Source: Bacteroidota bacterium
Lineage (GTDB): Bacteria; Bacteroidota; Bacteroidia; Bacteroidales; CG2-30-32-10
Reading direction: 5' to 3'
DNA length: 40,757 bases
NCBI GenBank assembly: GCA_013377115.1
Contig: JACAAW010000013.1
Span: 1 to 40,757, forward strand
The notes under the pieces were generated by a model. The model was not told the origin of the DNA, ran no database searches, and saw only the letters and a program-made list of their open reading frames with translations. This document shows, one piece after another, positions 1 through 40,757 of this stretch; the first letter of the stretch is position 1, and each line of letters begins with the position of its first letter. Made by a program: the position numbers and the translations under genes.

Positions 1-608
1 GGTTTTAAATTAAGAAATTCATCTTTCCAATATTGTGCTTCATTTTGTTTGTTCAAAGCATCAACAATTAAGCATTTATAGCCTTGCTCCTCCTCAATAT
101 TGAAAATCAAACAACCTTTATCCAATTTATTAATATTTACCCCTTCGTCACTTTGAATTTCGAAATTTTTATTCTTCTGAAAAACCCTTAAATAAGTTTC
201 TTTGTTTTCCGACTTAAACAAACCTAATGCCTGTGTTCTCTCACCTTCAATACTAATATTCTCAAAAAGAACAATATAAAACTCACCAGAATTAATTTTT
301 GGATGAGTGGCATTTTCATATAAATGATTTGCCAAATGAATAGATTCAATGTAAAATGAACTTGTATTATTGAAAATAGCTTTGGCGTAGGAATAAACCT
401 CGTTTAAATTAATATCAGATTGATGATTAAGATTGAAAAAAGCTTCACCTTTGAATGAGGAAAGAAAATACTTATTGAGAATTTCAGTTATGAATGAATC
501 ATCTATTTCTAAAGGTGATTCTGAAATAATTAGCTTTTCATCCTTCGATTTGTTACCAACTTTATGAACAACAATACTCTTTAGAACAACATCAGTAACA
601 TCTAACAT
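1..608 (-). CDS. 37-kDa nucleoid-associated protein (NA37/YejK family), 3' part cut by the window edge
   Basis: This open frame is absent from the ORF track because it has no stop inside the window. It starts with ATG (MLDVTDVVLKSIVVHKVG) and runs 202 codons to base 1. The N-terminus, with its early 'VHKVG' segment, a region that aligns phenotypically with 'FNLNHQSDINLNEVYSYAK' and a later 'LGLFKSENKETYLRVF' strand, resembles the NA37 nucleoid-associated family (YejK/NdpA), which binds DNA in the cytoplasm and is about 330 residues long, so roughly the last third is missing. It has no signal peptide. It begins 10 bp after the stop of the outer-membrane-like gene on the same strand, so the two are probably cotranscribed. 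The family assignment is by recognition only; an exact role in this organism is not shown. Confidence 0.72.
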   Translation of the reverse strand, partial: MLDVTDVVLKSIVVHKVGNKSKDEKLIISESPLEIDDSFITEILNKYFLSSFKGEAFFNLNHQSDINLNEVYSYAKAIFNNTSSFYIESIHLANHLYENATHPKINSGEFYIVLFENISIEGERTQALGLFKSENKETYLRVFQKNKNFEIQSDEGVNINKLDKGCLIFNIEEEQGYKCLIVDALNKQNEAQYWKDEFLNLK

Positions 609-618
609 AGATTATTTT

Positions 619-1272
619 TTACCAGCCAAACATTCCGGAATTTCCAAATCCGCTAGGAATATTGCTATTTAAATGGTTTAATGGATAAGAATTTAAATTC
701 CTATAAGTATCGAAATTACTGCCATCATGAAATTGAATTTCAATTCCAATTGAAGATTTTTCTGAAACTTTATAATTTAAACCTAGGGAAATTCCTTTTG
801 CTGCATTTTTAAAATTCTCGTCAAAAGATTTTAAATTGAATAATTGTGTTTGCGTAAAAACGCTTCCAGAAATGGTCAATCTTTTCGACACATCATAAGC
901 CCCACCTACCATTAAAATACTACTATAAAATCTTTTATCATTGTTAGTTGTACTTAAATTTTCAGAATTGGTAGTTTTATTTCCAAAAACCTGAGTAGAA
1001 ACAAATGATGTTCCGGCAAATAATCTGAAATTACGTTTTAAATTTAAATTTACTATTGGAGCTATTTCTAAACTTGATGCACTAAAATGCTTTGTATCAG
1101 AAAAAACACTTGTTCCAACCTTAACTTCGTAAGAAAGTTTCTTTGACAATTTTTTGAGAAGATTTTCTTTTTTTGTGGTATCCGAAGCATTGGTTACCGT
1201 CTGAGCAGTAATAGAAAATGAGATACAAATTAGAATTACCAAAACGCTTAATAACTTATAGTTTCGTTTCAT
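619..1272 (-). CDS. Small exported, probable outer-membrane beta-barrel protein
   Basis: The predicted product has 217 residues and I do not recognise a specific family. It opens with a clear signal peptide (MKRNYKLLSVLVILICISFSITAQ). The rest consists of alternating hydrophobic/polar strands with many Asn, Ser and aromatic residues, and the chain ends in an aromatic residue (GMFGW), as outer-membrane barrels often do. The track start at 1302 adds ten residues before the signal peptide. It is unlikely because a well-formed promoter places transcription initiation near 1293, inside that extension, so the ATG at 1272 is preferred. The gene lies 10 bp upstream of the nucleoid-associated protein gene. 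A small porin-like or adhesion-related barrel is an inference from composition. Confidence 0.6.
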   Translation of the reverse strand: MKRNYKLLSVLVILICISFSITAQTVTNASDTTKKENLLKKLSKKLSYEVKVGTSVFSDTKHFSASSLEIAPIVNLNLKRNFRLFAGTSFVSTQVFGNKTTNSENLSTTNNDKRFYSSILMVGGAYDVSKRLTISGSVFTQTQLFNLKSFDENFKNAAKGISLGLNYKVSEKSSIGIEIQFHDGSNFDTYRNLNSYPLNHLNSNIPSGFGNSGMFGW

Positions 1273-1299
1273 ACTGATTTGTTTTAATTTAAATATAGA

Positions 1300-1330
1300 C
1301 AAAAGTAATCAAACCACCCTATATTTCAAA
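1300..1330 (-). promoter_or_regulatory. Bacteroidota housekeeping promoter of the outer-membrane-like gene
   Basis: Read on the minus strand, this is TTTG (-33), a 19-bp spacer and TACTTTTG (-7), a full match to the Bacteroidota TTG/TAnnTTTG pattern. Initiation is expected near 1293. That is downstream of the track ATG at 1302 and upstream of the preferred ATG at 1272. Confidence 0.6.
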
Positions 1331-1386
1331 ATAAAAATTGTTAAATTTACACCCAAGCTTTTTCACAATCATAGAAATATTATGGA

Positions 1387-2793
1387 ATGCAAAAAATTTC
1401 ATTAATCTCTTTCCTATTCTTGTTTTTTTTTAATTACGCTATAAAGGGCCAAAACGCTTTTGTTGATAATAAAAACCATGAAGCGATTTCTCTTTTATCA
1501 AAACTAATTCAATTTAAATCGAATTCAGGAAAAGAGCAAGAAATTGGGTCTTATTTATCAAATTATTGCCAAGAAAAAGGACTAAACATTCATCTTTTCA
1601 ATAAAAATGATAGTATGTTTAACTTTTCAGCCTCCTTATATCCATTAAATTGTGGAAAACCAAATATTGTTTTCATGAGTCATTTGGACGTTGTTTCCGA
1701 GGGAGATACTGCTGATTGGACCTACCCAGCATATTCAGGAAAAATAACTGAAACAGAAATATGGGGACGTGGCGCAATTGATTGCAAAGGAATGGCGGTA
1801 ATGCAAATTTCTGCAATTTTAAACTTCATTAAGATTTCTAAAGAAAAGGACCTTCCCTTCAATTTGACTTTCCTTGCCGTTTGTAATGAAGAGGTCAATA
1901 GTAGTATGGGAGCTGGATACATCTCAAAGAATTTTCTGAAAGAAATAAATCCAGCAGTTATTTTTGGTGAAGGCGGCTCAGGAATGATTGGATTAATCCC
2001 ATCTGATACAAATAAAATTGTTTTTGGAATTTCTATTGCCGAGAAAAGCACTTTATGGTTAAATCTTGAAGCCAAAACCAAAAGATCAGGACACGGAGCC
2101 GCACCAAGCGAATTATATGCCAATAAAAGATTAATAAAAGCGCTTATTAAGCTACTTGATGAAAAAAGGGCGATATCATTTGATAAAATTACTTTAAGAA
2201 TGTTCAGAGAACTTGGAGAAATGGAAGGCGGATTAAATGGATTCATTATTAAACACATCAATTGGAAGATTTTTTGGCCTTTTGTGAAAAAGTATTTCAG
2301 AGAAGACGAGCCTTTTCATATTTTGGTTTACAATACTTTTGTGGTAACTCATATTTCAAATCCAAATGTAAATGATAACCAAATTGCAAACAAAGCAACA
2401 GCAACGTTAGATTGCCGACTTTTGCCTGGAACTGATGAAAAGAAATTTCTAAAAAAGATGAAGCAAACGGTGGGTCCCAGAATATCAATTAGTATAATTT
2501 CAAAAAGTCCGACAGCTCTGCCTACTATACCCGATAAATACTATGAAAACATGGAAAAATCTATTTCCAAAATTTTCCCAAATTCTAAAACAGTGCCTAT
2601 TTTATTTCCAGCCACCTCAGATAATAATTATTTCCGAGACAAGGGCATACCTGTTTTTGGCCTTATTCCAACAATTCTATCCAAAGACCTATTAGAAACA
2701 GTTCACAGTTCTAATGAAAGAATTAGAATCTCTGACTTAGAGAATGGAATAAAAGTATATAGTGAATTCATTATCAACATCATCAATCAGTAA
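1387..2793 (+). CDS. Secreted M20-family metallopeptidase
   Basis: This is a di-zinc exopeptidase of the M20 (ArgE/DapE/carboxypeptidase G2/PM20D1-like) family, 468 residues long. An N-terminal signal peptide (residues 1-21, ending ...YAIKGQ) indicates export to the periplasm. Visible metal-site motifs are H99xD101 in MSHLDVV, D132 in GRGAIDCKGM, the E168-E169 pair in AVCNEE, E195 in FGEGG and a C-terminal H440 in ETVHSSNE. The dimerisation ('lid') domain is interrupted around residues 225-340 as usual. The family hydrolyses amide bonds of peptides or N-acyl amino acids; the actual substrate cannot be read from sequence. It stands alone on the plus strand, divergent from the outer-membrane-like gene. 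A weak -7-like TAAATTTA lies at 1342, without a clear -33 box. Confidence 0.88.
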   Translation: MQKISLISFLFLFFFNYAIKGQNAFVDNKNHEAISLLSKLIQFKSNSGKEQEIGSYLSNYCQEKGLNIHLFNKNDSMFNFSASLYPLNCGKPNIVFMSHLDVVSEGDTADWTYPAYSGKITETEIWGRGAIDCKGMAVMQISAILNFIKISKEKDLPFNLTFLAVCNEEVNSSMGAGYISKNFLKEINPAVIFGEGGSGMIGLIPSDTNKIVFGISIAEKSTLWLNLEAKTKRSGHGAAPSELYANKRLIKALIKLLDEKRAISFDKITLRMFRELGEMEGGLNGFIIKHINWKIFWPFVKKYFREDEPFHILVYNTFVVTHISNPNVNDNQIANKATATLDCRLLPGTDEKKFLKKMKQTVGPRISISIISKSPTALPTIPDKYYENMEKSISKIFPNSKTVPILFPATSDNNYFRDKGIPVFGLIPTILSKDLLETVHSSNERIRISDLENGIKVYSEFIINIINQ

Positions 2794-2833
2794 ATTGTTG
2801 ATAACTTTTTTCAAATAAAACGACTAAATCGAT

Positions 2834-2866
2834 TTGGGCTTTTTATTAGCTTAATGATTAAATTTG
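2834..2866 (+). promoter_or_regulatory. Candidate promoter for the M13 peptidase gene
   Basis: TTTG and TAAATTTG are separated by 22 bp, matching the Bacteroidota TTG/TAnnTTTG consensus within the tolerated spacing. It lies about 160 bp upstream of the ATG, so the leader would be long. A weaker -7-like TAATTTCG near 2967 is an alternative. Confidence 0.38.
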
Positions 2867-3026
2867 TAGGACTAATAATTTCATAATATAAACATAATAT
2901 ATTGGTTTTTATATATATTCAAAAATAAGTAGAAATACGGATGTAAAAGAGAAGAAATAATTGTTTAATTTCGTCGAAAGTTTTAGTCGAAGACTTATTA
3001 ACAATTTGTTCATAACATCATAAATA

Positions 3027-5108
3027 ATGAAAACAAAAACAAATAATCAAATTAAAGGAATCTTAGCATTTTCAATGGTTTTGCTTGGACTTACTTCATA
3101 TTCACAAAAACAAATGACGACAATCATAAATACCAACTCAAATGAAGCCTCAATAAATCCAGAAAATATGGATTTAAGTGTTAATCCAGGCGAAGACTTC
3201 TTCAAATATGCAAATGGAACTTGGGTAAAGAAAAATCCAATTCCTGGAGAATTTAGCAGATATGGTTCATTTGAAGTTCTTGCAGAAAAGAATAATAAAG
3301 CATTAAAAACTTTAATGGAATCTGCTGTAAATAATAAAGCGGCGGTTAAATGCTCTCCTGGAAAACAAATTGGAGATTTTTATGCAGCCGGAATGGATAC
3401 AGTAAAAATCGAAAAAGATGGAATTTCATTCCTAAAAAATGAATTTGATCTTATTTCAAAAATAACTTCTTCTAAAGAAGCCCAATTAGTTCTTGCTCAC
3501 TTTAACTATATAGGCATTCGTCCTCTTTTTAATTTCTATTCAGGACAAGATGAGAAAAATAGCGAAATGGTTATTGCCCAGCTTTATCAAGGAGGAATTG
3601 GACTTGCTGACAGAGATTATTACTTGAATGATGATAGCCGTTCTAAAGAAATTTTGAAAGAGTACAAGAAACATTTGATAAAAATGTTTGAACTTTTAGG
3701 TGACAACAATACTTTGGCTCTTTCAGAAGCTGAGATTATTATCAACATTGAAACAAAATTAGCAAAAGCCTCAATGTCTAGACTGGAGCAAAGAGATCCA
3801 AATAAAATTTACAATAAAATGGATTTGGCTGGCTTAATTAAAATTTCTCCAAATTTTGATTGGAATCAGTATTTTTCAAGTATAGGATTGAAAAATCCAG
3901 GGGATATTAATGTAGGTCAACCGCTTTTCTTTGCGGAAATCAGCAATATTGTTAATGAAATAAATACTGAAGAATGGAAAGTTTATTTGAAATGGAATTT
4001 ATTGAGAAAAACTGCGCCATATTTAAATAAAGCTTTTGTTGACGAAAATTTCAATTTCTACTCTAAAGTTCTTTCTGGTCAAACAAAAATGAAAGAAAGA
4101 TGGAAAAGAGTTCTAAATTCTACTAATGACGCAATGGGTGAATTGGTTGGACAACTTTACGTTGAACAAAACTTCTCTCCTGAAGCTAAAGCAAGTATGC
4201 TTGATTTGGTTGCCAATTTAAAAGTAGCTTTAAAAAGCAGAATTGAGAAATTAGAATGGATGGCCGACACAACTAAATTGCTTGCCGCTGAAAAATTAGC
4301 TGCAATGAACGTTAAAATTGGTTATCCTGATAAATGGATAGATTATTCAAAACTTCAAGTTTCAAGAGAATCATATGTGATGAATGTATTAAATGGAAAT
4401 AAATTTAGCTTCGAACTTGATTTAAGTAAAATTGGAAAACCAGTTGATCGCAATGAATGGGGCATGTTTCCACAAACAGTAAATGCCTATTTCAATCCAA
4501 CAATGAACGAAATTGTTTTTCCAGCTGCAATATTACAAGCTCCATTTTTTGATGTAAATGCAGATGCTGCCGTAAACTACGGAGGAATTGGCTCTGTTAT
4601 TGGTCACGAAATGACCCACGGTTTTGATGATCAAGGTAGACTATATGATAAAAAAGGGAATTTAAATGATTGGTGGACTGTTCAAGATGCAGAAAAATTC
4701 AAACAACATACTCAAGTTTTAGTTGATCAATACAATGCTTATTTTGTTTTAGACACACTTCATGTTGACGGTGAATTAACCCTTGGCGAGAATATTGCTG
4801 ATGTTGGTGGTGTTACAGTTGCTTATGTTGCACTTCAAAATGCATTAAAATCGAAATCTAAAACTGTAAATGATAAACTTGATGGATTCACTCTTCAACA
4901 AAGATATTTTTTATCGTTTGCTCAAGTATGGAGACAAAATATCAGAGATAAAGAGTTAATGAGAAGATTGAAAGAGGATGTTCATTCTCCAGGAGTTGCA
5001 AGAGTAAATTGCACGCTTTTCAATATCCCTGAATTCTATAATGCTTTTCCAGTAAAAACTACTGACAAATTATACAAGTCGGAACAAAATCGGGCAAAGA
5101 TTTGGTAA
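3027..5108 (+). CDS. Secreted M13-family (neprilysin/PepO-type) metallopeptidase
   Basis: The product is a 693-residue zinc endopeptidase of family M13, the usual length for bacterial PepO-like enzymes. A signal peptide covers about residues 1-26 (...LLGLTSYSQ). The N-terminal M13 domain starts at 'NPGEDFFKYANGTWVKKNPIP'. The catalytic motif H527-E528-x-x-H531 is in VIGHEMTHGFDD, and the third zinc ligand E588 is in GENIADVGG, 61 residues after H527, as in the family. The substrate-backbone motif NAYF is present before it, and the chain ends ...NRAKIW, close to the conserved C-terminal Trp of M13 enzymes. It probably cuts short peptides in the periplasm or outside the cell. A strong terminator directly follows the stop. 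Confidence 0.94.
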   Translation: MKTKTNNQIKGILAFSMVLLGLTSYSQKQMTTIINTNSNEASINPENMDLSVNPGEDFFKYANGTWVKKNPIPGEFSRYGSFEVLAEKNNKALKTLMESAVNNKAAVKCSPGKQIGDFYAAGMDTVKIEKDGISFLKNEFDLISKITSSKEAQLVLAHFNYIGIRPLFNFYSGQDEKNSEMVIAQLYQGGIGLADRDYYLNDDSRSKEILKEYKKHLIKMFELLGDNNTLALSEAEIIINIETKLAKASMSRLEQRDPNKIYNKMDLAGLIKISPNFDWNQYFSSIGLKNPGDINVGQPLFFAEISNIVNEINTEEWKVYLKWNLLRKTAPYLNKAFVDENFNFYSKVLSGQTKMKERWKRVLNSTNDAMGELVGQLYVEQNFSPEAKASMLDLVANLKVALKSRIEKLEWMADTTKLLAAEKLAAMNVKIGYPDKWIDYSKLQVSRESYVMNVLNGNKFSFELDLSKIGKPVDRNEWGMFPQTVNAYFNPTMNEIVFPAAILQAPFFDVNADAAVNYGGIGSVIGHEMTHGFDDQGRLYDKKGNLNDWWTVQDAEKFKQHTQVLVDQYNAYFVLDTLHVDGELTLGENIADVGGVTVAYVALQNALKSKSKTVNDKLDGFTLQQRYFLSFAQVWRQNIRDKELMRRLKEDVHSPGVARVNCTLFNIPEFYNAFPVKTTDKLYKSEQNRAKIW

Positions 5109-5112
5109 AAAG

Positions 5113-5141
5113 AAAAGCTGTCAGAAATGACAGCTTTTTTT
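5113..5141. terminator. Bidirectional intrinsic terminator between convergent genes
   Basis: An 11-bp perfect stem (AAAAGCTGTCA / TGACAGCTTTT) closes a GAAA tetraloop and runs into a T tract on the plus strand. An A-rich flank on the other side gives a U-rich tail for the minus-strand anti-sigma gene. It sits 4 bp after the M13 stop and 12 bp from the convergent stop at 5154. Confidence 0.9.
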
Positions 5142-5153
5142 ATGTTTTAAGAA

Positions 5154-6443
5154 TTACAATTCTTTTACCAAATCTTCAGCTTGCTTTTTGAATTCGCCTT
5201 TGCTATCGATGAGTTCAATTAATAGTTTTTTTGCATCCGCTTTTTTCGCTATTTTAATATATGCCAGAGCCAAATACCATTTCGATGGTTCGTAAAACTT
5301 GCTTTTGGTGTTGGTTAACATTTTCTTGAAATTGGTAATTGCTTTCTCAACATTGTTCAAACTTAGATTTGAAACACCCGAGTAAAACAAAGCTTCTTCA
5401 TTTGCTGGAGATTGATCCAAAACCCTATCAAAATCATCAGCAGCGCCTTTATAATCATTTGAGGAATATTTCTCCAAAGCCAATTTAAGATCACCATCTA
5501 ACTGATTGAAACCACTTGTTCCACCTGCTACAGAAGCTGGTGAATTTGTTACATTCTTCTTCCCCGAAAGTGAAATATCTTTATCTGATTCAGATTTCGC
5601 ATAATTTACTTCACTCCTTTTGTTCTTTTGTTTAGAATCCTTTTTGGTTCCTGGGCTTTTTTTATAGCTTTGATTCACAATTTTGGCATCATCAATAGCT
5701 ACAACTTTTTCTTCAAAAGCTGAAACGGATTTTGTACTACTAGTAACAACCACTTCATCTTCTAACAATAGTTTAGAATTCACATAATAATCCAATTTTA
5801 TTTCTTTTCTTTTATCAGAAATTGAATCAATACTTTTTTCTTTTTGCTCAAGGTCAGTGGCATAACCCGTACTCTGTTGCCAATTAAATGTATTTACCAG
5901 ACCGGTGTTAGTCATTTTCCCAGTAGGACCAGAATTAATTTGAGTTTTTATTAGATCTTTTGCTAATTCATTTTGTTTTTCACTGCTTCCAGTTTGTTCT
6001 TCATTTCTGGTTCCAGTATCTGGATTTTTAGTTGATTCTTTTCCATTAGAACTTGATGTTACAGGATAAGGTTTGAATTGGTCGGCAAATATTTGTTGTG
6101 ATTCTTTTTTATTAATTACTGCATCGAAAAGCAAACCAAGGCCAAATAATACTACTATTAATGCCGCTGCTGCGAACAAGTATCTTTTGGAATTATTTTG
6201 ATTTGCTTTAAAAACATTTTTTAATTTTAATTCGGTTTTAAGATTCTCAACAATTGGAGAAATGGCACTTTTATCTTCAATTAACGCATAACCTTCAACA
6301 GCATCGCTGCATAATTCACAGTCGGCCAAATGAAGCTCAATCAGACGCTTTTCATCACGCGAAAGTGAATTATCCAAATACTTGATGATTGTTGCCCCAT
6401 CCAAGCATTTGAATTTCGATTTTATATCTGAATTTTCATTCAT
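5154..6443 (-). CDS. Membrane anti-sigma factor with zinc-finger head and periplasmic TPR tail
   Basis: The 429-residue product has a cytoplasmic N-terminal zinc-binding anti-sigma motif with H38-x3-C42-x2-C45 (LHLADCELC) preceded by C13. One transmembrane helix spans about residues 88-110. A long low-complexity Ser/Lys/Asn linker (about 115-315) follows, then two or more TPR-like helical repeats near the C-terminus (KYSSNDYKGAADDFDRVL, ALFYSGVSNLSLNNVEKA). It lies directly after the ECF sigma gene and overlaps it by 8 bp, so it very likely binds and holds that sigma factor at the membrane. The TPR end would be the periplasmic sensing or docking part; that role is inferred. The signal sensed is unknown. 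Confidence 0.85.
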   Translation of the reverse strand: MNENSDIKSKFKCLDGATIIKYLDNSLSRDEKRLIELHLADCELCSDAVEGYALIEDKSAISPIVENLKTELKLKNVFKANQNNSKRYLFAAAALIVVLFGLGLLFDAVINKKESQQIFADQFKPYPVTSSSNGKESTKNPDTGTRNEEQTGSSEKQNELAKDLIKTQINSGPTGKMTNTGLVNTFNWQQSTGYATDLEQKEKSIDSISDKRKEIKLDYYVNSKLLLEDEVVVTSSTKSVSAFEEKVVAIDDAKIVNQSYKKSPGTKKDSKQKNKRSEVNYAKSESDKDISLSGKKNVTNSPASVAGGTSGFNQLDGDLKLALEKYSSNDYKGAADDFDRVLDQSPANEEALFYSGVSNLSLNNVEKAITNFKKMLTNTKSKFYEPSKWYLALAYIKIAKKADAKKLLIELIDSKGEFKKQAEDLVKEL

Positions 6444-7035
6444 TGTCTGAATTGTTAGTTAAATAAATTTTCAAATTTCGTTTTCCATTCTGGATAAAAC
6501 TTTTAACCTGATTCATTGTAAAACCCGTCTCCTCCGAAACCTCTTGATAACTTTTCTCTTTTAAATAGAACAAATCAATACATAATTTTTGTTCTTCATT
6601 CAAATCTTTCAAAGCATCGTTAAGGTTTCCAATTTCCTTTTCTGTTTTGTTTTCTTCAAAAAGATGCAAGAACTCATCCGATTCCATAAATTGATTCGAA
6701 TGAATTTTAAATTCTTCATTTTTAAATGAAACCGATTTCTGCGTCCTTAGAAACATAAGGCAATGGTTTTTCGCGACGGAATGCAACCAACTTTTAAAAT
6801 TCGCAATTTCATGCTTTTTTAAATCATCAATCAGCTTTTCAAAAATCGCCATAACGGCATCTTTGCTTTCATCATGATCTTGTAAATACTTCAAACAAAC
6901 TCCAAAAACCAGATGAGTATACCTTTCGAATATCTCGCCAAGATAGGAATTATCCCCACTTTCTTTGAATTTCATTACTAATTCTAAATCAGAGAGTGGT
7001 TTTAAACTTTTATGTTTGAAAATACTAAATGCCAA
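6436..7035 (-). CDS. ECF-family RNA polymerase sigma factor
   Basis: The 199-residue product is an extracytoplasmic-function sigma factor. Region 2 is visible from 'SDLELVMKFKESGDNSYLGEIFERY' through 'FKSWLHSVAKNHCLMFLR'. Region 4 with its helix-turn-helix is at 'QKLCIDLFYLKEKSYQEVSEETGFTMNQVKSFIQNGKRNLK'. The start codon chosen by the track is TTG. An in-frame TGA lies two codons upstream, and no ATG exists before region 2, so a TTG (or ATT) start seems real; the next Met (residue 21) would remove part of region 2. Its 3' end overlaps the anti-sigma gene by 8 bp, which suggests translational coupling. ECF genes often control themselves, but I could not identify a matching promoter upstream. 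Confidence 0.9.
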   Translation of the reverse strand: MAFSIFKHKSLKPLSDLELVMKFKESGDNSYLGEIFERYTHLVFGVCLKYLQDHDESKDAVMAIFEKLIDDLKKHEIANFKSWLHSVAKNHCLMFLRTQKSVSFKNEEFKIHSNQFMESDEFLHLFEENKTEKEIGNLNDALKDLNEEQKLCIDLFYLKEKSYQEVSEETGFTMNQVKSFIQNGKRNLKIYLTNNSDNE

Positions 7036-7249
7036 AATTCAATTCCATTTGAATAATAAAGTGTAAAAATAATAAAAAATCTGTTTTATAGATTTTAAAC
7101 TTTGAATTGTGGAAACCATGCAATAATTGTGCTGTTATTATTTTTTTAATATCTGACGAAAAAAATCAAGTATTTATATAAAATTTGAAATTGATTTTGT
7201 ACTTTTCGTGGTCAAAACAGTTAATAAATTTCAACTCAATTTTCAAAAC

Positions 7250-8188
7250 ATGGAGACAAAAAAAGCATTTGTATTAAGCGGCGGTTCAATTAAAGGCACT
7301 TTTCAAGCCGGAGCAATAAAAGCATTTTTAGAAAATGGATTTAAACCTGAAATGATTTATGGTATTTCTGTTGGGAGTTTAAATACAACTTTTCTTTCGC
7401 ATGATGCAGGAAAACAGAACAAACCAAAAGAGGAAATTGATTGGCAATTAATTGGTGAAAATCTAAAGAAATTCTGGTTCGAAAACATTCAAAAACCAGA
7501 AGATGTTGCCATTAAGCGCGGTGCTGTTGAAATTGGCTGGGATGCTTTAACAAAAACTTTTAATGGATTGCTAGACACAACTCCTATTCAGGAATTGGTT
7601 AAGAAAACCATAAAAATGGAAAATCTTTATAATAGTCCAGTTTCAATAAAAGTTGGTGCGGTAAATATTGCAGATGGAAAAATTGTTTATGCTGATCCTT
7701 CGTTTCCAAATTTCTTGGATTATGTTTTGGCTAGTACTGCGATTCCAATTATGATGCCTGGAATTAAGATTGGAGGAAATAAAAATCAATTATATATGGA
7801 TGGAGGTATAAAAGATGTAGCTCCATTAAAACAAGCAATAGATAGCGGCGCAACAGAAATTGTTGTAATTTGTTGTCAATCCAAAGATGTTGGTGCTGAA
7901 GTTTTTGATAGCGGAAACCTCCTAAAACTTTCTGAAAGACTAATGGATATAATTGTTAATGAAATCGTAAATAACGACATCGAATGGGCTGAATATTTTA
8001 ATAAATTTCTACCTGAAGATGGATCAGTGGAAACAAACGGTCCATTTGCGGGTTATCGCAAAATTAAAATAACTGTTGTAAGACCAGCTGTTCCAATAAA
8101 CTTAGATTTGGAGAATTTTAACAGTGAAGATATTCAGGCAATATTTGAATCAGGATACAGGACAGCACTAGAGGAAATAAAGAAATAG
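7250..8188 (+). CDS. Patatin-like phospholipase
   Basis: The product is a 312-residue serine acyl hydrolase of the patatin family (ATG start at 7250). The oxyanion loop is GGSIKG (residues 11-16), the nucleophile elbow is G-I-S40-V-G, and the catalytic Asp is D184 in MDGGIKD, completing the Ser/Asp dyad. No signal peptide is visible, so it should act in the cytoplasm or on the inner leaflet, releasing fatty acids from phospholipids. The track begins at a GTG at 7208 and adds 14 residues (MVKTVNKFQ...) before the typical 'ETKKAFVLSGGS' start, so the ATG is preferred. It is divergent from the sigma gene and convergent with the LytTR regulator, only 9 bp away. Confidence 0.88.
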   Translation: METKKAFVLSGGSIKGTFQAGAIKAFLENGFKPEMIYGISVGSLNTTFLSHDAGKQNKPKEEIDWQLIGENLKKFWFENIQKPEDVAIKRGAVEIGWDALTKTFNGLLDTTPIQELVKKTIKMENLYNSPVSIKVGAVNIADGKIVYADPSFPNFLDYVLASTAIPIMMPGIKIGGNKNQLYMDGGIKDVAPLKQAIDSGATEIVVICCQSKDVGAEVFDSGNLLKLSERLMDIIVNEIVNNDIEWAEYFNKFLPEDGSVETNGPFAGYRKIKITVVRPAVPINLDLENFNSEDIQAIFESGYRTALEEIKK

Positions 8189-8197
8189 AAAATTCAA

Positions 8198-10297
8198 CTA
8201 TTTCTCTTTTTGTAAATCTATAAGTTCTTTTGGGAATTTTCTAGAAATCGGTATTTCAAATCCTAAATTGGTCATAATAAATTTATATTCCTGCGAATTC
8301 CCTGATACTTTTATAACCTTGGAATAATTTATTAAATATGATTTATGACATCTGATTATTTCGTTAAATTCTGAAAGTTGATTCTCCACTCCTTTCAAGG
8401 TAATTCGAATTAACTCTTTTGTAATTTGATTATTCTTCAAATAAAAAACCGCAGAATAATTATCATTTGCTTCAACGCAGAGTAAATCTTCAATATTAAG
8501 AGATATCTTTTGTTTTAATATTTCTGACTTAATAATAATTTGTCTATTTTCGTTTTCAACAGTTTGTTTAATATCTAATTGTTCATTATCTGGGGTAAGA
8601 TTTTTTATTTTTTTCAATTCAATTATTTTTATTTGCTGCTCAACAAACAAATTCCTTTCGAATAAAAATAAAATTAAAAACAAGGGTAGCATTGATGCAA
8701 TAATAACTTCAGTTAATATATCCAGAAATTTAATATTAATAGTATTGTCAGCAATAAAATAATACAAAGTTATCTTCCCTATTATTGTAATTAAAAGAAT
8801 TGAATTTACACCAAAAATGGCTATTTGGTTGATAATATTTTCAAGAAATGAATAACGAAACTGAATTTTGTAATTGATTTTAAAAACCAGAAATAAAATA
8901 ATAAAAATTGAGAACCCATAAGAAATCAAGAATAGTGCTTTTGATAAAAATGACATTTCACTAATTATGTAGGGCTGGGCAAATAGGAAAAACAACACAA
9001 AATAAATTGATATTGCTAAAGATTTCTTCCAGTCTTTTTCAAATAAACGGTTCCAAATAGATGGCTTTTTGCTTGCTATTGCCGTATCGGAAGTAATCTC
9101 ATTCAATTTCCTTGCCCGAGAAAATGTAATTATTAGGACCAGAATAATGATAATGATTAAAAAATTTCGGATATTATAATTGTAACCTGAAACCAACTCC
9201 TGCTTTCTTTGTTCTTGAGTTAAAATAAAATTTTCTTGTTCTGCTTGTTTTCTTTGAAAGGTAGATTGTAGTTCCGAAATTTTATTATTTAAATTTAAAT
9301 TATTGATTCGTTCGTACAAATTACTATAATTTTGTTGAAATAAAAAGGCATTTTTGAAATCGCCCAAGGCATTGTAGGTTGCAGCAATCTCCTTATAACT
9401 ATCAAGTTTCTGACTATTTAACTCAATTTTCTCAGCATTTTCAATTGATGATTTGAAAAACTCAAGTGATTTGGGATAATCTTTAATTTCCCTATTCAAA
9501 ATACCAAGTTCGTGAGAAACAATAGCCAAACCAGAAATCTCGTTCAATTCCTTTGCTATTTTTAATGCTTCGCTCAATTTAATTTCTGCGTTTTTATAAT
9601 CCTTCTTTTTTAGAGCAATTCCTCCTAAGCCATAATAAGCAAAATAGATACCTACCTTATTCTTTGCATTTTCTTCGATTTTCAGTGACTCATTATAAAA
9701 GTTTTCGGCCAAATCAAAATTCTTTTTTGATTCATACGAAACGCCAATATTATATAGCCGGATGGAAATCTGAGACTTATCATTTAATTTCCTTTCAATT
9801 TCTAAGGATTTTTTATAATAGTAAATTGAATTATCAAATAATCCCTTGGCTTGGTAGATACTTCCAATATTAGATAATGAAGATGATTGAAGCTTTTTAT
9901 CATTAGAAAGTTCTGCGGTTTGATAAGAACATAAAAGGAATTTTAAAGCTGTTTCAAATTCGCCTTTATTTTTATAAATAACCCCAATATTATTATAAGC
10001 ATTGCTCATGCCCGACTTATAATTATTTTTTATGCTCAAATCAAGGGCAATATTGGCATATTTTTCGGATTGCTTGGGGAAACTATTTCTATACTTGAAG
10101 CATAATGAATTTAATAATTTTGCTTTCAGGGTATCTGATTCAGCGGAAATAATTTGCTGAACAATATTGTCTTTCTCTAAGTCTTGAATATTTTGGGAAT
10201 TCGATTTATCAGAAATCATTAGGAAACATGTGACTATTAAAAATAATTTAATAATCACACCCAATTTAACTTTTTTGTTCCGATAGCAAATCTGCAT
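8198..10297 (-). CDS. One-component regulator: TPR sensor, membrane helices and LytTR DNA-binding domain
   Basis: The 699-residue product begins with a signal-anchor-like segment (VIIKLFLIVTCFLMIS). About seven TPR repeats follow between roughly residues 50 and 330 (for example AYNNIGVIYKNKGEFETALKF, SLSNIGSIYQAKGLFDNSIYYYKK), then a coiled coil. A transmembrane helix at about 376-395 and several further helices between about 425 and 555 come next, and the chain ends in a LytTR domain at about 595-697 (LCVEANDNYSAVFYLKNNQ ... IIRCHKSYLINYSKV). LytTR domains bind promoter DNA, usually in response regulators; here no receiver domain is present. The TPR part is predicted to lie in the periplasm and the LytTR part in the cytoplasm, a membrane-tethered transcription factor. 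Its target and ligand are unknown. Confidence 0.82.
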   Translation of the reverse strand: MQICYRNKKVKLGVIIKLFLIVTCFLMISDKSNSQNIQDLEKDNIVQQIISAESDTLKAKLLNSLCFKYRNSFPKQSEKYANIALDLSIKNNYKSGMSNAYNNIGVIYKNKGEFETALKFLLCSYQTAELSNDKKLQSSSLSNIGSIYQAKGLFDNSIYYYKKSLEIERKLNDKSQISIRLYNIGVSYESKKNFDLAENFYNESLKIEENAKNKVGIYFAYYGLGGIALKKKDYKNAEIKLSEALKIAKELNEISGLAIVSHELGILNREIKDYPKSLEFFKSSIENAEKIELNSQKLDSYKEIAATYNALGDFKNAFLFQQNYSNLYERINNLNLNNKISELQSTFQRKQAEQENFILTQEQRKQELVSGYNYNIRNFLIIIIILVLIITFSRARKLNEITSDTAIASKKPSIWNRLFEKDWKKSLAISIYFVLFFLFAQPYIISEMSFLSKALFLISYGFSIFIILFLVFKINYKIQFRYSFLENIINQIAIFGVNSILLITIIGKITLYYFIADNTINIKFLDILTEVIIASMLPLFLILFLFERNLFVEQQIKIIELKKIKNLTPDNEQLDIKQTVENENRQIIIKSEILKQKISLNIEDLLCVEANDNYSAVFYLKNNQITKELIRITLKGVENQLSEFNEIIRCHKSYLINYSKVIKVSGNSQEYKFIMTNLGFEIPISRKFPKELIDLQKEK

Positions 10298-10355
10298 TTT
10301 AAAGAAAATTAAACAGCATTCAATTTTTGCTTCTATATTTCCACTTCCTTAATTG

Positions 10356-10363
10356 CAAATTTA
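10356..10363 (-). promoter_or_regulatory. Candidate -7 box for the TPR/LytTR gene
   Basis: The minus strand reads TAAATTTG, an exact TAnnTTTG match, about 59 bp upstream of the ATG. No convincing -33 TTG is found at the right spacing, so this is weak support. Confidence 0.3.
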
Positions 10364-10433
10364 CATCAATTGATAATACCCTTTCGAAAAAAATTGCATT
10401 TTTTATTATTAATTAAATGTGAAAATAAAATCA

Positions 10434-10464
10434 TTGAAATAAGTTAAAACTTTTACTAATTTTA
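10434..10464 (+). promoter_or_regulatory. Promoter of the M1 aminopeptidase gene
   Basis: TTG is followed after 20 bp by TAATTTTA, a one-mismatch TAnnTTTG box. Initiation would fall near 10471, about 12 nt before the ATG. Confidence 0.45.
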
Positions 10465-10482
10465 CCTGAAAAAAATCAATTC

Positions 10483-12483
10483 ATGAAAAATATATTCGTT
10501 TTATTCTTTTCTTTTTTTGTAGCAACATCAATTATCAGCGCTCAAAATCAAAATACCTCTTCAAAAAAAGGATCATACCAATGTTCTCAGCGAAAATCAA
10601 ATCAAAAATGGAGTAATATTGATGGGACTAAATCGCAAAATTCGCCAAAGCATAAGTTTGATGTATTAAACTATGAATTGAATTTGGATCTTTACAACTG
10701 TTATACTGGTTCATTTCCTTCTTCCTTTTATGCCAGCAACAATATTACATTTAGAGTTGATACGGCATTAAATTCAATCAATTTGGATGCTGTTAATTCT
10801 TCTTTGGTTATCGATTCGGTTAGATTAAATGGAATTTCCTTCACTCATAATCTAGATATACTGAGCATTACTTTAGACAGAATATATAACCCGGGCGAAA
10901 TCGCAAACGTAAAAATCTATTATCATCATTTAAATGTGGCTGATGGAAATTTTTATACTGGAAACGGCTTTGTATTTACTGATTGTGAGCCTGAAGGCGC
11001 CAGAAAATGGTTTCCATGCTGGGACAAACCTTCGGATAAAGCAAAAGTTGATATTACAGCCAAGGTTCCTCATAATGTGAAATTAGCATCTAACGGAAGA
11101 TTGGCTGATTCAATTCATAGTATTGATACGATCAATTATCATTGGATTAGTAATGACCCTGTGGCAACCTATTTAACCGTGATTACTTCAAAAGTAAATT
11201 ATAATCTGGATATCGTATATTGGCATAAAATTTCAAATCCCAATGATAGTATTCCTTTGAGATTTTATTATAACCAAGGTGAAGATCCCACGCCAATGGA
11301 AGCAATTTTGCCAGCGATGACAACCTATTACTCAAATTTATTTGGGGAACATCCCTTTGAAAAAAATGGATTTGCTGCTTTAGACTCACAATTTCCGTGG
11401 GGAGGAATGGAAAACCAAACGCTTACAAGTATTTGCCCCAATTGTTGGCAAGAATGGCTTATCGCTCACGAATATGCGCATCAATGGTTTGGAGACATGA
11501 TTACTTGTGCAACCTGGGGCGATATTTGGCTAAATGAAGGATTTGCAACTTATATTGAGAATTTATGGATTGAACATACAAGTGGCTATGCTGCTTATAA
11601 AGTGGAAGTTGATAATGATGCAAATTATTATTTGGGAAATAATCCCGGTTGGCCAAATGCAAATCTTGCTTGGTCTGTAACAACACCGCCACTTGGGACC
11701 TTATTTAATTATGCTGTAACTTACTGCAAAGGCGCAAGTATTCTTCATCAAATGAGATACGTTATGGGCGATTCACTTTTTTTCAGTTCTATTAAAGCTT
11801 ATGCAACTGACACTGCTAATTTTAGATTGAAAAATGCTACAATTCCAGATTTCATGTCAAAAATAAACCAAGTTAGTGGTCAGAATTGGGATTGGTACTT
11901 TAATGAATGGCTTTACAATGCTAATCATCCTGTATACAATAACATCTATTCAATCAATAATTTAGGTTCTGGAAACTGGAATGTTATTTTTCATGCAAAT
12001 CAGGTGCAAACTAATGCTCCATTTTTTAAAATGCCGATTGAATTGAAGATACATTTTGCAGATGGAACTGATTCAATTGTAAAAGTAATGAATGATTTAA
12101 ATAATCAATATTTCACATTTGCATACGGGAAACAGCCTTTATCATTGATATTTGATCCAAACAATCAAATTGTTTTAAAAGAAGCAACTCTTATTCTTTC
12201 AGCAAAAAGTGAAACCAGGGAAAATTTGTCTTTTCTGAAGATTGAACCGAATCCAGCCTCCAATATTGTTTATGCAACTTATTTTCTAAAGGAAAAATCA
12301 AAAGTGAGTATTTCAATTACTGATGTTACTGGAAATATTGTTCTAGAGTTAGCGAATCCTTCAAATGATAAAAATAATAACAAAGTTGAAATTAATGTAA
12401 GTAACCTAAAAAATGGTACTTACTTTTTTAATCTTTCATCAGACAATCAAAAAATTGTTAAGAAAATGTTAATTATCAAATAA
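10483..12483 (+). CDS. T9SS-exported M1-family aminopeptidase
   Basis: The 666-residue product is a zinc aminopeptidase of the M1 (gluzincin) family. It carries a signal peptide (MKNIFVLFFSFFVATSIISAQ) and an N-terminal beta domain. The exopeptidase motif reads GGMEN, a variant of GAMEN. The zinc site is H329-E330-x-x-H333 (HEYAH) with E352 18 residues later (LNEGFATY). The last 80 or so residues (LKIEPNPASNIVYATYF ... NLKNGTYFFNLSSDNQKIVKKMLIIK) form a typical type A C-terminal sorting domain for type IX secretion, so the enzyme should be moved across the outer membrane and attached to the surface or released. It probably trims N-terminal residues from extracellular peptides. A second T9SS cargo gene follows 44 bp downstream. 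Confidence 0.93.
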   Translation: MKNIFVLFFSFFVATSIISAQNQNTSSKKGSYQCSQRKSNQKWSNIDGTKSQNSPKHKFDVLNYELNLDLYNCYTGSFPSSFYASNNITFRVDTALNSINLDAVNSSLVIDSVRLNGISFTHNLDILSITLDRIYNPGEIANVKIYYHHLNVADGNFYTGNGFVFTDCEPEGARKWFPCWDKPSDKAKVDITAKVPHNVKLASNGRLADSIHSIDTINYHWISNDPVATYLTVITSKVNYNLDIVYWHKISNPNDSIPLRFYYNQGEDPTPMEAILPAMTTYYSNLFGEHPFEKNGFAALDSQFPWGGMENQTLTSICPNCWQEWLIAHEYAHQWFGDMITCATWGDIWLNEGFATYIENLWIEHTSGYAAYKVEVDNDANYYLGNNPGWPNANLAWSVTTPPLGTLFNYAVTYCKGASILHQMRYVMGDSLFFSSIKAYATDTANFRLKNATIPDFMSKINQVSGQNWDWYFNEWLYNANHPVYNNIYSINNLGSGNWNVIFHANQVQTNAPFFKMPIELKIHFADGTDSIVKVMNDLNNQYFTFAYGKQPLSLIFDPNNQIVLKEATLILSAKSETRENLSFLKIEPNPASNIVYATYFLKEKSKVSISITDVTGNIVLELANPSNDKNNNKVEINVSNLKNGTYFFNLSSDNQKIVKKMLIIK

Positions 12484-12527
12484 ATAGAATTTCTAGACTT
12501 ATATTTGAATGTCCAAATTCTGAATTT

Positions 12528-13370
12528 ATGAGAAACTTTAATTCTAGGCTAAATATTTACAAAAGATTCATTCTTTTATTGGGAGCAATTTTCGGTTTTA
12601 CATCAGCCATTGTTGCGCAATATGGAGCAATAGAAACGCATTATAAGTTCAAAGGAAAACTTATTTCTGATGATTGCAATAAGCCAATTCCAAATATCGA
12701 AGTGACGATAAAAGAAGATTTGAGAGATGGTTTCAATTTTAAAACAAAAACTGATAATAATGGATATTTTGAGTTTAACGAGTTTTATCAATTATCGAAA
12801 TACCAAATTGAATTTAAAGATCCTGACGGAAAAGAAAATACTGGTAGTTTTAAAAATAAGGACACCATAATTGATTTCCGAGAATATTTCCAGAACACCA
12901 AAAACAGAGACACAAAATACGCCCATTGGGACTATTATATTCAAAACAAGAAGAATGAGATATTTTCAATGAATCGCGATGGCGTTTCACCTTGCAAGGA
13001 TAATATTGAATATCCTGACACTTCGAATAAAGTTTTAATGGTAAATGCCGATACTGTTGAAATAAAGGTGAAAACAAATCAAGAAATTAATAATAATCAA
13101 GTTGCTCCAGGCTCAATTGATTTCGATATTTTGGTTTATCCAAATCCAAATAATGGAATTTTTAATATTAAAATTTCTAATTGTAACGCCGCTCATTTTG
13201 ACATTGAGCTTTTTGATGGTAATCTGAAATTAATTTATAGCGAGAGAATAGTAAATGATTGTTCCAATCTTGAAAAACACATAAATTTAGAACATATTGC
13301 AAACGGAACCTACTTTTTGAATATCACAAATGAAAGCACAAAAAAAACAGTGAAAGTTGTTAAAATCTAG
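12528..13370 (+). CDS. T9SS-exported protein with a carboxypeptidase-regulatory-like domain
   Basis: The 280-residue product has a hydrophobic export segment near residues 12-31 (FILLLGAIFGFTSAIVAQ). A beta-sandwich domain at about residues 38-105 has the carboxypeptidase-regulatory-like pattern (KGKLISDDCNKPIPNIEVTI ... TDNNGYFEF). A C-terminal T9SS sorting domain follows (VYPNPNNGIFNIKISNCN ... IANGTYFLNITNESTKKTVKVVKI). The segment from 'YGAIETHYKFKGK' to 'FKDPDGKENTGSF' recalls the putative lipoproteins associated with radical SAM enzymes in Bacteroidota, but no lipobox Cys and no adjacent partner radical SAM gene are present. It follows the M1 gene closely, though a perfect TATATTTG -7 box at 12500 could give it its own promoter. 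Its 3' end overlaps the convergent gene by 4 bp. Function unknown. Confidence 0.75.
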   Translation: MRNFNSRLNIYKRFILLLGAIFGFTSAIVAQYGAIETHYKFKGKLISDDCNKPIPNIEVTIKEDLRDGFNFKTKTDNNGYFEFNEFYQLSKYQIEFKDPDGKENTGSFKNKDTIIDFREYFQNTKNRDTKYAHWDYYIQNKKNEIFSMNRDGVSPCKDNIEYPDTSNKVLMVNADTVEIKVKTNQEINNNQVAPGSIDFDILVYPNPNNGIFNIKISNCNAAHFDIELFDGNLKLIYSERIVNDCSNLEKHINLEHIANGTYFLNITNESTKKTVKVVKI

Positions 13371-13936
13371 TTTTGTGCTTTTTTCTTATTTGTAATTTTT
13401 GTACACATTTCATAATCTTCAATAGCTTCGAAATACTTCACCAATTTATTTTTGAATCCAAAATTGTTAAAAAAAGGATGATTTGAATCAAATTCCATTT
13501 TTTTCTCAATGGTTTTTGAAAAGATTTCTTCCTCTATTAAATTAAATTCAAAATCACTTACTTCGCCGCTGCCGGTTTTATTTTCATTTAATTCCATATT
13601 TGAAGAATCTTCGGATTCATAAGCAATCGTTCCATTGAATTTCTCTAATAATTCTTTTATTTTATCACTTGGAAGGCTATCAATAATTTGGTTGATGCTT
13701 TTTACAAGTGCAAATAAATTTGATTGCAAAAGAATAGCATTCTTATTGAAGTCATGTAAATAATCGTTTTCAAAATACAAGCTTTTTAGTTTTTCACTTG
13801 TGGTTTTTGAAGGTTGTTCTTTTTTTATTTCAGAAATTAAACTTAGGTTCATTTTGGTTTTAATTAAGTTTAATTCGATATTTGCTTTACATGTTTCAAT
13901 GATGATATTAATTTGATCTATAATTGGATTATTCAT
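13367..13936 (-). CDS. Uncharacterised cytoplasmic helical protein
   Basis: I do not recognise this 189-residue protein. It has no signal peptide or membrane segment. The N-terminal two thirds are helical with heptad-like hydrophobic spacing (IDQINIIIETCKANIELNLIKTKMNLSLISE). An acidic, Ser/Asn-rich linker near residues 105-130 and a short charged C-terminal part ending KKKAQN follow. It starts from ATG at 13936 and ends 4 bp inside the convergent T9SS cargo gene, so the two transcripts overlap at their 3' ends. It may be a coiled-coil scaffold or regulatory protein, but nothing in the sequence proves this. Codon use is like its neighbours, so I believe it is a real gene. Confidence 0.6.
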   Translation of the reverse strand: MNNPIIDQINIIIETCKANIELNLIKTKMNLSLISEIKKEQPSKTTSEKLKSLYFENDYLHDFNKNAILLQSNLFALVKSINQIIDSLPSDKIKELLEKFNGTIAYESEDSSNMELNENKTGSGEVSDFEFNLIEEEIFSKTIEKKMEFDSNHPFFNNFGFKNKLVKYFEAIEDYEMCTKITNKKKAQN

Positions 13937-14132
13937 ATTTTTTCTTTAAAATTCTTGTTTCCTTACTATACAAATTAACAAAATACAAGGGGTTTAGGGC
14001 AATTAGTGTAAACCCTTAATTATTCTAAGCGAAAATCATTTAATTATCAATGCGTCATTAATAGTTATAGGGCTGAATACTAGTCCATTTCATTTATATT
14101 TGATATTTTTTTTCATTTTCACAAAATAAATA

Positions 14133-14162
14133 TTGAAATGAAATTGATTTTTTTTAATTTTG
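14133..14162 (+). promoter_or_regulatory. Promoter of the DUF6580 gene; fixes its start
   Basis: TTG, a 19-bp spacer and TAATTTTG form a perfect Bacteroidota promoter. Initiation is expected near 14169, downstream of the track start at 14138, so translation must begin at the ATG at 14192. A second perfect -7 box (TATATTTG, 14095) lies upstream without a clear -33 element. Confidence 0.65.
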
Positions 14163-14191
14163 CCTTTAGAAAAACGAAAAAAAAACAAAAT

Positions 14192-14752
14192 ATGAATTCT
14201 AAAATTTTTACACCTCGATTTATTTTGGCATGTTCAGTAATATTAATTGCTGCTGCTTTAAGATTGGTACCTCATTGGCCAAATTTCACTCCAATTGCTG
14301 CTATTGCATTATTTGGCGGAGCATATTTGGGAAAAAAGTACTTAGCTTTTATTGTTCCAATGTTAGCAATGTTAATCAGTGATATGATTATTGGATTCCA
14401 TGGTTATATGATTGCTGTTTATTTTAGTTTTGCAATCACTGTTGCTTTAGGTATTTTAATTAGCAAAAACGTTAAATTTCATTCGGTTCTTTTAGCATCG
14501 ATTGGTTCATCTGCATTATTTTTCATTATTACCAATTTTGCTGTTTGGGCAGGAAGTCCATTTTATTCTCAAGATTTAAGTGGTTTAATGACATGTTATG
14601 CTGCTGCACTTCCATTCTTTAAAAGCACTGAATTTGGTATTTCATTTTTATACAATGGTTTATTAGGTGATATTTTTTATAACACTTTATTATTTGGAAG
14701 TTTTGCATTAGCAAGTATTAAATTTCCAGTTTTAGCAAAGGTAAGAAGTTAG
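14192..14752 (+). CDS. DUF6580-family integral membrane protein
   Basis: The 186-residue product has five or six hydrophobic helices and conserved-looking loops (LRLVPHWPNFTPIAAIALFGGAYLGKK, MLISDMIIGFHGYM, NFAVWAGSPFYSQDLSGL, SFLYNGLLGDIFYNTLLFG). This pattern matches the DUF6580 family, small bacterial membrane proteins related in overall look to ECF-type transporter substrate-binding subunits; the substrate is not known. The track start adds 18 residues (MKLIFFNFAFRKTKKKQN) that overlap the promoter -7 box, so I use the later ATG, whose product starts MNSKIFTPRFILACSVILI. It is ended by a good terminator 20 bp after the stop and is therefore probably monocistronic. Confidence 0.78.
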   Translation: MNSKIFTPRFILACSVILIAAALRLVPHWPNFTPIAAIALFGGAYLGKKYLAFIVPMLAMLISDMIIGFHGYMIAVYFSFAITVALGILISKNVKFHSVLLASIGSSALFFIITNFAVWAGSPFYSQDLSGLMTCYAAALPFFKSTEFGISFLYNGLLGDIFYNTLLFGSFALASIKFPVLAKVRS

Positions 14753-14771
14753 TAAATTGATATTTTCCATG

Positions 14772-14798
14772 AAGCCTTTCAATTGAAAGGCTTTTTTT
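14772..14798 (+). terminator. Intrinsic terminator after the DUF6580 gene
   Basis: A perfect 9-bp stem (AAGCCTTTC / GAAAGGCTT) closes an AATT loop and is followed by a run of T residues. It separates the DUF6580 gene from rubrerythrin. Confidence 0.88.
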
Positions 14799-14827
14799 AT
14801 ACATTATCATTTTAAAAAATAAAAACT

Positions 14828-15400
14828 ATGTCTATCAAGGGAACTAAAACCGAGCAAAATCTATTAAAAGCTTTTGCAGGTGAATCACAAGCCAGAAATC
14901 GTTACACTTATTTTGCGAAAATTGCAAAAAAAGAAGGATACGAGCAAATTGCAGCCTTATTTTTGGAAACTGCAGAACAAGAAAAAACCCATGCTAAGAT
15001 CTTTTTCAGATTTTTGGAAGGAGGAAGTGTTGAAATTACAGCTACCTATCCAGCAGGCATAATTTCAACTACGCAAGAAAATCTATTGGCTGCGGCTGAA
15101 GGAGAAAAAGAAGAGTGGACAGAAATCTACAATCATTTTGCTGAAGTAGCAAAAGAAGAAGGCTTTCCTAAAATTGCAACTGCATTTAAATTAATTGCTA
15201 CCATTGAAAAAGAGCACGAAGCAAGATATAGAAAATTACTAAAAAACATGGAAGAAAATCATGTTTTCCTTAGTGATGAAAAAGAAAAATGGGTTTGCAG
15301 AGAATGTGGCTATGTTCATGAAGGCAATAAAGCACTCGAAAACTGCCCTGTTTGCGAACATCCAAAAGCTTACTTCGAAAGACAAGCCGATAATTTTTAA
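14828..15400 (+). CDS. rbr: Rubrerythrin
   Basis: The 190-residue product has the classic rubrerythrin build, a four-helix di-iron domain followed by a rubredoxin domain. Di-iron ligands are visible as E19 (FAGESQARNRY), E52 and H55 (EQEKTH), E91 and E94 (EGEKEEW), and E127 and H130 (EKEH). The rubredoxin iron site is C157-x2-C160 (CRECGY) and C173-x2-C176 (CPVC). It reduces hydrogen peroxide to water in the cytoplasm, taking electrons from rubredoxin or a reductase, and is typical of anaerobes and microaerophiles. That suggests this organism lives at least partly without oxygen. Transcription is insulated from the gene before it by a terminator; a small exported-protein gene follows 34 bp downstream. 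Confidence 0.96.
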   Translation: MSIKGTKTEQNLLKAFAGESQARNRYTYFAKIAKKEGYEQIAALFLETAEQEKTHAKIFFRFLEGGSVEITATYPAGIISTTQENLLAAAEGEKEEWTEIYNHFAEVAKEEGFPKIATAFKLIATIEKEHEARYRKLLKNMEENHVFLSDEKEKWVCRECGYVHEGNKALENCPVCEHPKAYFERQADNF

Positions 15401-15434
15401 TCAATTTCATTCAGATTATGAACTGGATTTTAAT

Positions 15435-15734
15435 ATGAAAAAAATATTCTTCATCTCTGTTTTTTTGTTTACCAGTTTAATGGGCTTTCACTATTTGCCT
15501 ATTGATTCTGATATTTTTTTTACTTCTAATAATTCCTGTCAAAGTGAAATGCCAAGTTCAAATAACCAGGCAGATTTTCATATTGATAATTTAGAAGATG
15601 ATTTTTTATTTGAATCAATAGGTATTCTTTTTTCAAGAAAAACAATAAAAACCAAATTGGAAATATTCTTGGCTGCCAATGAATATTTAAATCCTTCCCT
15701 TTCTTTTTGGCAACCGCCAAAGATTGTTATTTAG
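15435..15734 (+). CDS. Small exported protein of unknown function
   Basis: The track shows a 157-residue frame from 15261, but that start lies inside rubrerythrin. The natural start is the ATG at 15435, giving 99 residues with a hydrophobic leader (MKKIFFISVFLFTSLMGFHY). The mature part has an acidic stretch (DFHIDNLEDDFLF) and a C-terminal segment rich in aromatic residues and Pro (PSLSFWQPPKIVI). There is no lipobox. I do not recognise the family. It lies 34 bp after rubrerythrin on the same strand and may be cotranscribed with it, so a role in the same stress setting is possible but unproven. Confidence 0.55.
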   Translation: MKKIFFISVFLFTSLMGFHYLPIDSDIFFTSNNSCQSEMPSSNNQADFHIDNLEDDFLFESIGILFSRKTIKTKLEIFLAANEYLNPSLSFWQPPKIVI

Positions 15735-15835
15735 TTAAATTTCAACTTTTCCAAAATACCAATTCGTGCATTAACAATAGTTTTTGCACGTCGTTTTGTT
15801 TTGCATTAAAAAATGAATCATTTAAATAAATAATT

Positions 15836-16087
15836 ATGTCTTCAAAAAATAAATTATCACAATATCCGAAATCCTTGATATTTGGTTTTTCTTTACTATC
15901 TTCGATTTTGTTTTTCTCATGCAATGGTATTGGTTCTATTAAAAACGAAGTGGATTCAGCCATAAATAAAGCTGATTCCGCAATTTCTAATAATCCAATC
16001 AATAAAGAATTAAAAAAAATTGATTCAATGAAAATGAAGGTGGATAGCTTAGAAAATAAGGTCAATAAACTTAATCCTTTAAAATAA
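15836..16087 (+). CDS. Small coiled-coil lipoprotein
   Basis: The 83-residue product has a hydrophobic leader ending ILFFSC, a plausible lipoprotein signal with the acylated Cys at about residue 29. The mature part is a short chain of polar helices with repeated D-S-A/D-S-M/D-S-L steps (VDSAINKADSAIS, IDSMKMKVDSLENKVNKL), which fits a small coiled coil like Lpp-type spacers. It has no recognised domain. It is about 100 bp downstream of the small exported gene and is followed by a long perfect hairpin. Confidence 0.58.
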   Translation: MSSKNKLSQYPKSLIFGFSLLSSILFFSCNGIGSIKNEVDSAINKADSAISNNPINKELKKIDSMKMKVDSLENKVNKLNPLK

Positions 16088-16101
16088 AAAATAACTCAAA
16101 C

Positions 16102-16145
16102 AGTGATTATGAATTATTAATGAGGAAAAATAATTCATAATCACT
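16102..16145. repeat. 17-bp perfect inverted repeat in front of the SMR gene
   Basis: The arms AGTGATTATGAATTATT and AATAATTCATAATCACT pair perfectly over 17 bp around a 10-nt loop (AATGAGGAAA). It lies 14 bp after the lipoprotein stop and ends 17 bp before the efflux-gene ATG. No T tract follows, so it is not a standard intrinsic terminator; it could be an mRNA-stabilising hairpin, an attenuating structure or a dyad operator. Confidence 0.8.
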
Positions 16146-16162
16146 TCTTAACAAAAAAAACT

Positions 16163-16492
16163 ATGTATTACATCTATCTAATTTTAGCCATTGCATTTGA
16201 AGTATTAGGAACAACTTCCCTAAAAGCCTGTAATGGATTTACAAAATTCTGGCCCAGTGTCTTAGTTGTAGTTGGCTATGCATTAACTTTGTTTTTCTTT
16301 TCATTATGTATTCGTCAAATCAATCTTGGTGTGGCATATGCAATTTGGGCGGGAGTTGGAATTGTATTGGTTGTTTTCAGCAATTTAATCATCTTCAAGC
16401 AAACAATAGATTTGCCCGCAATTATTGGTGTAATATTAATTTTAGCGGGTGTAATTGTAATTAATATATTTTCAAAAACGGTATTAGAATAA
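16163..16492 (+). CDS. Small multidrug resistance (SMR) family efflux pump
   Basis: The 109-residue product is a four-helix SMR transporter, the usual length for EmrE/QacE proteins. The essential membrane Glu is E13 (YLILAIAFEVLGTTSLK). The signature loop 'GVAYAIWAGVGIVLVV' has the Trp-Ala-Gly form seen in the multidrug (EmrE/QacE) branch, not the WTG form of guanidinium exporters (Gdx/SugE). It should exchange protons for cationic drugs or quaternary amines in the inner membrane as an antiparallel homodimer. Only one such gene is seen, consistent with a self-pairing type. It is convergent with the radical SAM gene, with a single base between the stops. Confidence 0.92.
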   Translation: MYYIYLILAIAFEVLGTTSLKACNGFTKFWPSVLVVVGYALTLFFFSLCIRQINLGVAYAIWAGVGIVLVVFSNLIIFKQTIDLPAIIGVILILAGVIVINIFSKTVLE

Positions 16493-16493
16493 A

Positions 16494-18419
16494 TCACCCG
16501 TAAACATTTCTATATCTCACAGTATTATCAAGTGCATCCATTATCTCACGAGTAAAACCAGAAGGTTGTTTTTCGAGGAATTCAGATGAAAATATAATCT
16601 TTTCATCAATTTGATTGAAAACACTTTCGAAGCTCTCTTTTAACTGTTCTTTATGAAAAGCATCAAGATGTTCAAAGGTTTCGCCAAAGCGATCACTAAA
16701 GTCCAAAATGGTATTTAGTACCACTTTATTTATGATTTCCTGATTGGAAGTTTTTTCTCGAACTAAATCAAATGTTTTTTCAATTAATTCTGTTGCATTT
16801 TTTCTGATATTCTCAGAAATTGGAACAATGCAAGAATCCACCTTAATCATTTGTGGGTGATTACGCTCCCAATCAGCCATTTTTCTAGCTTCCAGAGCAT
16901 CATATGCTGACCTTTTGTAATCAATAATATAAAAAGTATAAATAAAAATAATCTTTTGCATCATATGGCCGATATTCTTTTTAAAAGGCTGCATGATTCT
17001 TAAAATATTTTTACGATGCATTCTTTCAGCTTTGAAAAAATAAAAAGACATCACTTTTCCCATTATTTTTCTCATATGCCAAAAAAGATAAATTTTGGAA
17101 TATTTCACTTTAGGTTTATAGGTTATTCCTTTTAGAAAACCAATTGCTCGCTCCGCAAATTTTTCTGGTTGGTAAATTTCATCCCAATAATCAGCCATTC
17201 CTTCAAAAAGCTCAATTCTTGTGATTTGTTTTGGGATTATATTAGAGAGAATATCGACCTTATCATTAGCGTCTGGATTCTCAATTTTAACCAATCTACC
17301 CTGCCTTTTATAATCATACCACATTTTTGTTCCAGGAGGAGCCGCGAGAGGATGACAAATATGAAAAATGATATTGTTTTCCTGAATAAAAGCAGCATTT
17401 TGTTTGAAGGTTTCTTTTGTATCTGAATCTGCACCAATAATCATATGAGCAAGAACCACCATACCATATGACTGTATTTTTTTTATAGAATCGGGAATTG
17501 AAATATTGATATTTTGCTTTTTATTCATGTCTTTCAATGAATCAGGATTAATTGACTCAATACCAATCATTAAAACAGTGAAATTAGCATCTGCAAGCAA
17601 TTTAAGTAGTTCATCGTCATTAGCAATTGTAATATCAAGTTGAGTATAAAAACTAATTGGAACTTTAAAAGAATTATTTAAAACAATGAGTCTTTGCAAA
17701 AGTTCTTTGACATATTTTTTATCACCAGCAAAATTATCGTCGGCAATAAAAACCATATGAACTTTTAAATCATTTAATCTATTTATTTCATCAAGAACTT
17801 GATCGATTGTTTTACTTCGTGGTTTCCTACCATAAGTATAAATCACATCACAAAAGCTACAATCAAATGGACATCCACGGGTGGTTTGGACCGAAACTGA
17901 ATTATATAAATGAATATCATCTTTTATTAATTCCCAGCGCGGCGGTGGCGCTTTTTTCATATCCGGTTTGGTAATATTTTTATAAACCAACTGAAATTCA
18001 CCCTTTTTAAAATCCTCTAAAAATCTTGGCCAAGTTTCTTCGGCCTCTCCATGAAAAACAACATCAATATTTTCTTTATTTTTATGAATAAGCATTTCAA
18101 CACCAATACCTCCAGCTACAATTGTTGAATTTGGGCAATACTTCTTGCACGCTTTTGCAATTTCTAAACTGCGCAATAATTGGTTTGAAGTGAAGGAAAT
18201 CCCAATTATGTCATATTCTTTTCCAATTAAAAGTTGATTTATAGGACCTCGCACATATTCATCATGAATTTCGACTTCATGTTCTCTTGGTGTAAGTGCA
18301 GCGATAGTTGCAACAGCATGCGGTGCAATAAATGCCTTTGACAAAAGGTAAGGAATTTCACGAATAATTTTATTGTCAATCTCGCCGGGGGAACCAGGAC
18401 TGATAAGCAAAATCCTCAT
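16494..18419 (-). CDS. B12-binding-domain radical SAM protein with long helical C-terminus
   Basis: The 641-residue product begins with a Rossmann-like cobalamin-binding domain (about residues 1-140, MRILLISPGSPGEIDNK ... VAGGIGVEMLIHKN), although the classical DxHxxG motif is not evident. The radical SAM core follows, with C183-x3-C187-x2-C190 in TRGCPFDCSFCDVIYTYGRKPR. Residues of about 395-530 resemble the DUF4070 tail of this class, and the last 110 residues are charged helices of unknown family. Such enzymes use SAM with a 4Fe-4S cluster, often to methylate unactivated carbons or rearrange rings in lipids and secondary metabolites. No biosynthetic partner is adjacent, so the substrate is unknown. 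A TAGTTTTG -7-like box lies near 18487-18494 on the minus strand. Confidence 0.85.
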   Translation of the reverse strand: MRILLISPGSPGEIDNKIIREIPYLLSKAFIAPHAVATIAALTPREHEVEIHDEYVRGPINQLLIGKEYDIIGISFTSNQLLRSLEIAKACKKYCPNSTIVAGGIGVEMLIHKNKENIDVVFHGEAEETWPRFLEDFKKGEFQLVYKNITKPDMKKAPPPRWELIKDDIHLYNSVSVQTTRGCPFDCSFCDVIYTYGRKPRSKTIDQVLDEINRLNDLKVHMVFIADDNFAGDKKYVKELLQRLIVLNNSFKVPISFYTQLDITIANDDELLKLLADANFTVLMIGIESINPDSLKDMNKKQNINISIPDSIKKIQSYGMVVLAHMIIGADSDTKETFKQNAAFIQENNIIFHICHPLAAPPGTKMWYDYKRQGRLVKIENPDANDKVDILSNIIPKQITRIELFEGMADYWDEIYQPEKFAERAIGFLKGITYKPKVKYSKIYLFWHMRKIMGKVMSFYFFKAERMHRKNILRIMQPFKKNIGHMMQKIIFIYTFYIIDYKRSAYDALEARKMADWERNHPQMIKVDSCIVPISENIRKNATELIEKTFDLVREKTSNQEIINKVVLNTILDFSDRFGETFEHLDAFHKEQLKESFESVFNQIDEKIIFSSEFLEKQPSGFTREIMDALDNTVRYRNVYG

Positions 18420-18556
18420 ATGAAAAAATATTTATTACCTATCAATACTGTTGATTTTTTGAAATTATTATTTAGCATTTGAAATACAAAACTAAAAGAA
18501 ATTTGCTTATTACAGATAAAGTTTATAAAAAAAAAGTTTAAATTAGAATTATTTCC

Positions 18557-18618
18557 CACCGAAGAAGTTTTTCAAGACTACTTAAGCTTTTGCTTAGGTA
18601 GGCCATTTGTTTTCGGTG
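18557..18618. ncRNA. Possible structured RNA element or remnant (two nested stems)
   Basis: An outer 9-bp stem (CACCGAAGA / TTTTCGGTG, one G-U pair) encloses a 10-bp hairpin (CTACTTAAGC / GCTTAGGTAG, one U-G pair) with a TTTT loop. Wobble pairs fit plus-strand RNA. It lies upstream of the predicted helicase promoter, so it is either a separate small RNA, part of a longer leader or a decayed gene. No known RNA family was recognised. Confidence 0.3.
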
Positions 18619-18665
18619 TATTTCCCGAAGATGAATATTAAATCCAAAAAGTGGATAAAAAATCG

Positions 18666-18673
18666 TATCTTTG
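18666..18673 (+). promoter_or_regulatory. -7 box for the DEAD-box helicase gene
   Basis: TATCTTTG is an exact TAnnTTTG match, about 86 bp before the ATG. The expected -33 TTG is not evident. The resulting leader of about 80 nt is long for this genome. Confidence 0.42.
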
Positions 18674-18758
18674 CAAAAAAATTAACTTTTCGACATTTCC
18701 CTCCCCTTTTTACAGCCAGGTTTTTGGTCACAATAAAAATACCACATTAAATTAAATT

Positions 18759-20006
18759 ATGCCTTTTAAATCATTAAACATTATTGAACCTATTCTTAGA
18801 TCATTAGAACAAGAGGGTTACAAAACACCAACACCAATTCAAAAAGAAGCTATTCCAATAGTATTAAGAGGTTCCGACCTTTTAGGTTGCGCTCAAACAG
18901 GAACCGGTAAAACCGCAGCGTTTACAATTCCAATTTTACAATTATTATCTGCAAACAAAATATACGACAGAAAAAGAAAAATCAGAAGTTTGATAGTTAC
19001 TCCTACCAGAGAACTAGCAATCCAAATTAACGAAAGTATTCAAGCTTACGGAAGATACACAGGATTAAACAGTACCGTTGTTTTCGGCGGAGTAAATCAA
19101 AACCCACAAACTGCAATTTTGCAAAAGGGAGTCGATATTTTAGTAGCTACTCCTGGAAGATTATTAGATTTAATGAATCAAGGATTTATTTCATTAAGTG
19201 ATATTGAAATTTTTGTTCTTGATGAAGCTGACAGAATGCTTGACATGGGTTTTATCCATGATGTAAAAAGACTCATTGCAGTTCTACCACGAAAACGACA
19301 ATCACTTTTTTTCTCGGCTACAATGCCTCCTGAAATAGTAAAGCTGTCAAACACAATTTTAGACAGACCCACAAAAGTAGAAGTTACGCCTTCTGCATCA
19401 ACTGTTGATATTATTCAGCAATTTGTATTTTTTGTTGACAAGGGAAATAAAACGTCTTTATTAATGGAAGTATTGAAAGACGAAAAAATCAAAACAGCAT
19501 TGGTATTTACAAGAACCAAACATGGTGCTGATAAAGTTGTAAAAATACTTGTAAAGAATAAAATTACAGCCGAGGCAATTCATGGAAATAAAGCCCAAAA
19601 TGCTCGTCAGCGAGCATTAGCAAATTTCAAAGCACAAACCACCAGGATTTTAGTTGCTACCGATATTGCCGCAAGGGGTATTGATGTGGATGACATGGAA
19701 TTTGTAATCAATTTTGAATTGTCAAATATTCCCGAAACCTACGTGCATAGAATTGGCAGAACAGGCCGAGCTGGCGCAAAAGGAACTGCTTATTCATTTT
19801 GTGATGCTGAAGAAAAAGAATATTTGAGAGATATTGAAAAATTGATAGGCAAAAAAATCCCTGTGATTTCGGATCATCCATTTCCATTGATTGATCACAA
19901 CCCAATTAAGGAACCAAAGCAACAACGAAACTTTTCCCGAAAACCACAAACAAAACCAAAAGATTCAAATACTTCTGGAAATATCAATAGAAAAAAGTGG
20001 CGGTAA
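18759..20006 (+). CDS. rhlE: DEAD-box ATP-dependent RNA helicase, RhlE type
   Basis: The 415-residue product carries the full set of DEAD-box motifs: the Q motif ending at Q28 (TPTPIQ), Walker A AQTGTGKT (45-52), PTRELA, TPGR, D155-E-A-D, SAT, and the C-terminal motifs ARGIDV and HRIGRTGR. Its short basic tail (PKQQRNFSRKPQTKPKD ... RKKWR) is probably RNA-binding and is typical of RhlE-like proteins. It unwinds RNA duplexes in the cytoplasm, as used in ribosome assembly, RNA decay and cold adaptation. It is divergent from the radical SAM gene and convergent with the isochorismatase-like gene. Its leader of about 80 nt might serve post-transcriptional control; that is an inference. Confidence 0.94.
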   Translation: MPFKSLNIIEPILRSLEQEGYKTPTPIQKEAIPIVLRGSDLLGCAQTGTGKTAAFTIPILQLLSANKIYDRKRKIRSLIVTPTRELAIQINESIQAYGRYTGLNSTVVFGGVNQNPQTAILQKGVDILVATPGRLLDLMNQGFISLSDIEIFVLDEADRMLDMGFIHDVKRLIAVLPRKRQSLFFSATMPPEIVKLSNTILDRPTKVEVTPSASTVDIIQQFVFFVDKGNKTSLLMEVLKDEKIKTALVFTRTKHGADKVVKILVKNKITAEAIHGNKAQNARQRALANFKAQTTRILVATDIAARGIDVDDMEFVINFELSNIPETYVHRIGRTGRAGAKGTAYSFCDAEEKEYLRDIEKLIGKKIPVISDHPFPLIDHNPIKEPKQQRNFSRKPQTKPKDSNTSGNINRKKWR

Positions 20007-20083
20007 TAAAGAATAAAAAATAAGAAATAGTTTCAATTTTAATTATTGCGTTCGTTGTATTCCTTAACAATAAAAGAAGCTGA

Positions 20084-20683
20084 TTATTGATTACTCAGAA
20101 TATTAATATCGATTATTCTTATTCCTTCATTTATTAATTCCCTCATCACTTTATCCTTGCTTTTTGGCGTTTCTCCAATAATAGCTCCAGGTATCGCATA
20201 CATATCATAACCTAAGTTTTTACCAGCAATTAATGATTTGTATACACATTGCTCAGCCATGAGACCAATAATAATTATTTCTTTAGCATTTTTTTCTTTA
20301 AGAAAGACATTCAGACCTTTACTGGTAAATGTATTGGATTCTTCTTTGGTAAAAATTTGATTGTTTACTATTTTCAGTCTCTTGTCAAAAACCATTGCAG
20401 CTGAATCGTGCGTAACAAAAACAAAAGGATAAGAAAGAGATAGATTTAGTAACTTATGAATACTCTTGATGTAAATTACATTATTTGGATTGGTTTTACT
20501 AATCACATAATTTACTGAATCAATTAATTTTTGTGCAGAACCTTCGGATAGTTTATTGTTTGCATAATATTCTTGAATATCAAGAACAATTAAAAGTTTA
20601 TCCTCAAGTGGTTCCTTTTTTTGAGAAAAGCAAGAAATATAAATTAAGCAAAAAATTGAAATCAAAACTCCGATTCTTTTCAT
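20084..20683 (-). CDS. Exported isochorismatase-like cysteine hydrolase
   Basis: The 199-residue product has the isochorismatase/nicotinamidase fold signature. D35 is in LLIVLDIQEYY, K113 in FTKEESNTF and C146 in LMAEQCVYKS, matching the Asp-Lys-Cys catalytic triad. Members split amides, ureas or isochorismate and are normally cytoplasmic; this one begins with an export signal (MKRIGVLISIFCLIYISCFSQ), either a signal peptide or a lipoprotein signal at Cys18. It is the last gene of a minus-strand run behind the ABC exporter genes, 40 bp after the lumazine-binding-like gene. Its substrate is unknown. No terminator was found after it. Confidence 0.8.
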   Translation of the reverse strand: MKRIGVLISIFCLIYISCFSQKKEPLEDKLLIVLDIQEYYANNKLSEGSAQKLIDSVNYVISKTNPNNVIYIKSIHKLLNLSLSYPFVFVTHDSAAMVFDKRLKIVNNQIFTKEESNTFTSKGLNVFLKEKNAKEIIIIGLMAEQCVYKSLIAGKNLGYDMYAIPGAIIGETPKSKDKVMRELINEGIRIIDINILSNQ

Positions 20684-20723
20684 CTAGGTCAATAATTGAT
20701 TATTTAAATGAATTTTTTAATAA

Positions 20724-21191
20724 CTATTTGTTCATTTTCATAATTTCTTGATAATTGAACTCCCAAATTGCATTGAGAATTTTCCATTGATTATTTATTC
20801 TCGCTAATTGCAAGTAATCAATATATTCATTGCTTACACATTTTACATTTGCAATGTTTACCCCAATTTCGATTATTGTAATTTTCAAATCGCTTTTTAA
20901 AACCTTGTTCTCCTTTATTAAATTTGGATTTTTGCCAGTCCAATCTATCATTTCAGAATAAGAAGACATCACTAAATCAACACCTTTGCCATCTCTTGAG
21001 GCCAAAACTCCTCTTTTAGCTAAATCTGAATGAAGACTCATTTTTATTCTAGCAGTGTCACCACTATACCATCCTTCAATGTAATCGGCAACAGTTTCCC
21101 GAATAGCCAAACTGTCATTTTTTACTTTTTGAGCGTAGCTATTTATCTGACAGAAATAAATAATCAGAATGAGAAAGGATAGTTTGTTCAT
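20724..21191 (-). CDS. Exported NTF2-like protein (putative lumazine-binding/DUF4440 type)
   Basis: The 155-residue product has a signal peptide (MNKLSFLILIIYFCQINSYAQ) and one NTF2-like cone domain. The pattern 'IRETVADYIEGWYSGDTARIKMSLHSDLAKRGV' followed by strands ending 'YIDYLQLARINNQWKILNAIWEFN' matches the putative lumazine-binding (Lumazine_bd_2/SnoaL-like) group often seen in Bacteroidota. The domain can bind small hydrophobic ligands or act as a simple enzyme; no catalytic residues can be named. It lies 43 bp after the ABC permease gene on the same strand, so it is likely part of the exporter operon. Confidence 0.78.
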   Translation of the reverse strand: MNKLSFLILIIYFCQINSYAQKVKNDSLAIRETVADYIEGWYSGDTARIKMSLHSDLAKRGVLASRDGKGVDLVMSSYSEMIDWTGKNPNLIKENKVLKSDLKITIIEIGVNIANVKCVSNEYIDYLQLARINNQWKILNAIWEFNYQEIMKMNK

Positions 21192-21234
21192 GATTTTATT
21201 TTTGATATTAAAGTATTTTCAAAATTGATTTTAA

Positions 21235-23643
21235 TTATTCATATCGTAAATTATCAATTGGATTTTGTTTAGCTGCATTCAAGACCAATATACTTATTGT
21301 AATTCCAGTTAAAAACAAAGCAATAAACAATGGGAAAATAAATAAGCCAATACTTAAATCAATTCGGTTTGCAAATGAATTGAGCCAAATATTTAAAAAA
21401 TAATAGGATATTGGAATGGCGATAATAAAAGAGATTACAATTAACAATAAAAATTCCTTTGCAATTAAAAATAGTAAACCCGAAACATTTGCTCCTAGCA
21501 CTTTTCTCACGCTGATTTCTTTTGTTCTTTGGGTTATCATAAATGAAGCCAATCCGAGGATACCTAAACAAGTAATAAAAATTGCAAGAAAGGAAAAAAT
21601 ACCAAAAATAGTCCCAAACTGCTCATCAGATTTGTATTGTTGATTATAGTATTCATCAACAAAGAAGTAATCGAATGGATTTCCAGGAAAATATTCATTA
21701 TATAAACTTTGAACTGTTGCAATTGTCGTTTCTATGTTTTGTGAATTCAATTTCAATGCAAAGAAGCCACGCGATCCTCTGCCCTTCGTCATCAATCTAT
21801 AAATATGAGGTTCGAAATCTTGTTTTAATGATTGTTGATGATAGTTTTTCATAACACCAACAATTGTAAATATTTCTTCCCAATAGCTTACTTTTTGACC
21901 AATAGCTGATTCAGAATCTTTAAATCCCATCCATTTAACTGCTGTTTCATTTAAAATTAATGAAGCGGTGTCAGTCTTAAAATCTCTTGAAAAATTTCTA
22001 CCAGAAACAAATTTCACATCAAATACATTTGCGAAATCATAATCAATTCCAACAATCTGATAGTTTTTATTTTCAGCAGAACCAACACGATGAATTCCAC
22101 CTGCATCCCATAGGATTTGTCTTCCTGGAACTTCAGTCAATACACAAAACTTGTCCACTTTGGTTTTGCTCAAAATTTCATTTTTAAAAGTCTGAATTTT
22201 ATTTCCAAACATGGAATCTTTTATTCTTGGAGTTCTTATGGCAATCACTTTGTCAATTGAAATTCCAAGATTTTGCTTTTTCATAAATGAAATTTGCCGA
22301 AAAACAGTAATAGTCGCTGTAATTAATACAAGCGACATAATAAACTGAAAAACAACCAGAGCTTTTCGTAAACTTATTCCTTTGGTTGAATTTCCTAATT
22401 TTCCTTTTAAAACAGCAATCGGTTTATATGATGACATCACTAAAATTGGATAAAATCCAGATAAGATAATTCCAGCAAAAAGCATTATTGAAATGGTTTG
22501 CCAAAACCACAAATGACTCCATGAAAAATATGTTGGTGATGTTCCGGTCAAATCACAAAAAACTGGAAGAAGCAATTCAAATAATAAAACAGAAAAAAGA
22601 ACGGCAATTAAATTAATAACGATTGTCTCCAATAAAAACTGAAACATTAATTGAGAACGGTTCGCTCCTACTACTTTTCTTAAACCAACTTCCTTTGCCC
22701 TAGTAAGTGATCTGGCTGTTGATAAATTGATATAATTTACCCATGCAATTATGATAATAAACAAGGCAATAATAAAAAGGATATTAACGGTTTTTTTATC
22801 ACTATTCACTTCGAATTCTTGCATAAAATGGGAATTTAAATGAATATCATTCATGGCCTGAACTTTTAAATCCATTCTTAAATTGAGAGGCTTTAATTCA
22901 GGATTAATCTCTTTGTCCATTATTGCGGCTAATTTCTTTTCAAAAGCATATGGATCAGCTCCTGATTTGAATAAAATATAAGTAAACCAACCAGTATCGC
23001 CCCATGATTGCTCAACTTCGGGTCCAAAATTCTTTAGTAAGTTTTTATAAGACAGAAGAATATCAAATTTAATATGAGAATTGAGCGGAATATCTTCAAA
23101 AATGCCTGTTACTTTGTATTCAACTTTATTGTCCATTTTGAAAGTTTTCCCCATTGGATTTTCGGTCCCAAAATATTTTTTGGCAATGCTTTGTGAAATA
23201 AACGCGCTATTTATTTCATTAATTCCTGAATTAGGATTACCAGAAACAAATTTAAATCTCAGTATTTGTAAGAATTCTGATTCTGCAAAGAACATTTTTT
23301 CTTCAATAAATTTCTTTTCCCCATTTGTTATTGTTCCTGTTGCCCGAAATATTCTTGCAACCTTTTCAACTTCTGGAAATTGATTTCTTATTCTTAAGCC
23401 AGCAGGAGGACAGCATGAAGCAAATTTTACTGCATCACCTTTTTGATCAGTCCTTTCATAGCGTAAACGATAAACTTGTTGATTGTTTTTATGAAATTTA
23501 TCATAACTTTTTTCAAAATTCACATAAAATAAAATGAGCAAACAGGCAGTCATACCAATGGTTAGTCCCAAAATATTTATTATCGAAAAGAGCTTATGTT
23601 TAATGAGGTTTCGGATAATTACCTTAAAATAATTTTTGTACAT
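21235..23643 (-). CDS. ABC exporter permease, MacB/FtsX type with two permease halves
   Basis: The 802-residue product is an FtsX-superfamily permease. It has an N-terminal membrane helix (IINILGLTIGMTACLLILFYV), a periplasmic MacB-like domain (about residues 45-280) and a first set of FtsX helices with GLRKVVGANRSQLMFQFL near residue 325. A second periplasmic domain and a second FtsX set with ISVRKVLGANVSGLLFLIA near residue 715 follow. This two-half form without a fused ATPase is common in Bacteroidota. It acts with the ATPase encoded 25 bp upstream to move a substrate from the periplasm or membrane outward by mechanotransmission. The HlyD-type adaptor encoded beyond the regulators is its probable partner. 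Substrate unknown. Confidence 0.92.
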   Translation of the reverse strand: MYKNYFKVIIRNLIKHKLFSIINILGLTIGMTACLLILFYVNFEKSYDKFHKNNQQVYRLRYERTDQKGDAVKFASCCPPAGLRIRNQFPEVEKVARIFRATGTITNGEKKFIEEKMFFAESEFLQILRFKFVSGNPNSGINEINSAFISQSIAKKYFGTENPMGKTFKMDNKVEYKVTGIFEDIPLNSHIKFDILLSYKNLLKNFGPEVEQSWGDTGWFTYILFKSGADPYAFEKKLAAIMDKEINPELKPLNLRMDLKVQAMNDIHLNSHFMQEFEVNSDKKTVNILFIIALFIIIIAWVNYINLSTARSLTRAKEVGLRKVVGANRSQLMFQFLLETIVINLIAVLFSVLLFELLLPVFCDLTGTSPTYFSWSHLWFWQTISIMLFAGIILSGFYPILVMSSYKPIAVLKGKLGNSTKGISLRKALVVFQFIMSLVLITATITVFRQISFMKKQNLGISIDKVIAIRTPRIKDSMFGNKIQTFKNEILSKTKVDKFCVLTEVPGRQILWDAGGIHRVGSAENKNYQIVGIDYDFANVFDVKFVSGRNFSRDFKTDTASLILNETAVKWMGFKDSESAIGQKVSYWEEIFTIVGVMKNYHQQSLKQDFEPHIYRLMTKGRGSRGFFALKLNSQNIETTIATVQSLYNEYFPGNPFDYFFVDEYYNQQYKSDEQFGTIFGIFSFLAIFITCLGILGLASFMITQRTKEISVRKVLGANVSGLLFLIAKEFLLLIVISFIIAIPISYYFLNIWLNSFANRIDLSIGLFIFPLFIALFLTGITISILVLNAAKQNPIDNLRYE

Positions 23644-23668
23644 AAAAAGAGTTTTAAAATGTATAATT

Positions 23669-24346
23669 TTAAGCTTTTATAGTTTCAATTAATATTTGTC
23701 CGTCCAATAATTGAATTATTCTTTTACTGTATTCTGCATCCCTTTGCGAATGGGTAACAATAATCACTGTGGTCCCCTTTTTATTTAGGTCACACAATAA
23801 ATTCATAACTTCTTCACCATTTGTTGAGTCAAGATTTCCTGTTGGCTCATCGGCAAGAATTATTGAAGGATTTGTAACAATAGCTCTTGATACGGCAACT
23901 CTTTGTTGTTGGCCTCCAGAAAGTTGAATCGGAAAATGTTTCTTTCTGTGAAAAATATTCATCTGATCCAAAACTTCTTCAACCCTTCTCTTTCTTTCTT
24001 TGGCGGAAATACCAAGATAAATTAAGGGAAGTTCAACATTTTCAAACACATTTAATTCCTCAATTAAATTAAAACTCTGAAAAACAAAACCAATATTTTG
24101 TTTCCTCAAGGATGATTTTTGTCTTTCATTAAATTTCGAGATTTCCTGTCCTAAAAAATAATATTCACCCATTGTCGGATTGTCTAAAAGCCCAAGAATG
24201 TTTAACAAAGTTGATTTCCCACATCCTGAAGGTCCCATTATAGCAACGAATTCCCCCTTTTTGATTTCAAATTCAATCTGATTTAAAGCGGTAGTTTCTA
24301 CTTCTTCGGTTCTAAATATTTTTGACAGGTTAATTAGCTTAATCAT
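23669..24346 (-). CDS. ABC exporter ATP-binding protein, MacB/LolD type
   Basis: The 225-residue product has Walker [10 protein letters not shown] (38-46), the Q-loop FVFQSFNLI, the ABC signature LSGGQQQR (142-149), Walker [14 protein letters not shown] and the H-loop THS, all standard for the MacB/LolD/FtsE group. It drives the FtsX-type permease whose gene begins 25 bp downstream. The track starts 34 residues earlier at 24448; that extension (MFKIQIVSGNAYFYWTY) does not fit the family. It is also overlapped by a sigma54-type promoter at 24377-24392, so the ATG at 24346 is the real start. Expression is likely to depend on sigma54 and on the NtrC-type regulator encoded upstream. Confidence 0.95.
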
Positions 24347-24376
24347 ATTATTAGTTTTTAAAAGTGGTAATGAGTT

Positions 24377-24392
24377 TTCAATGAATGTGCCA
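24377..24392 (-). promoter_or_regulatory. Sigma54-type (-24/-12) promoter of the ABC exporter genes
   Basis: The minus strand reads TGGCAC-N5-TTGAA against the consensus TGGCAC-N5-TTGCA, one mismatch with exact spacing. The expected initiation point, near 24366, is about 20 nt before the ATG at 24346. Confidence 0.75.
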
Positions 24393-24455
24393 AAACAATA
24401 AGTCCAATAGAAATAGGCATTTCCTGAAACTATTTGAATTTTAAACAATAAAAAC

Positions 24456-24472
24456 TGTAAAATATTTTTACA
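24456..24472. promoter_or_regulatory. Putative upstream activating site (TGT-N11-ACA dyad) for the NtrC-type regulator
   Basis: TGTAAAATATTTTTACA has perfect 7-bp arms (TGTAAAA/TTTTACA). Its centre lies 85 bp upstream of the G of the -12 box of the ABC sigma54 promoter, a typical enhancer distance. A similar dyad at 27280-27296 has the same 85-bp distance to the divergent promoter. Confidence 0.65.
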
Positions 24473-24494
24473 CTTATGTAAATTCTAAAAGAAG

Positions 24495-25853
24495 TTAATT
24501 TCTAAATTTCAAGATAAATGAAGTCCCTGTATTTAAGGATTCTTTTAATGAAATTGTTCCATTATGCATTAACATTATTTGACGTGAAAGACTTAATCCA
24601 ATGCCAGAACCCTTTTCTTTAGTGGTAAAAAATGGAATAAATATATTTTCTACAACTTCCTCAGGAATTCCACTTCCGTTATCATTTATTTCGAAAAAAG
24701 TATTTCCATTTAATGAATAAGACAATATTTCGATTTCTGGATCAATAGTATTTTTTGTTGCCTCCACTGCATTTTGGATTAAATTGATTAAAACCTGTTC
24801 TAAAAGCTTACTATCAGCCCTTATGACAAGGTCATCAGCTGCTTCAATTCTTGTTTTAATATTATTTTCAGAAAAAACATTTTCAAAAAGATGATTGGTT
24901 TTTTCCAAAAAGTCTTTCGCATTAATTTGCCTGAATTCAGGTCTTGGCAATAATGTTAAGCTTCGATATTTTTCAACAAAATGCATCAATCCATTTCCTC
25001 TTTCTTCGATAATCTCAAGGCCTTTTATCACTTTCTCTATTACTGCGGAATCCAGATTTTCAGGGGATACAATTTCAACACCTTCATTTTTCTTAAAAAT
25101 TCGAATCAAACTATTGGTAAGTGAAGTTATTGGTGAAATTGAATTTACAATCTCATGAGTTAAAACACGAATTAGTTTTTGCCAGGATTCAATTTCATTT
25201 TGCTCCAATTCACTTTTAATATTTTGAAATGAAACTAATGACAAATTGGTGTTATTAGTTTTAAAGGTCGTAAGTTTTGCAAGTAATTGTTTCTGTTCCC
25301 CATTTATTAATACAGTAAATATTTTGGGTTCAGAAGGCTTCATTTCAAGCAATTCATCACTGAAATCGGTTTTACAATAATTCAATTTTTCAATATGTTT
25401 TGCAATACCCAGGTTGAATATTTTTTTTGCAGTTTCATTAAAAAGTTCAATATTCCCTTCATTATCGAAAGACATCAACCCCACTCCAATATGATTGACA
25501 ATGGTTTCAAAATATTTATTTTGAATTTCATAATCGGTTTTCGCCTTTTTTAGTTTTTGATTAATCAAATCGAAACTTTGATTTAATGATTTAAATTCAT
25601 CTTTTTTCCAAGATTTCGAATAAATACTGGTATGATCTCCTGCTATTTGGAAATTGAAAAAATTCTCCAATATCCGATTTACTTTATTGATGTAATTTAT
25701 TAATGAAAATATTTGAAACAAAAACAAAATACCAGCAATGATAACTAAAGCAGTGTTTAATGAATTAGCCAAAGCATAGAAGAAAAAACCAGAAAGAGCT
25801 GAAAGGATAATAATTTTAAAAATGATTACCACATAGAATTTTTTATATGCCAT
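24495..25853 (-). CDS. NtrY-like membrane sensor histidine kinase
   Basis: The 452-residue product has two transmembrane helices near residues 8-30 and 33-55 with almost no periplasmic loop, a HAMP-like linker and a PAS domain (about 113-210, IVNHIGVGLMSFDNEGNIELFN). The histidine box is LIRVLTHEIVNS with H233, and the ATPase domain has N-box (NLIQNAVEA), NDNGSGIP and KEKGSGIGLSLSRQ motifs. The architecture is that of NtrY-like kinases. It probably senses something in the membrane or cytoplasm and phosphorylates the NtrC-family regulator whose gene precedes it, overlapping by 11 bp. In this context it would control the MacAB-like exporter. Confidence 0.92.
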   Translation of the reverse strand: MAYKKFYVVIIFKIIILSALSGFFFYALANSLNTALVIIAGILFLFQIFSLINYINKVNRILENFFNFQIAGDHTSIYSKSWKKDEFKSLNQSFDLINQKLKKAKTDYEIQNKYFETIVNHIGVGLMSFDNEGNIELFNETAKKIFNLGIAKHIEKLNYCKTDFSDELLEMKPSEPKIFTVLINGEQKQLLAKLTTFKTNNTNLSLVSFQNIKSELEQNEIESWQKLIRVLTHEIVNSISPITSLTNSLIRIFKKNEGVEIVSPENLDSAVIEKVIKGLEIIEERGNGLMHFVEKYRSLTLLPRPEFRQINAKDFLEKTNHLFENVFSENNIKTRIEAADDLVIRADSKLLEQVLINLIQNAVEATKNTIDPEIEILSYSLNGNTFFEINDNGSGIPEEVVENIFIPFFTTKEKGSGIGLSLSRQIMLMHNGTISLKESLNTGTSFILKFRN

Positions 25854-27216
25854 ATTTTTTCATTTTATTGTAAATAGTTTGCCTTGAAATACCTAGTTCT
25901 TTTGCTGCTTCTGAAAGATTACTATGATTTTTGTTTAAAGCCGAAACAATTGCATCCTTTTCAATATCATCAATAGTTTTTGTTTTAATATTTAGCTTTG
26001 AACTGGATTGATGACTTTTTCTTAATTGCAAATCTTCAGAAATAATGGTATTATTTTCGCATAAGATAACTGCTTTTTCAATTGTATGTTCCAGTTCTCT
26101 GATATTGCCAGGCCATGAATAATCTTTAAGATTTTTCAAAGCTTCAGCGGAAAACTTTTGAACTTTGCTATTGTATTTTGCTGTAAATTTCCTCAAAAAA
26201 TTATTTGCCAAAATTTCGATATCATTTCCTCTTTCTCTGAGAGGAGGCAAATCAATTTGAATGGTATTAATCCTAAATAAAAGATCTTCTCTAAAACTAC
26301 CCTCATCTACCATTTTTTCCAGATTTTTATTAGTTGCTGCAATTAACCAAATATCTATCGGAATACTTTTATTTGAACCCACAGGAGTTATTTTTCTTTC
26401 CTGCAAGGCAGTGAGGATTTTTGCTTGCATCGCCAAAGACAAATTTCCGATTTCATCAAGAAACAAAGTTCCTCCAGAAGCTGATTCAAATCTACCAATT
26501 CTATCTTGTCGTGCATCCGTAAATGAACCTTTTTTATGACCAAACAATTCACTCTCAAATAAGCTTTCACTTAATGAAGCCATATCTACTGTGATCATTG
26601 CCTCTTTTGACCTTGAAGATCGTTTGTGAATTTCTCTTGCAATCATTCCTTTACCAGTTCCATTTTCCCCAGTGATTAAAATACTTGCATCTGTTTTGGA
26701 AACTTTATCAACGATAGAAACAATTTTCTTCATTGCATCGCAATCACTTATCATATCAGGAAAATGACGATCTAATTCAGTTGTAAGATGGTGTTCTCTA
26801 CTTTTTAGCTTTTTGATTTCCAGGTTTGACTCACGCAGTTTCAATCCAGACTTAAGTGTTGCCAATAGTTTATCATTATCCCATGGTTTTAGAATAAAGT
26901 CAATGGCGCCTTCTTTTATAGCTTTTACAGCTAATTCTACATCTCCATAGGCAGTAATTAAAATGACCACAATTGAAGGGTCAATTTTCAGAATTTCTTT
27001 TAACCAATATAAACCTTCATTACCAGAATTTACGCCAGCAGAAAAATTCATATCTAATAAAACAATATCATAATTTCCTGCTTTTAAAGTTGAGTGAATT
27101 TGGTTTGGTGTTTTTAAAGTAGAAACCTGATTGAATTCATCTTCCAGAAAGAATTTGAATGCCTCAATAATTTCCTTATTATCATCAATAATTAAAATAT
27201 TACCCTTTTTATTCAT
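25843..27216 (-). CDS. NtrC-family sigma54-dependent response regulator
   Basis: The 457-residue product has a receiver domain (about 5-122) with D55 as phosphoacceptor (IVLLDMNF) and K110 (ILKPWD). An AAA+ sigma54-activator domain (about 155-390) contains Walker A GENGTGKG (183-190) and Walker B GTLFLDEIG. A C-terminal Fis-type helix-turn-helix is at about 425-457 (NLSEAAKELGISRQTIYNKMKKYGI). The loop that touches sigma54, GAFTGA in proteobacterial proteins, here reads GSFTDA (230-235). It should activate the two nearby sigma54-type promoters when phosphorylated by the kinase encoded just downstream. Its own promoter is of the housekeeping type. Confidence 0.95.
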   Translation of the reverse strand: MNKKGNILIIDDNKEIIEAFKFFLEDEFNQVSTLKTPNQIHSTLKAGNYDIVLLDMNFSAGVNSGNEGLYWLKEILKIDPSIVVILITAYGDVELAVKAIKEGAIDFILKPWDNDKLLATLKSGLKLRESNLEIKKLKSREHHLTTELDRHFPDMISDCDAMKKIVSIVDKVSKTDASILITGENGTGKGMIAREIHKRSSRSKEAMITVDMASLSESLFESELFGHKKGSFTDARQDRIGRFESASGGTLFLDEIGNLSLAMQAKILTALQERKITPVGSNKSIPIDIWLIAATNKNLEKMVDEGSFREDLLFRINTIQIDLPPLRERGNDIEILANNFLRKFTAKYNSKVQKFSAEALKNLKDYSWPGNIRELEHTIEKAVILCENNTIISEDLQLRKSHQSSSKLNIKTKTIDDIEKDAIVSALNKNHSNLSEAAKELGISRQTIYNKMKKYGI

Positions 27217-27253
27217 AAAACAAATTTTTAGAATAATGAAAAACTAAACGATG

Positions 27254-27285
27254 CAAATGTATAACATTTAAAAAAACACTGTCAA
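27254..27285 (-). promoter_or_regulatory. Housekeeping promoter of the regulator-kinase operon
   Basis: On the minus strand TTG, a 21-bp spacer and TACATTTG match the Bacteroidota consensus. Initiation near 27247 gives a leader of about 30 nt. Its -33 TTG lies inside the dyad at 27280-27296, so binding of the regulator there could block this promoter. Confidence 0.6.
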
Positions 27286-27296
27286 AATTATTTACA
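27280..27296. promoter_or_regulatory. Putative upstream activating site (TGT-N11-ACA dyad), adaptor side
   Basis: TGTCAAAATTATTTACA has imperfect dyad symmetry and agrees with the dyad at 24456-24472 at 13 of 17 positions, or 14 when one copy is inverted. It also shares the flanks AC and CTT on the plus strand. Its centre is 85 bp upstream of the G of the -12 box at 27373. Confidence 0.6.
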
Positions 27297-27359
27297 CTTT
27301 TCTTTTAAAAAAAATCAAAAAAACACTCAAATCTCTTTATTCACAAGCATTTTACATTT

Positions 27360-27375
27360 TGGCATTATGGTTGTT
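27360..27375 (+). promoter_or_regulatory. Sigma54-type (-24/-12) promoter of the HlyD-type adaptor gene
   Basis: TGGCAT-N5-TTGTT matches TGGCAC-N5-TTGCA at all but the last C of -24 and the C of the -12 GC plus an allowed final T; spacing is exact. The predicted start near 27386 lies about 27 nt before the ATG at 27413. Confidence 0.65.
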
Positions 27376-27412
27376 TTTAATGTTCCGATTTTAAATATAT
27401 TTTGAGCAATAA

Positions 27413-28663
27413 ATGGATAAAAAAATCATAAAAAAAAGATGGACTATTAAGAAAATAGTTTCGCTTTCGGGCGGAGTTTTAGCCATTTTTTTTGTAATTT
27501 TTTATCTTTTCATCAAAGATTTCAAATCTCAATTATATGTTGACAAATCAAAAATCACGATTTCTACAGTTGAAATGGGAAAATTTCAGGAATTTATTCC
27601 AATCGATGGAATGGTAATGCCAATAAAATCAATTGTGGTGGATATTATCCAGGGAGGTAGAATTGAGAAAATTTTTGTTGAAGATGGAAATCAAATTAAA
27701 GCTGGTGACACCATTCTTAAACTTTCGAATTCAGCAATTGAGTTAGATTACATGCAAAGAGAGACTCAAATGTATGACATCATTAATAATTTGCAAAACA
27801 CCAAATTGAATATTGAACAAAATAAATTTCAAAGAGAAAAAGAAATTGTTGATTTTAGTTATAGTATTGACAAAGCGAAGAAAGATTACGAAAAGAAAAC
27901 AGGATTCTATAAGGAAAAAATTATTTCGACAGTAGAGTTTGAAGATTCGAAAAGAGATTATGAATTACTAATTAAACAAAGGGCAATCGCTATAAAAAGC
28001 CAGAAAAACGATTCACTTTATTATATAAATCAAATAGCACAAATCAAGCTTTCGATCGAAAGACTGTTCAAAAATCTAAGATTATTAAAGGAAAATCTTG
28101 GTAATTTATATTTAAAAGCCCCAGTAAGCGGTCAATTATCTTTGATAGATTGTGAAGTTGGCGAAACAAAAGATCCTGGTCAAAACATTGGCCAAATTGA
28201 TGTTTTAGATGGTTTTAAAATTAGAGCAAAAATTGATGAACGGTATATTTCAAAAGTTTTTTTAAATCAAGAAGCAGAATTAGAATTATCAGAAAAAAGA
28301 TATAAAATCGCCATAAAAAAGATTTACACAAAAGTTTCAAGTGGAAGTTTTGAAACAGATTTTGTATTTATGAATGAAGTGCCGGAGGAAATAAAAAGAG
28401 GACAATCATTATCACTAAAACTTCAATTTAGCAAAGAAACAAATGCAATTGTACTTGCAAAAGGAAGCTTTTATCAAGAAACAGGTGGTAATTGGATTTA
28501 TGTTGTGGATGCTTCAGGAAATTTCGCTTATAAAAAAGACATAAAAATAGGAAGACAAAATACAACCTTATATGAAGTTTTATCAGGATTAAAAAAAGGA
28601 GAAAAAGTAATAACTTCTTCTTATGAGCAATTTGGCAAAAAGGACAAACTTATTTTTAATTAA
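27413..28663 (+). CDS. HlyD/MacA-type periplasmic adaptor of the exporter
   Basis: The 416-residue product is a membrane-fusion (periplasmic adaptor) protein. A single N-terminal anchor helix (about 13-35, VSLSGGVLAIFFVIFYLFI) leads to a lipoyl/barrel-sandwich half-motif (IVVDIIQGGRIEKIFVEDGNQIKAGDTILKL). A long alpha-helical hairpin (about 115-225), the second lipoyl half (LYLKAPVSGQLSLIDCEVGE) and a beta-barrel/membrane-proximal region ending EKVITSSYEQFGKKDKLIFN follow. It would join the FtsX-type permease to an outer-membrane channel, as MacA does for MacB and TolC. No channel gene is in the window. It is transcribed away from the regulators from its own sigma54-type promoter. Confidence 0.92.
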   Translation: MDKKIIKKRWTIKKIVSLSGGVLAIFFVIFYLFIKDFKSQLYVDKSKITISTVEMGKFQEFIPIDGMVMPIKSIVVDIIQGGRIEKIFVEDGNQIKAGDTILKLSNSAIELDYMQRETQMYDIINNLQNTKLNIEQNKFQREKEIVDFSYSIDKAKKDYEKKTGFYKEKIISTVEFEDSKRDYELLIKQRAIAIKSQKNDSLYYINQIAQIKLSIERLFKNLRLLKENLGNLYLKAPVSGQLSLIDCEVGETKDPGQNIGQIDVLDGFKIRAKIDERYISKVFLNQEAELELSEKRYKIAIKKIYTKVSSGSFETDFVFMNEVPEEIKRGQSLSLKLQFSKETNAIVLAKGSFYQETGGNWIYVVDASGNFAYKKDIKIGRQNTTLYEVLSGLKKGEKVITSSYEQFGKKDKLIFN

Positions 28664-28748
28664 AAATAAAATACATAACAATAACAGAAAGCGATGGCGA
28701 TGTATCAAATTAACATTAATAAATTTAATTGGTAATTTTAGTTAGACA

Positions 28749-28764
28749 ATTTGATCAATCAAAT
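28749..28764. promoter_or_regulatory. Short inverted repeat upstream of the DUF5916 gene
   Basis: ATTTGAT-CA-ATCAAAT is a perfect 7-bp dyad about 40 bp before the ATG. A -7-like TAATTTTA lies just upstream (about 28733). It may be an operator; no binding protein can be named. Confidence 0.35.
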
Positions 28765-28802
28765 GATGCTAGCCTCGCTGACTGTTTTTAATAAGGGATT
28801 TT

Positions 28803-31250
28803 ATGAAAAAATTCAATTTTACTTTAATTCTGATTTTAGTTGTCAATATTGGATTTTCGCAATCAGAAAAGAGAACCTATACCACAATTAGAGTAAAAGA
28901 CGCTCCAATTATTGACGGTTTATTAAATGATGAAGTGTGGAAAAATGTTCCAATTGCTTCCGACATGCTACAATTAAACCCAAATGAAGGACAAGCTGCT
29001 ACAAAAAAAACTGACGTCAAAGTAATTTATGACGATAAAGCCATTTATGCTTATGCCATGCTTTACGATTCATCACCTGACAGTATTAGGAAAGAATTAG
29101 GAAATAGAGATGATGGAAGTATCAATGCTGATGCTTTTTATATTGGTTTTGATCCATATAACCAATTAAATCCATACGTTTTTGGTGTTACTGCCTCAGG
29201 GGTGCAACTTGATTACACTGATTCTGATCCAACATATGATGCAGTATGGGAAAGTGCAGTAAAAATAAATGACCAAGGCTGGGCTGTTGAAATCCGAATC
29301 CCCTATTCTGCTATTCGTTTTCCTTCAAAAGAAAACCAAGAATGGTTATTTCAATTTACAAGATCAATAAAGAGAAGTGGCGAATATGATCAGTTTGCAT
29401 TAACTCCCAAAACAGCTTCAAACTCAAGATTATTTTGGGGCAAAATTGTTGGATTATCAAATATTAAAGCACCTTTAAGACTTTCATTTACGCCTTTTGT
29501 TACAGCTTATGCCGAAAATGCACCTTACTATGATGCAAATCAAAATTTGAAATATGGAACCTCTGTTTCTTATAATGCTGGAGCGGATATTAAATATGGC
29601 ATCGATGATAGGTTTACTTTAGATTTAACATTGCTTCCCGATTTTAGTCAAGTACAATCTGATAATAAAATTAAGAATTTAAGTTATCAAGAAGTTACCT
29701 ATAATGAAAATAGGCCTTTCTTTAAAGAAGGAACTGATTTATTTAATAAAAACGAATTATTTTATTCCAGAAGGATTGGAAAAACACCAAGCAATTTTTA
29801 TGCGTTGCCTTATATGATTAACCAAGGAGATGCAATTATTGAGAATCCCTCGAATACAAAATTAATTAATGCAATAAAAATTTCAGGTCGAAATGATAAT
29901 GGACTTGGAATTGGTTTTTTTAATGCAATCACTGATAATACATACGCTGTTATTGAAGATAGCACTGGAAACCGGAGAAAAATCATGACAGAACCACTTA
30001 CTAATTACAACGTTATTGTTTTTGACCAAAAGCTTAAGAATAATTCAAGTGTTTTTTTAATCAATACAAATGTTATTCGGAATGGGATATATGACGATGC
30101 GAATGTCACTGGATCTGGGTTTACTTTAAATAATAAAAAGAACTCTTATGCAATTGATGCATTTGGTGTTTTGAGTCAAAAGTTTCAAACAGTTGATACA
30201 ATTCAAGATAATTACAATGCAATTTTGGGATATAAATATTTTATTGGGGCCCGAAAATCATCAGGAAATTTCCAATTTGGTTTATCTCACTATTTTATTA
30301 ATAAAAACTATGATTCAAAGGATTTAGGCTATTATGTAATTGGAAATAAAATGTCAGAAAAAATTTACATTTCTTATAATACTTATAAACCCAATAAAAT
30401 ATTTAGAGAAACCTATAATACCCTCTCTTTTTACTATACCACAAATCCTGAATCAAAAAAGACTATTTCAAGTCAAATGTATTTGAGTTTATACGGCACT
30501 TTTTTAAATTATTCGAATTTAAGTATTAGTGCGGCATACACGCCTTTTATTACTTATGATTATAATGAACCCAGAGTTGATGGATGGTATTCCAGGGCAT
30601 GGAGGTATTTTTATATGACAGCCGACTACCAATCGGATGCGCGAAAAAAGCTCACCATAAATGCTCATGTTGAAGGTGGAAATTTTATTGAAAGATTTTC
30701 AGGTATTGGTTATGGAACCTCACTTGGTGCTCTTTTCAGAATTAATAAAAAAATGCAAATAAGATATAATTTCTATTATGCTTATGATTCGTATAATATT
30801 GGTTTTGCCGATTTTGATGAAAATTACAACATTGTTTATGGTGGTCGTAGATTAATTACTTTTGAAAATAATCTAACCATGCAATACTTATTTAAAAATG
30901 ATATGTCGATAAATCTTATTTCAAGGCATTATAATAATACTGGAGAATATTTAAAATATTATTCACTTCAAACCGATGGCGACATTATAGAGAATAGTAC
31001 CTACAATGGAAACAGAAACTTTAATTACAATGCTTTTAATATTGACTTGGCTTTTACATGGCAATTCGCACCTGGAAGTCTAATATCATTGGTTTATAAA
31101 AATGCCATTGACGCAGAATCTCCAATTATTTACACCAATTATTACAAAAATTTCTCTCAAACCTTTAATTCACCACAGATTAATAGTATTTCTTTGAAAA
31201 TATTGTACTATTTAGATTATCAAAAACTCAAAAAAAGTAAAAATGTTTAA
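28803..31250 (+). CDS. DUF5916 outer-membrane protein with N-terminal CBM9-like domain
   Basis: The 815-residue product has a signal peptide (MKKFNFTLILILVVNIGFSQ). A family-9 carbohydrate-binding-like beta-sandwich covers about residues 25-220 (KDAPIIDGLLNDEVWKNVPIASDM ... VEIRIPYSAIRFP). A DUF5916 region of about 600 residues follows, with the hallmark 'TLLPDFSQVQSDNKIKNLSYQEVTYNENRPFFKEG' and many amphipathic strands that suggest a large outer-membrane beta-barrel. The length is normal for this family. Its role is unknown; polysaccharide or surface-ligand handling is only suggested by the N-terminal fold. It lies 139 bp downstream of the adaptor gene on the same strand but has its own possible control region, so it need not belong to the exporter. 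Confidence 0.88.
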   Translation: MKKFNFTLILILVVNIGFSQSEKRTYTTIRVKDAPIIDGLLNDEVWKNVPIASDMLQLNPNEGQAATKKTDVKVIYDDKAIYAYAMLYDSSPDSIRKELGNRDDGSINADAFYIGFDPYNQLNPYVFGVTASGVQLDYTDSDPTYDAVWESAVKINDQGWAVEIRIPYSAIRFPSKENQEWLFQFTRSIKRSGEYDQFALTPKTASNSRLFWGKIVGLSNIKAPLRLSFTPFVTAYAENAPYYDANQNLKYGTSVSYNAGADIKYGIDDRFTLDLTLLPDFSQVQSDNKIKNLSYQEVTYNENRPFFKEGTDLFNKNELFYSRRIGKTPSNFYALPYMINQGDAIIENPSNTKLINAIKISGRNDNGLGIGFFNAITDNTYAVIEDSTGNRRKIMTEPLTNYNVIVFDQKLKNNSSVFLINTNVIRNGIYDDANVTGSGFTLNNKKNSYAIDAFGVLSQKFQTVDTIQDNYNAILGYKYFIGARKSSGNFQFGLSHYFINKNYDSKDLGYYVIGNKMSEKIYISYNTYKPNKIFRETYNTLSFYYTTNPESKKTISSQMYLSLYGTFLNYSNLSISAAYTPFITYDYNEPRVDGWYSRAWRYFYMTADYQSDARKKLTINAHVEGGNFIERFSGIGYGTSLGALFRINKKMQIRYNFYYAYDSYNIGFADFDENYNIVYGGRRLITFENNLTMQYLFKNDMSINLISRHYNNTGEYLKYYSLQTDGDIIENSTYNGNRNFNYNAFNIDLAFTWQFAPGSLISLVYKNAIDAESPIIYTNYYKNFSQTFNSPQINSISLKILYYLDYQKLKKSKNV

Positions 31251-31337
31251 TAATTAATGCTAACTTATTTTAATAAAAAAACTAAATTCGCCTAGAACTA
31301 ACTAATAACAATCTAAATAACTTAAAATAACTTCCTT

Positions 31338-33416
31338 ATGAAAAAAATCATTTTATTATCATTTGCATTGATTGCCAATATCCAATTGATATTAGGCCAA
31401 ACAGAAGACCCATATTTATGGTTAGAAAATGTAGACAGTGAAAAAGCACTGGAATGGGTTCAAAAACAAAACGATGCAACGGTTCAAAAATTATCGATGC
31501 AAAAAGAATATCAGAATATCTACAATAAAAGTTTGGAAATTTATAACTCAACAGAACGCATTGCATCTCCTTCAATTCAGGGCGATTTTATTTACAATTT
31601 CTGGCAAGACAAAGAACATGTAAGAGGAATTTGGAGAAGAACTGCAAAAGAAAGCTATATTAGTGGAACTCCAAAATGGGAAATCCTTTTAGACATTGAT
31701 GAAATGTGTAAAACTGATGGAATTAAATGGGTTTTTAAAGGGGCAAGTGGTTTATATCCAAAATACAATCGGTTTATTGTTAATTTATCAAAAGGTGGTG
31801 GTGATGCAGTTGTTGTAAAAGAATTTGATGTTACAACCAAATCATTTGTTGAAAATGGGTTTTATATTGATGAATCAAAAGGTGGTGCGAGCTATCTTGA
31901 TGAAAATACTTTGATCGTTTCATCTGATTTTGGAAAAGGAACCATGACAACTTCAGGCTATCCAAATCAAGTTAAATTGTGGAAAAGAGGAACACTATTA
32001 AAAGATGCAAAATTACTTTATGAAGGAGACACCACCGACGTCAGTACCTCCGGATATAATATGCAAGATAATGAGAAAAGCTATTTAATGGTTAGTCAAG
32101 GAATGACATTTTATACCAATAAAACTTTTGTTTGGGAAAACAATAAACTTGTGAAACTTGATATACCAGAAGATTGCGACATTTCCAGCTTACTTAACAA
32201 CCAGCTAATTCTAAATTTGAAATCAGATTGGACTGTAAACGGAAAAGTATACAAACAAGGATCTATAATCAGTGCAAACTTCACTTCGTTAATAAAAGGA
32301 CAAAAAGAGCTACAACTTGTTTTTGAACCAGACGAATTCACAAGTATTTCAGGAATTTCTTCAACTAAAAACAAATTGCTTATTGATATTTTAACGAATG
32401 TAAAAAACGAATTATACATTTATTCATTTCAAAACGGAACTTGGGCAAAAACAAAAGTAAATGCCCCTGATTTTGGAACAATCTCTCTGGGATCGACTGA
32501 TGATTTTTCTGATCAGTATTTTTTCAATTTCCAGAATTTCCTAACTCCTTCTTCACTGTATTTAGGGGATGCTGATAAAAACACAATTAAAACTATTAAA
32601 TCTTTGCCTGCATATTTTGACGGAAGCAAATACACGGTAAATCAATACAAAGCTAAATCAAATGATGGAACCATGATTCCATATTTTGTAGTTTCTTCTA
32701 AAAACATGGAATACAATAGCAAAAACCCAACTCTACTTTATGCATATGGCGGATTTGAAGTTTCCTCTAATCCCTATTATTCAGGTACTATTGGAAATGC
32801 GTGGCTTGAAAATGGAGGTGTTTACGTATTAGCAAATATTCGTGGTGGTGGAGAATTTGGACCAAAATGGCATCAAGCTGGATTGAAAGAAAAAAGGCAA
32901 TGTATTTACGATGACTTCCATTCTGTTGCAACAGATTTGATGACCAGGAAAATTACATCAAGCAAAAATCTAGGAATTATGGGTGGAAGCAACGGTGGTT
33001 TATTAGTTGGGGTTGCATTCACACAAAGACCTGACCTATACAATGCAGTTATTTGTGCGGTTCCACTTTTGGATATGAAACGCTACAACAAACTTTTAGC
33101 TGGTGCCAGTTGGATGGGCGAATATGGAAATCCAGATATACCAGCCGAATGGGAATTTATCAAAAAATATTCTCCATATCAAAATCTAAAAAAAGATGCG
33201 AATTATCCAGAAGTATTCTTCACAACATCAACCAGGGATGATCGCGTTCATCCTGGACATGCGCGCAAGATGGTTGCAAAAATGATTGATATGGGTTATA
33301 AAGTTTACTATTTTGAAAATACAGAAGGTGGTCATGCAGGTTCTTCAACAAACGAACAAAGGGCAAAAACATCCGCCATGCAATATTCATATTTATTGAT
33401 GAAATTGAAAAACTAA
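31338..33416 (+). CDS. Secreted prolyl oligopeptidase (family S9)
   Basis: The 692-residue product is a serine peptidase of the prolyl oligopeptidase family with a signal peptide (MKKIILLSFALIANIQLILGQ), so it acts in the periplasm or outside. The N-terminal motif 'DPYLWLENVDSEKALEWVQKQN' is typical of S9A enzymes. A seven-bladed propeller covers about residues 70-420 and an alpha/beta-hydrolase domain follows. The catalytic triad is S551 in MGGSNGGL, D634 in STRDDRVHP and H666 in EGGHAGSS. It cleaves short peptides, usually after proline. It is 87 bp downstream of the DUF5916 gene and ends at a clear terminator. Confidence 0.93.
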   Translation: MKKIILLSFALIANIQLILGQTEDPYLWLENVDSEKALEWVQKQNDATVQKLSMQKEYQNIYNKSLEIYNSTERIASPSIQGDFIYNFWQDKEHVRGIWRRTAKESYISGTPKWEILLDIDEMCKTDGIKWVFKGASGLYPKYNRFIVNLSKGGGDAVVVKEFDVTTKSFVENGFYIDESKGGASYLDENTLIVSSDFGKGTMTTSGYPNQVKLWKRGTLLKDAKLLYEGDTTDVSTSGYNMQDNEKSYLMVSQGMTFYTNKTFVWENNKLVKLDIPEDCDISSLLNNQLILNLKSDWTVNGKVYKQGSIISANFTSLIKGQKELQLVFEPDEFTSISGISSTKNKLLIDILTNVKNELYIYSFQNGTWAKTKVNAPDFGTISLGSTDDFSDQYFFNFQNFLTPSSLYLGDADKNTIKTIKSLPAYFDGSKYTVNQYKAKSNDGTMIPYFVVSSKNMEYNSKNPTLLYAYGGFEVSSNPYYSGTIGNAWLENGGVYVLANIRGGGEFGPKWHQAGLKEKRQCIYDDFHSVATDLMTRKITSSKNLGIMGGSNGGLLVGVAFTQRPDLYNAVICAVPLLDMKRYNKLLAGASWMGEYGNPDIPAEWEFIKKYSPYQNLKKDANYPEVFFTTSTRDDRVHPGHARKMVAKMIDMGYKVYYFENTEGGHAGSSTNEQRAKTSAMQYSYLLMKLKN

Positions 33417-33436
33417 ATTTAAATTTATTCTAAAAA

Positions 33437-33470
33437 AAGAATCTAAAATCACTTTAGGTTCTTTTTTTTT
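33437..33470 (+). terminator. Intrinsic terminator after the prolyl oligopeptidase gene
   Basis: An 11-bp stem (AAGAATCTAAA / TTTAGGTTCTT, one U-G wobble) with loop ATCAC is followed by a T run to 33470. The wobble fits plus-strand RNA. Confidence 0.85.
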
Positions 33471-33506
33471 ATTATTTGATAACGTTTTTATATAAACATT
33501 ATTAAT

Positions 33507-33514
33507 TATATTTG
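33507..33514 (+). promoter_or_regulatory. -7 box for the DUF4139 gene pair
   Basis: TATATTTG is an exact TAnnTTTG match. A TTTG at 33475-33478 is 28 bp upstream, longer than the usual spacing, so the -33 element is uncertain. Initiation near 33521 gives a leader of about 68 nt to the ATG at 33589. Confidence 0.42.
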
Positions 33515-33588
33515 TTGCAAACAAACTGATTTTACAGTTATTGTTTAAGATAAATTACAACAAGTTCTTTCCACTAAATTTCAATACA

Positions 33589-35499
33589 ATGAAGAATTTC
33601 ATTTTGCCAATTTTGCTTTTTCTAGCAGTATCATTGCAAGCTAAGGACATTGATTTAAAAACAACTATTACAGAGGTAACGGTTTTCCAAAGTGGTGCTC
33701 AAGTGAAGCGAATTGGAACCACTATTATTCCTGCTGGTGAATATAACATCGTTATTCGCGATGCAACGTCGCAATTAAAAAAAGAAAGCATTCAAGTTAA
33801 AGGTGACGGGAATTTCACAATACTTTCGGTAAACCACCAAATCAATTTGGGAAATCAAAACCAGGACAAAGCTAAATGGCTTGAACTTGAAGCAAAAGAA
33901 AAGGATCTAAAACGTAAAATGGAAGATATTTCCATTAAAATTGAAGTTCTTAGAACTGAAGAAGCAGTCATAAATAACCTTCAAAATATTAGTACAACAA
34001 CTGAAGGAGTCACTGTTGAGCAAGTTTCAAAAGCTCAGGATTTATTAAAAGTAAAACTCACTCTTATTAAGAACGAAAAACTGATTGCAAGCCGACAAAT
34101 GAAAGAGTTTTATGATGCACATCAAAGTGTGACCCAACAATTAAGCGCTTTAAAAACTCCAAAACAAAACATTAACTATGAAATTGTCATTAAAGTTAAA
34201 GCCAAAGCAGAGACCAATGCAAATTTCATTGTAACTTATATTGTTCCGAATGCAAATTGGTTTCCAACTTATGATTTGCGCGTAAAAACAATTGCAGAAC
34301 CAATGGTGATTGACTACAAAGCAAACGTTTCTCAGCAATCTGGAGAGGATTGGAACAATGTTAAATTGAAACTTTCAACTGGAGATCCTTCCCTTTCATC
34401 TGAAAAACCAAAAGTTGAAACTTGGTTGTTGTATTTAAATCAACCTTATATTCAACCTCAGAAAAAATCAAATTTTTACCGTTATACGGATGTTAAATTC
34501 ACCAAACTAAAAGGAACCATTTTAGATAAATCAACTGGCGAGCCACTACCCTTTTGCTCCATAATGGTTGAAGGAACAAATATTGGAACCAGCTCGGACC
34601 TTGATGGTAATTTCAATTTGGTATTACCCGAAAATGCAAGAAACATTAAAGTGGCTTATATTGGTTACGAGCAGCAAATTCTTCCTATTAAAAATGAAGA
34701 AATGAAAATCTATCTTGAATCATCTCAAGTTAGCCTAAATGAAGTTGTCATTGCAAATTATTCTTCTGGTCAGGAATATGAGAAAGATGAATGGAAAGAA
34801 GATAAGAGAAAAACGAGTATTAGTTCAAGTTATACTGAAAATAAAAATCAAAAAACGGCTACTAATAATACCGTTACTCAAACATTAAACATTGTGAATA
34901 CGGAATTTAATATCGAAGAAAAATACTCAATTATCTCCAATCCCAAAAGTATAACTGTTGCGATTCAAACATTTCAAACAAAAGCCAATTATCAATATTA
35001 TTGTGCGCCACGTTTAGATAAAGATGTTTTCCTTACAGCTCAAATTGTTGATTGGGAAAAGTATAACTTAATTGAAGGACAGGGAAATATATTTTTCGAA
35101 GGGACCTTTGTTGGAAATACCTTACTCGATACAAGATATATTACAGATACGCTTGAAATTTCATTAGGAAGAGATAAAAGCGTTAAAGTGGATCGCAAAA
35201 AGTCTAAGGAGTTTAACAAACATACTTTTTTTGGTGGAGAAAATATTGCATATCGTGAATGGGATATTGCTGTAAAAAATGGAAAGCAACAAAACGTTGA
35301 TATTATTATCGAGGACCAATTTCCAATTGCTGCTGACAGCAAAATAGTTGTAAAACAAGAAGAAAAAAGTGGAGGAAAGCTTGATGAAAAAACTGGAATT
35401 GTATCTTGGCAATACCTACTTGAACCAAATGGTATTAAAACAATGCAGTTAAAATATTCTGCTAAATTTCCAAAAGGAAGTTTTATTGGTTTAGATTAA
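33589..35499 (+). CDS. DUF4139 (MuiA-like) exported protein with inserted carboxypeptidase-regulatory-like domain, copy 1
   Basis: The product has 636 residues from the ATG at 33589; the track begins at a TTG 16 codons earlier, before the signal peptide (MKNFILPILLFLAVSLQAK), which is unlikely. An N-terminal DUF4140 strand region (TEVTVFQSGAQVKRIG) leads into a coiled coil (about 90-190) and the start of DUF4139 (NWFPTYDLRV). A carboxypeptidase-regulatory-like domain (about 305-385, LKGTILDKSTGEPLPFCSIM) is inserted, then a variable linker, and DUF4139 resumes to the end (DQFPIAADSKIVV ... KYSAKFPKGSFIGLD). The family was named for a mucoidy-inhibitor homologue; its biochemical role is unknown. 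A paralogue follows 41 bp downstream. Confidence 0.87.
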   Translation: MKNFILPILLFLAVSLQAKDIDLKTTITEVTVFQSGAQVKRIGTTIIPAGEYNIVIRDATSQLKKESIQVKGDGNFTILSVNHQINLGNQNQDKAKWLELEAKEKDLKRKMEDISIKIEVLRTEEAVINNLQNISTTTEGVTVEQVSKAQDLLKVKLTLIKNEKLIASRQMKEFYDAHQSVTQQLSALKTPKQNINYEIVIKVKAKAETNANFIVTYIVPNANWFPTYDLRVKTIAEPMVIDYKANVSQQSGEDWNNVKLKLSTGDPSLSSEKPKVETWLLYLNQPYIQPQKKSNFYRYTDVKFTKLKGTILDKSTGEPLPFCSIMVEGTNIGTSSDLDGNFNLVLPENARNIKVAYIGYEQQILPIKNEEMKIYLESSQVSLNEVVIANYSSGQEYEKDEWKEDKRKTSISSSYTENKNQKTATNNTVTQTLNIVNTEFNIEEKYSIISNPKSITVAIQTFQTKANYQYYCAPRLDKDVFLTAQIVDWEKYNLIEGQGNIFFEGTFVGNTLLDTRYITDTLEISLGRDKSVKVDRKKSKEFNKHTFFGGENIAYREWDIAVKNGKQQNVDIIIEDQFPIAADSKIVVKQEEKSGGKLDEKTGIVSWQYLLEPNGIKTMQLKYSAKFPKGSFIGLD

Positions 35500-35540
35500 A
35501 AAAATAATTTCAAAATTGTAAAGCATTAAATAATAAAGAT

Positions 35541-37577
35541 ATGAGAGCAATTCTTCTAATTCTATTTTTTATTTCAATTCAAGTAAGCGCAAAAGATATT
35601 GATTTAAAAACAACAATAACCGATGTCACTGTATTTCAAAGTGGCGCTCAAGTGAAGCGAATCGGTTCTACTAAAATTCCAGCTGGTGAATCACAAATAA
35701 TTATTTCTGATGCCACTTCACTATTAAAAAAAGAAAGCATTCAGGTTAAAGGTGAAGGCGATTTTACAATTCTTTCAGTTAATTTTCAAGCAAAATTAGA
35801 AGATGTTGAAAATGAAAAAGGAAAGTGGGCAGACTTGGAACTTAAACAAAAGAGTTTAATGCAGCAAATGGAGGATTTGAGTGTAAAAATTCAAACTTTA
35901 AATTCTCAAGAAGCTGCAATTATGAATCTTAAAGACATTTCCACAACTACAAAAGGTGTAACTGTTGAACAAATTGGAAAAGCTCAAGAATTGGTTAGAC
36001 TAAAATTAACTGAAATAAAGACCGAAAAGTTGAAATTTTCGAGACAAATTTTAGACCTTTTTGAAGATCATAAAACGATAACCCAGCATTTGGTAGCATT
36101 AAAAACTCCGAAACAAAAAATTCATTACGAAATAGTTGTAAAAGTGTCAGCATTAACAGCTGTTTTAGCTGACTTTATAATTAGCTATATTGTTCCAAAT
36201 GCACAATGGTTTCCAACTTATGACTTACGTGTAAACAGCGTAACCGAGCCAATGCTAATTGAATATAAAGCAAATGTATCCCAGGAGAGCGGCGAAGATT
36301 GGACCAATGTTAGTTTAAAATTATCAACTGGAGACCCTTCGCAATCTCCCCAAAAACCCAAAATTGATCCTTGGTGGTTGTATTTAAATCAAGGGTATGT
36401 TCAACCTCAAAAACAAAACAATTTCTATAAATATACTGATATTAGATTTACAAAAGTAAATGGAACTATTATAAATGCTGAATCAGGTGAGCCAATCCCT
36501 TGGTGTAATATTATTGTATCTGGAACAAATATAGGAACAACTGCTGATGCAGAAGGAAGTTTCTCTTTGGTTTTGCCAGAAAATGCCAAGCAACTTTATT
36601 TCTATTCTATTGGTTTTATCGCGCAAACCATTGCTATTTCTGAGAAGAATCCAACCATTAAACTCCAAAAACAAGAAATGCCTTTAAATGAAACTGTAAA
36701 AACAGATTATGAAAGAGCATTGATGAATGTTCAATCACCTGTTTTTAGTACTGATTATGAAGGAGTACTTTCAAATCTCGAAGTTCCAGTGATATCAAAC
36801 TACGATCTTATGGTAATGGATGCAAATGGTGCAAGTGTGGGATACGCAACTGGTGCAGGACCAGGAACTTATTCATACAATATATCTGATAATAAATCAG
36901 TTAATTATTTAAGTAGTGAAATTAAACAAATCGATGCCAAAAAAATTGTGGCAACTAAAACACTAAATATTGTAAGTACTGAATTCTCAATTGATGAGAA
37001 ATACACCATCCCTTCCGATCCAAAGAAAATTACGGTTTCAATACAAAGCATCAAAACTGACGCAAAATATCAATATTATTGTGCCCCAAGATTTGATAAA
37101 GATGTATTTATTACTGCTCAATTAACAAATTGGGAGCAATATAATCTTTTGGAAGGGCAAGCAAATGTTTTTTTTGAAGAAACATTCACGGGGAGTACTT
37201 TTTTTGATACCCGTTTCCTAGTCGACACTTTAGAAATTTCTTTGGGAAGGGATAAAGGAATAAAAGTAGAGCGCAAAAAATCAAAAGAATTTAATAAAAG
37301 TCAGGTTGTTGGAAACGACAATATTGCTTATCGCGATTGGGATATTTCAGTTTATAATTCAAAACCACAGCCAATTGATATTATTGTTGAGGACCAATTT
37401 CCGGTTTCAGTAGATAGTAAAGTCGTTGTATCTCAAGAAGAAAAAAGCAATGGTGTATTAAACGAAACTACAGGAATAGTAAGCTGGCCATTTAAACTCA
37501 ATCCTTCAGAAACAAAGAAACTTCAGCTAAAATATAAAGTAAAATATCCAAAAGGAAATTATATTGGATTAGATTAA
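35541..37577 (+). CDS. DUF4139 (MuiA-like) exported protein, copy 2 of a tandem pair
   Basis: The 678-residue product is a close paralogue of the preceding protein, with the same order of parts. These are a signal peptide (MRAILLILFFISIQVSAK), DUF4140 (DVTVFQSGAQVKRIGSTK), a coiled coil, split DUF4139 and an inserted carboxypeptidase-regulatory-like domain (about 303-380, VNGTIINAESGEPIPWCNII). The largest difference is the linker after that domain, which is longer here and contains a Gly-rich stretch (GASVGYATGAGPGTYSYNIS) absent from copy 1. Both end '...KYPKGNYIGLD'-like. The pair clearly arose by tandem duplication and is probably cotranscribed. Function unknown; a periplasmic or surface beta-structured protein is likely. 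Confidence 0.87.
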   Translation: MRAILLILFFISIQVSAKDIDLKTTITDVTVFQSGAQVKRIGSTKIPAGESQIIISDATSLLKKESIQVKGEGDFTILSVNFQAKLEDVENEKGKWADLELKQKSLMQQMEDLSVKIQTLNSQEAAIMNLKDISTTTKGVTVEQIGKAQELVRLKLTEIKTEKLKFSRQILDLFEDHKTITQHLVALKTPKQKIHYEIVVKVSALTAVLADFIISYIVPNAQWFPTYDLRVNSVTEPMLIEYKANVSQESGEDWTNVSLKLSTGDPSQSPQKPKIDPWWLYLNQGYVQPQKQNNFYKYTDIRFTKVNGTIINAESGEPIPWCNIIVSGTNIGTTADAEGSFSLVLPENAKQLYFYSIGFIAQTIAISEKNPTIKLQKQEMPLNETVKTDYERALMNVQSPVFSTDYEGVLSNLEVPVISNYDLMVMDANGASVGYATGAGPGTYSYNISDNKSVNYLSSEIKQIDAKKIVATKTLNIVSTEFSIDEKYTIPSDPKKITVSIQSIKTDAKYQYYCAPRFDKDVFITAQLTNWEQYNLLEGQANVFFEETFTGSTFFDTRFLVDTLEISLGRDKGIKVERKKSKEFNKSQVVGNDNIAYRDWDISVYNSKPQPIDIIVEDQFPVSVDSKVVVSQEEKSNGVLNETTGIVSWPFKLNPSETKKLQLKYKVKYPKGNYIGLD

Positions 37578-37594
37578 ATCGCAAGTAATAAACG

Positions 37595-37620
37595 AAAAAT
37601 GATTTGTGTCATTTTTTTTT
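37595..37620 (+). terminator. Terminator after the DUF4139 pair
   Basis: An AT-rich 8-bp stem (AAAAATGA / TCATTTTT) with loop TTTGTG is followed by more T residues. It overlaps the GTG start used by the track for the kinase (37606), which argues for the later ATG at 37696. Confidence 0.65.
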
Positions 37621-37695
37621 ATAAATTTGGCTTTATTTTTTTGTCAGAATACTAAGGAGTATTTTGATTTTTACTTAAATCAAAATACCCTTGGC

Positions 37696-40600
37696 ATGAG
37701 GCATCTTCCAAATATTTTAATTGTTGATGATTCAGATATTTATTTAGTATTTCTTGAAAATATCCTCAATAAAACAAAAGCCAACCTGATAAAAGCGCTT
37801 TCAGGTATGGAAGCAATTGAAAAAATCAAAGGGATTGAGCTTGCCTTGGCAATCATCGACGTTCAAATGCCAGAAATGAATGGTTATGAGCTAGCCATTA
37901 GAATTAATAAAAATAGAACGAAAAGTAAAGTCCCAATAATTTTCCTTACAGCAAGCAAAGTTGATGAAATACAAATTTTCGAGGGTTACGGTTCTGGTGC
38001 AGTTGATTACCTTATAAAACCTATTAACTATCGCATTTTACTTTTCAAAACTAATGTTTTCCTTGACCTTTTTAATCAAAAACAAACCATATTAAAGAAT
38101 ACAGTCAAACTAAAAAAGTATGCAGATGAATTAAAAAAGGTAAACCAATCGTTAAAAAATAGTGAAGAAAAATACCGAAGTTATATTGACAATGCTCCTG
38201 ATGGAGTGTTTATTACTGATGAAACTGGAAGATATTTAGAAATAAATAGCTCTGCATCCAGAATAACAGGATATTCAGAAAACGAGCTTTTAAAAATGTC
38301 TATCACAGATTTTTTGCCAAAAGAATCTCAAGAAATTGGCCTTTCTCATTTTAAAAGGCTTATTGAAACTGGACATTCAAAATCCGAATTTTTATTTAAA
38401 CATAAAAATGGAACAAAAAGGTGGTGGATGGTTGATGCTGTCAAAATTAATCCATCACGATTCCTTGGATTTGCAAAAGATATTACCAATCGAAAACTAT
38501 CAGAAGATTTAGTTTTTCAGACTAGAGAAAATTATGAAACTTTTTTCAATTCAATTGATGATTTTCTCTTTGTTTTGGATACCAATCAAAATATTATTCA
38601 TGTCAACAATACTGTTTACAGAAGACTTGGTTACTCTGAAAAAGAAATTATTGGTTCTTCTTTTCTCGTGCTTTATCAACCAGAAAACCATGCTGAAGCA
38701 AACCGAACTCTGACAGAAATGCTTTTAGATGAAACTCGGTATAGTTTGATTCCTATTGTAAATGAATCTAAAATAAAAATTCCAGTTGAAACAAAAATTT
38801 CAAAAGGATTTTGGAATGGAAAACCTGCTATTTTCTGCGTAAGTAAAGACATTTCTCAGATTCAATTATCTGAAGATAAATTCTCGAAAGTATTTTTTCT
38901 CAATCCTTCTGCATGTGGATTAACCGATTTAGCAACAGGAAAATATCTTGAAGTTAATGATGCATTCTATTCCTTACTTGGATTTGAAAAAAATGAAGTT
39001 ATCGGAAGAACCCCTTTAGAATTAGGCATTTTGGACGATGAAAGTTTAAAAGAATTAATGCATAGATATGAAACAGGTGGTAAAAAATCCAACGAAGCCC
39101 AATTAAAAGCTAAAAATGGAGAATTAAAAGACGTCATTTTATCTGCCGAAGAAATTAATCTTCAAGAAAAAACCTATCTTTTCACTGTGGTTCATGATAT
39201 TACTGAACGAAAGAAAATTGAGCTAGTACTTGAAAAAAGCGAAGCTAGTATGGCTGAGGCTCAAAGAATTGCAAAAATGGGCAGCTGGGAATGGGACATG
39301 AAATCAAATACTGTTAAGTGGTCTAAAGAAATGTTCACAATTTTTAATACTAGTTTTGAAAATTATGACACAAATCCGGATTCAATAATAAAAAAAATCC
39401 ATCCTGATGATGTTCAAGCATTCATGAATAATATGAAAAACAATCAGCAGAATGGCATTTCAGAACCACTTGAATACCGAATAATTCATAATGATGGATC
39501 TATTCATTATATTTTTGCTGAGGGCGTAATGGAGACAGATGAAAAAGGAGATCCCATTAAAAATGTTGGCACAGCGCAGGATATTACTATTAGAAAAGCT
39601 TTTGAACAAACTCTGAAAATAAAAGACGAAAAATATAAAACAATGCTAAATGCCTCACCTGATGGAATATTCCTAATTGATTTAAAAGGAATAATTATCG
39701 ATGCATCAGGTATTGGTTATGAATTATTGGGATTCAATAAAAAGGACGATTTAGCTGGGAAACGCTTTATACAATTTATTCCTGCAAATGAAAGAAAATC
39801 TGCTCGCGAATTATTAGACAAAACTCTGAATGAAGGCATTGCTCAATGTTTTGAAATGAGTATTAAAAAGAAAAATCAATCTTTATTTTTAAGTGAAATC
39901 AGTTCAACACTGATACAAGGTGATGATGGAAAACCATTTTCATTTATGATTATTATTCGCGATATCTCCCATAGAAAAAAAATGGAAACCAATCAAATTC
40001 ATGCCGATCGTATGGCAAATCTTGGCGAAATGGCTTCGGGTATGGCTCATGAAATTAACCAACCATTAAATATTATTTCGATGGTAATGGATAAAATTTT
40101 ATTTGAAACTGGAAAAACAGAAATTATTGATATTGATTTTCTAAAAAACAAATCTGACAAAATTTTTGAAAACATTACGCGAATCAGGAATATTATTGAC
40201 CATGTTAGAGCTTTTTCGAGAAATCAGGATAATTATATCTTAACAGGATTCAATGTAAATTTAAGTATTGAAAACGCCACTTCCATGATTTGGGAGCAAT
40301 TTAAACATCTTGGAATTAATCTAAATTTATCACTTGGCGACGGCATCCCTCAAATTATTGGAAATACTTTTAAGTTTGAACAAGTAATTATTAATTTACT
40401 AATCAATGCTAAGGATGCTTTAATTGAAAAGAAAAACAAAGAAATGGGTTTCGATTCAATGAAAATAGAAATTAAATCCTATGAAGAAAACAAGTTTCTA
40501 GTTGTGCAGATTTGGGATAATGGTTCAGGTATCAGTAAAGATAGCATTCACAATATCATGCTGCCATTTTACACTACAAAGGAAGAAGGCAAAGGAACAG

Positions 40601-40722
40601 GTTTGGGATTGTCAATTTGCTATCAGATAATAAAAGAAATGAATGGTACTATTGATATTAAAAGCGATTTATTAAATGGGACAAGAATTAAGCTAATAAT
40701 GGATACTCAAAGAAAGAACTAA
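37696..40722 (+). CDS. Soluble hybrid histidine kinase: receiver, five PAS domains, kinase core
   Basis: The product has 1008 residues from the ATG at 37696 (MRHLPNILIVDDSD). An N-terminal receiver domain (about 6-125) has D55 in AIIDVQMPEMNG and a Lys in YLIKPINY. A coiled coil is followed by five PAS repeats, recognisable by their starts 'SEEKYRSYIDNAPDGVF', 'TRENYETFFNSIDDFLF', 'EDKFSKVFFLNPSACGL', 'AQRIAKMGSWEWDMKS' and 'KDEKYKTMLNASPDGIF'. The HisKA phospho-histidine is in MASGMAHEINQPLN, and the ATPase domain has NLLINAKDAL, DNGSGIS and GKGTGLGLSIC. No membrane segment or signal peptide is visible, so it senses cytoplasmic signals and probably receives phosphate from another kinase. Its output partner is not in the window. 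The track start lies inside the preceding terminator and is rejected. Confidence 0.92.
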   Translation: MRHLPNILIVDDSDIYLVFLENILNKTKANLIKALSGMEAIEKIKGIELALAIIDVQMPEMNGYELAIRINKNRTKSKVPIIFLTASKVDEIQIFEGYGSGAVDYLIKPINYRILLFKTNVFLDLFNQKQTILKNTVKLKKYADELKKVNQSLKNSEEKYRSYIDNAPDGVFITDETGRYLEINSSASRITGYSENELLKMSITDFLPKESQEIGLSHFKRLIETGHSKSEFLFKHKNGTKRWWMVDAVKINPSRFLGFAKDITNRKLSEDLVFQTRENYETFFNSIDDFLFVLDTNQNIIHVNNTVYRRLGYSEKEIIGSSFLVLYQPENHAEANRTLTEMLLDETRYSLIPIVNESKIKIPVETKISKGFWNGKPAIFCVSKDISQIQLSEDKFSKVFFLNPSACGLTDLATGKYLEVNDAFYSLLGFEKNEVIGRTPLELGILDDESLKELMHRYETGGKKSNEAQLKAKNGELKDVILSAEEINLQEKTYLFTVVHDITERKKIELVLEKSEASMAEAQRIAKMGSWEWDMKSNTVKWSKEMFTIFNTSFENYDTNPDSIIKKIHPDDVQAFMNNMKNNQQNGISEPLEYRIIHNDGSIHYIFAEGVMETDEKGDPIKNVGTAQDITIRKAFEQTLKIKDEKYKTMLNASPDGIFLIDLKGIIIDASGIGYELLGFNKKDDLAGKRFIQFIPANERKSARELLDKTLNEGIAQCFEMSIKKKNQSLFLSEISSTLIQGDDGKPFSFMIIIRDISHRKKMETNQIHADRMANLGEMASGMAHEINQPLNIISMVMDKILFETGKTEIIDIDFLKNKSDKIFENITRIRNIIDHVRAFSRNQDNYILTGFNVNLSIENATSMIWEQFKHLGINLNLSLGDGIPQIIGNTFKFEQVIINLLINAKDALIEKKNKEMGFDSMKIEIKSYEENKFLVVQIWDNGSGISKDSIHNIMLPFYTTKEEGKGTGLGLSICYQIIKEMNGTIDIKSDLLNGTRIKLIMDTQRKN

Positions 40723-40727
40723 AATGA

Positions 40728-40748
40728 CTATGGATTAGAAATCCATAG
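40728..40748. terminator. Hairpin after the kinase gene, probable terminator
   Basis: A perfect 9-bp stem (CTATGGATT / AATCCATAG) with loop AGA lies 5 bp after the stop. The tail (GTTTAAAAT) is only weakly T-rich and the window ends there, so termination is likely but not certain. Confidence 0.5.
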
Positions 40749-40757
40749 GTTTAAAAT

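What the first reader, a model, noticed from the sequence alone, without database searches (positions are those of the whole stretch)
24346..27413. Divergent sigma54 promoters with matched enhancer dyads controlling a MacAB-like exporter
Seen: TGGCAC-N5-TTGAA faces the ABC ATPase (24377-24392, minus) and TGGCAT-N5-TTGTT faces the adaptor (27360-27375, plus). Each has a TGT-N11-ACA dyad (24456-24472 and 27280-27296) whose centre is exactly 85 bp upstream of the -12 G. An NtrC-type regulator and NtrY-like kinase are encoded between them. Known: sigma54 promoters need NtrC-type activators bound about 100 bp upstream. Inference: one two-component system turns on all exporter parts together, in both directions, using a shared operator TGTnAAAnnnnTTTACA.
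Basis: partly seen in the sequence, partly recalled or inferred. Interest (0 to 1): 0.8.

Follow-up and report, generated by a model that had tools for sequence, protein, structure and literature searches.

The report
Rewired sigma54 switch for split exporter
In a Bacteroidota bacterium, a sensor-regulator gene pair sits between two halves of a membrane export pump, and each half starts with a matching regulator-binding site plus sigma54 promoter; relatives show that the site is real and suggest that this pump has changed regulators.

Summary
In the 4.0-Mb genome the combined motif (TGT-N11-ACA, 50-80 bp, TGGCAN6TTG) occurs only at these two places. A weight matrix built only from other genomes ranks these two dyads as the best two sites in the window.

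In relatives, regulators with the same recognition helix (RQTxYNK) have TGT-N11-ACA sites upstream of a divergent -24/-12 (29 of 42, window included; shuffles 0.2).

Two corrections. The exporter is nearer to darobactin-type DarBCD/ADOP exporters than to MacAB. And the exporter's orthologues normally carry another operator, TGT-N10-ACA (21 of 27; none has N11), beside regulators with another helix (RASLYRR). The window's regulator and kinase instead resemble those of radical-SAM peptide (RiPP) clusters.

So the best reading is an exporter rewired to a new two-component system, with the new operator at both halves. Sigma54 control of FtsX-type permeases in Bacteroidia was already predicted (PMC12316311). 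The operator, its link to the helix and the regulator exchange were not found described. Nothing here is experimental.

The parts
27360..27375 (+). sigma54-type -24/-12 promoter facing the adaptor (TGGCATTATGGTTGTT)
   Evidence: divergent -24/-12 recurs beside homologous regulators
27280..27296 (+). operator TGTCAAAATTATTTACA, centre 85 bp upstream of the -12 G
   Evidence: second-best site in the window by a matrix from other genomes, score 24.0
27258..27274 (+). possible weak second operator (TGT-N11-AAA), centre 107 bp upstream of the -12 G, 22 bp from the first
   Evidence: second-best site of this region, score -0.4, within the top ~0.1% of window positions; the spacing matches tandem pairs in relatives
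24377..24392 (-). sigma54-type -24/-12 promoter facing the ABC ATPase (TGGCACATTCATTGAA)
24456..24472 (-). operator TGTAAAAATATTTTACA, centre 85 bp upstream of the -12 G
   Evidence: best site in the window, score 26.4
25843..27216 (-). NtrC-type response regulator (receiver, AAA+ with GSFTDA loop, Fis-type HTH)
   Evidence: Pfam Response_reg, Sigma54_activat, HTH_8; loop motif
25846..25887 (-). end of the HTH with recognition helix SRQTIYNK (residues 444-457)
   Evidence: translation; RQTxYNK goes with TGT-N11-ACA in relatives
24495..25853 (-). membrane sensor histidine kinase, NtrY-like H-box LTHEIVN, overlaps the regulator gene
   Evidence: HATPase_c; H-box motif
23669..24349 (-). ABC ATPase (DarD/LolD type); start corrected to ATG 24349
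21235..23643 (-). duplicated permease (two MacB_PCD, two FtsX stretches; ADOP/DarB type)
20724..21191 (-). lumazine-binding-like (NTF2-like) secreted protein, 43 bp after the permease, probably the same operon
   Evidence: and spacing; no homologue found in the other loci
20084..20683 (-). isochorismatase-like protein, last gene of the putative operon
   Evidence: and spacing
27413..28663 (+). periplasmic adaptor (HlyD/DarC type)
   Evidence: orthologues 47-55% identical

Best explanation
This is a locally acting sigma54 switch for a tripartite-type ABC exporter. The membrane kinase (24495-25853) senses an envelope or extracellular signal and phosphorylates the NtrC-type regulator (25843-27216). 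The regulator binds TGTnAAAnnnnTTTACA dyads about 97 bp upstream of both start sites and drives RNA polymerase-sigma54 to open the adaptor promoter (27360) and the ATPase-permease promoter (24392), so the two halves of the exporter, split to either side of the regulator genes, are made together. Shown by sequence: promoters, operators, positions, gene families, and coupling of operator type to regulator subfamily. Inferred: phosphorylation, binding, activation, signal and substrate (probably a peptide or other amphiphile, or self-protection from one). Evolution (inferred): the exporter belongs to a lineage normally run by a RASLYRR-type regulator through 16-bp TGT-N10-ACA operators; here that system has been replaced by an RQTIYNK-type system, and both promoters carry the 17-bp operator of the new regulator.
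For: Combined motif only at this locus genome-wide. Operator matrix from other genomes ranks these two sites first. Divergent -24/-12 at top score beside 24 of 116 regulator homologues, none facing the regulator, under 1% in shuffles. TGT-N11-ACA in 29/42 RQTxYNK and 0/43 RASLYRR loci; TGT-N10-ACA 0/42 and 16/43. Helical phasing R = 0.76 and 21-23 bp tandem spacing. sigma54 gene with RpoN box ARRTIAKYR in the same genome. Closest regulator relative (G104, 63%) also has a second operator-matched -24/-12, ahead of a peptide-precursor operon that contains the ABC ATPase and an FtsX permease; G105/G288 and G350 also have two matched promoters in one stretch. Exporter orthologues: 21/27 have TGT-N10-ACA + -24/-12, none N11. 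Adaptor tree puts the window in a 44-row clade whose 7 classed neighbours are all RASLYRR; the regulator tree puts it with 9 RQT/RPT rows. Own genome has no RASLYRR regulator among its matches and no 16-bp operator + TGGCAY.
Against: No experiment. The -12 elements lack the canonical C. RQT and RAS classes differ by a single change on the regulator tree, so the helix-operator link is a clade-level contrast and the Fisher p value is inflated. 13 of 42 RQT loci lack the site as defined. The minus promoter has no convincing second operator. No same-genus genome was held, so the split order rests on one assembly of 296 contigs. Trees are FastTree only. The kinase-regulator pairing is inferred from adjacency.
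Confidence: 0.83

Rival explanations
1. Only the plus promoter is a regulator-controlled sigma54 promoter; the minus -24/-12 and dyad downstream of the kinase are a chance match, and the ATPase-permease genes are read through from the regulator-kinase transcript.
For: ABC follows the kinase on the same strand; no terminator-like site was called in between; no convincing second operator there.
Against: The minus dyad is the best operator in the window by an outside matrix (26.4) and the combined motif has about 1 control hit per 4 Mb. The predicted start site lies 18 nt from the ATPase start codon.
Confidence: 0.08
2. The dyads bind this regulator, but as a repressor or autoregulator of its own genes from a housekeeping promoter, while the exporter uses another promoter.
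For: A sigma70-like site facing the regulator overlaps the 27280-27296 dyad (TTGACA-18-TACATT, 27285-27256; TTG-N21-TACATTTG).
Against: The minus operator is not near any regulator promoter. Operators keep helical phase with -24/-12 elements that point away from the regulator. Sigma70-like matches are as frequent as in shuffles. Autoregulation could coexist with activation.
Confidence: 0.06
3. No regulator exchange: the window's regulator is the old partner of this exporter and diverged in place together with its operators, or the locus is a misassembly. (This rival concerns the evolutionary part only and is compatible with the switch itself.)
For: One assembly only; trees are FastTree; the window adaptor is the earliest branch of its clade.
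Against: Regulator (63%) and kinase (45%) are nearest to RiPP-cluster systems, while ATPase (80%) and adaptor (55%) are nearest to exporters beside RASLYRR regulators; both operators match the window's regulator, which a random join would not give.
Confidence: 0.3

Closest known systems
Predicted sigma54 control of FtsX-type 'antimicrobial peptide' permeases (COG0577) in Bacteroidia (PMC12316311, 2025)
   Same: Same kind of promoter in front of the same broad class of permease in the same class of bacteria, predicted from -24/-12 matrices
   Different: In the passages searched no regulator, operator, spacing or two-component pairing for these exporters was seen; no rewiring
NtrC-family regulators (AtoC, ZraR, NtrC, the XrtA/PEP-CTERM regulator) with sigma54
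   Same: Receiver, AAA+, Fis-type HTH; distant upstream dyads in helical phase with -24/-12
   Different: Scores below every NCBIfam equivalog cut-off shown; operator TGTnAAAnnnnTTTACA; GSFTDA instead of GAFTGA, as GxFTDA is common in this family
NifA upstream sites TGT-N10-ACA (from general knowledge)
   Same: Same half-sites TGT/ACA; the RASLYRR regulators here use N10 spacing
   Different: The window's regulators use N11 and an A/T-rich core; no nif context
DarBCD darobactin exporter
   Same: Best NCBIfam match for the ATPase (DarD) and adaptor (DarC), second for the permease (DarB); same three-part layout
   Different: All below curated cut-offs; no darA precursor or DarE was identified in this window
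MacAB-TolC
   Same: MacB_PCD and FtsX domains; weak PDB match to MacB
   Different: Separate ATPase and a duplicated ~800-residue permease; adaptor matches MacA at 24.7 bits against a cut-off of 342

Membership tests
sigma54-dependent NtrC-type activator | receiver + AAA+ (Sigma54_activat) + Fis-type HTH | tested here: met
   PF00072, PF00158, PF02954 all above cut-off
sigma54-dependent NtrC-type activator | GAFTGA-type sigma54 contact loop | tested here: met
   variant GSFTDA; GxFTDA is the commonest form among homologues; activity of the variant not testable here
sigma54-dependent promoter | TGGCA at -24 and TTGC at -12, GG-N10-GC spacing | tested here: inconclusive
   -24 and spacing met; the C of the -12 GC is A or T, as also seen in many relatives
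sigma54-dependent promoter | sigma54 gene in the genome | tested here: met
   PF04552 178.8 bits; RpoN box present; N-terminal half lies beyond the contig edge
sigma54-dependent promoter | transcription lost without sigma54 | not testable with these tools
   needs a mutant
MacAB exporter | ATPase fused to a four-helix permease; MacA-type adaptor | tested here: not met
   separate genes, duplicated permease
DarBCD exporter | NCBIfam DarB, DarC, DarD above cut-off | tested here: not met
   157/700, 195/450 and 291/375 bits
ADOP duplicated permease (TIGR03434) | score above cut-off | tested here: not met
   242.6 against 622.3 bits, though full-length
RQTxYNK/TGT-N11-ACA regulator subfamily (defined here) | recognition helix RQTxYNK and TGT-N11-ACA 60-125 bp upstream of a -24/-12 | tested here: met
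   both features in the window, the matrix made without it

The most novel reading that the evidence does not exclude
Natural regulator replacement at a sigma54-controlled exporter: an RQTIYNK two-component system, otherwise nearest to systems of RiPP clusters, has taken over an exporter whose orthologues are run by RASLYRR regulators, and both exporter promoters carry a 17-bp TGT-N11-ACA operator in place of the 16-bp TGT-N10-ACA operator of the orthologues, while the -24/-12 promoter type is kept.
Probability: 0.6. Interest if true: 0.62.

Novelty: new variant of a known kind. Interest (0 to 1): 0.52.

Why it matters
Sigma54 regulons in Bacteroidota are largely uncharted. This gives a testable operator for a widespread regulator family, ties a one-base change in operator length to a recognition-helix change, and offers a clear case where a pump kept its promoter type but changed its master. 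It also links the closest regulators to radical-SAM peptide clusters, giving a handle for finding out when such clusters are switched on in these bacteria.

Tried and rejected
Each motif alone in the window: at chance level. Exact 85 bp as a conserved rule: rejected, phase is what is kept. A second tandem operator at the minus promoter: not convincing (106 bp site scores -12.1). A wider regulon in the same genome: the four other exact dyads have no good -24/-12. Homologues of the lumazine-binding, isochorismatase and DUF5916 genes in the fetched loci: none found. Independent-pairs test of helix against operator: only one independent change, no power. Literature for the operator, RteB with sigma54, or a RiPP-sigma54-FtsX link: nothing found.

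Full report
CHECK. Together they are not: TGT-N11-ACA-N50..80-TGGCAN6TTG has two matches in the 4.02-Mb genome, both here, with one match of the reversed control pattern. The ATPase must start at ATG 24349, not at the TTG of the longest ORF, which lies upstream of the promoter. The genome has one sigma54 gene match, with the RpoN box ARRTIAKYR; its N-terminal half is off the contig edge.

GENES. The regulator has receiver, AAA+ and Fis-type HTH domains and a GSFTDA loop (GAFTDA is commonest in the family); the kinase has an NtrY-like H-box. The exporter is a separate ATPase, a duplicated MacB_PCD/FtsX permease and an HlyD-type adaptor. NCBIfam places them nearest to DarD, ADOP/DarB and DarC of the darobactin exporter, all below cut-off, and MacA/MacB lower. 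TolC-type genes exist elsewhere in the genome; none was seen in the window's exporter locus.

RELATIVES OF THE REGULATOR. About 120 non-redundant homologous loci, mostly Bacteroidota, were read. At the strictest score, a -24/-12 pointing away from the regulator occurs beside 24 of 116 homologues and never toward it; shuffles give under 1%. In 36 loci, 67 TGT-N11-ACA sites lie 75-117 bp from the -12 G in clusters about 10.8 bp apart (R = 0.76), and neighbouring sites are always 21-23 bp apart. So operators sit on one face of the helix, often in tandem. The window's 85 bp is one of these registers. A matrix from 50 such sites, window excluded, gives TGTnAAAnnnnTTTACA and ranks the two reported dyads first in the window.

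HELIX AND OPERATOR. Regulators with recognition helix RQTxYNK (the window's type) have N11 dyads (29 of 42; shuffle 0.2) and never N10. Regulators with R[AS][SA]LYRR have N10 dyads of the form TGTTCG..CGAACA (16 of 43; shuffle 0.0) and never N11. This supports the dyad as the binding site of this regulator. Caution: on the tree this is a single class change, so the Fisher value of 1e-12 overstates the evidence.

TWO PROMOTERS, ONE REGULATOR. The closest regulator relative with enough sequence (G104, 63%) has one operator-matched promoter divergent from the regulator and a second ahead of an operon of a 71-residue GG-leader precursor (TIGR04149, below cut-off), a radical SAM maturase (TIGR04148, above), a pseudo-rSAM protein (TIGR04150, above), an FtsX permease, a peptidase-containing ABC transporter and the ATPase. 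G105 and G288 (near-copies) and G350 also show two matched promoters in one stretch. Dual matched promoters therefore recur, though with other gene orders; no other locus with the window's split order was seen.

REWIRING. The window's adaptor and ATPase are closest to exporters lying beside RASLYRR regulators (55% and 80%); its regulator and kinase are closest to the RiPP-linked systems (63% and 45%). Trees agree: adaptor in a 44-row clade (support 100) whose 7 classed neighbours are all RASLYRR; regulator in a 10-row RQT/RPT clade (99) (FastTree). Of 27 adaptor orthologues, 21 carry TGT-N10-ACA upstream of a -24/-12, mostly at 106.5-107.5 bp, and none carries N11; the window alone has N11. 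The 16-bp operator is there even in orthologues with no regulator gene adjacent. The window's genome shows no RASLYRR regulator and no 16-bp operator with TGGCAY. The simplest reading is replacement of the regulator, with new operators at both exporter promoters.

MECHANISM. Shown: architecture and its conservation. From established knowledge of NtrC-type activators: phosphorylated hexamers on distant sites remodel sigma54 holoenzyme. Inferred: the neighbouring kinase is the partner; signal and substrate concern envelope-active peptides, from the DarBCD resemblance and the RiPP context of the nearest regulators. A sigma70-like site facing the regulator overlaps the plus operator, so autoregulation is possible but unproven.

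PRIOR ART. Sigma54 control of FtsX-type permeases in Bacteroidia was predicted in 2025 as first evidence (PMC12316311). Francke et al. 2011 link sigma54 to the cell exterior (PMC3162934). No paper on this operator was found in the held library, which lacks most subscription journals.

Noticed in passing
L217 (G104:C14 22000-40000), 4823 to 1, minus strand: An operator-matched sigma54 promoter heads a radical-SAM peptide (TIGR04148/4149/4150) operon in the closest regulator relative: probably a two-component-controlled RiPP cluster.
   Followed up: partly
L203, L204, L208, L210-L212, L214, intergenic regions between adaptor and regulator: A second operator class, TGTTCGTANNTGTACA (16 bp), with -24/-12 of the form TGGCAY-N5-TAG/TTG, for RASLYRR regulators.
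   Followed up: yes
L197 (G350:C11 14000-33000), 7511 and 11655, minus strand: Two operator-matched sigma54 promoters each precede a ~765-residue secreted protein that looks like an outer-membrane beta-barrel, so the regulon may reach beyond exporters.
   Followed up: no
genome G109: 15 matches to the combined motif against 0 control, suggesting a large regulon of this kind in one genome.
   Followed up: no
window 33541-37577, plus strand: Two tandem paralogous proteins (652 and 678 aa) sharing a secreted-protein layout with what looks like an inserted carboxypeptidase-regulatory-like domain.
   Followed up: no
window 16494-18419, minus strand: A 641-residue protein that reads like a B12-binding radical SAM enzyme, about 1.7 kb beyond the end of the putative exporter operon.
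   Followed up: no
window 27256-27285, minus strand: Sigma70-like promoter facing the regulator (TTGACA-18-TACATT) overlaps the plus-side operator; possible autoregulation.
   Followed up: partly
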